Below, one piece after another: positions 1 through 64,000 of a stretch of DNA of 64,000 nt. Within the stretch, counting starts at the first letter, position 1. Each line of letters starts with the position of its first letter. The DNA comes from Acidimicrobiales bacterium mtb01 (GTDB lineage: Bacteria > Actinomycetota > Acidimicrobiia > Acidimicrobiales > Ilumatobacteraceae): contig NBNI01000005.1 in the NCBI GenBank assembly GCA_004379135.1, forward strand, positions 124,001 to 188,000, written 5' to 3'. A program made the position numbers and the translations under genes. The notes below the pieces were generated by a model. It saw nothing but the letters and a program-made list of their open reading frames with translations, was not told the DNA's origin and did no database searches.

Positions 1-15
1 GGGCTGCGCTGAATC

Positions 16-795
16 ATGGACCTCGGGATCGCCGGCCGTTGGGCGATATTGCTCGGCTCGAGTCGCGGGCTCGGGCGCGCCTGCGCCGAGAGCGTCGCGC
101 GCGAGGGGGTCAACGTCGTCGTGAATGGACGAACCGCCGCCGACGTCGAAATGGCCGCCGCCGAGATCACTTCGCGCTACGGCGTGGAAGCCCGTGCGGT
201 GGTGGGCGACTCGACGACGAGCGAGGTCCACGAGGCGCTTCTCGCCGCGTGCGGCGTCCCCGACATCGTGTTGTTGAACGGCGAAGGTCCGTCACCCGTT
301 CGGTTCGGCGAACTCGATCCATCGCAGTGGGGTCGTGTCGTGCATCAGGGAATCGTCGGGCCACTGTCGTTCGTTCAACGAGTTCTGCCGGGCATGATCG
401 AACGCCGATTCGGCCGCATTGTGGCCATCAGTTCGGCGATGGTGAAGTCGCCCAATTCGATGATGAGCCTGTCGCACGGGACCCGACTCGGTTTGACGGG
501 TGTTCTGAAAGGCGTGTCGAAGGACGTCGCGAAGTACAACGTGACGATCAATCAACTCCTTCCCGAGCGCTTCGATACCGCGCGCCAGGAGCAAATGGCC
601 CATGTGGCGATGAAGTTGAAGGGCATCACGTACGAGCAGGCTCGGGCCGAGCAGATCGCGTCGATCAAGGCCGGACGTCTCGGTCAAGCGCATGAGTTGG
701 GCGACATGTTCGCCTTCGTGTGCTCGGCCCAGGCCGGTTACCTCAGCGGTCAGAGCATCCAGCTCGACGGTGGAAGTTACGAAGGGGTCTTCTGA
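16..795 (+). CDS. SDR family oxidoreductase, active site degenerate
   Basis: Rossmann-fold short-chain dehydrogenase/reductase of 259 residues, the usual classical length. The nucleotide-binding loop LGSSRGLG lies at residues 13-20 and a serine pair at 139-140 fits the catalytic Ser position. The YxxxK pair is absent: the aligned segment reads S-H-G-T-R (153-157), so Tyr and Lys are replaced. Divergent BKR-like SDRs with such replacements exist, so the reaction cannot be named. The ATG follows a TGA at bases 10-12 that may end an earlier gene. The stop codon shares one base with the next ATG (TGATG), which implies translational coupling to the flavoenzyme downstream. Confidence 0.85.
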   Translation: MDLGIAGRWAILLGSSRGLGRACAESVAREGVNVVVNGRTAADVEMAAAEITSRYGVEARAVVGDSTTSEVHEALLAACGVPDIVLLNGEGPSPVRFGELDPSQWGRVVHQGIVGPLSFVQRVLPGMIERRFGRIVAISSAMVKSPNSMMSLSHGTRLGLTGVLKGVSKDVAKYNVTINQLLPERFDTARQEQMAHVAMKLKGITYEQARAEQIASIKAGRLGQAHELGDMFAFVCSAQAGYLSGQSIQLDGGSYEGVF

Positions 796-1916
796 TGCGT
801 ATCGCTCGTTCGGTCGGCGCGATCGTCGCCGAAATCGAATCGCAGGCGGATCGACTCGATCGGCTGGCCGACGAGGCCGACTCGCTCGGCCGCGCACCGG
901 TCGACCTCGTCGATGCGATGCGCGAGATTCGCGTTCCGATGATCAAGGCGCCGGTGGAGGTGGGAGGTGATCATCTGCACCTCGCTGATCAGCTGCGCTT
1001 CTTCTCGGCGCTGTCGTACCGGAACGCGACGGCTGCCTGGACGGGCTTCAACCATGCCGGGGCATGCGGAGTCGCCGGCGCACGACTCACCGAAGCCGGC
1101 GTCGCTGAACTCTTCGCCGACGAGGCCTGTCCGTTCATCGCGGCGGTGTCGGCGCCTTCCGGCCGTTTCCGTCGCGTCGATGGTGGCTTCGAACTCACCG
1201 GCCGCTGGAAGTATGCGAGCGGGGTGCCGCATTCGGAGTTCATCCTCCTCACCGCTCTCGGCGAGGACACCCCGCCTCGGCCACGCATCCTCATCGTGCG
1301 GGCCGACGACGTGACGGTCACGGGGGAGTGGGACGTCATGGCCCTCAAGGGAACCGGAAGCATCGACGTCGTGGCCGATGGTGCATTCGTGCCCGATCAC
1401 TTGTCGATCGACCCGTTCGATCCGATCGAACGCGGCGGCCCAATGTTCGCGCTCTCGTATCAGGCCTATGTCGCACCGGAGAATCTCGGCTTCACCCTCG
1501 GTGTATGCCAACGCTTCGTCGACGAGATCGTGATCTACGCGAAGGGAAAGGCGCGCGGTTCGGACGGACGACTCGCCGACCGTGGTGCGTTCAAGTACGA
1601 GGTTGGCAAGGCTCAGATTCAGATCGAGGCCGCTCGCGGGTTCGGCTTGGCCGAATTCGGTGAAGTGGACGCTCTACTGCGTCGCGGGGAGAGCGTGAAC
1701 TCGGCCGGCAACGAACGACTCGGCGGCGTGATCGCCTACGCGACCGAATTGGCGGTCGGTGCCGTGACCCACTTGTTCCACTTCGCCGGAGCGGGAGCTC
1801 TGTTCAACTCCAGCGTCTTGTCCCGGCTGTATCGCGACGCGGTCGGATCGCACCAGCACCTCATGGCCTCCAACATCGCCTACGACCGTCGCGGTGAACG
1901 GATGATCTCGGCCTGA
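795..1916 (+). CDS. Acyl-CoA dehydrogenase-family flavoprotein (possibly monooxygenase type)
   Basis: A 373-residue protein with the acyl-CoA dehydrogenase layout: N-terminal helical domain (about 1-100), middle beta domain with a GRWKYASG segment, and C-terminal helical bundle ending near GSHQHL. The catalytic glutamate of true dehydrogenases is not obvious. The C-terminal histidine-containing segment recalls the FADH2-dependent monooxygenase branch (HsaA/DszC-like), so hydroxylation is possible instead of dehydrogenation. Start chosen at the ATG overlapping the SDR stop codon; an upstream GTG in the same frame would run back into the SDR gene. It probably works on the same substrate as the SDR. 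Confidence 0.8.
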   Translation: MRIARSVGAIVAEIESQADRLDRLADEADSLGRAPVDLVDAMREIRVPMIKAPVEVGGDHLHLADQLRFFSALSYRNATAAWTGFNHAGACGVAGARLTEAGVAELFADEACPFIAAVSAPSGRFRRVDGGFELTGRWKYASGVPHSEFILLTALGEDTPPRPRILIVRADDVTVTGEWDVMALKGTGSIDVVADGAFVPDHLSIDPFDPIERGGPMFALSYQAYVAPENLGFTLGVCQRFVDEIVIYAKGKARGSDGRLADRGAFKYEVGKAQIQIEAARGFGLAEFGEVDALLRRGESVNSAGNERLGGVIAYATELAVGAVTHLFHFAGAGALFNSSVLSRLYRDAVGSHQHLMASNIAYDRRGERMISA

Positions 1917-1928
1917 ACCTTCGGGGAG

Positions 1929-1934
1929 TACCGT
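1929..1934 (+). promoter_or_regulatory. Putative leaderless -10 element (TACCGT) of the MFS gene
   Basis: TACCGT sits six bases before the GTG at 1941 and no Shine-Dalgarno precedes that codon. This matches the TAnnnT-N6-start geometry repeated across the window. Confidence 0.45.
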
Positions 1935-1940
1935 CGTCCC

Positions 1941-3233
1941 GTGCGCGGCAAACCCCTTTTCTCGGTCTTCTTCACCGTCTTTCTCGATCTGCTCGGTTTC
2001 GGAATCCTGATTCCGGTCTTTCCGCTGTTGATCAGCCCCGGGTCGCCCTTCCGGGTGACGCCCGAGAGCTGGTCGTTCACCGAGGGCCTGATCATGCTCG
2101 GTTGGCTGCAAGCCGCTTATCCGCTCGCGTCCTTCGTCGCCGCACCGATTCTCGGCCAGCTCTCCGACCGGTACGGTCGCCGCCCGGTTCTCGCGCTGTC
2201 GATCTTCGGGACGGCGATCGGATACATGCTCTTCGCCGTCGGCATCAGTACCGCGAGCATTCCGCTGTTGTTCGCGGCGCGGGCGCTCGACGGGTTCACG
2301 GGCGGCAACATCGCCGTGGCCCAAGCCGCGATCGGCGACATCAGCGATGACTCGAATCGTGCGCGCAACTTCGGTCTCATCGGGGCCGCCTTCGGCCTCG
2401 GGTTCATCATCGGTCCGTATCTCGGCGGAAAACTCAGTTCTCCGAACACGAGTTTCTACGGACTGTTCGACACTCCCGATTGGTTCGGGGCGACCACCCC
2501 ATTCTGGTTCGCCGCGATCCTCTCGCTCACGAACTGCGCTCTCATCCTCGGTGCGTTCCCCGAGACTCTTCGCGAGAAGAGCGCGCACACCAGGCTCAAC
2601 TTGTTGCGTTCGGTGCAGAACGTCATCAACGGTTTCTCGTCCGAGCGGCTGCGGGTCGTGCTCGCCGCGGCCTTCCTCTGGAACGCCGGCTTCACGTTCT
2701 TCACCACGTTCTTCGGTGTCTATCTGCGCAACGAGTTCGGGTACAGCGCGTCGAGGACGGGCGACTACTTCGCCATCGTGGGCCTGTTCATCGCGTTGTC
2801 GCAAGCGGTGCTGGTGGGTCGAGTCGCGAAGTCTTTCGCCGACTACAAGGTGCTTCGTGTGAGCTTCTTCGGCCTCTCGCTGATGATGCTCCTGTACTTC
2901 GTGACTCCGACTTCGACCACGTTCTGGATCTATGCGATCATCCCGTTCTTCACGGCGTCGAACGGTTTGTCGATCGCGAACGTGTCGAGCCTCGTGAGCC
3001 GTTCGGCGCTGCCGGGCCAACAAGGTCAGGCCTTGGGAGTTCTGTCGAGTGTGCAGAACCTTGCTCAGGTGCCGGCGTCGATCCTGGTGGGCTACATCAC
3101 GTCGAGCATCACGTCGAGTCAACCACTCCTCGTCTCCACCGTCTGCATCGCGGCGGCCGGAATCGTGTTCACACTGTTCTTCCGGCCCAAGTACGTCGGT
3201 CCGGCTGTCGGGGCTCCGGCGCACACCGCCTAG
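1941..3233 (+). CDS. MFS transporter, DHA1/TetA-like
   Basis: Major facilitator of 430 residues with about twelve membrane segments. Helix 1 has the DHA1-type pattern FLDLLGFGILIPVFP (residues 14-28) and the loop 2-3 motif A GQLSDRYGRRP is at 72-82, typical of drug/proton antiporters such as TetA. The substrate is unknown. The GTG start is supported by TACCGT six bases upstream. The stop TAG lies inside the putative promoter of the TetR gene nine bases downstream, so the regulator may control this pump. Confidence 0.88.
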   Translation: MRGKPLFSVFFTVFLDLLGFGILIPVFPLLISPGSPFRVTPESWSFTEGLIMLGWLQAAYPLASFVAAPILGQLSDRYGRRPVLALSIFGTAIGYMLFAVGISTASIPLLFAARALDGFTGGNIAVAQAAIGDISDDSNRARNFGLIGAAFGLGFIIGPYLGGKLSSPNTSFYGLFDTPDWFGATTPFWFAAILSLTNCALILGAFPETLREKSAHTRLNLLRSVQNVINGFSSERLRVVLAAAFLWNAGFTFFTTFFGVYLRNEFGYSASRTGDYFAIVGLFIALSQAVLVGRVAKSFADYKVLRVSFFGLSLMMLLYFVTPTSTTFWIYAIIPFFTASNGLSIANVSSLVSRSALPGQQGQALGVLSSVQNLAQVPASILVGYITSSITSSQPLLVSTVCIAAAGIVFTLFFRPKYVGPAVGAPAHTA

Positions 3234-3236
3234 GAT
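3231..3236 (+). promoter_or_regulatory. Putative leaderless -10 element (TAGGAT) of the TetR gene
   Basis: TAGGAT begins with the stop codon of the MFS gene and is followed by six bases and the ATG at 3243. Confidence 0.45.
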
Positions 3237-3242
3237 CGGCTC

Positions 3243-3857
3243 ATGGCCACACCCCTCCGCAAGCGTTCAGACGGAATCCAGACGATGGCGGTGGTCAAGA
3301 AGTTCGCCCGCGCCGAACTCGACAAGTACGGCGCGGTGAAGTTCAACCTCGATCGCGTGCTCGAGAAGTCGGGGGTGTCGCGCAGTTCGGTGTACCACCA
3401 CTTCGGCAGCCGCGATGGCTTGATCGCGACCGTCGAAGTCGAACGCGGCCTCGAGGACACTCTGAAGGAGATGGAGGTCCTGCGGACGTTCCTGCTGTCC
3501 AGCGACAAGTTCGAGCAGGTCATGGGTTATATTGAGATCGCCCTCAACGCCGACGACGACAAGGCGGCCCGTTTGCGCCGACGCCGACAGGTGGCCCTCG
3601 TCGCCGCGAGCGAGCACAACAAGGCTCTGGCCGCGTCGCTCGCCAACGCGCAATCTCGGGGAACGGCCCACCTCGCCGAGACCCTGCAGATGATGAAGGA
3701 CCGCGGCATCATCAATCCATCACTGCCCTTGATGGGCGCCGCGGCGGCCTTCCAGTCGCTGCTCATCGGTCGCATCTACGCCGACATCACGGGTGAGGAC
3801 CAGAGCGAATGGGTTCAGGCGGCTCTGGTGTCGATCCGCGCGATGCTCGAGTCCTGA
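3243..3857 (+). CDS. TetR/AcrR family transcriptional regulator
   Basis: A 204-residue TetR-type repressor. The N-terminal helix-turn-helix spans about residues 34-58, with the characteristic G-V-S-R-S-S-V-Y-H-H-F-G-S-R stretch of the recognition helix. The rest is an all-helical ligand-binding domain with an Arg/Lys-rich segment near 105-115. The gene directly follows the MFS pump, the usual arrangement for a local efflux regulator, though it seems to have its own leaderless promoter. The ligand is unknown. Confidence 0.88.
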   Translation: MATPLRKRSDGIQTMAVVKKFARAELDKYGAVKFNLDRVLEKSGVSRSSVYHHFGSRDGLIATVEVERGLEDTLKEMEVLRTFLLSSDKFEQVMGYIEIALNADDDKAARLRRRRQVALVAASEHNKALAASLANAQSRGTAHLAETLQMMKDRGIINPSLPLMGAAAAFQSLLIGRIYADITGEDQSEWVQAALVSIRAMLES

Positions 3858-3861
3858 CGCG

Positions 3862-4341
3862 ATGGAAGTCGAGATGGTGGTCGAGATCCCGCAGGGCTCT
3901 CGCAACAAGTACGAGATGGATCACGAGACCGGGGCGATCTGGCTCGATCGCACGTTGTTCACGGCCACGCAGTATCCGCTCGATTACGGCTTCTTTCCCA
4001 ACACGCTCGGTGACGACGGCGATCCTCTCGATGCTCTCGTATGGCTGAGTCAGCCCACGTTCCCGGGTTGCCATGTGATGGTTCGGCCGGTGGCGGTGTT
4101 CTGGATGGAGGACGAAGCCGGCGGGGACGCGAAGGTTCTGTGCGTGCCGGCGCGCGACCCGCGTTTCGCCGACTACGAGGACATCGAGGATCTACCCGAA
4201 CATCTCCTGGGTGAAATCGGCAACTTCTTCCAGGTGTATAAGTTGCTCGAACCCAACAAGGAAACCAATGTTCGCGGTTGGGAAGGTCGCGCGGCCGCCG
4301 AGGCCGCGATCGAATCAGCGCTGGCGCAGTACCGACACTGA
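3862..4341 (+). CDS. ppa: Inorganic pyrophosphatase (family I)
   Basis: Soluble Mg-dependent family I pyrophosphatase (159 residues), which hydrolyses PPi to two phosphates and pulls biosynthetic reactions forward in the cytoplasm. The signature D-G-D-P-L-D is at residues 52-57; the substrate-binding PLDYGFFP segment precedes it and K-x-x-x-N-V-R-G-W follows near the C-terminus. ATG at 3862 was chosen because the family starts just before V-x-I-P-x-G-S-x-N-K-Y-E; upstream codons in this frame overlap the TetR gene. It lies four bases after the TetR stop. Confidence 0.95.
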   Translation: MEVEMVVEIPQGSRNKYEMDHETGAIWLDRTLFTATQYPLDYGFFPNTLGDDGDPLDALVWLSQPTFPGCHVMVRPVAVFWMEDEAGGDAKVLCVPARDPRFADYEDIEDLPEHLLGEIGNFFQVYKLLEPNKETNVRGWEGRAAAEAAIESALAQYRH

Positions 4342-4350
4342 TTCGGTCGC

Positions 4351-4695
4351 CTAGATGGCGGTGAGAAGAGTCGCCAGACTCAAGACGGAGAGCGTCGCAG
4401 CCGGCGCCGTTTCCACCAGGTCGTCCTTCACGCGAAGGTGGAACCACGTCGCGAGCACGAAGTACGCGGTGAGACAGATCGCCGAGTAGACGAGCAGCGC
4501 GTCGATCGAGAGCCCGATGATGAGACCGAGTGCGCCGGCGAGTTTCGCGACACCGAGTACGGGGATGATCCGCAGTGGGAGGCGGAGGCGCTCCATGGTT
4601 TGGATGACCTGCGGGATGGTCTTGAAGTCGGCGATCGACGAGATCGCGCAGATGATGGCGAGGATCACCGCCAGGACGACGGACAGTGTGTCCAT
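4351..4695 (-). CDS. DoxX-like small membrane protein
   Basis: A 114-residue protein with about four hydrophobic segments and a short polar C-terminus, fitting the DoxX/DoxD-like superfamily of small quinone- or thiol-related membrane proteins. Function is not established. The ATG at 4695 begins directly with the first membrane helix; a start at 4728 would add an uncharged-poor leader. Convergent with the pyrophosphatase gene, nine bases apart. Confidence 0.75.
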   Translation of the reverse strand: MDTLSVVLAVILAIICAISSIADFKTIPQVIQTMERLRLPLRIIPVLGVAKLAGALGLIIGLSIDALLVYSAICLTAYFVLATWFHLRVKDDLVETAPAATLSVLSLATLLTAI

Positions 4696-4738
4696 ATGCC
4701 CCCGAACTCTAGAGTCACCCAGATCCACGAAGAGTGGA

Positions 4739-6658
4739 TCAGGGTTCGACGATGGGGAAGCCGCCCATGAAGACGTCGAGGTTGCCGAACACTGTCAATA
4801 GTGCGGACGCGTCACCGTCGAGCGCGATCGTGCCGGCCCCGATCTCGTCGGCGAACGACGTCTCCTGGACGATGATTCGCAGCAAGAGAGATCGATCGAG
4901 GCGGATCGACACGTCGGCACCCTCGTGATGACGCCCCCGCACCGAGTGCAACGTCCGGTTGGAGAGCGTCAACACCCACTTCTCGTCGGGGGTCCCGGCC
5001 ATGTCGGGGAAGGTCCAGTTCACGAACAACTTCACACCCGCCACCGCTTCGCTCTTGAGACGAACCGCCAACGTGTCGAACACCTGCTCGATCGTCATGG
5101 CCTTGAGCAATCCGCGTCCGCGCATCTCCGACGAACCCAATAGCGGCGGACCCTGGCGTAGTTCCTGCGCTCCCATCAGATACGCGTTGCGGAACGTGGT
5201 CGACTCGCTCTGGTACCCCAATTGCTCGAGAGCATCGGCCTGGAGATGGCGGGCCGCCGTGTTCGTCGGGTCGGCGAACACCAGGTGGTTCACCAGTTCG
5301 GCGACCCAGCGGTAGTCGCCCTCGTCGAAACACCGCCGGGCTTCCTGCAACAGGGCATCGGGCCCGCCGGCCAAGCGGACGTACCGGGCACCCACCTCAC
5401 TGGGGGGCAACTTGTCGAGATTGGCCGGGTTGCCGTCGTACCAACTCAGGTAACGCTGGTACACGGCTTTCGAGTTGTGCACCAGATCGCCGTAGTAGCC
5501 GCGTGTGTGGGTCGCCCCCAAGAACTCGTCGGGCAACTCGAGATGGCCGGCGATCTCCAAAGGGGTGAGGCCCTGATTGGCGTGGCGCATGGTCTGGTCG
5601 TGCATCCACCGGTACAGGTCGCGCTGCAACTGCAGGAACTCGATCGCGTCGTCGTGCCCCCACTGCGGCCAGTTGTGCGACGTGAACACCAACTTCGTGC
5701 GGCTCCCGAACAGTTCAATGGCCTCGCCGATGTACTTCGACCACTGCAGCGAGTTGCGAACCAACGCGCCCCGAATCGGAACGAGGTTGTGCATCGTGTG
5801 CGAGCAGTTCTCGGCCATGCACAACCAGCCACCGTCGGGGAAGAAGAAGTTCATCTCGGCCGGCGCTTCGGTCTCGGGTGTGAGCTGGAAGACGATGCGC
5901 ACACCGTCGACCACCTTCTCCTCGTCCGTCCGGGTGATCTCCTCGGTGGGAGCGATGAGACCAGGAGGGCCGATCGGAATCGACAGGCCGAGACCGCAGT
6001 TCACGTGACCACGCGGACCCGGCGGCAGCAGCGACCCGAATTGATACAGCGCGCGTCGGCTCATGGCCGGCCCGGCGATGAGGTTCTCGCCCACGGTCTC
6101 GGCCAGGAATCCCTCGGGCGCGATCACTCGACAACGACCGGCGTCGACGTCCTCCTGCGTGGTCACACCGAGAACACCGCCGAAGTGATCGGCGTGCGAG
6201 TGCGTGTAGATCACCGCGGTGACCGGTCGGTGGCCCAGATGCTTGGTGACGAGTTCGTACGACGCGCGAGCGGTGGCTTCGACCGTGAGCGGATCGATCA
6301 CGATCCATCCGGTGTCACCCTTCACGAACGTGATGTTCGAGATGTCGTATCCACGCACCTGCCACACACCCTCGGTGACCTCGAAGAGCCCGTGATGCGC
6401 GTTGAGCTTCGCATGGCGCCACAGACTCGGATGGACGGAGTCGGGGGCATCGCCGTCGAGGAATCCGTAGCGGCTCACGTCGGAGGCTCGCTGCCCTTGC
6501 GAGTCCCTGATGACCACGTCGTCCAACGACGCGATCCAGCCGCGGCGCACTCGGTCGAAGTCGGCCGGATCGAGATCGAACGTGACCGAGCGGTTGGCGG
6601 CCCGAGTGTGGTCGGTCGCCGCCTTGGGAGTGTCGAGGCGCGCCGTGGTGTCGGTCAT
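4739..6658 (-). CDS. Alkyl sulfatase, SdsA1/BDS1-like (metallo-beta-lactamase type)
   Basis: A 639-residue type III alkyl sulfatase that hydrolyses primary alkyl sulfates to alcohol plus sulfate. The zinc motif H-S-H-A-D-H is at residues 153-158 in the metallo-beta-lactamase domain. A central helical dimerisation domain (about 400-510) and a C-terminal SCP2-like domain (about 520-639) that holds the hydrophobic tail follow, the domain order of SdsA1. No signal peptide is seen, unlike secreted SdsA1, so it probably acts in the cytoplasm. A Shine-Dalgarno GGAGGG lies just before the ATG. Divergent from the heliorhodopsin gene. Confidence 0.92.
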   Translation of the reverse strand: MTDTTARLDTPKAATDHTRAANRSVTFDLDPADFDRVRRGWIASLDDVVIRDSQGQRASDVSRYGFLDGDAPDSVHPSLWRHAKLNAHHGLFEVTEGVWQVRGYDISNITFVKGDTGWIVIDPLTVEATARASYELVTKHLGHRPVTAVIYTHSHADHFGGVLGVTTQEDVDAGRCRVIAPEGFLAETVGENLIAGPAMSRRALYQFGSLLPPGPRGHVNCGLGLSIPIGPPGLIAPTEEITRTDEEKVVDGVRIVFQLTPETEAPAEMNFFFPDGGWLCMAENCSHTMHNLVPIRGALVRNSLQWSKYIGEAIELFGSRTKLVFTSHNWPQWGHDDAIEFLQLQRDLYRWMHDQTMRHANQGLTPLEIAGHLELPDEFLGATHTRGYYGDLVHNSKAVYQRYLSWYDGNPANLDKLPPSEVGARYVRLAGGPDALLQEARRCFDEGDYRWVAELVNHLVFADPTNTAARHLQADALEQLGYQSESTTFRNAYLMGAQELRQGPPLLGSSEMRGRGLLKAMTIEQVFDTLAVRLKSEAVAGVKLFVNWTFPDMAGTPDEKWVLTLSNRTLHSVRGRHHEGADVSIRLDRSLLLRIIVQETSFADEIGAGTIALDGDASALLTVFGNLDVFMGGFPIVEP

Positions 6659-6694
6659 GGTTCCCTCCGATCGCGATCGAGACGATCGCCGAGC

Positions 6695-6700
6695 AAGGTA
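6695..6700 (-). promoter_or_regulatory. Putative -10 element (TACCTT) of the alkyl sulfatase gene
   Basis: TACCTT on the minus strand lies about 36 bases before the sulfatase ATG, leaving room for a leader with the GGAGGG ribosome-binding site. Confidence 0.3.
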
Positions 6701-6747
6701 ACACGATCGACCGGACGACTATCCGGGTCGCCACCGTGCTGATGGCG

Positions 6748-6753
6748 TAGGTT
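6748..6753 (+). promoter_or_regulatory. Putative -10 element (TAGGTT) of the heliorhodopsin gene
   Basis: TAGGTT is followed by a short leader carrying the ribosome-binding site GAAGGGAG five bases before the ATG at 6773. The in-frame TTG at 6752 lies inside this element and is unlikely to be the start. Confidence 0.35.
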
Positions 6754-6772
6754 GGGAAACGAAGGGAGTGCC

Positions 6773-7543
6773 ATGACATCCGTCCCGATCTCGAACGAAG
6801 TCCGCGGCAATCTCCAGCGCCTCAACGTGGGCGCGGCGATTCTGCACGGTGTCCAGGCGATCATCGTGCTCGTCGCCGCCAACGACTTCAAACTCCCGGT
6901 CACGACGTTCTTTCTGAACGACGCACCGGGCAAGGGTCTCGATCCCACGCGACTCACGCAGCAGTTCGACGTGCGCATCGCGTGGGGGGTCTTCGGCTTC
7001 CTCGCGCTCTCGAGCCTCTTCCACGCGATGGCGGCGCTCGGTCGCGGCCGCACCGCCTATCTGGCGGAGTTGTCCGCCGGTCGCAACCGATTCCGGTGGG
7101 TCGAGTACTCGCTGTCTTCGACGCTCATGATCCTCATGATCGCGATGGTCTTCGGCATCACCGAGATCACCGCACTGATCGGAATCGCCGGTGTGAATGC
7201 GTCCATGATCCTCTTCGGCTGGATCATGGAAGTGGTCAACGAACCGGGCAAGCCGGTGTGGTTCACGCCCTTCTGGTTCGGCTGCATCGCCGGGATCGTC
7301 CCCTGGATCGCCCTCGTGATCTATCTGTTCGGCCCCGGCTCCGAGATGCCCAACTTCGTGTACGGGGTGTTCGTGAGCATCTTCATCTTCTTCAACCTGT
7401 TCGCCCTCAACCAGTGGCTGCAGTACAAGCAGGTCGGGAAGTGGCGCGACTACGTCTTCGGCGAGCGCGTGTACTTGATCCTGAGCCTGTCGGCGAAGTC
7501 GGCCCTTGCCTGGCAGATCTTCGGCAACACACTGGCTGCTTGA
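6773..7543 (+). CDS. Heliorhodopsin
   Basis: Seven-helix retinal protein of 256 residues from the heliorhodopsin family, whose N-terminus faces the cytoplasm, opposite to type 1 rhodopsins. Family hallmarks are present: W-V-E-Y-S-L-S-S in helix 3 with the Schiff-base counterion Glu111, S-L-S-A-K-S-A-L-A-W-Q in helix 7 with retinal lysine Lys242 and nearby Ser238, and intramembrane histidines His25 and His84, which match His23 and His80 of the reference 48C12. The conserved loop PFWFGCIAGIVPW is also there. Heliorhodopsins are not known ion pumps; signalling or regulation of a partner enzyme has been proposed. No retinal synthesis gene is in the window. Transcribed alone, divergent from the alkyl sulfatase gene. 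Confidence 0.95.
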   Translation: MTSVPISNEVRGNLQRLNVGAAILHGVQAIIVLVAANDFKLPVTTFFLNDAPGKGLDPTRLTQQFDVRIAWGVFGFLALSSLFHAMAALGRGRTAYLAELSAGRNRFRWVEYSLSSTLMILMIAMVFGITEITALIGIAGVNASMILFGWIMEVVNEPGKPVWFTPFWFGCIAGIVPWIALVIYLFGPGSEMPNFVYGVFVSIFIFFNLFALNQWLQYKQVGKWRDYVFGERVYLILSLSAKSALAWQIFGNTLAA

Positions 7544-7547
7544 TGAT

Positions 7548-7569
7548 CGTTGCGGCGTTCGCCGCGATG
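7548..7569. terminator. Hairpin between convergent genes, probable bidirectional terminator
   Basis: GCGGCG-TT-CGCCGC (7552-7565), extended by about four weaker pairs on each side, sits between the heliorhodopsin stop (7543) and the hydrolase stop (7572) on opposite strands. No T-run follows. Confidence 0.5.
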
Positions 7570-7571
7570 CA

Positions 7572-8348
7572 TCAGGTGAGTGACGCGAGGAATCGTGCGA
7601 TCGCGACGTTGGTCGGTTCGGGATGCGTGAGATTGGCGGCGTGAGTACCACCGGCAACCACCACGAGTTCGGCCCGACCGCCCAAGCCGTCGCGCAACAC
7701 CTCGGCTTTCGACAACGGGATGGCCGCGTCGTCGTCGCCGTGGATGATGAGTGACGGAGCGGTGATCTCGCCCAGGCGAGGGGTCACGTCGTCGCGGTGC
7801 ATCAAGCAGTCGAAGGCCAGCGAGAACTGGTCCTTGTCCATCCCGGCCCACTTCGCGTACCACGAGTCCCACGATCCGGCACCGAGGATGATGCCGGAGA
7901 TGACGTCTTGCACGGCGGCCGATCCGTGGGCCATCCACGCGTCGTGGAGTTGTCCGTAGCCCTCGACCTTGTCGGCGTCCTCGGTGCCGGCCTGAGTGTC
8001 GATGAGGATGAGTCCGCGAACACGCTCAGGAGCGGTGAGGGCGACACGCAAGGACAGGAAGCCGCCCTGCGACATACCGCCGACCACCGCCTTGTCGATG
8101 CCCAGGTGATCGAGCAGACCGAGAACGTCGCGGGCCGAATCCCAGTAGGTGAACTTCCCGGTGGCGCGGGTACCGCCGAAGCCGCGTTCGTCCCACGTGA
8201 TGACGCGGTGCGTGTTCTTCAACGCGGCCACTTGCGGATCGAACATCGAGTGGTCCATCAGGAATCCGTGGCTCAGGATCACGGCCGGGCCCGAGCCCCC
8301 GGTGTCCTCGTAGTGGATGGAGGTGCCGTTGATCAGTGCCGTCGCCAT
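7572..8348 (-). CDS. Alpha/beta hydrolase
   Basis: A 258-residue alpha/beta-hydrolase with the oxyanion HGF segment (about residue 26), nucleophile elbow G-G-M-S-Q-G-G with the catalytic Ser, an acidic residue in IHGDDDAAIP, and the final His in GGTHAANLTHP. This is the 3-oxoadipate-enol-lactonase/peroxidase-like layout; the substrate is unknown. The ATG at 8348 is fixed by TACTCT six bases upstream. Convergent with heliorhodopsin and divergent from the acyl-CoA ligase gene. Confidence 0.87.
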   Translation of the reverse strand: MATALINGTSIHYEDTGGSGPAVILSHGFLMDHSMFDPQVAALKNTHRVITWDERGFGGTRATGKFTYWDSARDVLGLLDHLGIDKAVVGGMSQGGFLSLRVALTAPERVRGLILIDTQAGTEDADKVEGYGQLHDAWMAHGSAAVQDVISGIILGAGSWDSWYAKWAGMDKDQFSLAFDCLMHRDDVTPRLGEITAPSLIIHGDDDAAIPLSKAEVLRDGLGGRAELVVVAGGTHAANLTHPEPTNVAIARFLASLT

Positions 8349-8354
8349 GCCGGC

Positions 8355-8360
8355 AGAGTA
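8355..8360 (-). promoter_or_regulatory. Putative leaderless -10 element (TACTCT) of the hydrolase gene
   Basis: Minus-strand TACTCT, six bases, then the ATG at 8348, with no Shine-Dalgarno between. Confidence 0.45.
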
Positions 8361-8435
8361 GTTGCTGTGAGCAGAAGCCTGAACCGGTGCGTCCCCGTCG
8401 CCACGGACCGGAGCGCTGTGCCACGATTTCGGGCC

Positions 8436-9980
8436 ATGAGCACCAACATCGGAAACCTCCTGGCCCGTCGCGCCCACGTCAACTCCGACATGGAGGCGCT
8501 CTTCGACGTCGCGGCCGATCGCCGCTACACCTACGCCGAACTCAACGCCGAGACCAACAAGGCGGCGCAACTGCTGGTTCGCTCCGGCGTGAAGAAGGGC
8601 GATCGAGTCGGCCTGCTGCTCATGAACTCGGCCGAGTACCTCACGGCCTTCTTCGCGACCGCGAAGTTGGGCGCCGTGATCGTACCGCTCAACTGGCGAC
8701 TGGTCGCCGATGAACTCGAGTTCATCCTGAAGGACTCAGGAACCACGGCGCTCGTGTTCGGTGGCGAGTTCGCGGCCACCGTGAGCGATCTGCAGTCGCG
8801 TGGTGCCAAGACCGACGTGAAGTCGTGGCTGTACGTCGGCGATTCGGCCAACAAACCCGGCTTCGCTCTCGACTACGCCGCGGAAGCGGCCAAGGAGAAG
8901 CCGATCGAGCCGCCGGTCACTGCATCGGGTGACGATCTCCTCTACATCATGTACACGTCGGGGACCACCGGTCTCCCGAAGGGTGTGATGCACTCGCACA
9001 ACACGCAGTACTGGGCGTTGTCGACGATGTGCACCACGGCCGATCTCGCGCAGGGCGACCGCTACATCAACCCGATGCCGATGTTCCACGTCGGCGCGCT
9101 CACGCCGGCCCTCGGCACGATCTTCGTGGGCTGCACCCACGTTCTCATGCGCGCGTTCGATCCGAACAAGGTGTGGGAGCTCATCGACTCCGAGCGCATC
9201 AACAACGGCCTTCTCGTTCCGGCGATGCTCCAGTTCATGCTGCTCGTGCACGACCCAGCCAAGCACAAGCACGAGCACGTGCGTTGGCTGCTCACTGGTG
9301 CGGCTCCCGTCCCGGTCCCGCTCATCGAGGCGTATTACAAGCTCGGCATCGAGATCAGCCAGGTGTACGGCCTCACCGAGACTTGCGGCCCGGCTTGCGT
9401 CACGTCACCGGCCGACGCGCTGTCGAAGGCCGGATCCACCGGCAAGAGTTTCTTCCTCACCGACGTGAAGGTGGTTCGGCCCGACGGAACCGAGTGCGCG
9501 CCGAACGAGTCGGGCGAGGTTCTGGTGCGCGGTGGCCACATCATGCTCGGCTACTGGAACCGACCCGACGCCACCGCCGACTCGTTGAAGGACGGCTGGT
9601 TGCACACCGGCGACGGCGCGATCATGGACGAAGAGGGGTACGTCTACATCCAGGACCGGATCAAGGACATGATCATCTCCGGTGGCGAGAACGTCTATCC
9701 GGCCGAGATTGAGAACGTGATCATGGGTCATCCCGGTGTCACCGAGACCGCCGTCATCGGTATTCCGTCGCAGAAGTGGGGCGAGTCGCCGCTGGCGATC
9801 GTCGTGAAGAAGGATCCCAACGTGACCGAGGCCGACATCCTCGCGCACTGCGAGGGCAAGCTCGCGCGCTTCAAGCAGCCGGTCGCGGTTCGCTTCGTGG
9901 ATGTGGTGCCACGTAATCCTTCGGGCAAGGCTCTGAAGAAGGATCTGCGCGTGCAGTTCAAAGATGTTGTCGGCCCCTGA
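8436..9980 (+). CDS. Acyl-CoA synthetase (fatty-acid/carboxylate-CoA ligase, ANL superfamily)
   Basis: A 514-residue AMP-forming ligase that activates a carboxylic acid to its acyl-CoA through an acyl-adenylate. The P-loop Y-T-S-G-T-T-G-L-P-K-G is near residue 170, the adenine motif YGLTETCG near 310, the hinge LHTGDGA near 388 and the C-terminal catalytic lysine in NPSGKALKKDL. Length and motifs fit medium/long-chain or aromatic CoA ligases; chain-length preference cannot be read. Its last 17 bases overlap the next gene. Confidence 0.93.
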   Translation: MSTNIGNLLARRAHVNSDMEALFDVAADRRYTYAELNAETNKAAQLLVRSGVKKGDRVGLLLMNSAEYLTAFFATAKLGAVIVPLNWRLVADELEFILKDSGTTALVFGGEFAATVSDLQSRGAKTDVKSWLYVGDSANKPGFALDYAAEAAKEKPIEPPVTASGDDLLYIMYTSGTTGLPKGVMHSHNTQYWALSTMCTTADLAQGDRYINPMPMFHVGALTPALGTIFVGCTHVLMRAFDPNKVWELIDSERINNGLLVPAMLQFMLLVHDPAKHKHEHVRWLLTGAAPVPVPLIEAYYKLGIEISQVYGLTETCGPACVTSPADALSKAGSTGKSFFLTDVKVVRPDGTECAPNESGEVLVRGGHIMLGYWNRPDATADSLKDGWLHTGDGAIMDEEGYVYIQDRIKDMIISGGENVYPAEIENVIMGHPGVTETAVIGIPSQKWGESPLAIVVKKDPNVTEADILAHCEGKLARFKQPVAVRFVDVVPRNPSGKALKKDLRVQFKDVVGP

Positions 9981-11121
9981 GCCCTCCGACATCTTCGACG
10001 TCGTCATCCTTGGCTGCGGCGGCCTCGGTTCGGCCGTCGCGCATGAACTGACCTCCCGAGGCCTGCGGGTCGTCGGATTCGATCACTTCGCCCGCGCGCA
10101 CGATCGCGGCAGCTCGCACGGCACCGAGCGCATCGTGCGCACCGCGTACACCGACGAGATGTACGCGTGGCTGGGCGCCGAATCGATCGAGGCGTGGAGG
10201 AGCCTCGATGGGGTGGCGGGCGGCGGTCTGCTGCGCCTCGGCGGCGGCATCGACTTCGGCATCGCCGCCGAACTCGAAGAGATCGAACGCAGTTGTCGAG
10301 CAGCGGGTATGCCGGTCGAGACGCTGGACGCCTTGGAGGCCCGGAAGCGGTTCCCCGGTTTTCGCTTCACCACTCCGGTGTTATGGCAGCCGGTCTGCGG
10401 AACCGTGAACGCCGACGCCGCGTTGCGCCTCTTCCAGGATCGTGCGCTGGCCGCGGGGGCCGATCTGCACTTCTCCGAACCGGTACGCGGGGTGTCGAAC
10501 GACGGCGATCTCGTGACGGTGCACACGGCCGTTCGAACGATTCGTGCTCGTCGCGCGGTGTTCACGATGGGGGCGTGGGCCGACCGTCTCCTGGGTTCAC
10601 TGCTGCAACGAGTGGACGGCGGGCCGGAGTTCGCGAGCGGAATCCCCGCGCTCACCGTCACCGACGAGCAGGTCTTCTTCTTCCGACCGGTCATCGACAC
10701 GTCCTGGCCCACGTTCATCCGACGCGACGTGCCCGAGTACTACGGATTGCCGACGCCCGACGGCCGCTTGAAGGCCGGTGGCCACTACACCGGTCGCCCG
10801 ATCGACCCCGACATTCGGTCCGAGCCCGATTTCGATGCGCGGGTAGCCGTGAGCGAATGGATGCGCGAGAACGTTCCGGGTGTCGATCCCGAACCGCTCT
10901 CGGTCACGACGTGCTTGTACGCGTCGTATCCCGACGAGGACTTCCTCATCGATGGGGTCGGCAACGTGGTGGTTGGTGTCGGCTTGGGCGGCCACGGCTT
11001 CAAGTTCCTGCCCGTGCTCGCGCGCAGGGTGGCCGACCTCGTGGAGGGTGTCGCGTGGGTCGACAACCCTTTCACCCTGCATCGCACGGCTCGTAGTGTG
11101 GGCCCGTCGGGTCACAAGTGA
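9964..11121 (+). CDS. FAD-dependent oxidoreductase, monomeric sarcosine oxidase-like
   Basis: A 385-residue flavoprotein of the MSOX/SolA family, which oxidises N-methyl groups of secondary or tertiary amino acids with O2 to yield formaldehyde and H2O2. The N-terminal dinucleotide fold G-C-G-G-L-G is followed by the family's S-S-H-G motif. Cys317, in T-T-C-L-Y, matches the residue that binds FAD covalently, and G-G-H-G-F-K-F near the C-terminus is conserved. The ATG lies inside the end of the acyl-CoA ligase gene, suggesting translational coupling. The exact amine is unknown. Confidence 0.88.
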   Translation: MLSAPEPSDIFDVVILGCGGLGSAVAHELTSRGLRVVGFDHFARAHDRGSSHGTERIVRTAYTDEMYAWLGAESIEAWRSLDGVAGGGLLRLGGGIDFGIAAELEEIERSCRAAGMPVETLDALEARKRFPGFRFTTPVLWQPVCGTVNADAALRLFQDRALAAGADLHFSEPVRGVSNDGDLVTVHTAVRTIRARRAVFTMGAWADRLLGSLLQRVDGGPEFASGIPALTVTDEQVFFFRPVIDTSWPTFIRRDVPEYYGLPTPDGRLKAGGHYTGRPIDPDIRSEPDFDARVAVSEWMRENVPGVDPEPLSVTTCLYASYPDEDFLIDGVGNVVVGVGLGGHGFKFLPVLARRVADLVEGVAWVDNPFTLHRTARSVGPSGHK

Positions 11122-11142
11122 CCGGATTGTCTGGGGGAAATC

Positions 11143-12351
11143 ATGATCACTGCTGACGACATCGATCTCGTATCGCCCGAAACGTTCGCCACACGTGGCC
11201 ACCCGTGGGAGCAGTACACGTGGTTGCGTGCGAACGCACCGGTGTTCTGGCATCGCGAGGATCCGGCCAGCGGGCCCGGTTTCTGGGCCATCACCAAGCA
11301 CGAGGACGTGAAGTTCATCAGCCGCACTCCGAAGCTCTTCAGCTCGTGGGAGAAGGGCGTGATGCTTCCCGATCCCGACGAGGCCAATCTGTACGCGGGT
11401 CGCCAGATGATGCTCAACATGGACCCGCCGCAGCACGATCGCTTCAAGTTGCTTGTGAGTCGTGGGTTCACTCCGAAGAACGCCCCGCTCCTGCGGCCGC
11501 GCATCGAGGAGCTCGCGCGCGAAATCGTCGACTCCGTGATCGCCAAGGGGAGTTGCGACTTCGTGAGCGAGATCGCCGGCCGTCTTCCTTCCGGCCTGAT
11601 CGCCGAACTGATGGGAATGCCGCGTGCCGACGGCGAGCGCCTCTACGACCTCACCGAGATCATGCACACCAACGACGACGCGATCGCGCCGCCCGAGGTG
11701 AAGATGGCGGCCATCGGTGAGATGCTCGGTTACGCACAGTCGGTCGCCGACCACAAGCGCGGTAATCCGGGCGACGATCTGGCCACCGTACTCGTCAACG
11801 CCGAGGTCGACGGCGATCGTCTCACCGACCCCGAGTTCCAGTGGTTCTTCCTGCTGCTCGTGAACGCGGGCGGCGACACCACGCGCAATCTCCTCGCGGC
11901 CGGCATGCAGTTGCTCTTCGAGCATCCCGATCAGCGCGAGCGTCTCATGAGCGACGTCGACGGTCTGCTCGGCACCGCCATCGAGGAGATGCTGCGCTTC
12001 ACGAGTCCGGTGTCGCACTTCAAGCGGACCGTGATGGAAGACATCGAGATCCGCGGTCAGAAGATCAAGAAGGGCGACCGCGTCGTCATGTTCTACGGGG
12101 CGGCTAATCGCGACGAGGACGTGTTCGCCGATCCCGATGTGTTCGACGTTGGCCGCGATCCCAATCCGCACGTCGCCTTCGGAGCCGGCGGACCACATCT
12201 CTGCCTCGGAATGCACGTCGCCCGCGTCGAACTGGCCGTGATGTTCCGCGAGGTGCTGATGCGCATGCCGCGAATGGAGCCGGGCGGCCCGGTGGAGCGG
12301 ATGCACTCGAGTTTCATCGCCGGCATCCACGCGATGCCCGTGCGCTTCTGA
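11143..12351 (+). CDS. Cytochrome P450
   Basis: Soluble bacterial P450 of 402 residues. The I-helix oxygen-activation motif A-G-G-D-T-T, the K-helix E-E-M-L-R and the heme loop F-G-A-G-G-P-H-L-C-L-G with thiolate ligand Cys354 are all present. No membrane anchor, so it needs separate ferredoxin partners, which are not adjacent. Related actinobacterial CYPs hydroxylate steroids, fatty acids or terpenes; the substrate here is not deducible. A strong Shine-Dalgarno (GGGGGAA) precedes the ATG. Confidence 0.95.
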   Translation: MITADDIDLVSPETFATRGHPWEQYTWLRANAPVFWHREDPASGPGFWAITKHEDVKFISRTPKLFSSWEKGVMLPDPDEANLYAGRQMMLNMDPPQHDRFKLLVSRGFTPKNAPLLRPRIEELAREIVDSVIAKGSCDFVSEIAGRLPSGLIAELMGMPRADGERLYDLTEIMHTNDDAIAPPEVKMAAIGEMLGYAQSVADHKRGNPGDDLATVLVNAEVDGDRLTDPEFQWFFLLLVNAGGDTTRNLLAAGMQLLFEHPDQRERLMSDVDGLLGTAIEEMLRFTSPVSHFKRTVMEDIEIRGQKIKKGDRVVMFYGAANRDEDVFADPDVFDVGRDPNPHVAFGAGGPHLCLGMHVARVELAVMFREVLMRMPRMEPGGPVERMHSSFIAGIHAMPVRF

Positions 12352-12357
12352 ACGCGC

Positions 12358-12765
12358 CTAGTCGTCCTCGCCCGGGAACGTGTAGTGGACGTCGCTGGAC
12401 TTGTCGCGGCCGAACACGTACAACAAGCGGAGCGGCTCGTCGCCCGTGTTGCGCGCGAAGTGCTCGACATCGGCCGGTATCCACACGGCCGATCCCACCG
12501 CGACGGCGGTTGGTCTTCCATCGACGACGACTTCGCCCCGGCCGCCGACGATGAAGTAGAGCTCGGCGGCGTCGTGGTGGTGACCGCGCGGGGGAGAGGC
12601 CGATCCGACCGGAATTTCGGCCACTCCGGCGGTGATGTCGTGCGTGGGGGTCGTGTCGCCGCCGAAGAGTTCCCACCAGGTGACCGTTCCGCGCGTGGGC
12701 GACGACCAGGACTCGGTGGGGCAGTCGGCGATGGTGCGGAAGACGGCGTGACGTCGGTCGGACAT
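12358..12765 (-). CDS. Cupin-domain protein
   Basis: A single-domain cupin of 135 residues. The first metal motif reads G-H-H-H-D-A-A-E-L-Y-F (about 69-79) and the second ends with V-E-H-F-A-R-N, giving His/His/Glu/His ligands. A C-terminal tail (GRDKSSDVHYTFPGEDD) extends past the barrel. Function unknown; it could be a small dioxygenase or isomerase. Start fixed by TACGGT six bases upstream. Lies in opposite orientation between the P450 and acyl-CoA dehydrogenase genes. Confidence 0.82.
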   Translation of the reverse strand: MSDRRHAVFRTIADCPTESWSSPTRGTVTWWELFGGDTTPTHDITAGVAEIPVGSASPPRGHHHDAAELYFIVGGRGEVVVDGRPTAVAVGSAVWIPADVEHFARNTGDEPLRLLYVFGRDKSSDVHYTFPGEDD

Positions 12766-12771
12766 GGGCGC

Positions 12772-12777
12772 ACCGTA
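12772..12777 (-). promoter_or_regulatory. Putative leaderless -10 element (TACGGT) of the cupin gene
   Basis: Minus-strand TACGGT is six bases before the ATG at 12765. Confidence 0.45.
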
Positions 12778-12824
12778 CCGGCTCGGATGGGACCGGGTCG
12801 GCGGACCGATGGCACAATGACGCC

Positions 12825-14042
12825 ATGAGCACCGCGACCGAAGACACCCTTTCCCCGCAGGAGGCCGAGGCGTTCCGCGCCAAGGTCCGCGACTTCCTCG
12901 CCAAGAACGCCAGTGGCAACATGCGCGACGGCAACTCTGTTGGCGTGGGCCGCGAGTTCCAGGCGAAGCTGGCCGAGGCCGGACTGGCCGGACTCATCTA
13001 CCCGAAGGAGTACGGCGGCGCCGGGCTCACGCGCGCGCACGAGCGCGTCTATCGCGAGGAGTACGGCAAGTTCCCCGACATGACGTTCGAGTACGTCATC
13101 AGCCACGGCATGTGCCTGCCGGTGCTCAACCAGTTCGGAACCGAGGACCAGAAGCGCACGTTCATGCCCGACAACATCTCGGGTCGCACCATCTGGTGCC
13201 AGATGTTCTCCGAACCGGGCGCGGGTTCCGACGTGGCGAGCCTGCAGACCAAGGCCGAACTCGATGGTGACGAGTGGGTCATCAACGGCCAGAAGGTCTG
13301 GACCACGCTCGCTCACGTGAGCGACTACGGCGTGGTGATCGCACGCACCAACCCCGATGCGCCGAAGCACGCCGGCATCTCGATGTTCATCCTCGACATG
13401 CGGGCCAAGGGCGTCGAGATCCGCCCCATCCACCAGATCGACGGCGGCAAGCACTTCAACGAGATCTTCCTCACCGACGTCCGCATCCCCAAGTCGTGGT
13501 TGCTCGGCGAGTTGAACAACGGCTGGAACCAGGCCACTGCCATGCTCATGTTCGAGCGCGTGGCCATCGGCACCGGTTCGTCCAGCGGTGTCACGCACAC
13601 GTTGGCCGACGGCCTCATCGAAGTCGCCAAGAAGAACGGCAAGATCTCCGATCCGGTGGTTCGTCAGGATCTCATGCGCATCTACAGCGAAGAGACCGCG
13701 AAGTCCCTGGTCGCCATGCGCACACGCGCCGAGATGAAGGCCGGTCGTGTGCCGGGTCCCGGCGGTTCGCTCGGCAAGTTGCACGGATCGCGTATCTCGT
13801 GGATGAGCCGTCCGCTCATCAGTCGACTCGTCGGCCCCGACACCGACGCGTGGGAGACCGAGGGTTCGCGTGGTGAGGCGTGGGCGCGTCGGTTGCTCAA
13901 CAGTTTTCAGTCGGGCATCGCCGGCGGAACCGATGAGATCCAGAAGAACATCATCGGCGATCGCGTGCTCGGGCTTCCGCGCGAGCCGATGATCGACAAG
14001 GACGTGCCCTTCAAGGACCTGAGGGTCGGTACGCAACGCTGA
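12825..14042 (+). CDS. Acyl-CoA dehydrogenase
   Basis: A 405-residue FAD-dependent dehydrogenase that introduces a double bond at C2-C3 of an acyl-CoA. The FAD/substrate segment CQMFSEPGAGSDVASLQT matches the family signature, followed by W-V-I-N-G-Q-K-V-W-T. The C-terminal helical bundle ends with G-T-D-E-I-Q-K-N-I-I-G-D-R. The sequence resembles the branched/steroid side-chain (FadE) type more than short-chain enzymes. A -10-like CACAAT lies six bases before the ATG. The stop overlaps the next ATG by one base. Confidence 0.93.
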   Translation: MSTATEDTLSPQEAEAFRAKVRDFLAKNASGNMRDGNSVGVGREFQAKLAEAGLAGLIYPKEYGGAGLTRAHERVYREEYGKFPDMTFEYVISHGMCLPVLNQFGTEDQKRTFMPDNISGRTIWCQMFSEPGAGSDVASLQTKAELDGDEWVINGQKVWTTLAHVSDYGVVIARTNPDAPKHAGISMFILDMRAKGVEIRPIHQIDGGKHFNEIFLTDVRIPKSWLLGELNNGWNQATAMLMFERVAIGTGSSSGVTHTLADGLIEVAKKNGKISDPVVRQDLMRIYSEETAKSLVAMRTRAEMKAGRVPGPGGSLGKLHGSRISWMSRPLISRLVGPDTDAWETEGSRGEAWARRLLNSFQSGIAGGTDEIQKNIIGDRVLGLPREPMIDKDVPFKDLRVGTQR

Positions 14043-14902
14043 TGCGTCTGCATCAGATCTGGATCTACCCGGTCAAGTCGATGGTCGGGGGCACGGTCGA
14101 TGCGGCCGAACTCGACGAGCTTGGTGTCGTCGGTGATCGGATCTGGGCAGTGCGCGATCTCGAACGCGGTGGAATCCGCGGGGCGAAGAAGATCGGCGGA
14201 CTCATGCGCCTGGCCGCTCGTCGCGTCGATGGTGCGGCGCGCGGAAACGACGATGTCGTCGAGATTGCGTTGCCCGATGGTCGAACGGTGCGAACCGACG
14301 ATGCGTCGGTTCACCAACTCATCAGCGAGGCGGTGGGGCAGCCGGTTCGCCTCGAGTCGTTGGCACCGGCGACCGATCTCGATCACTATCGTCGCGGCGC
14401 CCCCGACTCCGACGACATCATCGCCGAGTTGCGCGGAGTGTTCGGACGCACCGAGGACGAGCCGTTGCCCGATCTCGCGCAATTCCCGCCCGAGGTGATG
14501 GAGTTCGAGTCGCCACCCGGCACGTACTACGACTGCTGGCCGTTGATGGTCATGAGCACGTCGGCGTTGCGCGCGTTGGGGGAGGCTCTTCCCGATTCGG
14601 TGGTCGACGTGACGCGATTCCGGCCGAGTCTCGTGATCGACACTGGGGAAGAACCGGGTCATCCCGAGTTCGGCTGGACCGGTCGACGCGCGCGAATCGG
14701 CGGTGCCGAGATCGAGTTCTTGGGGCCGTGTCCGCGCTGTGTGATGGTCACGCGTGCGGTGGGCAAGGACGTGCCCGAGGATCGCGCGGTGTTGCGGTAC
14801 GTGGTGCGCGATCTCGATCAGAACGTGGGTGCGTACGCGCGTGTCGTGAAGCCCGGCCCCATCACCCCCGGCGCCCCCCTCACCTGGTCTTCTGGTGACT
14901 GA
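14042..14902 (+). CDS. MOSC domain protein (molybdenum-cofactor-binding type)
   Basis: A 286-residue protein with an N-terminal MOSC_N beta-barrel (about 1-110) and a C-terminal MOSC domain, as in the mARC/YcbX group that reduces N-hydroxylated compounds. The conserved G-P-C-P-R-C segment places the putative molybdenum-ligating cysteines at 230 and 233. The reading frame ends inside repeat copy A: the last four residues S-S-G-D and the TGA come wholly or partly from the repeat, so the C-terminus has probably been reshaped by it. Confidence 0.85.
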   Translation: MRLHQIWIYPVKSMVGGTVDAAELDELGVVGDRIWAVRDLERGGIRGAKKIGGLMRLAARRVDGAARGNDDVVEIALPDGRTVRTDDASVHQLISEAVGQPVRLESLAPATDLDHYRRGAPDSDDIIAELRGVFGRTEDEPLPDLAQFPPEVMEFESPPGTYYDCWPLMVMSTSALRALGEALPDSVVDVTRFRPSLVIDTGEEPGHPEFGWTGRRARIGGAEIEFLGPCPRCVMVTRAVGKDVPEDRAVLRYVVRDLDQNVGAYARVVKPGPITPGAPLTWSSGD

Positions 14903-14935
14903 AAGTCACCGTATAGGTGACTAAGTCGCACCAGA
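14891..14935 (+). repeat. 45-bp double-hairpin repeat, copy A
   Basis: One of four copies of a 45-bp element that starts TCTGGTGACTG and ends GTCGCACCAGA. The ends are complementary (TCTGGTG...CACCAGA), the left half folds as GGTGACT-GAA-AGTCACC, and an inner GTCACC-GTATA-GGTGAC stem is the alternative fold. This copy differs from C and D at one base and lies between convergent genes. It contains the stop codon of the MOSC gene. Confidence 0.9.
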
Positions 14936-14953
14936 TTCTGGTGGTCGAAGCAC

Positions 14954-15832
14954 TCAGCTCCCGAGCGTGAACGTCATCAGGTCGCGACCGACGGTCACCC
15001 GACCCGTGTAGCCGCCCTCGCGGACATCCTTTTCGAACTTCGCTTCGTCTTCGGGCGTGCCGGGTTGTGGAATCAGATGGGTGAGCACGAGATGTGGAAC
15101 GCCGAGGCGCTGCGCCATCTCGCCCAACTTCACGGTGTCGGCGTGGTAACTGAAGATCGTCTCGAAAACCGTGCCGGCGATCTGCTTGCTCATGGCCGTG
15201 CTGCGATAGGCTTCGTGCACGAGGATCTGCGCACCTTCGGCCAGCGACTCGACTTCGCCGCACACGCGGGTGTCGCCCGAGATCACCACGGCGCCGGCGG
15301 GCGTGTCGACGCGGTAGGCCACGGCGTCGGGAACCGGCTCGTGGTGAACGCCGATCGAAGTGACGGTGATGCCGAACCTCTCGTCGCGCCACACGGTCTG
15401 CGGCTCGAACGACGCATCGAACACCCGGATGTCGATGGAAGGATGTGGCGCTCCGGTGTGTTCCATGCGCACTTCGATGTCGTCGTCGTAGATGTCGAAC
15501 ATGCGGCGGGCGAAGCGGGCGGCTCCGCCCTCGGGTGTGACGATCACCAACGGACCCGTCTTGTGCAATTGCTGCTGGATCCAGCGCGTGAGGGCAACGT
15601 CGGGCAGATCGAGGAGGTGGTCGCTGTGCAGATGGGTGAGGAACATCGCCGCGAGATGGGAAGCCGGCGACCCGGCTTCCACCAACCGGATCGTGGTGCC
15701 GCGGCCGGCGTCGAACTGCAAGCCGACGGTGGTATCGCCATCGCGATATCGAATGAGCGTGCCGGCGCCGGCTCGCCCGGGTGCCGGATGCGGAACTCCG
15801 GTTCCGGTCAGGACGACGTCGAGAGCACTCAT
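14954..15832 (-). CDS. MBL-fold metallo-hydrolase (RNase Z-like)
   Basis: A 292-residue metallo-beta-lactamase-fold hydrolase with motif T-H-L-H-S-D-H-L-L-D (about 65-74), later ligands in SGDTRVC and a final His in L-V-L-T-H-L-I-P. The layout matches the RNase Z/ElaC-like group, but the long tRNA-binding exosite arm is not evident, so it is more likely an esterase or phosphodiesterase-like relative. The ATG overlaps the stop of the upstream dioxygenase gene (ATGA), so the two are co-translated. Confidence 0.85.
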   Translation of the reverse strand: MSALDVVLTGTGVPHPAPGRAGAGTLIRYRDGDTTVGLQFDAGRGTTIRLVEAGSPASHLAAMFLTHLHSDHLLDLPDVALTRWIQQQLHKTGPLVIVTPEGGAARFARRMFDIYDDDIEVRMEHTGAPHPSIDIRVFDASFEPQTVWRDERFGITVTSIGVHHEPVPDAVAYRVDTPAGAVVISGDTRVCGEVESLAEGAQILVHEAYRSTAMSKQIAGTVFETIFSYHADTVKLGEMAQRLGVPHLVLTHLIPQPGTPEDEAKFEKDVREGGYTGRVTVGRDLMTFTLGS

Positions 15833-16692
15833 CCGCGCGCGATGTTGGGAGCGACGCTGCCGTCGCCTCCGAAGGACGACACTCCACTGGCTCCCGACAA
15901 CAGTGCCATCGGGTCGCGTACGTCGTCGACGTAGCCGAGTGCGTACGCACCCATGGAGTAGCCGGCCAACTTCTGGATGCCGGGCGGCAGGTGTCGCGCA
16001 ACATCGGGCGGGCACGACAGGTACTGGTTCTCCTCCTGACGCAACCAGCCGAGTACATAGTCGACGTTCAAAGCACGACGGACACGAGTCGATCGATTGG
16101 CTCCGCCACCATGAATCGTGCGCCCCGAGTACAACACGATCGAACCCTTGGGCATCACCGCCTGAACCACACGGTGTTCATCGGCCACCGACTCGCGCGG
16201 ATCGAGCAGCGAGTTGGGGATGATGCGCGTCGCACCGTTCTCCTCGGTGAAGTCGTCGAGGGCCCAGATGGTGGAGACCTCGACGTCCATCTCAGGCGGA
16301 AAGGGGAAGAAGTCGAAGCACCACTGATCGCGATGCAGAGGTTGCGCCGGCGAGTCGGGCCCGATTGCGATGATCTGCGTGAGGTGCAGTTGGTAATTGG
16401 TGGCGTTCGGCCCGAGCACGGCATCGACCGCGCCGAGAACGAGTGGATGGGCGATGAACTCCTGGCTCGCGCGCGAGCGCGCCAGGAGTGCGCCGGTTCG
16501 CGTGGTTCGACGCCCCGAGAAGTCGTCCGCCCCGTTCGGTGTGGCCGCGATGTACGGACCCATTTCGTCGAGGAGCCGGTCGACCGTCGACTCCGGCACG
16601 AGACGTTCGATGATGGCCGCGCCCACCGACGTGATGGCCGCTGCCACCTCGGAAGCGGGTGTCGACGGAGTGAAACGGGGAATCTCGTTCAT
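15829..16692 (-). CDS. Phytanoyl-CoA dioxygenase family protein (PhyH-like)
   Basis: A 287-residue Fe(II)/2-oxoglutarate-dependent dioxygenase. The facial triad fits L-H-R-D-Q-W (HxD, about 135-140) and the distal His in T-I-H-G-G-G-A-N, with an Arg shortly after for 2-oxoglutarate. The family hydroxylates acyl-CoAs or small metabolites. The ATG at 16692 is preferred over a GTG at 16701 because TACCGT at 16700-16705 would be the promoter of a leaderless mRNA and overlaps that GTG. Divergent from the GntR gene, with repeat copy B between the two promoters. Confidence 0.85.
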   Translation of the reverse strand: MNEIPRFTPSTPASEVAAAITSVGAAIIERLVPESTVDRLLDEMGPYIAATPNGADDFSGRRTTRTGALLARSRASQEFIAHPLVLGAVDAVLGPNATNYQLHLTQIIAIGPDSPAQPLHRDQWCFDFFPFPPEMDVEVSTIWALDDFTEENGATRIIPNSLLDPRESVADEHRVVQAVMPKGSIVLYSGRTIHGGGANRSTRVRRALNVDYVLGWLRQEENQYLSCPPDVARHLPPGIQKLAGYSMGAYALGYVDDVRDPMALLSGASGVSSFGGDGSVAPNIARG

Positions 16693-16699
16693 GGAAGGC

Positions 16700-16705
16700 A
16701 CGGTA
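16700..16705 (-). promoter_or_regulatory. Putative leaderless -10 element (TACCGT) of the PhyH-like gene
   Basis: Minus-strand TACCGT is seven bases before the ATG at 16692. Confidence 0.45.
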
Positions 16706-16727
16706 GTTGTGGGTCGTGAGGTCGGAA

Positions 16728-16772
16728 TCTGGTGCGACTTCGTCCCCTAGGCGGTGACTTTCAGTCACCAGA
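16728..16772 (-). repeat. 45-bp double-hairpin repeat, copy B (inverted)
   Basis: Same element as copy A in opposite orientation, with three substitutions relative to copies C and D, all in the central region. The flank CCTGAGGA at its 5' end is shared with copy D. It lies between the divergent putative promoters of the PhyH-like and GntR genes. Confidence 0.88.
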
Positions 16773-16781
16773 TCCTCAGGT

Positions 16782-16795
16782 TAATCTATAGATTA
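16782..16795 (+). promoter_or_regulatory. 14-bp perfect palindrome over the GntR promoter and start codon
   Basis: TAATCTATAGATTA is a perfect 14-bp palindrome whose last base is the A of the GntR ATG. Its first six bases, TAATCT, match the TAnnnT -10 element seen elsewhere, seven bases before the start codon. A bound regulator would cover both the promoter and the leaderless start, so this is a likely autoregulatory operator. Confidence 0.6.
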
Positions 16796-17454
16796 TGGGG
16801 AAGACGGTGGCGCCGCCGACGCGGTCCGAATGGACCGACAGCCATCTGCGCGCCGAGATCCTCTCGGGTCGTCTCGGCCCCGGCGAACGCATCCCGGTCG
16901 AGCGACTGGCCGAAGCCTGGGGCGTGTCCCCCACCCCGATCCGCGAATCGGTTCGCCGCCTGGCCGGCGAAGGCCTCGTCGATCTCGCTCCGCAGCGCGG
17001 CGCACGAGTTGCGACGGTCGACGCCGACGTCGCAGCCGAGATCTACGCCGTGCGTCTCCTGCTCGAACCGGTCGCGCTGCGCGAGTCGGTGGGCCGCGGA
17101 TCCGACCCCGACTTCGAACGTTCGGTCACCGAGTCGTTCGTGGCGCTCACGAAGGCGCGCGGTGCCGCCGACCAGCACGACCGCCATCGCGCATTCCACC
17201 TCGCTCTCATGGCGCGGTGCACCAACCGCACGCTGCTCGCCGAAATCGCGTCGCTCATGGATCGCTCGCGCCTCTACCAGTTCGTGGCCAAGCCGCAGAA
17301 CCGCGGGGCCGCCCACGCCGACGACCATCGCTTGCTGATGGAGTTCGCGGTGTCCGGGCGCGTCGACGACACCATCCGAGTCCATACCGACCATCTCACC
17401 AACACGTTGCGCGCCGTCGAAGTACTGCGCATCGCCAACCAGTCAGCAGAGTAA
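16795..17454 (+). CDS. GntR family transcriptional regulator (FadR/FCD subfamily)
   Basis: A 219-residue regulator with an N-terminal winged helix (about 15-75; P-T-P-I-R-E-S-V-R-R-L recognition helix) and a C-terminal all-helical FCD ligand domain (about 85-205) with histidines that commonly bind a metal and carboxylate ligand. It heads a run of three aromatic-degradation genes and is nine bases before the first, so it probably represses them and itself through the palindrome over its own start. Confidence 0.92.
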   Translation: MGKTVAPPTRSEWTDSHLRAEILSGRLGPGERIPVERLAEAWGVSPTPIRESVRRLAGEGLVDLAPQRGARVATVDADVAAEIYAVRLLLEPVALRESVGRGSDPDFERSVTESFVALTKARGAADQHDRHRAFHLALMARCTNRTLLAEIASLMDRSRLYQFVAKPQNRGAAHADDHRLLMEFAVSGRVDDTIRVHTDHLTNTLRAVEVLRIANQSAE

Positions 17455-17462
17455 GGAGAAAC

Positions 17463-18293
17463 ATGTTCCGCCTCACCAACATCAATGGGCGTTCGGCGTT
17501 CCAGTTCGACGACGGATTCGTCGACGTGGCCAAGGTGGCCGGCGACGAATCGTTGGCCGATCCGATGAACGCCATCGCGCGTTTCGGAGAGCTGTCAGCG
17601 CTCTACGCGAAGGCCGGCGCGTCGCCGAAGTCATCCGGCACGCCAGGTGTGTGCGTTCCGAAGCCGGCGAAGGTTTTCGGCATCGGCCTCAACTACAAGT
17701 CGCACGCGGCCGAGTCGAACATGGAGTTGCCGCCGGCTCCACTCACGTTCACCAAGTTTCCGTCGTGCCTCGCCGGCCCGACCGCCGACGTCGAACTCTC
17801 GGGCGACATGGTCGACTGGGAGGTCGAGATCGTCGTCGTGATCGGCAAGGGCGGTCGCCACATCGCCGAATCGGCGGCCTGGTCGCACGTCGCCGGCCTC
17901 ACCCTCGGCCAGGACATCTCCGACCGCAAGGTGCAATTGGGGGGCAAGCCGCCGCAGTTCTCGCTCGGCAAGAGCTTCGACACGTACGGCCCCATCGGAC
18001 CGGCCATCGTGTCGGTCGACGCCTTCCCCAATCGCGACGACATCGCGTTGTGGTGCGACGTGTCGGGGGAGCGCATGCAGGAGGCGCGCACGTCGAACCT
18101 CATCTTCACCATTCCGTATCTCGTGTCGTACCTGTCGAGCATCTGCACTCTCGAATCGGGAGACGTGATCTTCACCGGGACTCCCGATGGCGTGGGCATG
18201 GCTCGCGGCCGTCTGTTGAAGGCGGGCGACGTGATCGACAGCGGCGCCGACGTGATCGGCGCGTTGCGCAACGTGTGCGTGGCCGGGAAGTAG
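17463..18293 (+). CDS. Fumarylacetoacetate hydrolase family protein
   Basis: A 276-residue FAH-fold enzyme. The core begins at K-V-F-G-I-G-L-N-Y-K-S-H-A-A-E, and the metal ligands fit D-W-E-V-E-I-V (acidic residues) and the later Gly-Asp-Val-Ile-F-T-G-T-P-D-G-V-G signature. Family members cleave or decarboxylate 2-oxo-acid products of ring cleavage (acylpyruvate hydrolase, 2-hydroxyhepta-2,4-diene-1,7-dioate isomerase). Its neighbours, a ring hydroxylase and a VOC dioxygenase, support a role after ring opening. A GGAGAA ribosome-binding site precedes the ATG. Confidence 0.9.
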   Translation: MFRLTNINGRSAFQFDDGFVDVAKVAGDESLADPMNAIARFGELSALYAKAGASPKSSGTPGVCVPKPAKVFGIGLNYKSHAAESNMELPPAPLTFTKFPSCLAGPTADVELSGDMVDWEVEIVVVIGKGGRHIAESAAWSHVAGLTLGQDISDRKVQLGGKPPQFSLGKSFDTYGPIGPAIVSVDAFPNRDDIALWCDVSGERMQEARTSNLIFTIPYLVSYLSSICTLESGDVIFTGTPDGVGMARGRLLKAGDVIDSGADVIGALRNVCVAGK

Positions 18294-18300
18294 CACCGAC

Positions 18301-19233
18301 GTGCCGCTTCATCGACTCGATTCCATCCGCATCGCGGTTCCCGATGCGGCGGCGCAGAGCCGGCTGTACACCACAGCCGGTTTCACCACCGATTCATCCG
18401 GCTCCCGCTTCGGCGGATCCGACGGCGGTGAGCAAGTCGTCCTCGAAGAAGGCGATTTCCGGCGCTTGCTCAACGTCGACATCCTGGCCAATGACGCGTC
18501 CGACACGTCGGTGATCGCCTCCCGGCTCACCGGACTCGGTATCTCGTCCACCATGCGCGACGGGCGACTCGTCGCGACCGACCCGGCCACCCGGGTCGAG
18601 TTCTCGGTGCGCGTGGCCGACGCTCCGGTGATCCCCCGTGCCGATGTCATGCCGTACAACGGTCCCGGTCACAACGAGCGCGTCAATCAGCGCGCCAGCG
18701 GAGTGATTCCGCGCGCGCGTGCACCGCGCCGATTGGGTCACATCGTGATCGGATCACCCGACATCGACGGCACCGTCCGGTTCCTCGTCGAGGGTCTGGG
18801 ATTCAAAGTCAGCGATCAGTTCCCGGGCATCATCGCGTTTCTGCGATGCAGCACTGACCATCACAACGTCGCGGTGGTCAATTCGGAAGTGCCGCAGCTG
18901 CAGCACTACTCGTGGGAATGCGACGACGTCGATCACGTGGGCCACAACGGCACGGCGCTCATCGCGGCGGGCGTGGCCAAGCCGGGTTGGGGATTCGGCC
19001 GTCACTACGTGGGCTCGAACTTCTTCTGGTACCTGCTCGAACCTTCGGGCTCGTTCATCGAGTTCTACTCCGACATGGACATCATCACCGACGACATCGA
19101 GTGGGAGACGCGAGGCCGCACTCCCGTCGGCCCCGAGCACATCGGGAACTCGTGGGGTCCGTCGATGCCGCTCGAATTCATCGTGCCGCCCGACCTCGAC
19201 CAGCTCAAGGCCGGCTGGGCGCGCATCGGCTGA
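18301..19233 (+). CDS. VOC-family ring-cleavage (extradiol) dioxygenase-like protein
   Basis: A 310-residue protein of two tandem glyoxalase/VOC modules, the type I extradiol dioxygenase size. The C-terminal module has the ligand pattern His (R-L-G-H-I-V-I), His (L-Q-H-Y-S-W) and Glu (F-I-E-F-Y-S), as in BphC and HpcB-type iron enzymes. The N-terminal module lacks these ligands, as usual. Predicted role: cleave a catechol-type ring made by the adjacent FAD hydroxylase. GTG start eight bases after the FAH stop. Confidence 0.85.
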   Translation: MPLHRLDSIRIAVPDAAAQSRLYTTAGFTTDSSGSRFGGSDGGEQVVLEEGDFRRLLNVDILANDASDTSVIASRLTGLGISSTMRDGRLVATDPATRVEFSVRVADAPVIPRADVMPYNGPGHNERVNQRASGVIPRARAPRRLGHIVIGSPDIDGTVRFLVEGLGFKVSDQFPGIIAFLRCSTDHHNVAVVNSEVPQLQHYSWECDDVDHVGHNGTALIAAGVAKPGWGFGRHYVGSNFFWYLLEPSGSFIEFYSDMDIITDDIEWETRGRTPVGPEHIGNSWGPSMPLEFIVPPDLDQLKAGWARIG

Positions 19234-19242
19234 CGACGCATC

Positions 19243-20715
19243 ATGAAGTACGACGTCGCCATCGTCGGCGCCGGACCGGTGGGCACCACCCTCGCCGCTC
19301 TTCTCGCCAAGCGCGGTCTGTCGGTAGTCGTCCTCGAACGCGACCTCGACATCTATCCGTTGCCGCGGGCCGCTCACCTCGACGCCGAAACAGCGCGCAA
19401 TCTGCGGGAGGTCGGCGCCTGGCGCGACACGCCCGGCTGGTCGATCGCCAACGAAGGCATGGACTTCATCTCGGGTCGTGGTGAATTGCTCCTGCGCATG
19501 TCGTCGCACGACACCCCCGACCACACGGTGGCGCAGTCGAATCTCTTCCACCAGCCCTCGCTTGATCGTCTCCTTCGCGATCAGGCGGCGGGATTCGGAG
19601 CCGAGTTCCGCCTCGGGCACGAGGTCACGGACATCCGCGAAACTGGCGATGGAGTTCGCGTCGATGTCAAGGCTCTCGACGGATCGTCCACGGTCGTGGA
19701 AGCGTCGTGGGTCGTCGGCTGCTGCGGCGCTCGATCCTTCGTTCGACGTCACCTCGGGGTCGCCCAGATCGACCTCGAGTTCAACGAACCGTGGTTGGTG
19801 GTCGACATCATCATCACCGGCGACGACCCCGACCCGCCGCAGCGGGCGGCCCAGGTGTGCGATCCGGTGCGGCCGCACACGATCGTGCCGATGCCGGCAC
19901 CGCGCCGTCGTTTCGAGTTCATGCTTCTCCCCGGTGAGAATTCCGACGACATCAATCGCACCGACGTGATCGAAACGTTGATGGAGCCGTACTTCGCTCT
20001 CGGCAACGCCACGATCGAGCGGTCGGCGGTGTACACCTTCCACGGTCTGATCACTCGCGAGTGGCGACGGGGTCGGGTTCTCCTGGCGGGCGACGCGGCT
20101 CACCAGATGCCTCCCTTCCTCGGACAGGGGATGTGCAGCGGTGTCCGCGACGCCGTGAATCTGGCGTGGAAGTTGGCGGCCGTCGTGCGCGGAGCCGACG
20201 ATTCGCTGCTCGACACGTACCAACCCGAGCGCTCGCCGCACGTGCAGCGCATCGTCGAATCGGCGGTGGGCTTCGGACGGATCATCTGCACGCTCGATCC
20301 GGAGGTGGCGGCCGAACGCGACCGCAACATGCTGGCCGCACGAGCCGCCAACCCGGCCGACATCGGCGAGGCACCCCAACCCGCGCTGTCGGGTTCGCCC
20401 CTCATCGTCGACGGGGCCGGTTACGTGGTGAGCGACGGGCGACTCGACGACGTCGTACTCGACGATGTGCTCGATGGCCGTTGGGCGGTCGTGGTCGCGA
20501 ACGACTCGATGCTCACGGCCACCGATCGCGCGATGCTGAACCGTATCGACGCACTGGTGCTCGTGGCGCGACCCGGCACCGTCACGCAACGCGTTCTCGA
20601 CAATGCGCAATCGGACGTGGTCGTGGTACGTCCCGATCGCATCGTTCTCGGATCCGGACGGCCCGGACTCGACGCCCTCGCGCGCGCTGTCGAGCAGTAC
20701 GCGCTCGTGGCCTGA
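19243..20715 (+). CDS. FAD-dependent aromatic hydroxylase, MhpA-like
   Basis: A 490-residue class A flavin monooxygenase. The FAD dinucleotide motif G-A-G-P-V-G is at residues 9-14, and the second FAD motif G-D-A-A-H-Q-M-P-P-F-L-G-Q-G-M-C is near 285-300. The C-terminal thioredoxin-like dimer domain of the MhpA/PheA group is present (about 380-490). It adds a hydroxyl to an aromatic acid or phenol using NAD(P)H and O2, which would feed the VOC dioxygenase upstream. The exact substrate is not shown by sequence. Confidence 0.9.
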   Translation: MKYDVAIVGAGPVGTTLAALLAKRGLSVVVLERDLDIYPLPRAAHLDAETARNLREVGAWRDTPGWSIANEGMDFISGRGELLLRMSSHDTPDHTVAQSNLFHQPSLDRLLRDQAAGFGAEFRLGHEVTDIRETGDGVRVDVKALDGSSTVVEASWVVGCCGARSFVRRHLGVAQIDLEFNEPWLVVDIIITGDDPDPPQRAAQVCDPVRPHTIVPMPAPRRRFEFMLLPGENSDDINRTDVIETLMEPYFALGNATIERSAVYTFHGLITREWRRGRVLLAGDAAHQMPPFLGQGMCSGVRDAVNLAWKLAAVVRGADDSLLDTYQPERSPHVQRIVESAVGFGRIICTLDPEVAAERDRNMLAARAANPADIGEAPQPALSGSPLIVDGAGYVVSDGRLDDVVLDDVLDGRWAVVVANDSMLTATDRAMLNRIDALVLVARPGTVTQRVLDNAQSDVVVVRPDRIVLGSGRPGLDALARAVEQYALVA

Positions 20716-20729
20716 CCGACGTCAGTCGG
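20716..20729. terminator. Short hairpin between convergent stop codons
   Basis: CCGAC-GTCA-GTCGG begins right after the hydroxylase TGA and overlaps the alcohol dehydrogenase stop on the other strand. The stem is only five pairs and there is no T-run. Confidence 0.3.
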
Positions 20730-21822
20730 GCATCACCAGAATGGGCTTGATGACCGCACCGCTCGCACTGGCCTTCTCGGCCTCGTTGATCTGGTCGAGC
20801 GGGAACTCGGTGATGAGTTCGTGGTACGGGAACTTCCCGTCGGCGTTGAGTCGGGCGAGGTGCGGTATGAATTCGTTGGGGATCGAATCGCCCTCCATCA
20901 CGCCGGTGATGGTTCGTCCACTGATCATCGAGAGGAAGTCGACGCTCAGGTCGCCGAAGCCCACACCGGCGAGAGCGATCGTGCCGATCACGTTGAGCGC
21001 GGCCTGACTCGCGCGCACGACAGCGGCGTTGCCGGTGGTGTCGAACGCGTAGTCGGCGCCACCACCGGTGGCCGACTGGATGGCGGCGGTGATGTCGGCC
21101 GGCGCACCCGACACGGTGTGCGTGGCGCCGTACTTCTTGGCCAGATCGAGACGACTCTGATGACGGTCGACCGCGATGATGGTGGAAGCGCCGGCCACCT
21201 TGGCGGCCATGACCGCGGCCAGACCGAGTGCTCCGGCTCCGGTGATCACCACGCTCGTGCCGGCTTCGACGGCCAACGTGTTGAGAATCGCGCCGGCACC
21301 GGTCTGGATCCCGCAGCCGAGCGGGCCCATGGCGCGAATGGGTGACGAGGCGTCCACCTTCACCACCGATGTCTCGGCGGCGATCGTGTGCGTGGCGAAC
21401 GACGATTGGCCGAAGTAGTGCGAGCCGACGCGCTGGCCGCCCTCATCGGTGAAGGCTGATGTACCGTCGGGGCGACCACCCGACATGTTGTACAGCGAGA
21501 AGTTGAAGCAGTACGGATAGCGGCGGCGCTGGCACGACTTGCATGAGCCGCACGAGTTGAACGACAGCACGACCTTGTCGCCCGGCTTCACCGATTCGAC
21601 GTCGGAACCGACCGCCTCGACGATGCCGGAACCCTCGTGTCCGTACACCTGCGGACCGCCGAAGAACTCGGGTGGGAGCTCGCGCGAAAGCAGATCGGTG
21701 TGGCACATTCCGGCCGCGACCACGCGAACCAGGACTTCGCGCGGGCCGGGCGATCCCAGGTCGAGCTTCTCGATGGTGAACGGGCCGCTACCGGTGCGCA
21801 GAACTGCTGCAGTGATCTTCAT
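20722..21822 (-). CDS. Zinc-dependent alcohol dehydrogenase (MDR family)
   Basis: A 366-residue medium-chain dehydrogenase. Catalytic zinc ligands fit Cys in M-C-H-T-D, His in G-H-E-G-S-G and Cys in G-P-L-G-C-G. The structural zinc lobe has four cysteines in S-C-G-S-C-K-S-C plus Y-C. The NAD fold follows with G-A-G-A-L-G. The sequence is closest to the aryl/benzyl-alcohol and class III-like group, fitting the aromatic module that converges on it. The TGA of the Nudix gene directly abuts this ATG (TGAATG), so both are on one mRNA. Confidence 0.92.
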   Translation of the reverse strand: MKITAAVLRTGSGPFTIEKLDLGSPGPREVLVRVVAAGMCHTDLLSRELPPEFFGGPQVYGHEGSGIVEAVGSDVESVKPGDKVVLSFNSCGSCKSCQRRRYPYCFNFSLYNMSGGRPDGTSAFTDEGGQRVGSHYFGQSSFATHTIAAETSVVKVDASSPIRAMGPLGCGIQTGAGAILNTLAVEAGTSVVITGAGALGLAAVMAAKVAGASTIIAVDRHQSRLDLAKKYGATHTVSGAPADITAAIQSATGGGADYAFDTTGNAAVVRASQAALNVIGTIALAGVGFGDLSVDFLSMISGRTITGVMEGDSIPNEFIPHLARLNADGKFPYHELITEFPLDQINEAEKASASGAVIKPILVMPD

Positions 21823-22299
21823 TCAGCCGAGAGTAGCCGTGACCCGCGGACGCAGTTCGGGCCACGAATTGGCCAGGCCGGCGTGCAGGGGATACGACTC
21901 GACCTCGGGGATGGGGACCCACGCGACCGCGTCGGATTCGTAGTTCCCCTCGTCGACGAGAACGTCGCCGCTGACGTGGGCAATCACGGTGTAGTAGCCC
22001 CAATTCAGATGATCGTCGAGGAACACGTCCTTCACCTCGACCGCGTTCACGTCGACGCCGACCTCTTCCCACGCCTCGCGCACGGCGGCCTCCACCGGAT
22101 CCTCGTGCGAGTCGAGCGCACCGCCGGGAATCGACCACGTGCCACCGCCGTGGGTCCAGACCGCCCGCAACTGCAGGAGCACGTGCGGTTCGGGCAGATC
22201 GGTGCGCACCATCAGCAGGCCGGCCGCGCCGTAGACACCCCAATGACGCGAATTGCACCGCTGACAGAAGATCCAGCCGTCGCCATCGCGAAATCCCAC
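21823..22299 (-). CDS. Nudix hydrolase
   Basis: A 158-residue Nudix protein. The Nudix box runs from G-G-A-L-D-S-H-E-D to R-E-A-W-E-E-V-G (about 66-88), with the REx2EE core complete. Upstream, I-F-C-Q-R-C-N-S-R-H-W-G may form half of a zinc site. Substrate not identifiable. The GTG at 22299 is chosen because the frame further upstream is compositionally non-coding and runs into the MFS gene. Confidence 0.85.
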   Translation of the reverse strand: MGFRDGDGWIFCQRCNSRHWGVYGAAGLLMVRTDLPEPHVLLQLRAVWTHGGGTWSIPGGALDSHEDPVEAAVREAWEEVGVDVNAVEVKDVFLDDHLNWGYYTVIAHVSGDVLVDEGNYESDAVAWVPIPEVESYPLHAGLANSWPELRPRVTATLG

Positions 22300-22337
22300 A
22301 TGACGATGTTGCCACGCGAGCGTGCTCCACGAGAAGG

Positions 22338-23522
22338 TCAGTGAGTGGAAGCCATCTCGCTCGACACGACCGGACGGCGCGTGCGGTGGTCGCCGGCGAG
22401 CGAGTAGCCGAATGCGATCAGCACGAGCATGATCAATGCGGTCGCCATGAAGGTGGTGCCTCGTCCGAAAGAGTCGTAGCTCCACCCGGCGAGCGACGCG
22501 GCGATTCCACCGGTGAGTGTCTGCATTCCGCCGAGCAGACCTTGGGCGCCGGCCTGACGCTCGGCGGGGGCCGCCATTCCAACGGCCACGCCCGCACTGG
22601 TGACGGTGAGACCGTCGTTGACGATGTGGATGAGGAATACGCCCATCATGAGTTCGGGTGCGGGCAGGAACCCGTACAGGCTCATGCACAGTGCGCCGAC
22701 GATCATTCCGATCGCACCGGTTTTATAGGCGCCGACACGTTGGGCGAGGCGGCCGCCGTACGGACCGAGCACGATCATCGGAAGCACGAAGAGCGCGACC
22801 CCGGTGTTGGCCATCCACGACGGAGCTTCAAGATCCTCCATCATCACGGCCCACAGCGAATCGAAGGTTCCGATCATCAGATAGAGCGCCACACCGATCA
22901 GGACCGCGCCGAGAACGCCGCGGTTGCGCAGCAGATCCAGGGCCAGACGCTCGCTGGGTTGATCGTCGACGGCGGTTTCGGGGATCGGCAGACTCGCGAG
23001 GGCGACCGACACGCCGATGATGGCGACCACCAGGATCAGATACGGAGAGGCGATGCCGAAGCGATCGACGGTCAGCACCGCGAGAACCGGGCCGGTGGCG
23101 AATCCGGCCACGTCGACGCTGAGCAGACGGCCCATATTGGTGCCGAGGTTCGCGGGGTCGGCCACGATCACGATGCGGCGCAGCGCCGGCATGGCCATAC
23201 CGGCGCCGATACCCATGAGCAGACGACCGGAACTAAGGAGCGTCGCGGTGGTGCCGTACGCCATCAGGAGAAGGCCGGCGATCTGAGCGGTGAACCCGAT
23301 GACGAGGAGTCGCTTCGCGTGACCCCGGTCGGCGAGGGGAGCGAGCGACAACTGGCCGATGAACGATGAGAAAAATCCCATCGCCACGATGAGGCCGAGG
23401 AACGATTCGGAGATGCCGTACTCGTCGCGGTAATCGTCGAGCATCGTGAACATCACGCCGTACGACGCGGCGAGGAAGAACGTGGCCGATTGAAGCGTTC
23501 GAACGAGACTCTTCACCGGCAC
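22338..23522 (-). CDS. MFS transporter
   Basis: A 394-residue, twelve-helix major facilitator. The loop 2-3 motif reads A-P-L-A-D-R-G-H-A-K-R-L, a variant of motif A. The middle loop (A-V-D-D-Q-P-S-E-R-L) separates two six-helix halves. The substrate is unknown. GTG start with TAGCGT eight bases upstream. It heads the MFS-Nudix-alcohol dehydrogenase run on the minus strand, with 38 bases before the Nudix gene. Confidence 0.86.
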   Translation of the reverse strand: MPVKSLVRTLQSATFFLAASYGVMFTMLDDYRDEYGISESFLGLIVAMGFFSSFIGQLSLAPLADRGHAKRLLVIGFTAQIAGLLLMAYGTTATLLSSGRLLMGIGAGMAMPALRRIVIVADPANLGTNMGRLLSVDVAGFATGPVLAVLTVDRFGIASPYLILVVAIIGVSVALASLPIPETAVDDQPSERLALDLLRNRGVLGAVLIGVALYLMIGTFDSLWAVMMEDLEAPSWMANTGVALFVLPMIVLGPYGGRLAQRVGAYKTGAIGMIVGALCMSLYGFLPAPELMMGVFLIHIVNDGLTVTSAGVAVGMAAPAERQAGAQGLLGGMQTLTGGIAASLAGWSYDSFGRGTTFMATALIMLVLIAFGYSLAGDHRTRRPVVSSEMASTH

Positions 23523-23530
23523 GGGTAAAG

Positions 23531-23536
23531 ACGCTA
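23531..23536 (-). promoter_or_regulatory. Putative leaderless -10 element (TAGCGT) of the MFS gene
   Basis: Minus-strand TAGCGT is eight bases before the GTG at 23522, slightly longer than the usual six. Confidence 0.35.
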
Positions 23537-23544
23537 GCGGTTGA

Positions 23545-24024
23545 CTACGAAGCGTGTGCGCCGATCAAGGAGTCGAGGTAATCGGCGCTGGCTTCTTCGA
23601 GCTGCGAGCAACTCTCCAGGACATCGATCACTCGTTGATCGGGGTGACGCGAGGCGATGTTGCGCCAGGCCTGCGCACCCTGTCGCTCGGCGTTGGCCTG
23701 AATGCGCAACTGATCCCACACCTCGAATCGCGAGAACACTTCGTAGTACACGCTCTTGGCCTCGGGAAGCGGCGCAGTCAATGCCTCGCGCAACGATTCA
23801 TCGAGCGCGAAGGCGCCTTCGATGCGATCGGCGATCTCGTCCTCGCTCTCGGCGCACTTCAGCAGACCGTCGCGATGCTCGGGCAGATCGAGTGCCCATT
23901 GGCGATACCGATCGGCTGCGGTGCGCTCGAGCAGAGCGAGGAAGCGCGGCATGGCCTCGGCGGGAACCCGCCCGATGTACGGGCCGAGCAGTTCGCCGAA
24001 CCGCGGAATCTCCAGCTGCGACAT
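23545..24024 (-). CDS. Conserved-looking helical protein of unknown function
   Basis: I do not recognise this 159-residue protein. It is almost wholly helical and acidic, with no membrane segment, signal peptide or cysteine cluster (one Cys near 75, one near 143). Glu and Arg patterns (E-R-T-A-A-D-R-Y-R-Q-W; Q-A-N-A-E-R-Q-G-A-Q) could suit a ferritin-like bundle, but no metal motif is convincing. Start fixed by TATCGT six bases upstream. Divergent from the TauD gene. Confidence 0.7.
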   Translation of the reverse strand: MSQLEIPRFGELLGPYIGRVPAEAMPRFLALLERTAADRYRQWALDLPEHRDGLLKCAESEDEIADRIEGAFALDESLREALTAPLPEAKSVYYEVFSRFEVWDQLRIQANAERQGAQAWRNIASRHPDQRVIDVLESCSQLEEASADYLDSLIGAHAS

Positions 24025-24030
24025 GCCCTC

Positions 24031-24036
24031 ACGATA
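24031..24036 (-). promoter_or_regulatory. Putative leaderless -10 element (TATCGT)
   Basis: Minus-strand TATCGT is six bases before the ATG at 24024. It is 31 bases from the divergent TAGCGT of the TauD gene. Confidence 0.45.
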
Positions 24037-24067
24037 GACGCTCGGGCGGGCCGCCTTCGGAGCCGAC

Positions 24068-24073
24068 TAGCGT
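24068..24073 (+). promoter_or_regulatory. Putative leaderless -10 element (TAGCGT) of the TauD gene
   Basis: TAGCGT is seven bases before the GTG at 24081, which favours that codon over the ATG two codons later. Confidence 0.42.
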
Positions 24074-24080
24074 TCGCCTC

Positions 24081-24929
24081 GTGGCCATGTCGATCACACC
24101 CGTGACCGGAGTTCTCGGCGCCGAGATCCGCGACGTTCGACTGGCCGATCTCGCCGGCGCCGAATTGGAAGCGTTTCGGGCGGTGCTGTGCGAGCACGAA
24201 GTCGTGGTCGTCCGCGATCAATTCATCGCACCCGGCGAGCAGGCGGCATTCTCGCGGCGGTTGGGGCCCTCGGGCGAAACACCGTTCGTGGTGACGATGC
24301 CCGACCATCCCGACATCATCAAGGTGGTCAAGGAGGCCGACGAGGGCGCGGCCTTCAACTTCGGTGGAGCCTGGCATTCGGATTTCTCCTTCCAGCCCGA
24401 GCCGCCGTCGTTCACGATCCTGGCCGCCGTCGACGTTCCGCCGTGGGGCGGCGACACCGTGTTCACGTCGATGAGCGATTCGTTCGAAGCGCTCGACCCG
24501 GCGACCCGAGCGCGGTTGTCGTCGCTCACCGCGGTGCACACCGCGCGCGACGCCTACAGCCGCAAGATGCAGCCGATCCACTCGGGCATGCGGGGCATGA
24601 CGATAGTGTGCGACGACTCGGCCAACGACGAGTTCCGACATCCGCTGGTGTGCCGTCATCCCGAGACCGGGCGGACGGTGCTCTTCTTCAACCGCGCGTA
24701 CGTGCGCGACATCGACGGACTCGAGCACGACGAAGCCCAGGGGCTCATCTCGTTCCTGCATCACTATTCGACCGACGCGCGTTTCACCTACCGCCATCGG
24801 TGGCTGCCCGGCGACGTGGTGATCTGGGACAACCGCTCGACGCAGCATCTGGCGGTGAACGACTACGGCGGCTTCCGGCGCGAACTGCACCGCACCACGA
24901 TCGCCGGAACCCGCCCCGTGCCCGCATGA
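24081..24929 (+). CDS. TauD/TfdA-family 2-oxoglutarate dioxygenase
   Basis: A 282-residue Fe(II)/2-oxoglutarate dioxygenase. The iron ligands fit W-H-S-D-F-S (HxD, about 97-102) and the distal His in S-T-Q-H-L-A-V-N-D-Y; the 2-oxoglutarate Arg is in R-R-E-L-H-R-T-T-I-A-G. Family members oxidise taurine, alkyl sulfates or phenoxyacetates. With an alkyl sulfatase elsewhere in the window, organosulfur use is conceivable but not shown. The next gene overlaps its stop codon by four bases (ATGA). Confidence 0.88.
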   Translation: MAMSITPVTGVLGAEIRDVRLADLAGAELEAFRAVLCEHEVVVVRDQFIAPGEQAAFSRRLGPSGETPFVVTMPDHPDIIKVVKEADEGAAFNFGGAWHSDFSFQPEPPSFTILAAVDVPPWGGDTVFTSMSDSFEALDPATRARLSSLTAVHTARDAYSRKMQPIHSGMRGMTIVCDDSANDEFRHPLVCRHPETGRTVLFFNRAYVRDIDGLEHDEAQGLISFLHHYSTDARFTYRHRWLPGDVVIWDNRSTQHLAVNDYGGFRRELHRTTIAGTRPVPA

Positions 24930-25522
24930 GCGAACGCTGCGCGTGGGCGGGCTCGTCGCCCGTCATGATCGATTACCACGACACCGAATGGGGTTTCGCG
25001 ATGACCGACGATCGCCGCTTGTTCGAGAAGATTTGCCTCGAAGGGTTCCAGAGCGGCCTCTCGTGGGCGACCATCCTCAACAAACGGGCCGACTTCCGAC
25101 GCGTGTTCGCCGATTTCGATCCCGAGCGCGTGGCTCGCTTCGGTTCTCGCGACGTCGAACGGCTGCTGAAGGATGCGTCGATCGTGCGGCATCGGGGCAA
25201 GATCGAATCGACCATCAACAACGCCGGTCGCGTGGCCGATCTGGTCGACGAGTTCGGGTCATTGGCCGATTTCGTGTGGCGTTACGAACCCGATCCGGCC
25301 TCCCGTCCGGTCGAACCGACGCCCGACCAGGTGTCGTCGTTCGTGACGTCGCCCGAGTCGGCCGCCCTCTCGAAGGACCTGAAGAAGCGGGGCTGGTCGT
25401 TCGTGGGTCCGACCACCATGTACGCGTTCATGCAGTCGATGGGTCTCGTGAACGACCACCACGCGGCGTGCCACGTGCGGGCGGCCGCCGAGCGCTCCCG
25501 GCGGGCCGTGGCTCGAAAGTGA
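24926..25522 (+). CDS. tag: DNA-3-methyladenine glycosylase I
   Basis: A 198-residue base-excision repair glycosylase that removes 3-methyladenine from DNA. The family N-terminus R-C-A-W-A...Y-H-D-T-E-W-G supplies the first zinc Cys and His; the C-terminal N-D-H-H-A-A-C-H holds the second His/Cys pair of the zinc snap. G-F-Q-S-G-L-S-W-A-T-I-L and G-P-T-T-M-Y-A-F-M-Q are the substrate-pocket segments. ATGA overlap with the dioxygenase gene suggests co-translation. Confidence 0.95.
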   Translation: MSERCAWAGSSPVMIDYHDTEWGFAMTDDRRLFEKICLEGFQSGLSWATILNKRADFRRVFADFDPERVARFGSRDVERLLKDASIVRHRGKIESTINNAGRVADLVDEFGSLADFVWRYEPDPASRPVEPTPDQVSSFVTSPESAALSKDLKKRGWSFVGPTTMYAFMQSMGLVNDHHAACHVRAAAERSRRAVARK

Positions 25523-25568
25523 TCCATTCGTGCACACCGGTCGGACCGATCTGGGAGAATGACGAATC

Positions 25569-26105
25569 GTGAGCGACAACACCGACACTCGCACCTCCTG
25601 GCTGAGCCCCGACCTCTTGGCCCAGGTCCGGGCCAACGTGCCCCTGGTGTACGTCGACGCCATCCCGGTGCGGGTCGACTCGCACGGTCGCGTGGTGCAG
25701 GTGGGTCTGCTGCTGCGCGTCGCCGCCGATGGGTCGATCAGCCGCATGCTCGTGTCGGGCCGCGTGCTCTACGGCGAGCGCGTGCGCGACGCCCTCATCC
25801 GCCACCTCGAAAAGGACCTCGGCCCCCTCGCATTGCCGCGTGTGCCACCCAACCCGGCACCGTTCACGATCGCCGAGTACTTCCCCGACCCCGACGTGAG
25901 CGGTTTCACCGACCCTCGCCACCACGCCGTGAGCCTCGCCTACGTGGTTCCGGTCGACGGCGAGTGCACGCCCACGCAGGAAGCGCTCGACCTGGCTTGG
26001 TTCAGCCCGTCCGAGGCGGCCAGCGTCAAGATCACCGCCGACATGACGGGTGGGCAGGACCGTCTGCTGCGTCTGGCCCTCGGTCACGTGGGCGAACTGC
26101 CCTAG
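25569..26105 (+). CDS. DUF4916 / Nudix-like protein
   Basis: A 178-residue protein resembling the actinobacterial DUF4916 family with a Nudix fold. The canonical Nudix box is degenerate: the segment S-G-R-V-L-Y-G-E-R-V-R-D-A-L-I-R-H-L-E takes its place, without REx2EE. Hydrolase activity is therefore doubtful. Conserved PAPFTIAEYFPDP and H-H-A-V-S-L-A-Y-V-V-P-V follow. GTG start; 46 bases after tag. Confidence 0.8.
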   Translation: MSDNTDTRTSWLSPDLLAQVRANVPLVYVDAIPVRVDSHGRVVQVGLLLRVAADGSISRMLVSGRVLYGERVRDALIRHLEKDLGPLALPRVPPNPAPFTIAEYFPDPDVSGFTDPRHHAVSLAYVVPVDGECTPTQEALDLAWFSPSEAASVKITADMTGGQDRLLRLALGHVGELP

Positions 26106-26114
26106 AGCCCCCGA

Positions 26115-26438
26115 TCAGGCGTCGTTGGGGCGCCGCTTCACCACCCGGCGAGTGCGGCGGCTCGCCTTCGGGTTGCTGACCACCTGAGTCTCGTCGTCGA
26201 CGTCGATGGAGATGCCGTCGACGTCGATGTCGCCGGGTTCGCCCGAGGCCTCCCAGACCGCCGGCTCCTCCTCTTTGGGTTTGCGGCCGAGCACTCGCTC
26301 GATGCCGAGCATGCTGCTGGCCACCACCGCGCCGACCGATCCGTACTTGCGGCGCGCGCGTTCGATCATGGCCGCGTCGGCGTTGTGTGGCTGGCCTTCG
26401 TCGCTGGGTTGATCGTCGCGTTCGGGTTGGTTGCTCAT
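26115..26438 (-). CDS. Small charged hypothetical protein
   Basis: A 107-residue soluble protein, not recognised. The N-terminal 20 residues are polar and disordered; a short helix R-R-K-Y-G-S-V-G-A-V-V-A-S-S-M-L-G with a glycine/alanine patch is the most conserved-looking segment. The middle is acidic and the C-terminus strongly basic (R-R-T-R-R-V-V-K-R-R), suggesting nucleic-acid contact. Divergent from the Nei-like gene, so a link to that protein is possible but not shown. Confidence 0.65.
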   Translation of the reverse strand: MSNQPERDDQPSDEGQPHNADAAMIERARRKYGSVGAVVASSMLGIERVLGRKPKEEEPAVWEASGEPGDIDVDGISIDVDDETQVVSNPKASRRTRRVVKRRPNDA

Positions 26439-26470
26439 GGGTATGCCACAACGGCGTGTCGGTAAGAATC

Positions 26471-26476
26471 TACGCT
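26471..26476 (+). promoter_or_regulatory. Putative leaderless -10 element (TACGCT) of the Nei-like gene
   Basis: TACGCT is six bases before the GTG at 26483, supporting that start for a protein whose N-terminus is unusual. Confidence 0.45.
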
Positions 26477-26482
26477 GGAATC

Positions 26483-27358
26483 GTGACGGGAGGGGCCCGC
26501 CTGAATCGTGCGGTGTCCGCGATGCGGACCGCACTCGTGAACCAGTCGTCGCTGCGCGTCGACACCGTTGCCGGATTGTGGCCCATGCCGTCCGAACACA
26601 GTCTGATCGAGGCCATCCATCGCGATGGTCGTTGCGTGTCCATTGAATGGGACGACGGCATCGTGCTCGAGACGTGGGTGCGTTGGAAGGGTTCGTGGGA
26701 GCTGTATCGATCGAACCAGATGTGGCGACTGCCCATGTCGTTCGCGCGTGTGGTGATCGAAGTGCCGGGTTGGACCGCGGTGTGTTTCGGATCGGTGTCC
26801 GTCGACTCGTACCGCATGCCCGATCGTCATCGTCATCCGCAAAGTGGTGGTGTCGGCCCCGATCTTCGTCGCGACGACGTCGATCTCGGCGCGGTCGCCA
26901 CGCGCTTGTTCTACCCGACCCGAGCCGGCATGACGATCTTCGATGCGTTGGGCGACCCGCATGTTCTCACCGGATCGGGAAACGTCGATCGCTCGGAGGT
27001 ACTGTGGTCGCTCGAGTTGAGCCCGTTCACTTCGGTCGGCGAACTCGAGTACGACGACATGTGGATGATCGTGCAGTCGATGGCCCGCTCGGTTCGCAGT
27101 GGTCATCAGTCGCTGTCGGTGTACGGGCGAGTCGGCCAGCCCTGCGTTCGTTGCGGTTCGTCGATCACCGGCGCTCGTCAGGGCGAGGATCGCCGCATGG
27201 CGTATTGGTGCACGACTTGCCAGTCGGGAAATGGTCAGAGATTGGTTCCTCCATCGTCTAACGAGGCATCTCCGCCAGCCGACGTGCTCTATCTGAATGA
27301 GGCGCGCGCCGCCAGAGAGCGGGTGCGTATCTTCGACGATCTGCGCGATTTCGGCTGA
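26483..27358 (+). CDS. Fpg/Nei-family DNA glycosylase homologue lacking the catalytic Pro-Glu N-terminus
   Basis: A 291-residue member of the formamidopyrimidine glycosylase/endonuclease VIII family. The helix-two-turn-helix region is clear (G-V-G-P-D-L; G-S-G-N-V-D-R-S-E-V-L-W), and a C-terminal zinc finger C-V-R-C...C-T-T-C keeps the catalytic-loop Arg before Y-W-C. Normal members begin M-P-E-G, where Pro is the Schiff-base nucleophile and Glu the acid; this one begins V-T-G-G, so both are missing. The lysine loop is also altered (W-V-R-W-K-G-S). Probably a DNA-binding, non-lyase protein, or an enzyme with another mechanism. Start supported by TACGCT six bases upstream. Confidence 0.8.
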   Translation: MTGGARLNRAVSAMRTALVNQSSLRVDTVAGLWPMPSEHSLIEAIHRDGRCVSIEWDDGIVLETWVRWKGSWELYRSNQMWRLPMSFARVVIEVPGWTAVCFGSVSVDSYRMPDRHRHPQSGGVGPDLRRDDVDLGAVATRLFYPTRAGMTIFDALGDPHVLTGSGNVDRSEVLWSLELSPFTSVGELEYDDMWMIVQSMARSVRSGHQSLSVYGRVGQPCVRCGSSITGARQGEDRRMAYWCTTCQSGNGQRLVPPSSNEASPPADVLYLNEARAARERVRIFDDLRDFG

Positions 27359-27362
27359 CGGC

Positions 27363-29936
27363 TCAGGTCGACGAGATCGCTTCGAGCACGTCGAGCTTGG
27401 CCGCGCGCCGGGCCGGCCCGATGGCCGCCACCACACCCACCACGATGGCGGTGATGAGCACCGAGATGATGGTCGGGAACGGAATCACCACGCGGTCGAC
27501 GAACGACTCGGGAAGGGCGGTCGTGACGGCGGCCCCCAACGGAACACCGACCACGATGCCGAGCACGGCGCCGAACACCGCGACGATGACGGCCTCCCAG
27601 CGGATCGATCGCTTGAGCATGCGTTTGCTCATGCCGACCGCGCGCAGAAGTCCGAACTCGCGAGTGCGTTCGAAGACGCTGAGCGCCATGGTGTTGGCGA
27701 TGCCGAGCACCGCGATGGCGATGGAGATGATGAGCAGTCCGTAGATGACGATGAGCAACTGATTGAACTGGTCTTCCTGGCTCTGCTGGAACTCGGCTTG
27801 GTTCTGCACTTCGGCGCTCGGGAAGTCGGCGGCGATCTTCTCGACCGCGATCCGGGCATCGTCGATCGACACGCCATCGGCGATCTTGGCGCCGATGAAG
27901 AAGTCGACTGGTTGAGCGGTGGACACGGCGGCGAGCGTGTCGAGCCCGACCAGCCAGTTGCCCGCGATGCTGGAGTCGGCGTAGACGCCGCCCACCTCGA
28001 TGGTCTGCTCGGTGCCGTTCTGCCACGTGATACTGAGAGAGTCGCCGACTCCGACGCCGTAGTCGGCCGCCGGATCCTCGTGCAGCAACATCTTGCCCTC
28101 GTCGAGCGATTCGACCGAGCCGTCCTGCAGATCGATGTCGACCAGATCCTTGAAGGCTGAACCGCGGACCGCACCGATCTGCTTCTCGTCGCCGTTCACG
28201 AGTGCGACCGATCCACGGAACGGGCTGACCGCGCCGAGTTCGGGGAGTTCGAGCAGTCGTTCGGCGAACGCGACCGGCAGGCCCTGGAAGTTCTGGGGTC
28301 CGTTGGAGATGAAGAAGTCGGCGGTGACCGAACCCTCGAGCTGCTCGCGGAACGTCTGTCGAATCGATTCGGCGACCACCGCGACGGTGCTGACGAGAGC
28401 GAGACCGATCATGAGTGCCGATGCGGTGGACGCGGTGCGGCGCGGTGTGCGCTGCGCGTTGCGACTGCCGAGACGACCGGCGACCGAGCGCGTCATCGGC
28501 AGGAACGGCAGCGGAAGGGTGCGGCTGATCGCACGGCTGGCCGGCGCGGCGACCGTGGTGGACAGGCTGGAGATGCCGAGGAAGATGAGCACCGCACCGA
28601 GCGCCGCGAGAAGGAGAGTGCTGGCCACTTCGCCCGGCTGTACGAACACGCCGAGGCCGAAGAACGCGACGCCGAGCGCGGTGACGACCGATCCGACGAC
28701 GAGCCGCTTGTTCTTCTGCAAGGCGCTGAAACCCAATTCGGGCCGCATCGCGGCGACCGGCGGAATACGACCGGCGCGGATGGCCGGGATGACCGCGGCC
28801 GCCACCGTGACGCCGACACCGACGAAGAGCGACGCCAGCACCGTGCGCGTGGACACGATGAGCGAGGCCGACGGGAACGCGGCACCGGTGGCGTTGAACA
28901 ACGCGACGATGCCCACGGCCACGCCCATGCCCGCGAAGATGCCGAGCACCGTGGCGAGGATCGAGACGATCAGCGATTCGCCGACGATCATCGAACGGAT
29001 CTGTCGGGTGCTCGCGCCGACGGCGCGCAGCAGGGCCAACTCGCGCAGTCGCTGGCTGACGATGATGGCGAAGGTGTTGAAGATCAGGAACGCACTCACG
29101 AAGAGTGATACCGCTGCGAATCCGAGCAACACGTTGCCGAAGATGTCGATCACGTCGTTGATCGCGCCGGCCGTCTCCTGGGCCGATTGCTCGCCGGTGA
29201 TCACCTCGTACTTGGTGTCGATGGCCGCCTGGACCGCCTGTTGCACGTCGTCACGCGAAGCACCATCGGCGAGGGCGATGTAGAGGGAGTCGGCGCGATT
29301 CTGCGTGCCGAGGAACTCGTTGGCGGTTTGCGGATCGAAGGCGATGATCGCGGCGCCCCCGCCGTTGGACGTGCTGCCGGTGCCGTTGAGGCCCACCAGT
29401 TCGAACTCGCCCTTGCCGTTCGGGCCGACGATGGTGACGGTGTCGCCGATTTGGTACCCGGCGCGACGCGCCGACGACTGATCGAGGGTGATCTGGCCCG
29501 GACCGCGCGCGAAGTCACCGTCGACGAGGGTGCGTCCGTCGAGTCCGTCGGGACCTTCCCACGCGATACCGAACGAGGGGCCGGTGGTGCGCAGCGGCTC
29601 GCCATCGGACGTGATGACGGTGGCTGCGCGCAGGATGTTGACCTCGACCTTGGCGACACCGTCGACGCTCGCGATGGCATCGGCCACTTCGAACGGAACC
29701 GGGTCGCGTTCGGCCCGGGCCGCGTCGCCGAAAGCGACCGTGGACCGCACTTCGAGATCGACGTCGCCCGAAAGAGTGGCGAACAACTCGTTGATGGCGC
29801 GCTTGACGCTGTCGGTGAGGACGAACGCGCCCGACACGAAGGCCACACCGCTCACGACGGCGAGAACCGTGAGGAAGATGCGCCACTTGCGCGCGAGGAC
29901 GCCGCGCAGTGTGAGACGGGGGACCGGGGTCGACAT
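27363..29936 (-). CDS. ABC transporter permease, FtsX/MacB type (two FtsX repeats)
   Basis: An 857-residue permease with an N-terminal membrane helix, a large extracytoplasmic domain, three helices, a second helix with another periplasmic domain (about 490-700), and three C-terminal helices, the duplicated FtsX layout of mechanotransmitting exporters. In Gram-positive bacteria such pairs export peptides or lipoproteins, or relay envelope stress. It lies 11 bases after the ATPase gene and is clearly its partner. The substrate is unknown. Confidence 0.9.
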   Translation of the reverse strand: MSTPVPRLTLRGVLARKWRIFLTVLAVVSGVAFVSGAFVLTDSVKRAINELFATLSGDVDLEVRSTVAFGDAARAERDPVPFEVADAIASVDGVAKVEVNILRAATVITSDGEPLRTTGPSFGIAWEGPDGLDGRTLVDGDFARGPGQITLDQSSARRAGYQIGDTVTIVGPNGKGEFELVGLNGTGSTSNGGGAAIIAFDPQTANEFLGTQNRADSLYIALADGASRDDVQQAVQAAIDTKYEVITGEQSAQETAGAINDVIDIFGNVLLGFAAVSLFVSAFLIFNTFAIIVSQRLRELALLRAVGASTRQIRSMIVGESLIVSILATVLGIFAGMGVAVGIVALFNATGAAFPSASLIVSTRTVLASLFVGVGVTVAAAVIPAIRAGRIPPVAAMRPELGFSALQKNKRLVVGSVVTALGVAFFGLGVFVQPGEVASTLLLAALGAVLIFLGISSLSTTVAAPASRAISRTLPLPFLPMTRSVAGRLGSRNAQRTPRRTASTASALMIGLALVSTVAVVAESIRQTFREQLEGSVTADFFISNGPQNFQGLPVAFAERLLELPELGAVSPFRGSVALVNGDEKQIGAVRGSAFKDLVDIDLQDGSVESLDEGKMLLHEDPAADYGVGVGDSLSITWQNGTEQTIEVGGVYADSSIAGNWLVGLDTLAAVSTAQPVDFFIGAKIADGVSIDDARIAVEKIAADFPSAEVQNQAEFQQSQEDQFNQLLIVIYGLLIISIAIAVLGIANTMALSVFERTREFGLLRAVGMSKRMLKRSIRWEAVIVAVFGAVLGIVVGVPLGAAVTTALPESFVDRVVIPFPTIISVLITAIVVGVVAAIGPARRAAKLDVLEAISST

Positions 29937-29947
29937 GGGTGAGAGCG

Positions 29948-30697
29948 TCAGTTGCCGAGCTTCTTCATCCGGTCGAGCACCCGATCGGCGGTGGGCTCGG
30001 TCATCTCGTCGACGATGCGTCCGTCGGCGAGGAACACCACGCGATCGGCGTACGACGCGGCGACGGCGTCGTGGGTGACCATCACGATGGTCTGGCCGAA
30101 CTCGCTCACGGCGCGGCGCATGAACTTCAGGATCTCGGTGCCGGTGCGACTGTCGAGGTTGCCGGTTGGCTCGTCGGCGAAGATGATGCGCGGCCGGCTG
30201 GCCAGGGCGCGGGCCACGGCCACGCGCTGCTGTTGTCCTCCCGACAACTCGCTCGGACGATGCTCGAGACGATCGCGCAGATTCACGGCGTCGACCACTT
30301 GATCGATCCAGGACTGATCGCCCGACTCACCGCCGAGATCGAGGGGAAGCCGGATGTTCTCGAGCGCGGTGAGGGTGGGGATGAGGTTGTAGGCCTGGAA
30401 GATGAAGCCCACCTGTTCGCGACGCAGACGGGTGAGCGCCTTGTCGCTCAACTGCGAGATGTCGGTGTCGCCGATGCGCACCGTGCCCGAGGTGAGCGAA
30501 TCGAGACCGGCCAGGCAGTGCATGAGCGTGCTCTTGCCCGAACCCGACGGGCCCATGATGGCGGTGAAACGGCCGACGTCGAACGTGACGGTGACGCCGT
30601 CGAGGGCGCGTACTTCGCTGTCGCCCTTTCCGTAGATCTTGAACGCGTCCTCGGCCGATGCTGCGGCCGTGAGCGTGGGGGTTGCGGTCTCCGACAT
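29948..30697 (-). CDS. ABC transporter ATP-binding protein, LolD/MacB type
   Basis: A 249-residue ATPase. Walker A G-P-S-G-S-G-K-S-T (about 51-59), Q-loop in I-F-Q-A-Y-N-L-I-P, signature L-S-G-G-Q-Q-Q-R, Walker B I-I-F-A-D-E-P-T-G-N-L-D and H-loop M-V-T-H-D are all present. The A-D-E-P-T-G-N-L-D variant is typical of the FtsE/LolD/MacB family. It powers the FtsX-type permease just downstream. Divergent from the NMN adenylyltransferase-like gene with only 28 bases between start codons. Confidence 0.94.
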   Translation of the reverse strand: MSETATPTLTAAASAEDAFKIYGKGDSEVRALDGVTVTFDVGRFTAIMGPSGSGKSTLMHCLAGLDSLTSGTVRIGDTDISQLSDKALTRLRREQVGFIFQAYNLIPTLTALENIRLPLDLGGESGDQSWIDQVVDAVNLRDRLEHRPSELSGGQQQRVAVARALASRPRIIFADEPTGNLDSRTGTEILKFMRRAVSEFGQTIVMVTHDAVAASYADRVVFLADGRIVDEMTEPTADRVLDRMKKLGN

Positions 30698-30713
30698 GGC
30701 TTCAGTCTGCCGT

Positions 30714-30719
30714 TAGGTT
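30714..30719 (+). promoter_or_regulatory. Putative leaderless -10 element (TAGGTT)
   Basis: TAGGTT is six bases before the ATG at 30726 in a 28-bp gap between divergent start codons. Confidence 0.45.
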
Positions 30720-30725
30720 GGCCCG

Positions 30726-31205
30726 ATGCACCCCACGGGGCTCATCATCGGGCGATTCGATCCGCCCCATCTGGGTCATTCGTACATGATTCAGTGGGCG
30801 GTCGAACGGTGCTCGCGACTCGTCGTCTTCGTGAACACGAAGGACGGCGAGTCGGCTCCGGGTGAACTACGGGCGAAATGGTTGCAAGATCTGCATCCCG
30901 ATGTGACGGTTGTCCGTGTGCAACACGCGCTCCACAACGACTGGAACGACGCCGAGCTCTGGAACAAGTGGATGACGTTGCTGCGCTCGAAGTGGCCGCT
31001 CGACGAAGGGCCGCACGTGGTGGTTTCGAGCGATCCGTACGTGTCGGAACTCGCGCGACGTTTCGACGCCGAGGCGTTGGTGTGCGATCCGGAGCGGGTG
31101 AACGTGCCCATCAGCGCCACCCTGGTGCGCAACGACCCAGCGGCCCATCTCGAGAAGTTGGCTCCCGAGGTGAGGCGCTGGGTCGAGGCGAACTGGCTGC
31201 GTTGA
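30726..31205 (+). CDS. Nicotinamide-nucleotide adenylyltransferase-like protein
   Basis: A 159-residue nucleotidyltransferase. G-R-F-D-P-P-H-L-G-H (residues 9-18) is the HxGH ATP motif and I-S-A-T-L-V-R near 130 is the second ATP-binding motif. The small size and the G-R-F-x-P-x-H form fit NadM or the N-terminal domain of NadR, which join NMN and ATP to NAD. A related cytidylyl- or pantetheine-phosphate adenylyltransferase cannot be excluded. Convergent with the peroxiredoxin gene. Confidence 0.75.
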   Translation: MHPTGLIIGRFDPPHLGHSYMIQWAVERCSRLVVFVNTKDGESAPGELRAKWLQDLHPDVTVVRVQHALHNDWNDAELWNKWMTLLRSKWPLDEGPHVVVSSDPYVSELARRFDAEALVCDPERVNVPISATLVRNDPAAHLEKLAPEVRRWVEANWLR

Positions 31206-31235
31206 TCGCTTCGCGCCGGGCTGTTTCTTTTCGGG

Positions 31236-31874
31236 CTACTTCTTGTTCGGCTGGGCGAGCACGCGCAAGTAGGGCTTGACGGTCTTCCAACCCTGTGGGA
31301 ACAGCGTCTTGGCTTCGTCGTCGGAGACGGCGGCGCCGATGATCACGTCCTGGCCGTCCTTCCAGTTGGCTGGTGTGGCCACTTTGTACTGGGCGGTGAG
31401 TTGCAGGCTGTCGATCACGCGCAGGATCTCGTCGAAGTTGCGACCGGTGGACGCGGGGTAGGTGATGGTGAGCTTCACCTTCTTGTCGGGTCCGATCACG
31501 AACACGCTGCGCACGGTCAAGGTGTCGTTGGCGTTGGGGTGGATCATGTCGTACAGATCGCTCACCTTGCGCTCGGGGTCGCCGATCATCGGGAAGTTGA
31601 CCGCCGTTCCCTGTGTCTCGGCGATGTCGCCTTCCCACTTCACGTGGCTGTCGACCGGGTCGACCGACAGGCCGATCACCTTCACGTTGCGCTTGTCGAA
31701 TTCGGGCTTGATCTTGGCGACGTAGCCGAGTTCGGTGGTGCACACCGGGGTGAAGTCCTTCGGATGGCTGAAGAGCACACCCCATGAATCGCCCAGCCAT
31801 TCGTGGAAGCGAATGGTGCCCTGAGTCGTGTCGGCGGTGAAGTCGGGGGCGGTGTCGCCCAAGCGGATGGCCAT
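31236..31874 (-). CDS. 1-Cys peroxiredoxin (Prx6 type)
   Basis: A 212-residue thiol peroxidase. The peroxidatic cysteine is Cys45 in P-V-C-T-T-E; there is no resolving Cys in the C-terminal part. The long C-terminal domain (D-G-x-D-V-I-I-G and P-Y-L-R) and H-P-K-D-F-T-P before the active site are Prx6/AhpE-like hallmarks. It reduces H2O2 and organic peroxides with an external thiol. An AGGAG ribosome-binding site is ten bases before the ATG. Follows the fumarase gene on the minus strand with a 76-bp gap. Confidence 0.94.
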   Translation of the reverse strand: MAIRLGDTAPDFTADTTQGTIRFHEWLGDSWGVLFSHPKDFTPVCTTELGYVAKIKPEFDKRNVKVIGLSVDPVDSHVKWEGDIAETQGTAVNFPMIGDPERKVSDLYDMIHPNANDTLTVRSVFVIGPDKKVKLTITYPASTGRNFDEILRVIDSLQLTAQYKVATPANWKDGQDVIIGAAVSDDEAKTLFPQGWKTVKPYLRVLAQPNKK

Positions 31875-31950
31875 GGGATCTCCTGTCGGTCGGCTGCGTG
31901 AAAGCTGAGAAGGGGCAGGCTAGCCCTAAACCCGACCAAACAACTCGGGA

Positions 31951-33603
<1,653 letters not shown>

Positions 33604-33609
33604 GGCGAC

Positions 33610-33615
33610 ACGCTA
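33610..33615 (-). promoter_or_regulatory. Putative leaderless -10 element (TAGCGT) of the fumarase gene
   Basis: Minus-strand TAGCGT is six bases before the ATG at 33603. Confidence 0.45.
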
Positions 33616-33653
33616 GGTCGCGCTGCGTACGGGGGTGTGATCGATGATTCGAT

Positions 33654-36158
33654 TCATCGGTCCTTCATCCGCTTCGGATCGGCGTTGGCGGGATCGACCG
33701 GCCAGTTGTGCTTGGGGTAGCGGCCGGCCATCTCCTTGCGGACTTCGCTCCACGAACCGGCCCAGAAACCCGGCAGATCGGACGTGATCTGGATCGGACG
33801 ATCGGCGGGCGAGAGCAATTGCAGCACGAGATTCACGCGGCCGCCGCCGATGGATGGATGCTCCTTCGTGCCGAACAGATCCTGCACGCGCACCGGCACG
33901 ACCGGTGCGGTTCCCTCGGCGACTCCCGACGTGTAGTCGATGCGGATGCGCCGACCGGAGGCGAGTTCGATGTGCGCTGGTGCGAGATCGTCGAGGCGCG
34001 CACCCTCGGGCCACGGGAGTTGCGAACGCAGGAGCATGGCCAGATCGAGCGACGCGAGTTCGCTCACCGAGGTCATGCCGGCGAGGTACGGCGCGAGCCA
34101 GTCGGCGACCTTCGACACGAGCGCTTTGTCGCTCCAGTCGGGCCACGGTTCTCCGACTTCGCGATGAAGGAACGCGACACGGCTGCGCAGTTCTTGTGTG
34201 GAGGTGCTCCAGGGCAGGGCTGACAGCCGCGTGTTCACGACGTGTTCGACGAGGGCAGCGATCGCCTTGTCGCCCGGGGCCGGACGGTGCGACTCGTCGG
34301 CGAGACGCATGCGGTCGAGTCGGCGGGTCACGCGTTCGACGATGTCGCGGCGCTCCTTGTCGAAGGTGATCACCGATTCGGTGATCACATCGGACGCAAG
34401 AACGCGTTCGATGGTTGCTTCCTCCACGGCGGCGGCGAGACGGATGCGCGCGTTCTTGCGATCGCCATCGAGATCGGCGGTCACCACGAACGGCTCGGTG
34501 GCCATCGTGTCGGTGGGCCGGCACCAGGCCGCCGATCCGTTGCGCATCTGGAACTGTCCGGGCTGACGGCGCACCGCGAGTCGATCGGGGTAGGCGAGGA
34601 GGAGAACCGCACCGGCCCGGTCGGGCTCGATGTTCGACCACACGAGGGCGGTGTTGGTTCGGCGGGCCAGGTCGTCGGCGCGGTCGCGCCAACGGGCGAC
34701 CGCACGTCGATCGGCGCGGTCGTCGTTCGTGTCGCCACGGGCGACCTGCAGTCGTAGCGCGATGTCGATCGGCACGTCGTCGGGTCGGCCGCGCATTACG
34801 TCGCGATCGTCGAGCAGTGCGGCGATGGCGCAGGCGAGCGCGCGATCGTCCCCCGACGATTCGGCGATCATGTGCGCGAGGCGCGGGTGCACCGGGATGT
34901 CGATGAGTCGCCGTCCGGCGTCGGTGAGGCGACCGTCGTGGTCGAGTGCACCGAGCATGGCGAGCAGTTCGCGCGCCTGCTGCAGCGTGGCCGATGGCGG
35001 CGCATCGATGAACGACAGCTCGTCAAGAGCGGTTCCCCACGCGAGTGTTTCGAGCACGAAGCCGCAAAGATCGACTTGTGTGATCTCGGCGGCCAGTTGT
35101 GCTCGGCGGGTGCCGTGTTCGAGTTTGCTCCAGCAGCGGTACGCCACGCCGGGGCCGAGTCGTCCGGCGCGACCGGCGCGCTGATCGGCCGAGGCTCGCG
35201 ACGTGGGAATCGTGGTGAGTCGTGTCATGCCGGTGCGCGGGTCGTAGCGCGGCACTCGCGCTTCACCGGCGTCGACCACCACGCTCACACCGTCGACGGT
35301 GAGGCTGGTCTCGGCGATGTCGGTTGACAGCACCACGCGACGTCGTCCGGCTGGTGACGGTGCGAGCGCGCGATCCTGATCGGCGAGCGAGAGCGCGCCG
35401 GCCAGCGGGTACACGTCGATGTTGTCGGCGGTCTGCGCGAGGTTCGACTCGAGCATCTGCTGCACGCGGGTGATCTCGCCGATGCCGGGCAGGAACACCA
35501 GCACGTCGCCGTCGCATTCGCGCAGGGCTCGTTGCACGGTCTGGCTCACGGCGTCGTCGAGCCGCTGCTGTTTGCCCGGCGCGGCCCAGCGGATGTCGAC
35601 TGGGAACTGTCGACCTTCACTCGTGACGATCGGAGTGTCGGGGCCGAGAAGGCGCGCGAACTTATCGGCGTCGGCGGTGGCCGACATCGCGAGCAGTTTC
35701 AGATCGGGTCGGAGGGTGCGCTGCGTATCGAGAACGAGGGCGAGTCCGAGATCGGTGGGCAGGTTGCGCTCGTGCACTTCGTCGAAGATCACGAGTCCGA
35801 CGCCGGGAAGTTCGGGATCGGACTGGAGTCGCCGGGTGAGGATGCCCTCGGTGACCACCTGGATGCGGGTGTTCTTCCCGATGCGTCGCTCGTCGCGCGT
35901 TTGGTAGCCGACGAGTCCGCCGGGTTCGTCGTTCATGAGTGCGGAGAGACGTCGCGCGGCGGCGCGGGCGGCGAGCCGTCGCGGTTCGAGCATCATGATG
36001 GTGCGACCGTCGAGCCATGGTTCGTCGAGGAGACGAAGCGGAACGAGCGTGGTCTTGCCGGCGCCGGGTGGAGCGACGAGGACGGCGGCTGAGCGAGTGC
36101 TCAGAGCGTCGCGAAGTCGGGTGACGATTCCTTCGACGGGAAGATCGGTCGGCGGAAG
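33654..36158 (-). CDS. hrpB: ATP-dependent helicase HrpB; start codon unclear
   Basis: DExH-box RNA helicase-like protein. The frame from the ATG at 35996 codes for 780 residues: D-E-V-H-E-R-N box, S-A-T, helicase C domain with Q-R-A-G-R-A-G-R, HA2 and the HrpB C-terminal domain. Upstream in the same frame, homology continues: A-P-P-G-A-G-K-T-T (Walker A) lies around 36040-36070, so 35996 cannot be the true start. Between that motif and the in-frame TGA of the upstream gene (36186-36188) there is no ATG, GTG or TTG. The coordinate here ends at a CTT (36158-36156), where family members would begin, giving about 834 residues. Either a non-standard start, coupling from the upstream gene, or a base error is involved. 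Confidence 0.85.
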   Translation of the reverse strand, partial: LPPTDLPVEGIVTRLRDALSTRSAAVLVAPPGAGKTTLVPLRLLDEPWLDGRTIMMLEPRRLAARAAARRLSALMNDEPGGLVGYQTRDERRIGKNTRIQVVTEGILTRRLQSDPELPGVGLVIFDEVHERNLPTDLGLALVLDTQRTLRPDLKLLAMSATADADKFARLLGPDTPIVTSEGRQFPVDIRWAAPGKQQRLDDAVSQTVQRALRECDGDVLVFLPGIGEITRVQQMLESNLAQTADNIDVYPLAGALSLADQDRALAPSPAGRRRVVLSTDIAETSLTVDGVSVVVDAGEARVPRYDPRTGMTRLTTIPTSRASADQRAGRAGRLGPGVAYRCWSKLEHGTRRAQLAAEITQVDLCGFVLETLAWGTALDELSFIDAPPSATLQQARELLAMLGALDHDGRLTDAGRRLIDIPVHPRLAHMIAESSGDDRALACAIAALLDDRDVMRGRPDDVPIDIALRLQVARGDTNDDRADRRAVARWRDRADDLARRTNTALVWSNIEPDRAGAVLLLAYPDRLAVRRQPGQFQMRNGSAAWCRPTDTMATEPFVVTADLDGDRKNARIRLAAAVEEATIERVLASDVITESVITFDKERRDIVERVTRRLDRMRLADESHRPAPGDKAIAALVEHVVNTRLSALPWSTSTQELRSRVAFLHREVGEPWPDWSDKALVSKVADWLAPYLAGMTSVSELASLDLAMLLRSQLPWPEGARLDDLAPAHIELASGRRIRIDYTSGVAEGTAPVVPVRVQDLFGTKEHPSIGGGRVNLVLQLLSPADRPIQITSDLPGFWAGSWSEVRKEMAGRYPKHNWPVDPANADPKRMKDR

Positions 36159-36185
36159 CGAGACGATGACTGCGCGATGATCGGA

Positions 36186-36683
36186 TCAGGCGGCCGGAGT
36201 GCCGTGGAACGAGACCGGGTCGCCCGGGGCCGGGATGGCCGGGACCGACCACGAGGTCACGTGGGCGATCTTCTTGGCGACGTTGCGCCACGCCAAGGCG
36301 TCCCAACCTTCGGCGGCTGCGGGCACGGTGCCGTCGGACTGCAGGAAGACGAACGCCGGCAACGAGGCGAGACCCAGACCCTTGACGACGGAGCGATCGG
36401 GATCGGCGAACACCAAGAACTCCTTGGCGAGCGGTCCGAGGAAGGCCTGTGCGTCATCGTCGGACGCGGTGACGATGAAGTTCACGCGCACGGCGGCACC
36501 GGCGAATCCGCGCAGGATGCGGGCGGCCGTTTCGAGGATCCAGGAACTCTCGTTGGTGTAAGGGTCGAGGACGACCGAGGCCATGTGGAAGGTGGTGAGC
36601 CACTCGGCGAGGGGTCGGGGCTCGGCGCCGAGGGGATCGAGGGAGAGGGTGGGAGAGGGGGTGGAAGAGGGGATCGACACCAC
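36186..36683 (-). CDS. Thioredoxin-fold protein of unknown function
   Basis: A 165-residue protein with a thioredoxin-like pattern: strand V-V-L-D-P-Y-T-N-E-S-S-W, F-I-V-T-A-S-D, a cis-proline-like S-L-P-A-F-V-F-L, and a closing helix. There is no CxxC motif, so it is not a disulfide reductase of the usual type. The N-terminal 25 residues are Ser/Pro-rich and coded by a purine-rich tract on the plus strand. GTG start with TACCGT seven bases upstream. Its TGA is followed in the same frame by the HrpB coding region. Confidence 0.75.
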   Translation of the reverse strand: MVSIPSSTPSPTLSLDPLGAEPRPLAEWLTTFHMASVVLDPYTNESSWILETAARILRGFAGAAVRVNFIVTASDDDAQAFLGPLAKEFLVFADPDRSVVKGLGLASLPAFVFLQSDGTVPAAAEGWDALAWRNVAKKIAHVTSWSVPAIPAPGDPVSFHGTPAA

Positions 36684-36690
36684 GTGCGAA

Positions 36691-36696
36691 ACGGTA
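36691..36696 (-). promoter_or_regulatory. Putative leaderless -10 element (TACCGT)
   Basis: Minus-strand TACCGT is seven bases before the GTG at 36683. Confidence 0.42.
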
Positions 36697-36740
36697 GCGC
36701 AGCGCGGTTTGCCGAACCCCCTCCTCCCCCCACCCGATTA

Positions 36741-36840
36741 GGCGCGAAACCATGCCACTTCTGGCACGTCTGACGCCCATGCCGAGTGACGACCCAGTTG
36801 TTGGGCGAGAAACATGTCAGAAGTGGCATGGTTTCGCGCC
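36741..36840. repeat. 100-bp palindromic element (39-bp inverted arms)
   Basis: Arms 36741-36779 and 36802-36840 are inverted copies, identical over the outer 23 bases (GGCGCGAAACCATGCCACTT then CTG) and 34 of 39 overall, around a 22-base loop. It fills much of the longest non-coding gap of the window, between the ends of the MocR gene and the start of the thioredoxin-fold gene. No target-site duplication is evident. It may be a MITE-like relic or a strong transcription stop; I saw no second copy in the window. Confidence 0.85.
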
Positions 36841-36863
36841 CAATGGTGGAGAGGGGGTGTCGT

Positions 36864-38294
36864 CTAGCGGGGGCCGCGGCGGGCCGATGACTCCAACCGC
36901 GCCGCTGCCGCCACCGCCAACGCAACCTTCTCGGCGTCGTCGTCCACGCCCACCAGACCCACCGTCAGCCGGATCGCCGCCGGATACTCGGCCGCCCCAT
37001 TCACCATGAACGGCTCGCCCGGTGCCGCGCCGATTCCTTGCGCGGCCAGCGTCATGAGCGCCGACCGCTCGTCGGCCACGTGCACCCACAAGTTGATCCC
37101 GTCCGATCCCGTGGTGGTCACGCCGTTCTCGTGCAGGACCTCGGCGAACGCGTGCCGCCGCGCGGCGTACTCGTCCCGGGCCCGCCCCAACGACCGCACG
37201 GTCGTCGGATCGTCGAGCAGTTCGAGCAGCACCGCCTGAAGAATTCGGCTGCTCCAACCCGGTCCGAGCAGTCGTCGATTGGCCGCCGTCGTGATGACCG
37301 AACCGACTCCGCCGATCGCGGCCAATCGCAAGTCGGGACCGTGGCTCTTGGAGAACGAGCGGATGTGCACGGTCTGTCCGGGCAGGTGATGACCGATGCT
37401 CGACAGAGCACCGCGCGCGATGTCGCCCGAGTGGTCGTCCTCGACGATCACGATGTTCTCACCGTGTTTCGCCGCCGAGATCGCCCGGGCGATGGTTTCG
37501 GCGCGCCGCGCGGTCATGGTGATGCCGGTCGGATTCTGAGCCCGGGGTTGGAGGAACACCGCGACCGGATCGAGGCGCAGTGCATCGACGAGTTCGTCGA
37601 CCACCATTCCCTCGTCGTCGAGCGACACGCCGATCACCTCGGCCCCGATTTGTTCGAGAAGGTCGAGCAACGGCGGGAACGTGGGGTGCTCCACCACGAC
37701 GCGATCGCCGAGATGCACGACCACCTGCGCCACGCGATCGAGCGCGTCCATCGCACCGTCCACCACCGTGATCTCGTCGGGCGCGAACGGCCAACGCGCG
37801 CGCAACGCCGCCTCGAGTTCGGGAAGCACCGCGTGATCGAGGTACGAACTCGTGAGAGATTGGCTGCTCACCCGCGCGAGAGCCGGTCCGAGATCGGGCA
37901 GCAATCGCGCGTCGGGCGTACCGGTCGACAGATCGAGCGCGAAGTGTCCGCGGTTGTCGGGATCGGCCACCACTCGGCGATAGCGACGCGGCGCGCCCGG
38001 TCCGGTGGGCTGTCGCACGAACGAACCGTTGCGGCCGAGCGTCTCGATCGCACCGATGTCGGCCAACGCGCGCCAGGCCTCGCCGACCGTCGTGGGACTG
38101 ACTCCCAATGTCTTCGACAGGTCGCGCACGGTGGGAAGTCGCGTGCCGACCGCCAACTCACCCGACGACACGAGCCGCGAAATGGTCGTGGCGATACCGC
38201 GCGCACTGCGATCGGTGACGTGGTGTGAGATGAGGTCGAGCATTTCGCGTGTGTTTCCGGGACGTGACGAATTGTCCTGGCACAATATTGCCAT
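36864..38294 (-). CDS. MocR-type regulator (GntR winged helix fused to aminotransferase-like domain)
   Basis: A 476-residue regulator with a GntR winged helix (about 18-80; L-P-T-V-R-D-L-S-K-T-L-G-V-S-P-T-T-V) and a type I aminotransferase-like domain (about 105-470). The PLP lysine fits S-F-S-K-S-H-G-P-D-L-R. Such proteins sense PLP adducts of amines or amino acids; beta-alanine or a related compound would suit the divergent pyrimidine-degradation operon. Start at the ATG inside a palindromic region, with AGGAG ten bases upstream. It most likely controls the divergent operon that begins at 38368. Confidence 0.88.
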   Translation of the reverse strand: MAILCQDNSSRPGNTREMLDLISHHVTDRSARGIATTISRLVSSGELAVGTRLPTVRDLSKTLGVSPTTVGEAWRALADIGAIETLGRNGSFVRQPTGPGAPRRYRRVVADPDNRGHFALDLSTGTPDARLLPDLGPALARVSSQSLTSSYLDHAVLPELEAALRARWPFAPDEITVVDGAMDALDRVAQVVVHLGDRVVVEHPTFPPLLDLLEQIGAEVIGVSLDDEGMVVDELVDALRLDPVAVFLQPRAQNPTGITMTARRAETIARAISAAKHGENIVIVEDDHSGDIARGALSSIGHHLPGQTVHIRSFSKSHGPDLRLAAIGGVGSVITTAANRRLLGPGWSSRILQAVLLELLDDPTTVRSLGRARDEYAARRHAFAEVLHENGVTTTGSDGINLWVHVADERSALMTLAAQGIGAAPGEPFMVNGAAEYPAAIRLTVGLVGVDDDAEKVALAVAAAARLESSARRGPR

Positions 38295-38315
38295 TGTTCC
38301 GTTTCTCCTGTGCCA
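38278..38315. promoter_or_regulatory. Candidate MocR operator between divergent genes
   Basis: Inverted repeat TGGCACA (38278-38284) and TGTGCCA (38309-38315), with an additional imperfect palindrome TGGCACAATATTGCCA (38278-38293) that reaches the first bases of the MocR coding region. The dyad lies between the two start codons and next to the putative promoter of the catabolic operon. Confidence 0.45.
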
Positions 38316-38317
38316 AT

Positions 38318-38323
38318 TACTCT
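38318..38323 (+). promoter_or_regulatory. Putative -10 element (TACTCT) of the pyrimidine operon
   Basis: TACTCT with a possible -35 TTGTTC at 38294-38299 (18-base spacer). A leader with GGGAGGG precedes the ATG at 38368. Confidence 0.4.
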
Positions 38324-38367
38324 GACGAGGACGAGTCGCGCGGGGAGCGACCAGCACGGGAGGGCTG

Positions 38368-39213
38368 ATGACCGCTGATGTTGTGAGGGCCGCACTGCTG
38401 CAGACCGACTGGCCCGGCACCAAAGAGGCCATGATCGACAAGCACGAGGCCGCGGTGCACGAAGCCGCCAAGCAGGGCGCACAGGTCATGTGCTTCCAGG
38501 AACTCTTCTACGGGCCGTACTTCTGCCAGGTGCAGGAGGTCGAGTACTACGGCTACACCGAACTCATCCCCGACGGCCCCACCACGCAGCGCTTCCAGAG
38601 CATCGCCAAGGAGACGGGCATGGTGCTCGTGCTCCCGATGTACGAGGTCACGCAGCCGGGCACGTACTACAACACCGCGGCCGTCATCGACGCCGATGGC
38701 AAGTACCTCGGCAAGTACCGCAAGCAGCACATCCCGCAGACCAAGGGATTCTGGGAGAAGTTCTATTTCAAGCCCGGCAACGGCGGATACCCGGTGTTCG
38801 ACACCGCCGTCGGCAAGGTGGGCGTCTACATCTGCTACGACCGCCACTTTCCCGAGGGCTGGCGCGCGCTCGGACTCAACGGCGCGCAGATCGTGTTCAA
38901 TCCGTCGGCTACGCACCGCGGTCTCTCCGAGTACCTGTGGCGTCTCGAGCAGCCGGCCGCCGCGGTGGCCAACATCTATTACGTGGGAGCGATCAACCGC
39001 GTGGGCATCGAACCGCTCGGCACCAACGACTTCTACGGCCAGAGCTACTTCGTCGACCCCGAGGGCAAGTTCGTGGGCGAAGTCGGCGACCCGCACAAGC
39101 CCGAGTTGGTCGTGCGCGATCTCGACATGAAGAAGTTGCTCGACATCCGCGATCGATGGGCGTTCTACCGCGATCGCCGGCCCGACGCGTACGACGAACT
39201 CGTCGAGCCCTGA
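38368..39213 (+). CDS. Beta-ureidopropionase / N-carbamoyl-beta-alanine amidohydrolase (nitrilase superfamily)
   Basis: A 281-residue nitrilase-fold amidase with catalytic triad Glu45 (F-Q-E-L-F), Lys119 (Y-R-K-Q-H-I-P) and Cys156 (I-C-Y-D-R-H-F-P-E). This is the pattern of bacterial N-carbamoyl amidases. It would hydrolyse N-carbamoyl-beta-alanine or N-carbamoyl-beta-aminoisobutyrate to the beta-amino acid, CO2 and ammonia. The dihydropyrimidinase gene 57 bases downstream makes the preceding product, which strengthens the call. First gene of the operon. Confidence 0.9.
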   Translation: MTADVVRAALLQTDWPGTKEAMIDKHEAAVHEAAKQGAQVMCFQELFYGPYFCQVQEVEYYGYTELIPDGPTTQRFQSIAKETGMVLVLPMYEVTQPGTYYNTAAVIDADGKYLGKYRKQHIPQTKGFWEKFYFKPGNGGYPVFDTAVGKVGVYICYDRHFPEGWRALGLNGAQIVFNPSATHRGLSEYLWRLEQPAAAVANIYYVGAINRVGIEPLGTNDFYGQSYFVDPEGKFVGEVGDPHKPELVVRDLDMKKLLDIRDRWAFYRDRRPDAYDELVEP

Positions 39214-39270
39214 CACATCGCATTCAAAACAGACGGCACACGAAACACAGCACACGCGAAGGGGAGGACC

Positions 39271-40719
39271 ATGGGCAAGACCCTCATCAAGAACGGAAAG
39301 GTGATTTCACCCACCGGCGTCCACGATCAGGACGTTCTCATCGACGGCGAGACCGTCACGGCCGTCGGCCTGCCGGGCTGGTTCGCCGGTGCCGAGCAGG
39401 GCTGCGACAAGGTCATCGACGCCAAGGGCAAGTACGTCATCCCGGGCGGTGTCGACGTGCACACGCACATGGAACTGCCCTTCGGGGGCACGTTCGCATC
39501 CGACACGTTCGAGACCGGTTCGCGCGCCGCGGCGTGGGGCGGCGTCACCACCATCGTCGACATGGCCGTGCAGCGCTACGGCGAGAACGTGTTCGACGGT
39601 CTGGCCGAGTGGCATCGCAAGGCCGACGGCCAGTGCGCGATCGACTACGCCTTCCACCAGATCATCGGCGGCGTCGACGAGCAGTCGCTCAAGGCCATGA
39701 AGTACCTCACCGAACACGAGGGAATCTCGTCGTTCAAGTTGTTCATGGCGTATCCGGGCGTCTTCTACTCGGACGACGGCCAGATCCTGCGCGCCATGCA
39801 GACCGCGGCCGAATGCGGCGCGATGATCATGATGCACGCCGAGAACGGCATCGCGATCGACGTCCTCGTGCAGCAGGCCATCGCCCGCGGCGACACCGAC
39901 CCCAAGTACCACTCGTACACGCGCCCGTCTCCGCTCGAGGCCGAGGCCACGCACCGCGCCATCGTGCTGTCGCACGTGGCCGGCAACGTCCCGCTGTACA
40001 TCGTGCACATGTCGGCGGGCGACGCGCTCAACGAAGTGGCCGCGGCGCGCCATGCCGGCCGCAACGTGTTCGCCGAGACGTGCCCGCAGTACCTCTATCT
40101 CACGCTCGAGGAGACTCTCGGCAAGCCGGGCTTCGAAGGTGCGAAGTGGGTGTGCTCCACACCGGTTCGCTCGCGCGACAACGATCCGCACTTCGTGGGC
40201 CAGATGGGCCACGGCCACCAAGGCGATCTGTGGAAGGGCTTGCGCATGAACGAGTTGGCCGTGGTCTCCACCGACCACTGCCCGTTCTGCATGAAGGATC
40301 AGAAAGAGCTCGGTCTGGGCGACTTCTCCAAGATTCCGAACGGAATCGGCGGCGTCGAGCACCGCATGGAACTCATCTATCAGGGCGTCGTCAACGGCGA
40401 ACTCTCGCTCGAACGATGGGTCGAGACCTGCTGCACCACACCCGCGCGCATGTTCGGCATGTATCCGAAGAAGGGCATCATCGCCCCGGGTAGCGACGCC
40501 GACGTGGTGGTGTGGGATCCCAACACCAAGACCAAGATCGGCATCAACGACAAGCACCACATGAACATGGATCACTCGGCCTGGGAGGGCTGGGTCATCG
40601 ACGGCAAGGTCGACACCGTTCTGTCGCGCGGTGCGGTCGTGATCGAGAAGGACCAATACGTCGGCCGTAAGGGCCACGGCCAGTACGTCAAGCGCGGCCT
40701 CTCGCAGTACCTCGTCTGA
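39271..40719 (+). CDS. Dihydropyrimidinase (D-hydantoinase)
   Basis: A 482-residue cyclic amidohydrolase that opens dihydrouracil, dihydrothymine or hydantoins. Metal ligands His64 and His66 are in V-D-V-H-T-H; the bridging lysine to be carboxylated is Lys156 in S-S-F-K-L-F-M; the last Asp is in S-T-D-H-C-P-F. Length and the K-L-F-M-A-Y-P-G segment match dihydropyrimidinases. GGGGAGGA precedes the ATG. Its product is the substrate of the beta-ureidopropionase encoded upstream. Confidence 0.95.
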   Translation: MGKTLIKNGKVISPTGVHDQDVLIDGETVTAVGLPGWFAGAEQGCDKVIDAKGKYVIPGGVDVHTHMELPFGGTFASDTFETGSRAAAWGGVTTIVDMAVQRYGENVFDGLAEWHRKADGQCAIDYAFHQIIGGVDEQSLKAMKYLTEHEGISSFKLFMAYPGVFYSDDGQILRAMQTAAECGAMIMMHAENGIAIDVLVQQAIARGDTDPKYHSYTRPSPLEAEATHRAIVLSHVAGNVPLYIVHMSAGDALNEVAAARHAGRNVFAETCPQYLYLTLEETLGKPGFEGAKWVCSTPVRSRDNDPHFVGQMGHGHQGDLWKGLRMNELAVVSTDHCPFCMKDQKELGLGDFSKIPNGIGGVEHRMELIYQGVVNGELSLERWVETCCTTPARMFGMYPKKGIIAPGSDADVVVWDPNTKTKIGINDKHHMNMDHSAWEGWVIDGKVDTVLSRGAVVIEKDQYVGRKGHGQYVKRGLSQYLV

Positions 40720-40750
40720 TTCCCCCGACCCCGCACAGGAAGTGACCAAC

Positions 40751-42235
<1,485 letters not shown>

Positions 42236-42238
42236 TTC

Positions 42239-43267
42239 GTGGACATCGGCGTCGTTCTCCAAACAACTCCACCGGCATCGCGCGTGGTCGATCTGGCCAA
42301 GCGGGCCGAAACCTTCGGTTTCAGTCACGTCTGGACCTTCGACAGCCACATCCTGTGGGAGGAGCCGTTCCCGATCTTCACGCAGATCCTCAACGAGACG
42401 CGCAACGTGATCGTGGGTCCCATGGTCACCAATCCGGCCACCCGCGACTGGACCGTGACCGCGAGCGCATTCGCGACTCTCAATGAGATGTTCGGCAACC
42501 GCACCATTATCGGAATCGGCCGCGGCGACTCGGCGGTACGCGTCACCAACGGCAAGCCCACCACCCTGGCCACTCTGCGCGAGAGCATCCACGTGATCCG
42601 CGAACTCGCTAACGGCCGCTCCGTCGATTACAAGGGTTCGTCGTTGCGTCTGCCGTGGGCTTCCAAGTCGCGGGCCGAGGTGTGGGTTGCCGCCTACGGA
42701 CCCAAGGCGCTGGCCCTCACCGGTGAAGTGGGCGACGGATTCATTCTCCAGTTGGCCGACCTCAGCATCGCCGAGTGGACGATCGCCGCGGTGCGCGATG
42801 CGGCCAAGGCAGCCGGCCGCGATCCGAAGAGCGTGAAGATCTGCGTGGCCGCCCCGGCCTACGTGACCGACGGGAGCAACGAGCATCTGGCGCACGCGCG
42901 CGAGCAGTGCCGCTGGTTCGGCGGCATGGTGGGCAACCACGTGGCCGACATCGTCGAGCGCTACGGCGAGAACTCCAATGTGCCGAAGGCGCTCACCGAC
43001 TACATCAAGGGTCGTCAGGGCTACGACTACAACCAGCACGGGCAGGCCGGCAACACGCACACCACGTTCGTGCCCGACGAGATCGTCGACCGGTTCTGCA
43101 TCGTCGGTCCGGTGTCCTCTCAGATCGAGAGACTGAAGCAGTTGCAAGATCTCGGCGTCGACCAGTTCTCCATATATCTGCAGCACGACGCCAAGGACGA
43201 GACCCTGCAGGCCTACGGCGAGAAGGTCATCCCGGCCGTCGCCGAACACGTGCTGGCCAAGAGCTGA
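42239..43267 (+). CDS. LLM-class F420-dependent oxidoreductase (TIGR03842-like)
   Basis: A 342-residue luciferase-like (beta/alpha)8-barrel. The N-terminal M-D-I-G-V-V-L-Q-T and F-G-F-S-H-V-W-T-F-D-S-H, the I-G-I-G-R-G-D-S-A-V phosphate region, and Y-G-P-K-A-L-A-L-T-G-E-V-G-D-G fit the F420-binding branch, as in the CPS_4043 subfamily. FMN use is an alternative. It starts three bases after the MmsA stop, deep inside the pyrimidine operon. No PydA or PydB is nearby, so this enzyme is the best local candidate for the redox step on the pyrimidine ring. That role is an inference. Confidence 0.85.
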   Translation: MDIGVVLQTTPPASRVVDLAKRAETFGFSHVWTFDSHILWEEPFPIFTQILNETRNVIVGPMVTNPATRDWTVTASAFATLNEMFGNRTIIGIGRGDSAVRVTNGKPTTLATLRESIHVIRELANGRSVDYKGSSLRLPWASKSRAEVWVAAYGPKALALTGEVGDGFILQLADLSIAEWTIAAVRDAAKAAGRDPKSVKICVAAPAYVTDGSNEHLAHAREQCRWFGGMVGNHVADIVERYGENSNVPKALTDYIKGRQGYDYNQHGQAGNTHTTFVPDEIVDRFCIVGPVSSQIERLKQLQDLGVDQFSIYLQHDAKDETLQAYGEKVIPAVAEHVLAKS

Positions 43268-43272
43268 ACTCC

Positions 43273-44177
43273 ATGACCGCCACCGTCACCACGCCGCCGC
43301 GCAATTCGGCTCTGAAGCGCCGTGTTCGTCGCGTCGTGCTGTTCGTGGTGTCGCTGCTGCTCGTGGCGGTGGTGTGGGAGGTCTACAAGGCGATCGGTCC
43401 GGCCGACGGCGGCAAGATCTTCGGCTGGAAGTTGCTTCCGCGATCCAACGACAACGCGATGCCGCACATCTGGGAGATGCTGTCGCGCTACGCCGACCCC
43501 GAACTGCGGGGCTCGAGCCGCGAGATCTGGCGCGTCGTGTTGGCGGGTGCATGGTTCTCGTTCCGCCTCGCCTTGGTGGGCTTCGTCCTCGGAACCGTTC
43601 TCGGCTTGCTGCTCGCCGTGCTGATGGCGCGTTTCAAGGTGGCCGAGCGTGGGATCCTCCCGTATCTCGTGGTGTCGCAGACGGTGCCGCTCATCGCGCT
43701 CGCACCCCTGGTGGTGTCGTGGGGCGGCAAGCTCGAGATCTTCGGCTGGGAATGGCCGCGTTGGCTGTCGGCGTCGGTGCTCGGCGGATTCCTCGCGTTC
43801 TTCCCGGTCGCCGTGGGCGGACTGCGCGGACTCACGTCGCCGCCGGCCGCATCGGTCGAACTCATGAACAGCTACGCGGCGTCGTGGACGCAGACGCTGT
43901 TCAAGTTGCGCTTCCCGTCGGCCGTCCCGTTCATCGTGCCCGCGCTGAAGTTGGCCGCTTCCTCGGCCGTGATCGGTGTGGTGGTGGCCGAGATCTCCAC
44001 CGGCCTCAAGGGCGGCATCGGCCGCCTGATCATCGAGTACGCGCGCGAAGCCACCAGCGATCCGGCCAAGGTGTTCACCGCGGTGTTCGGCGCGGCGCTT
44101 CTCGGTCTGGCCATGTCGGGCTTCGTCACGCTCGCCGACATCTACATGATGCGCAACCGTCCCAAGGAGGCCACCAC

Positions 44178-44181
<4 letters not shown>
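43273..44181 (+). CDS. ABC transporter permease (SsuC/TauC-like)
   Basis: A 302-residue inner-membrane permease with an N-terminal helix (about 22-40), an unusual 60-residue extracytoplasmic insert, and five further helices. The cytoplasmic EAA loop fits E-L-M-N-S-Y-A-A-S-W-T-Q-T-L-F-K-L-R-F. It pairs with a second permease and the ATPase in the next two genes. The ATG is five bases after the LLM gene; its last bases overlap the ATPase start (ATGA). Confidence 0.9.
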
Positions 44182-44974
<793 letters not shown>

Positions 44975-44978
<4 letters not shown>

Positions 44979-45766
44979 GTTCGCGGACCGCTTCCATCGC
45001 GCGCAGTGCTCTACCGCCGGCGGTGTTCGGCGTGGGCTTCCTCGCGCTGTGGGAACTCGTCGTGAAGGGCTTCGACCTCAAGCCGTACTTCCTGGCTCCG
45101 CCCTCGAAGATCTGGCAGAAGTTCACCGAGAACTTCGACCTCGTCTGGGGCGCCACAAAGGTGTCGGGCACCAACGCGCTGGTGGGCCTCCTCGTCGGCA
45201 CGGCCTTTGGCATCGTCATGAGCCTGGTGCTCAGCCGCTATCGCGTGCTGAGCGATCTGGTGACCCCGCTCGCGATCGCTCTCAACGCCATTCCGATCTT
45301 CGTTCTGGTGGCGGTCCTCAACAACATGTTCGCCATCACCAGTGAAGTGCCGCGTCGCATCATGGTCACGCTCGTCGTCTACTTCATCGTCCTCGTGAAC
45401 GTCGCGCGCGGACTCACGCAGGTGAGCGCCACGCACGTCGAGCTCATGCGCTCGTACGCCGCCAGTGAAGTCGCGATCCTGCGCAAGGTACGCGTGCCGA
45501 ACGCGGTCCCATACCTCTTCACGTCCCTCAAGATCGCGGCGCCGGCGTCGGTCATCACCGCGTTCGTCAGCGAATATTTCGGCGGATCCCAGAACGGTCT
45601 GGGCAGCCGAATCGCCAGCAACATCGCCAATTCGAAGAACGCCGTGGCCTGGGCGTATGTCCTGGGGGCATGCCTGCTCGGTCTAACGTTCTATGTGATC
45701 TCCAGCCTGCTGGAGGGGGCCGCCACACCCGGTGGGGGCTCCAAACGGGCCAAGAAGAGTCGCTGA
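44975..45766 (+). CDS. ABC transporter permease (second subunit)
   Basis: A 263-residue permease with six membrane helices. The EAA loop is E-L-M-R-S-Y-A-A-S-E-V-A-I-L-R-K-V-R-V. Two distinct permease genes rather than one homodimer gene point to a heterodimeric importer, an arrangement seen in hydroxymethylpyrimidine/pyrimidine-type systems. The GTG overlaps the ATPase stop (GTGA). Confidence 0.9.
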
Positions 45767-45821
45767 CTCGACGAGGCCCACAAGACCAAGGGTGAGAGCC
45801 CATGGGGAGGAGCAAAACAGA

Positions 45822-46988
45822 ATGAGAAGGATCAAGGGATGGAAGGCGGCCGCTGCCGGTCTCGTCGCTCTGTCGTTGGTCGCCGCCGCGTGCGGTGGTG
45901 ACGACGAGGAGTCGGGCGGATCGGAAGGCTCGGCGGCCCCCGCCGGAGAGTGCGAGACGCCCACTCCGGTCAAGCTGCAGTTGCAGTGGTTCACCCAGGC
46001 CCAGTTCGCCGGCTACTTCGCCGCGGTCGATCAGGGCTTCTACGCCGCGCAGTGTCTCGACGTCACCATCGTCGAGGGCGGTGTCGACATCGTTCCGCAG
46101 CAGCAGCTCGCTGACGGCGCGGTCGACTTCGCACTGTCGTGGGTGCCCAAGGCCCTCGCCAGCCGTGAGGCCGGCGCCAACATCGTGAACATCGCCCAGA
46201 TCTTCCAGCGTTCGGGCACCCTGCAGGTGTCGTTCAAGGACAAGGGCATCACGTCGCCGGCCGACTTCGCCGGCAAGAAGATCGGCAACTGGGGCTTCGG
46301 CAACGAGTTCGAGATCTTCGCCGCGCTCACCAAGGCCGGTCTCGATCCCGCCGCCGACGTCGAGTTGGTTCAGCAGCAGTTCGACATGGCTGCACTGCTC
46401 GCTGGTGACATCGACGCCGCCGAGGCCATGACGTACAACGAGTACGCGCAGGTTCTCGAGGCCGTCAATCCCGACACCGGTGCGCTGTACACGCCGGAGG
46501 ACTTCAACGTCGTCTCGTACGAAGCCGAAGGCGTCGGAATGCTCCAGGACGCCATCTGGGCGTCGGGTGAGCGTCTCGCCGACGAGGCCTACCGTGCGAC
46601 TGCGGTGAAGTTCGTGGCCGCGTCGATCCAGGGTTGGGCCTTCTGCCGCGACAACGTCCAGGCTTGCGCCGACATCGTCGTCAGCAAGGGCTCGAAGCTC
46701 GGTGCTTCGCACCAGCTGTGGCAGATGAACGAAGTCAACAAGCTCATCTGGCCGTCGAAGGGCGGAGCCGGCATGATCGACGCAGCGGCGTGGGATCGCA
46801 CCGCCAAGCTTTCGCAGGAGACCAAAAACCTCGAGGGCTCGACCGTGCTCACCAAGGCCCCTGACGCCGAGGCGTACACCAACGACATCGTTTCCGAGGC
46901 CATGGCACTTCTGCAGGGACTCGGCGTCGACGTCATCGGTTCGAGCTACGCGCCGATCACGGTTGAACTGAAGGAAGGCGGCGCCTGA
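45822..46988 (+). CDS. ABC transporter substrate-binding lipoprotein (NMT1/THI5-like)
   Basis: A 388-residue binding protein. The signal peptide ends in the lipobox L-V-A-A-A-C, so Cys24 would be lipidated; a Gly/Ser/Glu-rich linker follows. The mature part has the NMT1/THI5 pattern L-Q-L-Q-W-F-T-Q-A-Q-F-A-G-Y-F-A-A-V-D. Members bind pyrimidines, thiamine precursors or sulfonates; in this operon a pyrimidine or hydantoin is the natural guess. GGGGAGGA lies ten bases before the ATG. A strong hairpin ends the transcript. Confidence 0.92.
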   Translation: MRRIKGWKAAAAGLVALSLVAAACGGDDEESGGSEGSAAPAGECETPTPVKLQLQWFTQAQFAGYFAAVDQGFYAAQCLDVTIVEGGVDIVPQQQLADGAVDFALSWVPKALASREAGANIVNIAQIFQRSGTLQVSFKDKGITSPADFAGKKIGNWGFGNEFEIFAALTKAGLDPAADVELVQQQFDMAALLAGDIDAAEAMTYNEYAQVLEAVNPDTGALYTPEDFNVVSYEAEGVGMLQDAIWASGERLADEAYRATAVKFVAASIQGWAFCRDNVQACADIVVSKGSKLGASHQLWQMNEVNKLIWPSKGGAGMIDAAAWDRTAKLSQETKNLEGSTVLTKAPDAEAYTNDIVSEAMALLQGLGVDVIGSSYAPITVELKEGGA

Positions 46989-47018
46989 TCGATCAGGCTT
47001 CTCCTTCGGAGAATGCGG

Positions 47019-47042
47019 GCGGGCGGGCTTCGGCCCGCCCGC
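47019..47042 (+). terminator. GC-rich TTCG-loop terminator after the ABC operon
   Basis: GCGGGCGGGC-TTCG-GCCCGCCCGC is a perfect 10-bp stem with a stable tetraloop, 30 bases after the binding-protein stop. There is no T-run, as is common in actinobacteria. Confidence 0.75.
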
Positions 47043-47080
47043 TTCGCGTCTCCCCGGAAAATCTCGCTCCCGTTCTCTTC

Positions 47081-47908
47081 GTGCTCTTGTGGAGCACTGG
47101 TTTCATCGTCGCGCGCTACGCCACGCGCGACGCCGGTCCGCTCAGTTTTCTCTTTCTCCGGATGGTTGCGGCCGCCGTGATCCTGTGGTTGGTGGCGACG
47201 GCCACCAACGCCCCCAAACTCTCGCGTTCCGACACTCGGTGGGCGGCCACCGCGGGTCTCGGACTTCACGCGGTGTATCTGGGGGGCGTGTTCATCGCCG
47301 CGAGTTGGGGATTGCCCTCGGGTCTTTCCGCCCTGATCGCCGGACTGCATCCCGTCGTGACGTCGGTCGGGGCGCTCGTCATTCTGCGCGAGCGTCTGTC
47401 GGGCATGAAGTGGGTCGGCGTCGGCCTCGGCGTCGGTGGTGTGGTGGCAGTTGTGATCGACCGACTCGAGGCCGGTGTGAGTGGTATCACGGCCGGTGCG
47501 ATCGTCGCCATGATCTTGTCGGTGCTCGGAATGGCGTCGGGAACCTTGGTCCAGCGAGCCAAGGGCGGCTCCATGCCGCTGTTGCGCGGCACCGCCGTTC
47601 AATACGCGTCGGCTGCGATCGCCTTGGGCATCGGCTCGGTCGTCCACGAAGGTTTCGACGTGCGGCTCACCGCTCGATTCTGGTGGTCGTTGCTCTGGGC
47701 GGTCGGCGTGCTGTCGATCGCGGCGGTGCTCATCATGCTGTGGTTGCTGCAGCGGCGCGCCACGGTGCGGGTCAGCAGCCTTTTCTTCTTGACTCCAGCC
47801 CTGAGCACCGTCGAAGGTGCGGTTCTGTTCGACGAACGCCTCGGAGGTTTGGCCGTGGCTGGCCTGGGTGTGGCGTTGGTCGGTGTGTTCCTGACGACGC
47901 GACCCTGA
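47081..47908 (+). CDS. EamA/DMT-family transporter; true start probably upstream
   Basis: A drug/metabolite transporter with about ten helices and two EamA repeats; 275 residues from the GTG at 47081. That start cuts into helix 1: the frame stays open upstream and reads L-R-V-S-P-E-N-L-A-P-V-L-F before V-L-L-W-S-T-G-F, which looks like the genuine N-terminus. No ATG, GTG or TTG is found in it; the candidate codons are CTT (47042) or CTG (46985, overlapping the stop of the upstream gene). May export a product of the adjoining catabolic operon. Confidence 0.82.
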   Translation: MLLWSTGFIVARYATRDAGPLSFLFLRMVAAAVILWLVATATNAPKLSRSDTRWAATAGLGLHAVYLGGVFIAASWGLPSGLSALIAGLHPVVTSVGALVILRERLSGMKWVGVGLGVGGVVAVVIDRLEAGVSGITAGAIVAMILSVLGMASGTLVQRAKGGSMPLLRGTAVQYASAAIALGIGSVVHEGFDVRLTARFWWSLLWAVGVLSIAAVLIMLWLLQRRATVRVSSLFFLTPALSTVEGAVLFDERLGGLAVAGLGVALVGVFLTTRP

Positions 47909-47932
47909 CGGTCGACTGACGTCAGCCGTCGA

Positions 47933-49285
47933 TCAGCCGGTGTACCGCGCGTCGGCCAAGGAGAGCACCTCGTCGATGATCGCGATGCCCTGACGCATCT
48001 CGTCGTCGGTCGTGGTGAGCGGCGGAACCACGTGGATGCGGTTGAAATGCGTGAAGGGCCACAGCCCGCGGGCCTTGCAGGCGCCGACGAGTTCGACCAT
48101 GGGGGCGTTGGCTTCGCCGGCGGCGTTGAACGGAACGAGCGGCTCGCGCGTTTCGCGGTTCTTCACCAGTTCGATGGCCCAGAACACGCCGATGCCGCGC
48201 ACGTCACCCACGCTCGGGTGCTTGGCCTTCAACTTCTCGAGTTCGGGTCCGATCACGTCGCGACCGAGATGACGCGCGTGGTCGACGATGCCTTCTTCTT
48301 CGAAGATGTTGATGCTCGCCACGGCTGACGCGCAGGCCAGCGGGTGGCCCGAGTAGGTGAGTCCGCCCGGGAACTGGCGCTCCTTGAACGTGTCGGCGAT
48401 GCGGCGGCTGATGATGACGCCGCCCAACGGGATGTAGCCGGAGTTCACGCCCTTGGCGAAGCAGATGAGATCGGGCACGACGTCCCACGCGTCGACGGCG
48501 AACCATTCGCCGCAGCGGCCGAAGCCCGACATCACTTCGTCGGCGATGAACACGATGCCGAACTCGTCGCAGATGGCGCGCACACCGTCGAGGTATCCGG
48601 GCGGCGGAACGAGGATGCCGTTGGTTCCCACGACCGACTCGATCATGATCGCGGCCACGGTGTTGGGGCCTTCCACCATGATCACGTCGCGCAGGTGCTG
48701 CAGCGCGCGCTGCGTCTCCTGGATGTCGTCGGTGCTGTGGAACGCCGAGCGATACGGATACGGCCCCCAGAACTTCACGATGCCGGGCATGCCGGGCTCG
48801 CTCGGCCAGCGACGCGGATCGCCGGTGGCCTGGATGGCACCCGCGGTCGCACCGTGGTAGCTGCGATACGTGGTGAGAACCTTCAGGCGTCCGGTGTGCA
48901 GACGCGCCATGCGCATCGCGTTCTCGGTGGCCTCGGCGCCGCCGTTGGTGAAGAACACCATGTCGAGATCGCCCGGTGCGCGCTCGGTGATGAGACGGGC
49001 CGCTTCGCTACGCGCGTCATTGGCGTGGATGGGTGCGATGGTGCACAGGCGCGCGGCCTGCTCCTGGATGGCGGCCACCAACTTGGGGTGCTGGTGTCCG
49101 ATGTTGACGTTCACCAACTGACTCGAGAAGTCGAGGTAACGCTTGCCCTGATCGTCCCAGAACCAACTGCCTTCGGCGCCGGCGACCACGATCGGGCTGA
49201 TGAGGCCCTGGGCCGACCACGAGTGGAACACGTGCGAGCGGTCGTTGACGAGAGCGTCGGAGGGACGAGTTTCGAGGCTGGTCAT
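47933..49285 (-). CDS. Class III aminotransferase (beta-alanine/omega-amino acid:pyruvate type)
   Basis: A 450-residue PLP enzyme. F-A-K-G-V-N-S-G-Y-I-P-L-G-G holds the Schiff-base lysine, and F-I-A-D-E-V-M-S-G-F-G-R-C-G holds the PLP Asp. The omega-aminotransferase family fits conversion of beta-alanine or beta-aminoisobutyrate to malonate or methylmalonate semialdehyde, exactly the link missing between beta-ureidopropionase and MmsA. Transcribed toward the operon. The ATG at 49285 is preferred over TTG 49291 because TAGTGT is six bases upstream of it. Confidence 0.9.
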   Translation of the reverse strand: MTSLETRPSDALVNDRSHVFHSWSAQGLISPIVVAGAEGSWFWDDQGKRYLDFSSQLVNVNIGHQHPKLVAAIQEQAARLCTIAPIHANDARSEAARLITERAPGDLDMVFFTNGGAEATENAMRMARLHTGRLKVLTTYRSYHGATAGAIQATGDPRRWPSEPGMPGIVKFWGPYPYRSAFHSTDDIQETQRALQHLRDVIMVEGPNTVAAIMIESVVGTNGILVPPPGYLDGVRAICDEFGIVFIADEVMSGFGRCGEWFAVDAWDVVPDLICFAKGVNSGYIPLGGVIISRRIADTFKERQFPGGLTYSGHPLACASAVASINIFEEEGIVDHARHLGRDVIGPELEKLKAKHPSVGDVRGIGVFWAIELVKNRETREPLVPFNAAGEANAPMVELVGACKARGLWPFTHFNRIHVVPPLTTTDDEMRQGIAIIDEVLSLADARYTG

Positions 49286-49291
49286 GTCCAA

Positions 49292-49297
49292 ACACTA
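49292..49297 (-). promoter_or_regulatory. Putative leaderless -10 element (TAGTGT) of the aminotransferase gene
   Basis: Minus-strand TAGTGT is six bases before the ATG at 49285. Confidence 0.45.
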
Positions 49298-49347
49298 TTC
49301 GTCACACCGCCGACTGAACAGACCTCATATTGATACAGGACAAAGGG

Positions 49348-49378
49348 TTGACGGACGTCGCGCCGCAGTTGCTACGGT
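49348..49378 (+). promoter_or_regulatory. Putative promoter of the dienelactone hydrolase gene
   Basis: TTGACG (49348-49353) and TACGGT (49373-49378) are separated by 19 bases; the ATG follows seven bases after the -10. Confidence 0.45.
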
Positions 49379-49385
49379 CGCGCGC

Positions 49386-50054
49386 ATGGGTGAACGAGTT
49401 TCTTTCGCGTCGAACGGCGGAACCTGCGAGGGCTACCTCGCCGATGGCGGCGGTCCGGGTGTGATCGTCATTCAGGAATGGTGGGGTCTGGTGCCACACA
49501 TCCAGGACGTGGCCGATCGGTACGCGGCCCAGGGCTACACCGCGCTCGCACCCGACCTGTATCACGGACGCGCGTCGTTCGAACCCGATGAAGCGGGCAA
49601 GTTGATGATGGCCCTCAATCTGCAGAAGGCCGCCAAGGATCTCGGCGGTGCCGTCGACTTTCTGCAGGCCAAGACCGGACGCACGAAGTTGGGTGTGGTC
49701 GGCTTCTGCATGGGCGGTGGGCTCACCCTCGTGCTGGCCACGCAGCGTCCCGACGCCGTGGCGGCCGCCGCGCCGTACTACGGCGTGATTCCGTGGCCTG
49801 AAGCCCAACCCGATTGGTCGAAGCTCTCGGCCAAGGTGGTGGGCGAGTACGCCGAGAAAGATGGCTTCGCCGGCCCGGCCGCGGTGCAAGCACTCGAATC
49901 ACAGTTGAAGTCGCTCGGCAAGGACGTGGCGCTGCACATCCACGCCGGCGCTGATCACGGCTTCTTCAACGACACGCGCCCTGAAGTGTTCAGCGAATCG
50001 GCGGCGGCCACGGCGTTCGCGCGCACGCTCGACCTGTTCGCCTCCACGCTCTAG
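49386..50054 (+). CDS. Dienelactone hydrolase family protein
   Basis: A 222-residue alpha/beta hydrolase with the dienelactone hydrolase triad: Cys108 in G-F-C-M-G-G, Glu31 in Q-E-W-W-G that holds the thiolate, and the C-terminal His in A-D-H-G-F-F-N. Y-H-G-R at 59-62 is the usual substrate-contact region. It may hydrolyse lactones in aromatic degradation or act more broadly. Single gene, divergent from the aminotransferase gene. Confidence 0.9.
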   Translation: MGERVSFASNGGTCEGYLADGGGPGVIVIQEWWGLVPHIQDVADRYAAQGYTALAPDLYHGRASFEPDEAGKLMMALNLQKAAKDLGGAVDFLQAKTGRTKLGVVGFCMGGGLTLVLATQRPDAVAAAAPYYGVIPWPEAQPDWSKLSAKVVGEYAEKDGFAGPAAVQALESQLKSLGKDVALHIHAGADHGFFNDTRPEVFSESAAATAFARTLDLFASTL

Positions 50055-50067
50055 TCCGCGCCGCGCG

Positions 50068-50934
50068 TCACCCTAGGGCGTCGATGGCCGCCTGGACCGA
50101 CAACACGCGTCGCGCGTTGTCGACATGAAGGTTCTCGATCATGCGACCGTCGACGGTGATGACACCGCGTCCCTCGGCCTGCGCCTCGTCGAACGCGACG
50201 ATCACGCGACGCGCGTAATCGACGTCGGCGGCGGTGGGTGCCCAGACCTCGTTGCAGATGTCGACTTGCCTGGGGTGGATCAGCGTCTTGCCGTCGAAGC
50301 CCATGTGCATGCCCTGTTCGCACTCGGCGCGGAACGCGTCGAGGTCCTTCACGTCGTTGAACACGCCGTCGAGGATGATCTTGTCGGCTTCGCGCGCGGC
50401 GAGAAGTGCGGTGGCGAGATGGGGCACGAGCGGAGAACGTCCGCGCACCTGCGTGGCGCGCAGTTCCTTGGCCAGGTCGTTGGTGCCCATGATGAGCACG
50501 GCCACGCGCGGGTGCGAAGCGATCGAGCGCGCGTTGAAGATGGCCGTCGGCGTCTCGACCATGGCCCAGATCTTCATGGCGGCCGGCGCGCCGGCGGCGT
50601 TGAGATGCTGCGACACGTCGTCGAGTTGCTTGGTGTCGGAGATCTTGGGGATGACGACCGCCGATGCGCCCGACTTGGCGGCGGCGGCGATGTCGTCGGC
50701 TCCCCACTGCGTGTCGAGACCGTTGCAGCGAATGGTCACCTCACGGTGTCCGTACGCGCCGCTCTGCGCCGCTGCGACCGCGTTGGCGCGGGCCGCCGGC
50801 TTGGCGTCGGGAGCGACGGCGTCCTCGAGATCGAAGATGAGCGCGTCGGCGGGAATCGTCTTGGCCTTCTCGAGGGCCTTCTCGTTGGACGAGGGCATGT
50901 ACAGCACGGAACGGCGGGGACGCAGATCGGACAT
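50068..50934 (-). CDS. CitE-like lyase/thioesterase, probable (3S)-malyl-CoA thioesterase
   Basis: A 288-residue HpcH/HpaI-CitE barrel. R-R-S-V-L-Y-M-P-S-S-N, D-L-E-D-A-V (magnesium ligands) and G-K-T-L-I-H-P are the CitE family marks. Neighbouring the larger malyl-CoA lyase gene it fits the Mcl2 role of the ethylmalonyl-CoA pathway: hydrolysis of (3S)-malyl-CoA to malate. A citramalyl-CoA lyase role is the alternative. Second gene of a minus-strand pair, 35 bases after the first. Confidence 0.82.
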   Translation of the reverse strand: MSDLRPRRSVLYMPSSNEKALEKAKTIPADALIFDLEDAVAPDAKPAARANAVAAAQSGAYGHREVTIRCNGLDTQWGADDIAAAAKSGASAVVIPKISDTKQLDDVSQHLNAAGAPAAMKIWAMVETPTAIFNARSIASHPRVAVLIMGTNDLAKELRATQVRGRSPLVPHLATALLAAREADKIILDGVFNDVKDLDAFRAECEQGMHMGFDGKTLIHPRQVDICNEVWAPTAADVDYARRVIVAFDEAQAEGRGVITVDGRMIENLHVDNARRVLSVQAAIDALG

Positions 50935-50969
50935 GGCGACTCCTTCTCGGAACCTTCTCGAAATCGGGA

Positions 50970-52019
50970 CTAGAAACCGTAGGACTGGGCGAGTTCGGGA
51001 TCGCGCGCGGCGAGTTCGCGGGCCAGTTGCACGACCACCTTGCACTGCTTGACCGACGCGTCGTCCTCCATCTTGCCGTCGAGCATGATGGCACCGGTGC
51101 CGTCGCCCATGGCGTCGATCACGCGCATCGCGTGGGCCACGTCGCTCGGGCGCGGGCTGAACACGCGACGCGCGATGTCGATCTGCACCGGGTGCAGCGA
51201 CCACGCGCCCACGCAGCCGAGCAGATACGCGTTGCGGAACTGGTCCTCGCACGCGGTGGTGTCCTTGATGTCGCCGAACGGCCCGTAGAAGGGGAGGATG
51301 CCGTGCATCACGCAGGCGTCGACCATGCGCGCCATCGTGTAGTGCCACAGATCCTGTTGGAAGATGGTGCGCGGAGCATCGGGGTCGGACGGATTCGGAT
51401 CCTGGCGGACGAGGTAATCGGGATGGCCGCCACCCACGCGGGTGGTCTTCATGCGCCGGTTGGCGGCGAGGTCGGCGGGTCCGAGCGAGAGGCCCTGCAT
51501 GCGCGGTGACGCGCCGCAGATCTCCTCGACATTGGCGACGCCGCGCGCGGTTTCGAGGATCGCGTGGATGAGGAGCGGCTTGCGCAGGCCCGCCTTGGCT
51601 TCGAGTTGGGCGAGCAGACGGTCGACGTAGTGGATGTCCTCGGGGCCCTCGACCTTGGGGATCATGATCACGTCGAACTTGTCACCGACTTCGGTGACGA
51701 TGGCGGTGAGGTCGTCGAGCGCCCACGGCGAGTCGAGGCTGTTGACTCGCGTCCAGAGTTGCGTGCCGCCCATCGGAACGGTCTTGGCGACCTTCACGAG
51801 ACCGGCGCGCGCGGCCTCCTTGTCGGATGCCGGTACGCCGTCTTCGAGATTGCCGAGAAGGATGTCGACGGTTGGGACGATCTCGGGGAGCTTCGACACC
51901 ATCTTCTCGTTCGACGGCGGGAAGAAGTGGATCATCCGGCTGGGACGGAAGGGGATCTCGCGGACGGGTTCGGGGGCGCCGACGGCGAGCGGTTTGAAGA
52001 AGTCACGGGCACTGCGCAC
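50970..52019 (-). CDS. mcl1: Malyl-CoA / beta-methylmalyl-CoA lyase
   Basis: A 349-residue lyase that closely follows the Chloroflexus MclA sequence as I recall it: F[14 protein letters not shown], [34 protein letters not shown]. It splits beta-methylmalyl-CoA into glyoxylate and propionyl-CoA and can condense acetyl-CoA with glyoxylate. GTG start fixed by TACCCT six bases upstream. With the thioesterase downstream, and Mcd and Mch nearby, it belongs to the ethylmalonyl-CoA pathway. Confidence 0.92.
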
Positions 52020-52025
52020 GGTTCG

Positions 52026-52031
52026 AGGGTA
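52026..52031 (-). promoter_or_regulatory. Putative leaderless -10 element (TACCCT) of mcl1
   Basis: Minus-strand TACCCT, six bases, then the GTG at 52019. Confidence 0.48.
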
Positions 52032-52036
52032 CGCCC

Positions 52037-52042
52037 TACCCT
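52037..52042 (+). promoter_or_regulatory. Putative leaderless -10 element (TACCCT) of the HAD gene
   Basis: TACCCT, six bases, then the GTG at 52049; five bases from the divergent element of mcl1. Confidence 0.48.
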
Positions 52043-52048
52043 GGGTGC

Positions 52049-52762
52049 GTGGCTAGTTCCGTCGTCATCCATGGGCATGAGGTGGATGCGGTGCTGTTCG
52101 ACGCGGGCGGGATCTTCGTGATCCCCGATCCGCACGTGCTGGCGCCGCTGCTGGCGTACTACGGAGCGAGCACCGACCTCGACGTGTACCACCGTGCGCA
52201 CTACGCCGGGATGGCGGCGAAGTCGCGGGCCGGATCGCCCGAATCCGATTGGTCGGTCTACAACGCCGAGTACGTGGCGGTGGCCGGTGTTCCCGAGCAC
52301 GATCGAGTCGAGGCGGCCGAGGTTCTCGGACGCACGCGTAACGCGTACACCTGGCGGCATCCGTTGCGCGACAGTGTCGATGCGTTGCGCGTTCTGCACG
52401 AAAGGCGCGTGCCGATCGGTGTGGTGAGCAACGCGACCGGCCAGATCGAGTCGGTGTTGGCGCGCACGGGCGTGTGTCAGGTGGGCGAAGGGACGGGTGT
52501 ACCGGTGCGCGTGGTGGTGGACAGTCACGTGGTCGGAATCGCCAAGCCCGATCCGCGCATCTTCGATTTCGGGTTGGCGGTGCTGCCGGGTATCGATCGG
52601 TCGCGCGTGGCGTACGTGGGCGACAGCGTCACGATGGACGTGGGCGGGGCGCGCAACGCGGGCCTGCTGCCGGTGCTGCTCGACCCCTACGACGATCACC
52701 GCGGCGCCGACTTCCTCCGAATCCAATCCCTCCACGAACTAACCGGAGGATCTGGTGACTGA
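52049..52762 (+). CDS. HAD-superfamily hydrolase
   Basis: A 237-residue HAD-IA type phosphatase-like protein. Motif I reads L-F-D-A-G-G-I-F (nucleophile Asp; the second Asp of DxD is Gly, as in some HAD members). Motif II is G-V-V-S-N-A-T-G, motif III K-P-D-P-R-I-F and motif [10 protein letters not shown]. The reading frame ends inside repeat copy C, giving a C-terminus of T-G-G-S-G-D. The substrate is unknown. Confidence 0.85.
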
Positions 52763-52795
52763 AAGTCACCGTATAGGTGACGAAGTCGCACCAGA
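52751..52795 (+). repeat. 45-bp double-hairpin repeat, copy C
   Basis: Identical to copy D over 45 bases. It holds the stop codon of the HAD gene (52760-52762) and the GTG start of the methyltransferase gene (52755). The preceding GGAGGA (52745-52750) forms a near-ideal ribosome-binding site for that GTG. Confidence 0.92.
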
Positions 52796-53420
52796 ATCCC
52801 GGGTTCCGGGCGAACACGTCTCGGCTCGTTGGGCCGAATGGCGCCGATCGGTCGATCTCGACAAGTACGACGCGCGTTGGGAATCGATGGCGGCTCGTGG
52901 TGAGTCGGTGCATGGCGAAGCCGATGCACTCGCTCGACTCGTGCGCGACCATTTCGGTGGTCGTGCGCTCACTGTTCTCGACGCCGGATGCGGAACCGGC
53001 CGACTCGGAATCGAACTCGATCGCCGCGGACATCGGGTGATCGGCGTCGATCTCGATCCTGACATGATCGAACGAGCTCGGCGCAAGGCGCCCGGCATCG
53101 AATGGCACGCCGTCGATCTCGCGACCTTCACGACCGATCGCCGGTTCGACATCATCGTGATGGCCGGCAACATCCCGAATTTCTGCGCGCCCGGCGACCA
53201 GGCCCGAATCGTCGCCAATCTGGCCCGACTGCTCGCGCCCGGTGGGCTTCTCGTCGCCGGTTGGTCGCAGGAATCGCGCGCCGACTCGTATCACGCCGAT
53301 CGATTCATCGCCGAAGGCGAGGCCAACAGCTTGGCCCTCGCGAGCGCGTGGAAGAACTGGGATGGCGACGCGTTCGACGACAGCGATTACGCCGTGGTGG
53401 TGTTGGCGGGCCGCGACTAG
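52755..53420 (+). CDS. SAM-dependent methyltransferase with a repeat-derived N-terminus
   Basis: A 221-residue class I methyltransferase. Motif I D-A-G-C-G-T-G-R-L-G is at residues 76-85, D-L-D-P-D-M at the acidic loop, and A-V-D-L-A-T-F follows. The N-terminal helix R-W-A-E-W-R-R-S-V-D-L-D-K-Y-D-A-R-W is typical of actinobacterial relatives, so the start must lie before it. The only start codon there is the GTG inside repeat copy C, so the first 14 residues ([14 protein letters not shown]) are encoded by the repeat. Methyl acceptor unknown. The gene overlaps the HAD stop codon. Confidence 0.8.
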   Translation: MTESHRIGDEVAPESRVPGEHVSARWAEWRRSVDLDKYDARWESMAARGESVHGEADALARLVRDHFGGRALTVLDAGCGTGRLGIELDRRGHRVIGVDLDPDMIERARRKAPGIEWHAVDLATFTTDRRFDIIVMAGNIPNFCAPGDQARIVANLARLLAPGGLLVAGWSQESRADSYHADRFIAEGEANSLALASAWKNWDGDAFDDSDYAVVVLAGRD

Positions 53421-55027
53421 GACACGAGGCGGCGGGCGATGACCTTGAGGCACAAGGTCTCGTCGGCACCCTCGAAGATGCTCAGCACACGCGCATCGAC
53501 GAACAAGCGACTCACGCTGTACTCCTCGGCATAACCGTAACCACCGTGGATCTGCATGGCTTCACGCGTGACCCACTCGGCGGCCTTGCACACGTATGCC
53601 TTCACCATCGACGCCTCGGTCGCACCTTCGCCCTTGGCCATCAACTTCGACACCTGGTAACCGAACTGACGACCGGCCTGGATGAGCACCGCCATGCGAC
53701 CCAACTTCACCTTCGTGAGTTGGTACTCGGCGATGTTGCTGCCGAACACGTTGCGGTTGTGCGCGTGGTCGTACGCGGCTTCGTACGCGGCCTGCATCAC
53801 TCCCACAGCACGCGCGGCGGTCTGCAGACGGCCGTTCTCGAAACCTTCCATCTGGTAGTAGAAGCCCTTGCCGAGACCGCCTTCCTCACCGATGAGGTTG
53901 GTGGCCGGCACCCACCAATTGTCGAGGGCGATCTCGTACGAGTGCATGCCGCGGTATCCGATCGTGTCGATCGGGCGGCCTTCCATCTTGCCCACCGAGC
54001 CATCGGCGCGAACGTTCTGCGTGAACTCGAAACCGTGTGCCTCACCGCGCGGTTTGGGCACGATGAAGAGACTGAGTCCCTTGTGCGTGAGCGAGCGATC
54101 GGGGTTGGTGCGCGCGAGCAGCATGAGAACGTCGGCGCGGCCGGCGAATGTGCACCACGTCTTCACGCCGTTGATCACGTAGCCCGGCTGGCCATCGGGG
54201 CCCTCGGCCGGTGTGGCCGTGACCTTGAGGCCGGCGACGTCGCTGCCGTAGTCGGGCTCGGTCACCGCGACCGCGGCCATCACCTCGGCGGTGGCCAGTT
54301 TCGGCAACCACTCCTGCTTCTGGGCCTCGGTGCCGCCCTTGACGAGCGCGCGCGTGAGGATCTCAGGACGCGTGATCAGCGAACCGCCGATTCCGAGCGA
54401 ACCGCGGCTCAGTTCCTCGGTGGCCACGACCATGGCGAGATATTCGCCCTCGCCGCCCTCGGAGAATCCGCCGTACTCGCTCGGCACCGACAAACCGAAC
54501 GCGCCCATCTCGGCCAGACCGCTGATGATTTCCTCGGGAACGTCCTCGTTGTAGCGGTGCACGTGCTCGGCGCGAGGTGCGATCACCTTTTCGGCGAACG
54601 CGCGGAACGTGTCCTGCACCATCTCGAACTCTTCGTCGAGGTGACGCGGACCCGGCACGTCGGCAAGCGACGCCACGAACTCCGGATCGCGATACGTGCC
54701 GATGAAGGAGAGCGCCGAGTCGAGAGCACCACGCTCGAGACCCCACAGCGATTCGCGACCGAGGAACTTGCCCATCAGATCGTGTGCCATGTCGGCGGTG
54801 TACGCGCAGGTGATGAGACCTTCGTGGTTGCCCTTGGCGCCGTAGTCGAGGAGCGAGCGTGCGGTTTCGACCGCCGACGCCGCGTGGGCAAGGTCGTACG
54901 CCAACACCTGGTGCTTGTCGGGCCCGCCGATCTCGGAGAGATGACGAAGGGCTTTGCCGACCGCGCGCGACGCGAGATCGATCACATCGGCGGCGGTCTG
55001 TAGGTCGGGGGCGACGGTGGTGCTCAT
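53417..55027 (-). CDS. mcd: (2S)-Methylsuccinyl-CoA dehydrogenase-like acyl-CoA dehydrogenase
   Basis: A 536-residue acyl-CoA dehydrogenase with an extra helical N-terminal domain (about 1-130), as in Mcd of the ethylmalonyl-CoA pathway; ordinary family members have about 380 residues. The core has V-T-E-P-D-Y-G-S-D-V-A-G, W-C-T-F-A-G-R-A and the C-terminal I-H-G-G-Y-G-Y-A-E-E-Y plus F-E-G-A-D-E-T. It would oxidise methylsuccinyl-CoA to mesaconyl-CoA. The mesaconyl-CoA hydratase-like gene at 58087 and mcl1 at 50970 give the next two steps. Confidence 0.85.
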   Translation of the reverse strand: MSTTVAPDLQTAADVIDLASRAVGKALRHLSEIGGPDKHQVLAYDLAHAASAVETARSLLDYGAKGNHEGLITCAYTADMAHDLMGKFLGRESLWGLERGALDSALSFIGTYRDPEFVASLADVPGPRHLDEEFEMVQDTFRAFAEKVIAPRAEHVHRYNEDVPEEIISGLAEMGAFGLSVPSEYGGFSEGGEGEYLAMVVATEELSRGSLGIGGSLITRPEILTRALVKGGTEAQKQEWLPKLATAEVMAAVAVTEPDYGSDVAGLKVTATPAEGPDGQPGYVINGVKTWCTFAGRADVLMLLARTNPDRSLTHKGLSLFIVPKPRGEAHGFEFTQNVRADGSVGKMEGRPIDTIGYRGMHSYEIALDNWWVPATNLIGEEGGLGKGFYYQMEGFENGRLQTAARAVGVMQAAYEAAYDHAHNRNVFGSNIAEYQLTKVKLGRMAVLIQAGRQFGYQVSKLMAKGEGATEASMVKAYVCKAAEWVTREAMQIHGGYGYAEEYSVSRLFVDARVLSIFEGADETLCLKVIARRLVS

Positions 55028-55035
55028 CGGCGAGA

Positions 55036-55041
55036 ACGCTA
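55036..55041 (-). promoter_or_regulatory. Putative leaderless -10 element (TAGCGT) of mcd
   Basis: Minus-strand TAGCGT, eight bases before the ATG at 55027. Confidence 0.35.
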
Positions 55042-55140
55042 CTTGTGGCCATTCGACCGGCCCGAAGTGGTGGGGTCGATCGCCCACCCGGTCGTGCGTC
55101 ACCTCCGGGCCCTTCGCCCGCCGTGTGGGAACATGGACCC

Positions 55141-55743
55141 ATGTCCCGGCTCGTCTGCGTCTACTGCGGTTCGAGTTCGGGAGCCCGACCCGAGTTCGCC
55201 GACGAGGCCCGCCGCCTGGGCGCCGAGATCGCCCGCGCCGGTGTCGGTCTCGTCTACGGGGGAGGCCGGATCGGGCTCATGGGCATCGTGGCCGACGCGG
55301 TCCTCGAAGCCGGCGGACACGTTCACGGGGTGATCCCCGAGCACCTCGTGCGGGCCGAGACCGCCCACACCGGTCTGCCCGTCCTCGACGTGGTCGACTC
55401 GATGCACGAGCGCAAGGCGCGCATGGCCGAACTCGCCACGGGTTTCATCGTGATGCCCGGCGGCTTCGGAACGTTCGACGAGGCCTTCGAAATCCTGACC
55501 TGGAACCAACTGGGGCTCGTCACCAAACCGCTGGTGTTCCTCGACGGCACGGGCTTCTACGGGCCACTGCTCTCTGCTCTCGATCACGTGGTCGACTCGG
55601 GTTTCGTCGCACCGCAGTTCAGGCAGATCGCGGCGGTCGCCCGCACGCCGGAAGAAGCGGTGCGGATCGCCACCGGTCCGGCGCCCGATGTTCCGGGCAA
55701 GTTGAGTTCGCTCGACGTGACGGCGAAACGGAGTTCGCTGTGA
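55141..55743 (+). CDS. LOG-family (TIGR00730) nucleoside-5'-monophosphate phosphoribohydrolase
   Basis: A 200-residue Rossmann-fold protein. P-G-G-F-G-T-F-D-E (106-114) and the earlier G-G-G-R-I-G-L-M-G-I-V are the LOG signatures. The family cleaves cytokinin riboside monophosphates or other nucleotides to base and ribose phosphate; in non-plant bacteria the role is housekeeping. Overlaps the following gene by four bases (GTGA). Confidence 0.92.
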   Translation: MSRLVCVYCGSSSGARPEFADEARRLGAEIARAGVGLVYGGGRIGLMGIVADAVLEAGGHVHGVIPEHLVRAETAHTGLPVLDVVDSMHERKARMAELATGFIVMPGGFGTFDEAFEILTWNQLGLVTKPLVFLDGTGFYGPLLSALDHVVDSGFVAPQFRQIAAVARTPEEAVRIATGPAPDVPGKLSSLDVTAKRSSL

Positions 55744-56786
55744 CGCAGCCGGCCGGCGTCGCGTGGCCCACTCGTGAGTGGCCCGTGGGTGACGTGTCGA
55801 CGGTGGCCGACCCGTCCCGACTGATCGCGGCGAGCAATCAGTTGTTCGACGAGCCATCCTCCGAAACGCACGGCACGTCGCTCGCACTCGTGGTGGTGCA
55901 TCGCGGCCGCATCGTGCACGAGCGATACGGAATCCAGCCCGACACGCCGTTCGGCCCCGGTGGTCCCGTCGATGCCGACACGACTCTCATCTCGTGGAGC
56001 ATGGCCAAGAGCATCACGCACGCGTTGGTCGGATTCCTCGTCGACGAAGGTCGGCTCGACCCGTCGGCACCAGCGGCGGTCGCCGAGTGGTCGGGCGACG
56101 ATCGTCGACGCATCACGCTCGAACACCTTCTGCACATGCGCGACGGCCTCGACTTCGTGGAGGAGTACGTGGCCGGCGACAACGCTCCGGTGCCGCACGT
56201 GATCGACATGCTCTTCGGTTCGGGTGCCGACGACGTCGCGTCCTTCGCCAAATCTCGTCCGCTCGCTCACGAGCCGGGTTCGGTCTGGAACTACTCGTCG
56301 GGCACCACCAACATCGTGTCGAGCATCATCGCGCGAACGATCGCCTCCACACACGACATCACCTCGTTCATCAGCGAGAGGTTGTTCGCTCCCATCGGAA
56401 TGAGGAGCGCCACGCCACGTCTCGACGTCGCCGGAACGTTCATCGGTTCGTCCTACGTGTACGCGACGGCTCGTGACTTCGCCCGCTTCGGCTACCTCTA
56501 CTTGCGCAACGGCGAGTGGGATGGCCGGCAGTTGCTCTCGCCCGATTGGGTGGCCAGCGCGAAGCGGCAGCACGCCGCCGATCCGGAGACGGGCCACGGG
56601 TACGGATCCCACTGGTGGATCTGGAAATCGATGTCGGGTGTGGCGGCGGCCCTCGGTTACGAGGGTCAGCGCACGATCGTCGATCCACAACGCGACACCG
56701 TGGTGGTCCACCTCGGCAAGTGGGTCCACGACACTCAACCGCTTCTCGATCGGTTGCTCACCGATGTCCTCGAGGCGACCGGCTGA
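55740..56786 (+). CDS. Serine hydrolase, beta-lactamase (class C/esterase) family
   Basis: A 348-residue penicillin-recognising hydrolase. The nucleophile motif S-M-A-K is at 87-90; the second motif fits Y-S-S-G (Y-x-N degenerate) near 188; a later H/K-x-G element fits Y-G-S-H-W-W. No signal peptide, so it is probably cytoplasmic, with esterase rather than lactamase activity. GTG start overlapping the LOG gene stop. Confidence 0.87.
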   Translation: MTQPAGVAWPTREWPVGDVSTVADPSRLIAASNQLFDEPSSETHGTSLALVVVHRGRIVHERYGIQPDTPFGPGGPVDADTTLISWSMAKSITHALVGFLVDEGRLDPSAPAAVAEWSGDDRRRITLEHLLHMRDGLDFVEEYVAGDNAPVPHVIDMLFGSGADDVASFAKSRPLAHEPGSVWNYSSGTTNIVSSIIARTIASTHDITSFISERLFAPIGMRSATPRLDVAGTFIGSSYVYATARDFARFGYLYLRNGEWDGRQLLSPDWVASAKRQHAADPETGHGYGSHWWIWKSMSGVAAALGYEGQRTIVDPQRDTVVVHLGKWVHDTQPLLDRLLTDVLEATG

Positions 56787-56832
56787 GGCGCATCCACCTG
56801 GGTAGCCGGACCGAAACTGCTAGGAAATAGGT

Positions 56833-58077
56833 ATGACGGACGCGGAAGGGACGGGCGCCGGCGAGGGTCGCGCTGGGCGCACCCCGGCCGAACGCGCGGC
56901 CTTTCGGCGGCGTGCGGCTGGCCGCACGTTCAAGGTTCTGGCCACGGTCGCCGTCGTCTACTTCATCATTCTGAACATCCCTGGCCTTCGGAATGCCGTC
57001 GATCAGTTGGGCGAGGTGAAACCCAGTCTTCTCGCGGTCGGCCTGGCGTTGTCCTTCCTCGCCCTGCTCTGTTACTCGGTCATGACTCGCCACGCTCTGG
57101 GACCGGTGGGTTCGCACCTCACTCTGTGGCGGATGTTCCGCATCCAGTTGTCCACTCGTGCCTTGTCGAGTCTGGTTCCCGGAGGCAGTGCCGCCGGCTC
57201 GGCTCTCGGCTACCGATTGCTCACGATCTCTAATGTGCCCGGTCCCGACGCCGGATTCGCTCTCGCCGCGGCCGGCCTCGCGTCGGCGGTCGTTCTCAAT
57301 TTCGTGTTGTGGTTCGGACTGGTGGTGTCGATTCCGCTGCGCGGTGTGAACCCGGTGTACGGAACGGCGGCTATCGCCGGAATCATCCTCATGGGCATCG
57401 CGGCGGCGATCATCTTCGGCCTCATCGAAGGCCAGCATCGATCCGAGAAACTTCTACGTGCGATTGCACGCAAGTTGCACATGAACGAGGACCGCGCCGG
57501 CGAAGCGGTTCGCCATATCGCGGGCCGCATGCAGGAGCTGTCGGAGGACCGACCTCTTCTGCGACGCCTCGTGATGTGGGCCACGCTCAACTGGCTCATC
57601 GACGCAGCCGCCCTGTGGGTGTTCCTGCGCGCATTCGGCGGCGACTTGCCGATCGACGGTCTCATCGTCGCGTTCGGATTGGCCAACGTTCTTGCCGCCA
57701 TCCCGCTCACACCCGGTGGTCTCGGCGTGGTGGAGGGCGTGTACGTGCCGGTGATCGTGGGCTTCGGTCTGCCCCGCGCCACCGCGGTGGTGGGGGTCGT
57801 GTCGTATCGCATCGCGCAGTACTGGCTGCCCATTCTCGTTGGCGGTGGCTCATACCTCTCGCTGCGCATCGGGCCGTGGTCGATTTCGAAGGATCGCCTC
57901 GAACCGCTGCGCGACGTGGTGGCATCGGTGTCCACCGAGGAGAGCATCCTCGACTTCTCCGAGCGCTACCCGGCCCGCGAGCGCACGCGCGAGATTCCGA
58001 TGCCGCCGCAGGAACCCGAGGCGCACGATCCCACTCGCGAGTGGACGAATGGGGAGCCGCCGGCCGACCAGCGGTAA
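56833..58077 (+). CDS. Lysylphosphatidylglycerol synthase-like flippase domain protein (UPF0104)
   Basis: A 414-residue membrane protein with about eight helices. V-P-G-G-S-A-A-G-S-A-L-G-Y-R-L and P-L-T-P-G-G-L-G-V-V-E-G are the marks of the UPF0104/YbhN/AglD family, homologous to the flippase domain of MprF; there is no aminoacyl-transferase domain. The charged N-terminal 30 residues and the polar C-terminal 60 residues are cytoplasmic. Lipid or glycolipid movement is the family guess. AGGA lies eight bases before the ATG. Confidence 0.85.
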   Translation: MTDAEGTGAGEGRAGRTPAERAAFRRRAAGRTFKVLATVAVVYFIILNIPGLRNAVDQLGEVKPSLLAVGLALSFLALLCYSVMTRHALGPVGSHLTLWRMFRIQLSTRALSSLVPGGSAAGSALGYRLLTISNVPGPDAGFALAAAGLASAVVLNFVLWFGLVVSIPLRGVNPVYGTAAIAGIILMGIAAAIIFGLIEGQHRSEKLLRAIARKLHMNEDRAGEAVRHIAGRMQELSEDRPLLRRLVMWATLNWLIDAAALWVFLRAFGGDLPIDGLIVAFGLANVLAAIPLTPGGLGVVEGVYVPVIVGFGLPRATAVVGVVSYRIAQYWLPILVGGGSYLSLRIGPWSISKDRLEPLRDVVASVSTEESILDFSERYPARERTREIPMPPQEPEAHDPTREWTNGEPPADQR

Positions 58078-58080
58078 GTT
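58075..58080 (+). promoter_or_regulatory. Putative leaderless -10 element (TAAGTT) of the hydratase gene
   Basis: TAAGTT overlaps the stop of the flippase gene and is six bases before the ATG at 58087. Confidence 0.45.
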
Positions 58081-58086
58081 GCCCTC

Positions 58087-58605
58087 ATGACCGTTCATGA
58101 GCGCCCCTTCGGCCGTTGCCTCGAGGATTTCCAGGTGGGCGATGTGTATCGCCATTGGCCCGGCAAGACCATCACCGAGTACGACGACCACTTGTTCTGC
58201 ATGATCACCATGAACCATCACCCGCTGCACACCAACGACTGGTTCGCATCGAAGAGCGTGCAGGGTCGCAACGTCGTGGTGGGCAACCTCGTGTATTCGC
58301 TCGTTCTCGGCATGAGCGTGCCCGACGTGAGTGGTGCCGCGATCGCCAATCTCGAAGTCGAGACGCTGCAGCACAAGTCGCCCACGTTCCACGGCGACAC
58401 CATCCACGCCGAGACGCGCGTGCTCGACGTTCAGGAGAGCAAGTCGAAGAACGACCGCGGTGTGGTGACCGTCGAGACCAAGGCCTGGAACCAGGACGGC
58501 AAGGAAGTGTGCTACTTCCGCCGTCGCGTGATGGTGTGGAAGCGCGAGTTCGCACCCTCGCGCGAGCGCCCGTACGACACCGACGCCGCATGGGGCGAAG
58601 CCTGA
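58087..58605 (+). CDS. MaoC-type hydratase, probable mesaconyl-CoA hydratase
   Basis: A 172-residue hotdog-fold (R)-hydratase. D-F-Q-V-G-D-V-Y-R-H-W-P-G-K-T-I-T-E-Y-D and the active-site M-N-H-H-P-L-H-T-N match the single-domain MaoC protein that accompanies ccr/meaA/mcd in Streptomyces. It would add water to mesaconyl-CoA to give beta-methylmalyl-CoA, the substrate of Mcl1 (50970). The G-M-S-V-P-D-V-S-G segment is likewise typical. The mutY start lies within its last 16 bases. Confidence 0.85.
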   Translation: MTVHERPFGRCLEDFQVGDVYRHWPGKTITEYDDHLFCMITMNHHPLHTNDWFASKSVQGRNVVVGNLVYSLVLGMSVPDVSGAAIANLEVETLQHKSPTFHGDTIHAETRVLDVQESKSKNDRGVVTVETKAWNQDGKEVCYFRRRVMVWKREFAPSRERPYDTDAAWGEA

Positions 58606-59462
58606 CCGACGAACTGCGCGTTCAGCAGGACGCGTTGCTGGGTTGGGCCGCGCCGCGTCTGCGCGAGTTCGTGTGGCGAAGCACGCGCGACCCGTGGGCC
58701 GTGCTCGTGAGCGAGGTCATGCTCCAGCAGACCGGTGTTGGTCGCGTGATTCCGAAGTGGGACGCGTTCATGGAGGCGTTCCCCTCGCCGCGTGCCTGTG
58801 CCGAGTCGTCGCTGGGCGACGTGCTGCGTCTGTGGCAAGGGTTGGGTTATCCGCGTCGCGCTCGAAACCTGCACGCGGCGGCCGGTGTGATCGTGCGCGA
58901 GCACGGGGGAGTGGTTCCCGATTCGTTGGAGTCGCTGTTGGCCCTACCCGGCGTGGGTGCGTACACCGCCCGCGCCGTGCTGGCCTTCGCGTATGAATAC
59001 GACGTGGCGGTGGTGGATACCAACATCGCGCGCGTGCTCGCGCGACTGCATGGCGAACGACTCACGCCGAAGCGAGCGCAGTCGGCCGCCGACGAACTTC
59101 TGGCCGAAGGGGCGGCGTGGTTGTGGAACCAGGCGTTCATGGACCTGGGTGCGACGGTGTGTCGACCGGTGCCGTCGTGCCCCGAGTGTCCGTGGTTCGA
59201 GTTCTGCGCGTGGCGCGGCGAGGGCCACGACCCGGCGGTTGGTTCGGCCGGTGTGAGCGTGGCTCAGGGCCGCTTCGAGGGCTCCGATCGTCAGGCGCGG
59301 GGGCGACTGATCAAGGCGCTCGGTGAGGGAACCGTGCGTGTGAGCGACGTGCCTCGGGTGATGGATCGCCCGCGCGACGTGGCCGAGCGATTGGTGACCG
59401 CCCTGGTGAACGAAGGCCTCGCGGTGCTCGATCCCACGACCTCAACCCTCCGCCTCCCCTGA
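58590..59462 (+). CDS. mutY: A/G-specific adenine glycosylase
   Basis: A 290-residue helix-hairpin-helix glycosylase that removes adenine mispaired with 8-oxoguanine. Catalytic Glu42 (S-E-V-M-L-Q-Q-T), HhH L-P-G-V-G-A-Y-T-A (119-127) and Asp143 (V-V-D-T-N) are present. The 4Fe-4S cysteines 191, 197, 200 and 206 are spaced C-X5-C-X2-C-X5-C, one residue shorter than the usual first gap. The C-terminal Nudix-like domain is absent; only about 80 residues follow the cluster. The start overlaps the hydratase gene. Confidence 0.92.
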   Translation: MGRSLTDELRVQQDALLGWAAPRLREFVWRSTRDPWAVLVSEVMLQQTGVGRVIPKWDAFMEAFPSPRACAESSLGDVLRLWQGLGYPRRARNLHAAAGVIVREHGGVVPDSLESLLALPGVGAYTARAVLAFAYEYDVAVVDTNIARVLARLHGERLTPKRAQSAADELLAEGAAWLWNQAFMDLGATVCRPVPSCPECPWFEFCAWRGEGHDPAVGSAGVSVAQGRFEGSDRQARGRLIKALGEGTVRVSDVPRVMDRPRDVAERLVTALVNEGLAVLDPTTSTLRLP

Positions 59463-59465
59463 GGA

Positions 59466-59510
59466 TCTGGTGACTGAAAGTCACCGTATAGGTGACGAAG
59501 TCGCACCAGA
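59466..59510 (+). repeat. 45-bp double-hairpin repeat, copy D
   Basis: Identical to copy C. It starts three bases after the mutY stop codon, between convergent mutY and pyruvate kinase genes. The mutY TGA and the preceding bases (CCTGAGGA flank) are shared with copy B, so the unit may be longer than 45 bp. Confidence 0.92.
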
Positions 59511-59523
59511 TTCGCGCCGCAGC

Positions 59524-60867
59524 TCAGGCGCGGTACACGTAGATGGTGTCGGTGTCGCTGCGGGGCGAGGTGCGCGACAGGCAGACCACGATCAGTTCGC
59601 CATCGCTCACCAACCCCGCGCGCTTCGCCGACTGAACGGCCAACTCGATGGCGTCGTCGGTGGAATGCGGTCGTGGTGCCATCACCGGTGTGACTCCGTA
59701 GCGCGCCATGAGTCGTGTGGCCACGCGACGATCGGCGGTGGCCGCGATGATCTGTGATGGTGCCCGACATGCGGCCAGCAATTCGGCGTTGTGGCCGGTG
59801 AACGTGACGGCCAGGATCGTCTTGGTCTTGAGGCGGGCGGCCAACGCGACGGTGGCCGCGGCAACGGCCGCCGAATCGGGATGCGTGTCGGCGAACGGCG
59901 AACGAATGCGATCGACCAAGTCGGCTTCGGTGAGGATCGCCGCCATGGCCTTCACCGTCCCGATCGGGTCGTGGCCGATCGCGGTCTCGGCCGACAGCAT
60001 CACGCAGTCGAATCCGTCGCGCACGGCGTTGGTGACGTCGGAAACCTCGGCGCGCGTGGGGCGCGACCCAGTGATCATCGACTCGAGCATCTCGGTGGCG
60101 CACACCGACACGACACCGGCGCGCAACGCGGCCATCGCGATCGTCCGCTGGGCGACGGGAAGACGAGCGAATGGAATCTCCACACCCAGGTCACCTCGCG
60201 CGGCCATCACGGCGTCGGAGGCTTCGCAGATCTCGTCGAGTACCGCGAGTGCCTGCGGTCGCTCGATCTTCGACAGGATGCGAACACCTTCGGGCACCAT
60301 TCGCCGCGCCTCGAGCACATCCTCAGCCCGCTGTACGAATGACAGGGCGATCCAGTCGACGCCGGCCTCGACCGCGGCCGCGATGTCGGCGCGATCCTTG
60401 GCCGAGTACATCTCGACCTTCACCTCGGTGTCGGGAAGATTGACGCCACGACGACCCTGAGCCGTTCCGCCGCGCACGACACGGGCCCGCACCATGTGCG
60501 GTGCGACCTCGAGAGCCGACAACTCGATGCGACCGTCATTGACGAGGATTCGCTCGCCCGACTTCACACCGATCGCGTGCGGGTCGAAGCCCACATTGGG
60601 TCCGGGCCCATGTCCGCTCTGCCACAACACGACTTCGTCACCGGTCGCGTCGATGCCGTCGATGAGCCGGAGCTTCGGCCCTTGGATATCGACGAGGATG
60701 GACACCGTCTCGGATTGCGCGCGGGCCGAACGCACGGCCGCGCCTACTTCCTCGGTGGTCATGTGCGAGCAGTTGATGCGCACGACCGAAGCGCCGGCCT
60801 CGACGAGTTCGGCCACAAGGTTCTGACTGGCCGGTCCGAGCGTGGTGACGATCTTGGTGCGACGCAT
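59524..60867 (-). CDS. pyk: Pyruvate kinase
   Basis: A 447-residue glycolytic enzyme that makes pyruvate and ATP from phosphoenolpyruvate and ADP. T-K-I-V-T-T-L-G-P-A-S, the catalytic-lysine region I-L-S-K-I-E-R-P-Q, A-R-G-D-L-G-V-E-I and M-L-E-S-M-I-x-x-x-R-P-T-R-A-E-V-S-D-V are all in order, followed by the C-terminal regulatory domain. The usual family start M-R-R-T-K-I is at 60867; ATGs at 60876 and 60879 are alternatives. It follows the selenoprotein gene on the same strand with about 40 bases between, so it may be in that transcript. Confidence 0.93.
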   Translation of the reverse strand: MRRTKIVTTLGPASQNLVAELVEAGASVVRINCSHMTTEEVGAAVRSARAQSETVSILVDIQGPKLRLIDGIDATGDEVVLWQSGHGPGPNVGFDPHAIGVKSGERILVNDGRIELSALEVAPHMVRARVVRGGTAQGRRGVNLPDTEVKVEMYSAKDRADIAAAVEAGVDWIALSFVQRAEDVLEARRMVPEGVRILSKIERPQALAVLDEICEASDAVMAARGDLGVEIPFARLPVAQRTIAMAALRAGVVSVCATEMLESMITGSRPTRAEVSDVTNAVRDGFDCVMLSAETAIGHDPIGTVKAMAAILTEADLVDRIRSPFADTHPDSAAVAAATVALAARLKTKTILAVTFTGHNAELLAACRAPSQIIAATADRRVATRLMARYGVTPVMAPRPHSTDDAIELAVQSAKRAGLVSDGELIVVCLSRTSPRSDTDTIYVYRA

Positions 60868-60919
60868 CGTCTCCATCATGCCCCACGTCCGTGACACGGA
60901 GGTGTCGAGCCGGTGAACC

Positions 60920-61444
60920 TCAGTCGCGCTGACGAGTGACAGCCGCGACGATTTCGTCGAGTGCTGCGTCGGCGTAGGCGCGCATTTCGTCGTCGGTGCG
61001 ATCCTGGATGGGGTGCGGTGTGAACACCCGCGCCACCTCGGGAAAGCCGAGCGACTTCGACTGCGCATCGGCGGCCGACACGAACTCGGCCGAGGCGACG
61101 AACACCGCGGGCACTCCGCGCTTCTCGATATCCACGATGTCGTGCACACTGCACGACGTGCAACTGCCTCAATCGGCGAGTGCTTCGATCACCACTTGAC
61201 ACTGCGTCGCGATCTCGTGGCGCAGATCGACCGGTGCGGGCTTGGTGAACGTGGGCTTCTTGAATCGGCGCACATCGGCACCCATCTCGGAGAGCCGCTG
61301 TTCGAGACGATCGAGGAACACGTCGCCGCGTGGTTTGGAGATGTCGAGCAGTCCGACCACCAGGCCGGACAGCGACTCGGGACGGCCGACGCGTTCCATG
61401 GTCTGCACGCGTCGCTCGTTGGTGGGGTCGAGCAGTGTCGTCAT
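60920..61444 (-). CDS. UGSC-family selenoprotein (in-frame TGA read as selenocysteine)
   Basis: A 174-residue protein if the TGA at 61171-61169 is read as selenocysteine. The frame runs 91 residues from the ATG at 61444, then U92-G-S-C-T-S-C, then 76 more residues to a stop at 60920. The motif U-G-S-C is that of the UGSC-containing selenoprotein family described from marine metagenomes. It forms a UxxC redox pair with Cys95 and has a further Cys98. A 7-bp hairpin with a GTG loop begins 12 bases after the TGA, as for a bacterial SECIS. The ATG overlaps the stop of the thioredoxin-like gene (ATGA). Without Sec insertion only a 91-residue fragment would form. Confidence 0.87.
61140..61156 (-). 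promoter_or_regulatory. SECIS-like hairpin downstream of the UGA
   Basis: On the minus strand TCGTGCA-GTG-TGCACGA is a perfect 7-bp stem with a 3-base loop containing G, starting 12 bases after the UGA and lying inside the coding region, as bacterial SECIS elements do. Confidence 0.65.
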
Positions 61445-62880
61445 CTCATCACCTCCCGTGTGACCGGCTGGCTGCCAACGTCGCCGTTGGCCCATCCCCC
61501 AATGATGGCAGAGAACAGACCGGCGCCGCCGCCCGCATGCACGAGAAGCAGCCCGCCGGGGCGGAACTTGGGCAGCGTCGCGTCCTTCAGGTGGGCCGGG
61601 ATTCCTTCGGCGATCCCGTTGGCTCCGCGAATCAGCTCGGAACCGGGGAGTTGGAGCCGGGCGTTGATCTCGTCGAGCACCTTCTCGCGATTCCAGCCGG
61701 CCTCGGCGAACACACGCGAGTGCTCGGGCCCCATCACCAGGATCGCGTCGAAAGCCAGCACCAGCTTGGGGTTATGCAAAGTGCGCAGACACGCGGCGAA
61801 CGTGTTGCACAGACTCTCCGGGTCGCGCGCTTGCTGGTCGACCACGCACCGCGGCCCCTCGCCGGGAAACACCGTGATCGCGTCGCGACCCGCGGCGACA
61901 CCGCGGCTCTCGGCGAGCGTCGTCCACGGCGAACCCAACTCGTCCTCGGCGAAACAGAACGAGATCTTTCCGGGATTGCCGTGCGTGGCCCGGTCGACTT
62001 CACCGGGACGGCCGCCGCCCACGTTGCGGATGACCAACTGAACCGCGCGCCCAATCGTGAGGTTGGCGCGGTTGCCCTGTCCGAACACGTTCATGCCGCT
62101 GTTCATCCCGATCGCACGCGTACCCGGTCCGTTGCACACGATCACCGGCCCCACCGGCATCGTGGTGGCGAGCACGCCGTGGATGTTGAACGTGTCGTTG
62201 CACACCGCTTCCACGCCCGCGATCACCCAGGGCAGGTACTCGGGCTTGCAGCCGGCCATCACGGCGTTGATGGCGATCTTCTCGACGGTCACCTCGACGA
62301 GATCGGGTGGCACCACTGCCACCACGTCGCCGGGCGCGCGAGTGGTTCCGGTGAGCATGCGCAGCACGCGTTCTTCGGTGGGCGGCACCACCGGCAGGCC
62401 GTCGGTCCAGCCGCGATCGAACATCGCCTCGAACTCGTCTTCGGCCGCCGCGGTTTCCACGCGCCGCGCCGACAACACCGAGCCGCCGAATCGTGCGCGC
62501 AACGCGTCGACCAGATCGGGATCGACGCTCAACGAACCGCAGCCGGGACGGAAAGCCGGTAGGTCGACGCCGAGATCCATTCGTCCGATCAAAGAATGCC
62601 ACTCGTCGCGAACCCAACCCACGGTGCGCGCGACTTCGCGCCCGTTCTCCACCTTGATCACGGTCGGCACCGTCTCGATGTCGTGGTGCCAACTCATGGA
62701 GAGGTCGGCGTCGTGAATCGCACCGACACCGACCGGGAACGACGGATCGTCCTGCGTGTAGACGGTCACCGGAACTGCGCCAGCCTTCAGTTGCGAGATC
62801 ACCGAAACCACGAGCCGGCACGTCTCGCACTCGTGCTTCACCACGATCACGAATCCATCGGGAAGCGTGGGAGTCGTCAT
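61441..62880 (-). CDS. Thioredoxin-domain protein, partner of the UGSC selenoprotein
   Basis: A 479-residue protein. The first 110 residues are glutaredoxin/thioredoxin-like with C-E-T-C at 18-21 and a cis-proline in T-V-P-T-V-I-K-V. The remaining 360 residues form a large domain that I cannot assign: W-T-D-G-L-P-V-V-P-P-T-E, P-G-T-R-A-I-G-M-N-S-G-M-N, F-G-Q-G-N-R-A-N-L-T-I-G and G-L-L-L-V-H-A-G-G-G-A-G stand out and look like ligand loops. No membrane segment. It lies two bases after the alpha/beta hydrolase gene and overlaps the selenoprotein gene; a redox relay through C-E-T-C and the Sec pair is likely, but the substrate is unknown. Confidence 0.82.
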   Translation of the reverse strand: MTTPTLPDGFVIVVKHECETCRLVVSVISQLKAGAVPVTVYTQDDPSFPVGVGAIHDADLSMSWHHDIETVPTVIKVENGREVARTVGWVRDEWHSLIGRMDLGVDLPAFRPGCGSLSVDPDLVDALRARFGGSVLSARRVETAAAEDEFEAMFDRGWTDGLPVVPPTEERVLRMLTGTTRAPGDVVAVVPPDLVEVTVEKIAINAVMAGCKPEYLPWVIAGVEAVCNDTFNIHGVLATTMPVGPVIVCNGPGTRAIGMNSGMNVFGQGNRANLTIGRAVQLVIRNVGGGRPGEVDRATHGNPGKISFCFAEDELGSPWTTLAESRGVAAGRDAITVFPGEGPRCVVDQQARDPESLCNTFAACLRTLHNPKLVLAFDAILVMGPEHSRVFAEAGWNREKVLDEINARLQLPGSELIRGANGIAEGIPAHLKDATLPKFRPGGLLLVHAGGGAGLFSAIIGGWANGDVGSQPVTREVMR

Positions 62881-62882
62881 GG

Positions 62883-63773
62883 TCAAGCCTTCAGGAAGTC
62901 GAGGATGATCAGGTTGACCGCATCGGGCCGTTCGAGGTGCAGGAAGTGTCCGGCTCCGTCGACGATCTCCATGCGCGCGTGTGCGGGCAATTCGGCGCGG
63001 GCGAACTCGGCTACTTCGACGCCCATGCAACCATCGGTACGGCCATGCAGATACAGATACGACTGCGGCGGGATGGCGCTGCTCTTCTCCTGCATCGACT
63101 GCAGCGCCGGGTCGTTGTAACCGGCTCCGAGTGTCGCGCGATAGAAGCCGAGCGCCGCCTGCAGGTTGGCAACGTCGCGCAGGCTCGGCTTGAGAAGTGC
63201 GAGATCTTCACGCGCGTCGTAACCGGGCGACCAATCGGCCCACAGCATGTCGATGAATGCAAGATCGTTGGCGCCAACGACCATGTCGGAAAGCGGATGT
63301 TGGAAGAAGAACATGTACCAACTGCGCTTGATCTGTGCGAGGTTGCCGATGAACGCCGCACCCACCGCGTTGCCGGGCGGCACGGCCATCGACACGACCT
63401 TGCGCCACGCGTCGGGTTTCTCGCTTGCGGCGATGTGCGTGATGGGTGCGCCCCAGTCGTGTCCGATGATCACCGAATCGGATCCGCCTCCGAGCGATGC
63501 GCGTAGTTCGAGCACGTCGAGGGCTGACGCCGCGGTCTGGAAACGGCCGTCGGCGGGCACGCCCGAGGGGGCGTATCCGCGCAGGAACGGGGCTACCGCC
63601 CGGTAACCGGCGTCGGCGAGACGCGGAAGCAGGTGGCGCCAGGTGTGGGCCGAATCGGGGAAGCCGTGCACGCACACGGCGAGCGGGCCGCCGTTGTCGA
63701 GGCCGGCTGCCAGGTACGACAGGTCGAACCCGTTGACCGACACGCTGTGCTGAGTGATTCCCCCGTGACTCAT
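62883..63773 (-). CDS. Alpha/beta hydrolase (epoxide hydrolase/haloalkane dehalogenase-like)
   Basis: A 296-residue hydrolase. H-G-F-P-D-S (oxyanion region), I-G-H-D-W-G-A with a nucleophilic Asp rather than Ser, and the final His in G-A-G-H-F-L-H fit the epoxide hydrolase/dehalogenase branch. The cap domain (about 150-230) is aromatic-rich. First gene of the operon with the thioredoxin-like protein and the UGSC selenoprotein. Start fixed by TACGGT six bases upstream. Confidence 0.88.
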   Translation of the reverse strand: MSHGGITQHSVSVNGFDLSYLAAGLDNGGPLAVCVHGFPDSAHTWRHLLPRLADAGYRAVAPFLRGYAPSGVPADGRFQTAASALDVLELRASLGGGSDSVIIGHDWGAPITHIAASEKPDAWRKVVSMAVPPGNAVGAAFIGNLAQIKRSWYMFFFQHPLSDMVVGANDLAFIDMLWADWSPGYDAREDLALLKPSLRDVANLQAALGFYRATLGAGYNDPALQSMQEKSSAIPPQSYLYLHGRTDGCMGVEVAEFARAELPAHARMEIVDGAGHFLHLERPDAVNLIILDFLKA

Positions 63774-63779
63774 GGGCGA

Positions 63780-63785
63780 ACCGTA
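63780..63785 (-). promoter_or_regulatory. Putative leaderless -10 element (TACGGT) of the selenoprotein operon
   Basis: Minus-strand TACGGT is six bases before the ATG at 63773. Confidence 0.45.
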
Positions 63786-63867
63786 CTTCCCGCCACGGCG
63801 CCGATCCCACCCGTCCTGCGACGAAGGTCACCGAACCCGCCTGTTCACAACCGATGGTCCACTGATT

Positions 63868-63873
63868 TAGCGT
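63868..63873 (+). promoter_or_regulatory. Putative -10 element (TAGCGT) of the terminal metallo-hydrolase gene
   Basis: TAGCGT is followed by a short leader with the ribosome-binding-like GGGGGA at 63884-63889. Confidence 0.35.
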
Positions 63874-63898
63874 TCAGGCCATCGGGGGAAATCAGGGC

Positions 63899-64000
63899 CT
63901 TCAGGTCACGTTCTATGGCGTGCGTGGATCCACTCCATGCCATGGCGATGACACGCGGCGCTACGGCGGAAACACGTCGTGCGTCGGTCTCGACGCCCCG
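63899..64000 (+). CDS. MBL-fold metallo-hydrolase, N-terminal fragment cut by the window end
   Basis: The frame V-T-F-Y-G-V-R-G-S-T-P then R-R-Y-G-G-N-T-S-C-V is the N-terminus of the metallo-beta-lactamase-fold group that includes phosphodiesterase-like enzymes (xVRGSIPxxGxxxxRYGGNTSC). The frame is closed upstream by a TGA at 63863-63865, and no ATG, GTG or TTG lies before V-T-F-Y; the CTT at 63899 sits where Met normally is, nine bases after GGGGGA. An internal GTG at 63920 would remove the first strand. The rest of the gene is beyond the window. Confidence 0.75.

Follow-up and report, generated by a model that had tools for sequence, protein, structure and literature searches.

Glycine, sarcosine and betaine reductase (GrdB) and D-proline reductase (PrdB), which make up family PF07355 (GRDB), have a pyruvoyl subunit, GrdE or PrdA, with its Schiff-base chemistry, and grd operons include trxBA. 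A GrdB-like protein, FarB, has been proposed for the cleavage of the C-F bond of fluoroacetate; in the passages of PMC10838667 concerned, this GrdB-type selenocysteine (Sec) protein is proposed to attack the carbon of an organic acid and to expel the leaving group without a pyruvoyl group. The likeness to the system treated below is one of description, and FarB/FarE differ from it in being a full GrdB/GrdE pair and anaerobic (PMC10838667, same passages).

The UGSC selenoproteins have been known since 2008. The passages on UGSC in the 2008 paper (PMC2398784) report it as frequent in non-marine aquatic samples, suggest a likely Trx-like fold and a redox function, and mention a fusion of UGSC with 'Unknown_1'; those in PMC9402790 assign to it 8.2% of the selenoprotein genes in a marine survey. 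By these passages, few selenoproteins are commoner than UGSC in aquatic metagenomes. No function is stated in the UGSC passages of PMC2398784, PMC13188914, PMC9312934, PMC5029168, PMC7539508, PMC9402790, PMC5330540 and PMC7435645. No statement on a partner, a link to thioredoxin or a relation to GrdB/PrdB was found in these passages or among the matches listed for the open-access selenium literature, and the matches listed for selenocysteine in Acidimicrobiia/acIV contain nothing on UGSC.

The gene described here, which lies in a stretch of 64,000 nucleotides from Acidimicrobiales bacterium mtb01 (the whole of the DNA analysed, called the window below), is a member of this family. The selenoprotein family is thus already known; the two-gene system of UGSC and a partner appears to be new. 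The features of the locus are collected in Table 1.

Table 1. Features of the UGSC locus, in positions of the window
Feature	Position	Strand	Remarks
UGSC gene (predicted selenoprotein)	60920..61444	-	174 aa with Sec92; PF24696, NF041046
UGA codon, predicted to encode Sec92	61169..61171	-	TGA in 80/80 nearest homologues kept
SECIS-like hairpin	61139..61157	-	8-bp stem GTCGTGCA/TGCACGAC, loop GTG
Partner gene	61441..62880	-	479 aa from ATG 62880; overlaps the UGSC start by ATGA
Partner, N-terminal domain, predicted thioredoxin fold	62581..62877	-	residues 2-100; structure alignment
Partner, C-x-T-C motif (C18-x-T-C21)	62818-62829	-	invariant columns in 54 sequences
Partner, C-terminal domain	61456..62463	-	residues ~140-475 (~330 residues)
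Alpha/beta hydrolase gene	62883..63773	-	PF00561, E 9.1e-23; directly upstream of the partner

The UGSC gene and its in-frame UGA

The frame on the minus strand starts with ATG at 61444, meets TGA at codon 92 and stays open for another 82 codons, up to a terminal TGA at 60920-60922; the residues at the junction are D-U-G-S-C-T-S-C. In coordinates, frame and motif this is exactly what a preliminary description of the sequence had given. Its assignment to the UGSC selenoprotein family is confirmed by two models above their curated cut-offs: the read-through translation hits PF24696 from residue 4 to residue 170, with the TGA inside the match (E 1.2e-47; 162.7 bits, cut-off 25), and NF041046 with 170.2 bits (cut-off 125), and the U/C-G-S-C motif is present in its place.

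The UGA might be a true stop, giving a product of 91 residues. Among the 267 TGA-ended open runs of at least 90 codons in the six frames of the window, 93 have at least 82 further open codons, which favours such a reading: in this GC-rich window the open continuation alone is not above chance. It is the other evidence, that is, conservation, covariation and profile matches, which decides the selenoprotein call.

Near homologues were obtained by a profile search of genome contigs, and the best 80 of 334 relatives were kept. All 80 carry TGA at the Sec codon, which settles for the nearest relatives whether U or C is held at position 92, and in all of them the frame remains open beyond it, so that none ends at this position. 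In a sample of 396 genomes of the phylum, TGA is carried by 34 of the 42 UGSC sequences retained from 44; the two weak matches removed, in G196 and G271, have frames that were judged by eye to be of FAD-dependent reductase type.

A 7-bp hairpin with a GTG loop had been pointed out behind the UGA; it is present, and an added outer G-C pair extends the stem to 8 bp. Its nature as a SECIS was tested by the fixation of synonymous codons and by stem covariation. Between codons -12 and +25 around the UGA (gap-free columns, 80 homologues), total silent-site fixation is confined to the vicinity of the TGA and the hairpin. A single synonymous codon is used in 80/80 at codons -1 (Asp, GAT), +4 (Thr, ACG), +6 (Cys, TGC), +7 (Ser, AGT), +8 (Val, GTG) and +10 (Asp, GAC), where the background in the rest of the stretch is 49%, 28%, 71%, 5%, 48% and 51%, respectively. 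From about +11 onward codon usage is close to the background, with a milder bias in places, e.g., at +13, -2 and -8.

Over 87 distinct sequences, 98.3% of the cells of the 8-bp stem are paired. Three stem pairs have changed on both sides; the double changes are from G-C to A-U (3 sequences), from C-G to G-C (3) and from U-A to G-C (1). None of 500 shuffles, which ignore relatedness, reaches any of five stem measures. The change from C-G to G-C accompanies a replacement of Cys98 by Trp (L103, L113 and L123). The two outer pairs are broken in 3 and 8 sequences, the stem is not kept in L124, and four Cys forms (L100, L116, L119 and L120) are without it. A lenient hairpin search turned up a looser stem of some kind in all sequences shown, including the Cys forms, and the count is therefore limited to the 8-bp stem in its own position. 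Rfam gave no SECIS match between 58000 and 64000, and one miRNA match far below cut-off. The codon fixation and the covariation argue for selection on the hairpin as RNA.

The proposal that the organism makes selenocysteine would fail if selB and selC were missing. Both are present in the source genome (2.56 Mb, 97.66% complete): selB (298 bits, cut-off 242) adjoins selA (401 bits, cut-off 268), and the tRNA-Sec gene selC scores 65.8 bits against a gathering threshold of 47, with the anticodon TCA (UCA) by ARAGORN; selD is found as well (326 bits, cut-off 125). In the phylum sample, RF01852 is matched at E ≤ 9e-12 in 22/22 genomes with a TGA-UGSC, and in the four genomes whose UGSC are all Cys or Met forms the match is 2.8e-9 or weaker in three and 3.2e-11 in the fourth (G284); since 259 of the 396 genomes pass the RF01852 cut-off, this co-occurrence is a matter of consistency and does not discriminate. 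UGSC-motif selenoproteins are also reported, in the passage concerned of PMC5330540, from genomes whose tRNA-Sec has the anticodon CUA, including Blastococcus.

Termination at the UGA is contradicted by the conservation of protein and codons past it, by the covariation of the SECIS-like stem and by the complete Sec machinery, and its probability appears negligible. The TGA at codon 92 is very probably read as selenocysteine in this freshwater-type bacterium, and the classification of the UGSC gene as encoding a selenoprotein comes close to certainty on the comparative evidence. In Acidovorax T1 (L246 6926-7444) and Paracoccus ferrooxidans (L248 6372-6884) the annotation of the UGSC gene ends at the UGA, so that a short hypothetical protein is recorded. 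Named strains with the gene include Ilumatobacter nonamiensis YM16-303 (L051) and Desertimonas flava SYSU D60003 (L065).

Sec92 and Cys95 had been suggested to form a redox pair. Cys at U+3 (Cys95) is present in 53/53 UGSC sequences of the profile set (the fused Met forms are outside the set), and Cys98 is absent in 8 of the 53; the conservation at U+3 agrees with the suggestion, and the pairing itself is what we infer from it.

The partner gene and its distribution

An alternative TTG start at 63030 would lengthen the partner to 529 aa. In the partner model (pLDDT 83.9), residues 2-100 align with thioredoxins (VIA-align Z up to 9.8, rmsd 2.6, 86 residues), and this segment is predicted to be a thioredoxin fold with a CxxC; by sequence, the partner found a single weak thioredoxin in the PDB (E 0.78). 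The C-terminal domain has the conserved elements DGxP, MAGC211, GP, GRA, PG and H387, with Cys211 in 26 of 27 sequences. At a limit of 0.001 neither Pfam nor NCBIfam has a family for the partner, which has one chance-level Pfam hit at E 10, and no fold is prominent among the fold-search matches listed for the C-terminal domain.

Of the 79 near loci with at least 160 nt of upstream sequence, 74 have a partner gene that ends no more than 200 nt upstream of UGSC. About 6-7 kb separates the two in the freshwater relatives L067 and L087, the frames of the intervening stretch in L087 (1653-7779) being read as sugar- and methyltransferase-like genes; in L073, L083 and L085 there is no partner within the 314-396 nt of available flank. 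For the phylum sample, 43 of 53 partner matches were kept and ten thioredoxin-only or short pieces were left out, nine genomes having no other match. UGSC (over the cut-off) then occurs in 26 and the partner C-terminal domain in 27 of the 396 genomes, and all 26 UGSC genomes have the domain, a co-occurrence count that ignores relatedness; G183 is the only genome with the partner in which UGSC was not found. The partner lies within 1 kb on the same strand in 37 of the 42 UGSC cases (29 upstream, 8 downstream), and in the remaining five it is not adjacent, yet present elsewhere in each genome. The two are joined in a single chain in three cases, with Sec in G186 and with Met at that position in G136 and Vibrio europaeus. 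By these computations UGSC forms a near-obligate pair with the partner and is not a lone protein. The partner may be the 'Unknown_1' that the passage in PMC2398784 mentions as fused to UGSC.

The partner is also found on 24 plasmid records from Actinomycetota, Pseudomonadota, Bacillota and haloarchaea, of which 19 were analysed with home-made profiles. All 19 carry the partner and 17 carry UGSC, always adjoining; UGSC was not found by these profiles in Haladaptatus (L255) and Sporomusa (L256). At the Sec position, the 17 plasmid UGSC have TGA in three (Acidovorax T1, Paracoccus versutus and P. ferrooxidans, the last with selB at a distance of ~3 kb), Cys in 13 and Met in one.

The gene order on the plasmid of Arthrobacter ERGS1:01 is trxB-trxA-partner-UGSC; the domain fused in the partner of the window is therefore a separate gene (trxA) there, and the two thioredoxins bear a distant resemblance to each other (hhalign E 9.4e-5). 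The Cys-UGSC of Arthrobacter (L251 7985-8800) has a C-terminal extension of ~75-100 residues with a CxxC of its own. In Roseovarius trxB adjoins UGSC, and in Variovorax SRS16 it is three genes upstream of the partner. The TrxB of all three exceed the cut-off of NCBIfam TIGR01292, and three further TrxB-like neighbours score below it.

Some of the arrangements differ in copy number or context. On four haloarchaeal plasmids (L253, L254, L261 and L263) a single Cys-UGSC stands between two copies of the partner, and in G183 (L227) paired partner domains occur with no UGSC found; it looks as if the partner might work as a dimer. The fusion of Vibrio europaeus (L252) stands beside aconitase X and DUF126 genes, as does a similar long gene of Sporomusa (L256) in which the UGSC part was undetected. 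The Met fusions (G136, i.e., L161, and L252) and L256 are perhaps a non-redox subfamily.

Neighbouring genes were assigned to Pfam families for 29 of 143 called frames, chosen by hand, and for the hydrolase of the window, with no random-background comparison. The other plasmid neighbours include a CoA transferase, a CoA ester lyase, TRAP and TTT transport proteins and LysR regulators, and those of distant actinobacterial loci a CoA transferase III, an acyl-CoA ligase, an acyl-CoA dehydrogenase and an SDR. The alpha/beta hydrolase recurs at the same place and strand in 29 of the 80 near loci (any hit in 30) and is possibly part of the partner operon, as a loose association. The nearest neighbours in the window (hydrolase and pyruvate kinase) name no pathway. 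The neighbour genes vary, and therefore no single substrate is implied.

The size and high conservation of the partner C-terminal domain, with Cys211 in 26/27, may be taken to mean that this domain is the real enzyme (e.g., a hydro-lyase or a decarboxylase) and that UGSC is an accessory to it which keeps Cys211 or a cofactor reduced. The domain occurs in G183 and Haladaptatus, where UGSC was not found, and together with Met-UGSC in the fusions, and its best Foldseek matches are Leishmania fumarate hydratases (E 7e-4). However, the fumarase match has a TM of only 0.22, UGSC accompanies the domain in 26 of 27 genomes, and the TGA is kept in 34 of the 42 UGSC; such a division of roles seems rather improbable. 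An identity of the domain as a class I fumarase found no support in profiles: against PF05681, hhalign gave E 0.22 and a score of 17.7, where the best of 60 shuffles reached 22.3. The window has a PF05681 match gene of its own at 32638-33459 (-), which we take to be a class I fumarase.

Relation of UGSC to GrdB and PrdB

The comparison with GrdB was first prompted by a GrdB motif. Searched directly, the PF07355 profile did not list UGSC up to the limit of E 10, and it was discarded as a direct test. The model stops at the Sec codon: in 27/27 GRDB loci the TGA follows the end of the PF07355 match at once or within three codons. Relations behind the UGA are consequently invisible to that model, and its truncation may have hidden the homology between UGSC and GrdB/PrdB.

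To include this part, the GRDB sequences were extended past the UGA before alignment with hhalign. The GRDB set comprises 27 loci (L130-L143 and L147-L159) of 30 fetched; L144-L146, whose match is confined to the first half of PF07355, were excluded. The 53 UGSC and 27 GRDB sequences align with a probability of 90%, E 1.5e-6 and a score of 50.8, Sec on Sec, whereas the best of 100 column shuffles scores 20.5. The E value grows stronger with diversity: it is 7.6e-4 for the 14 full-length GRDB, 1e-4 for the 13 small PrdB-like sequences, and 3.6e-8 (probability 95%; best of 60 shuffles 21.9) with plasmid and archaeal UGSC added. In general, the real scores are 33-61 and the best column shuffles 20-25. 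With Sec masked the register is kept (E 3.3e-3, 1.2e-4 and 1e-5, the last with all 27 GRDB), and reversed GRDB gives no alignment with UGSC. The alignment covers ~62-85 columns, and the first half of UGSC is outside it. The profile comparisons of GrdE, fumarase and the partner stay within the range of the shuffles.

These alignments make it highly likely that residues ~79-171 of UGSC share descent with the Sec-bearing C-terminal end of GrdB/PrdB. In both, the Sec follows a hydrophobic strand, and both have an E-(R/K)-x-G-(I/V)-P stretch as well as a P-(H/Y)-P turn. The UxxC is common to UGSC and the small PrdB-like branch (13/13), unlike in the full-length GRDB, where Cys is at U+3 in 0/14 and at U+6 in 13/14. 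A second selenoprotein of the GRDB superfamily, PrdB-like and with a U-P-L-C motif, is encoded in the same genome outside the window (L160 ~6600-8100, C1:850607 onward, TGA near C1:851033).

UGSC also differs from GrdB and PrdB. It has less than half the length of a full GrdB, and the partner domain is unrelated to GrdE/PrdA, as which it was considered and rejected (E 0.47, below the best shuffle); GrdE/PrdA (PF09338) has no match in the organism's own genome. Therefore, the Schiff-base chemistry cannot be transferred to the UGSC system. Moreover, many UGSC hosts are not anaerobic fermenters.

With regard to fold, the AlphaFold model of UGSC (66 sequences; pLDDT 89.6) is an alternating beta-alpha, Rossmann-like structure in which Sec92 opens helix 93-108, after strand 84-90. 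Its best matches in the PDB are alpha/beta proteins of several kinds (top Z 12.1, rmsd 3.2, 132 residues), with no thioredoxin among the 50 fold-search matches listed; by sequence, UGSC matches nothing in the PDB, and a GrdB query yields no GrdB-named chain there but three weak unrelated ones. The modelled fold of UGSC is thus Rossmann-like, in contrast to the published guess of a Trx-like fold (PMC2398784, UGSC passages); a Rossmann-like form was not found in the passages of the UGSC family literature.

This bears on the possibility that UGSC is a general selenol/thiol oxidoreductase (a peroxidase, or a disulfide or sulfoxide reductase) that the thioredoxin domain recharges and for which the partner is a protein or small-molecule target. 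The UxxC motif and the link to thioredoxin are in keeping with such a role, as is the description of UGSC in the passages of PMC2398784 as likely of Trx fold and redox function. However, the model is a Rossmann-like alpha/beta structure, the profile similarity is to GrdB/PrdB, and the near-strict pairing with a large conserved domain, together with catabolic neighbours, fits a dedicated enzyme better. A general oxidoreductase is accordingly regarded as unlikely, though somewhat less so than the partner acting as the sole enzyme.

The proposed two-subunit reductase

The reading preferred here is that UGSC and its partner constitute a thioredoxin-driven two-subunit (seleno)reductase, perhaps one that acts on an organic acid or a CoA ester by cleaving a C-X bond; as a whole this is moderately favoured. 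Its parts differ in strength. That the pair is a two-subunit enzyme fed by thioredoxin is likely, the complex and the flow of electrons being what we infer; the cleavage of a C-X bond falls a little short of an even chance, and it is, like the type of substrate, a guess.

On the comparative evidence, the hairpin behind the UGA very probably brings in SelB and tRNA-Sec for the insertion of Sec92. UGSC would work with the partner, which would be translated just upstream across the ATGA overlap, and the C-terminal domain of the partner would bind and activate the substrate, a small organic acid or the CoA ester of one. Sec92 might then attack the activated carbon, or take over an oxidised group, and Cys95 would resolve the intermediate, whereby a Sec92-Cys95 selenenylsulfide would form and the reduced product leave. 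Finally, the fused thioredoxin domain (C18-x-T-C21) would re-reduce the selenenylsulfide and would in turn be recharged by thioredoxin reductase. The scheme resembles the thioredoxin/thioredoxin reductase system in the fold and CxTC of the N-terminal domain and in the trxA and trxB genes that stand beside UGSC elsewhere, and it differs in that the thioredoxin is here fused to the enzyme partner. Given the Cys in 13 of the 17 plasmid UGSC and the Met in the fused forms, selenol or thiol chemistry is not open to all relatives. This speaks against the proposal, as do the partners of G183 and Haladaptatus, for which no UGSC was found, and the five UGSC with no adjacent partner.

A more specific form of the proposal, put forward tentatively and held to be less probable than C-X cleavage by itself, is that UGSC and its partner form a third branch of the GrdB/PrdB selenoreductases, one with no pyruvoyl group, in which NADPH, via thioredoxin reductase and thioredoxin, drives the cleavage of a carbon-heteroatom bond.

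The end of PF07355 at the Sec codon carries a general warning, namely that truncated gene models can hide homology across a UGA. For the family itself, the function of UGSC becomes a question for the bench, given a partner, a likely electron donor and a precedent for the mechanism. If the third branch is real, it would be found in bacteria and haloarchaea and also on plasmids, the bond cleaved in the organic acid or CoA ester would be C-halogen, C-N, C-S or C-O, and the Sec, Cys and Met versions would mark a passage from a selenol to a thiol to a non-redox fused enzyme.
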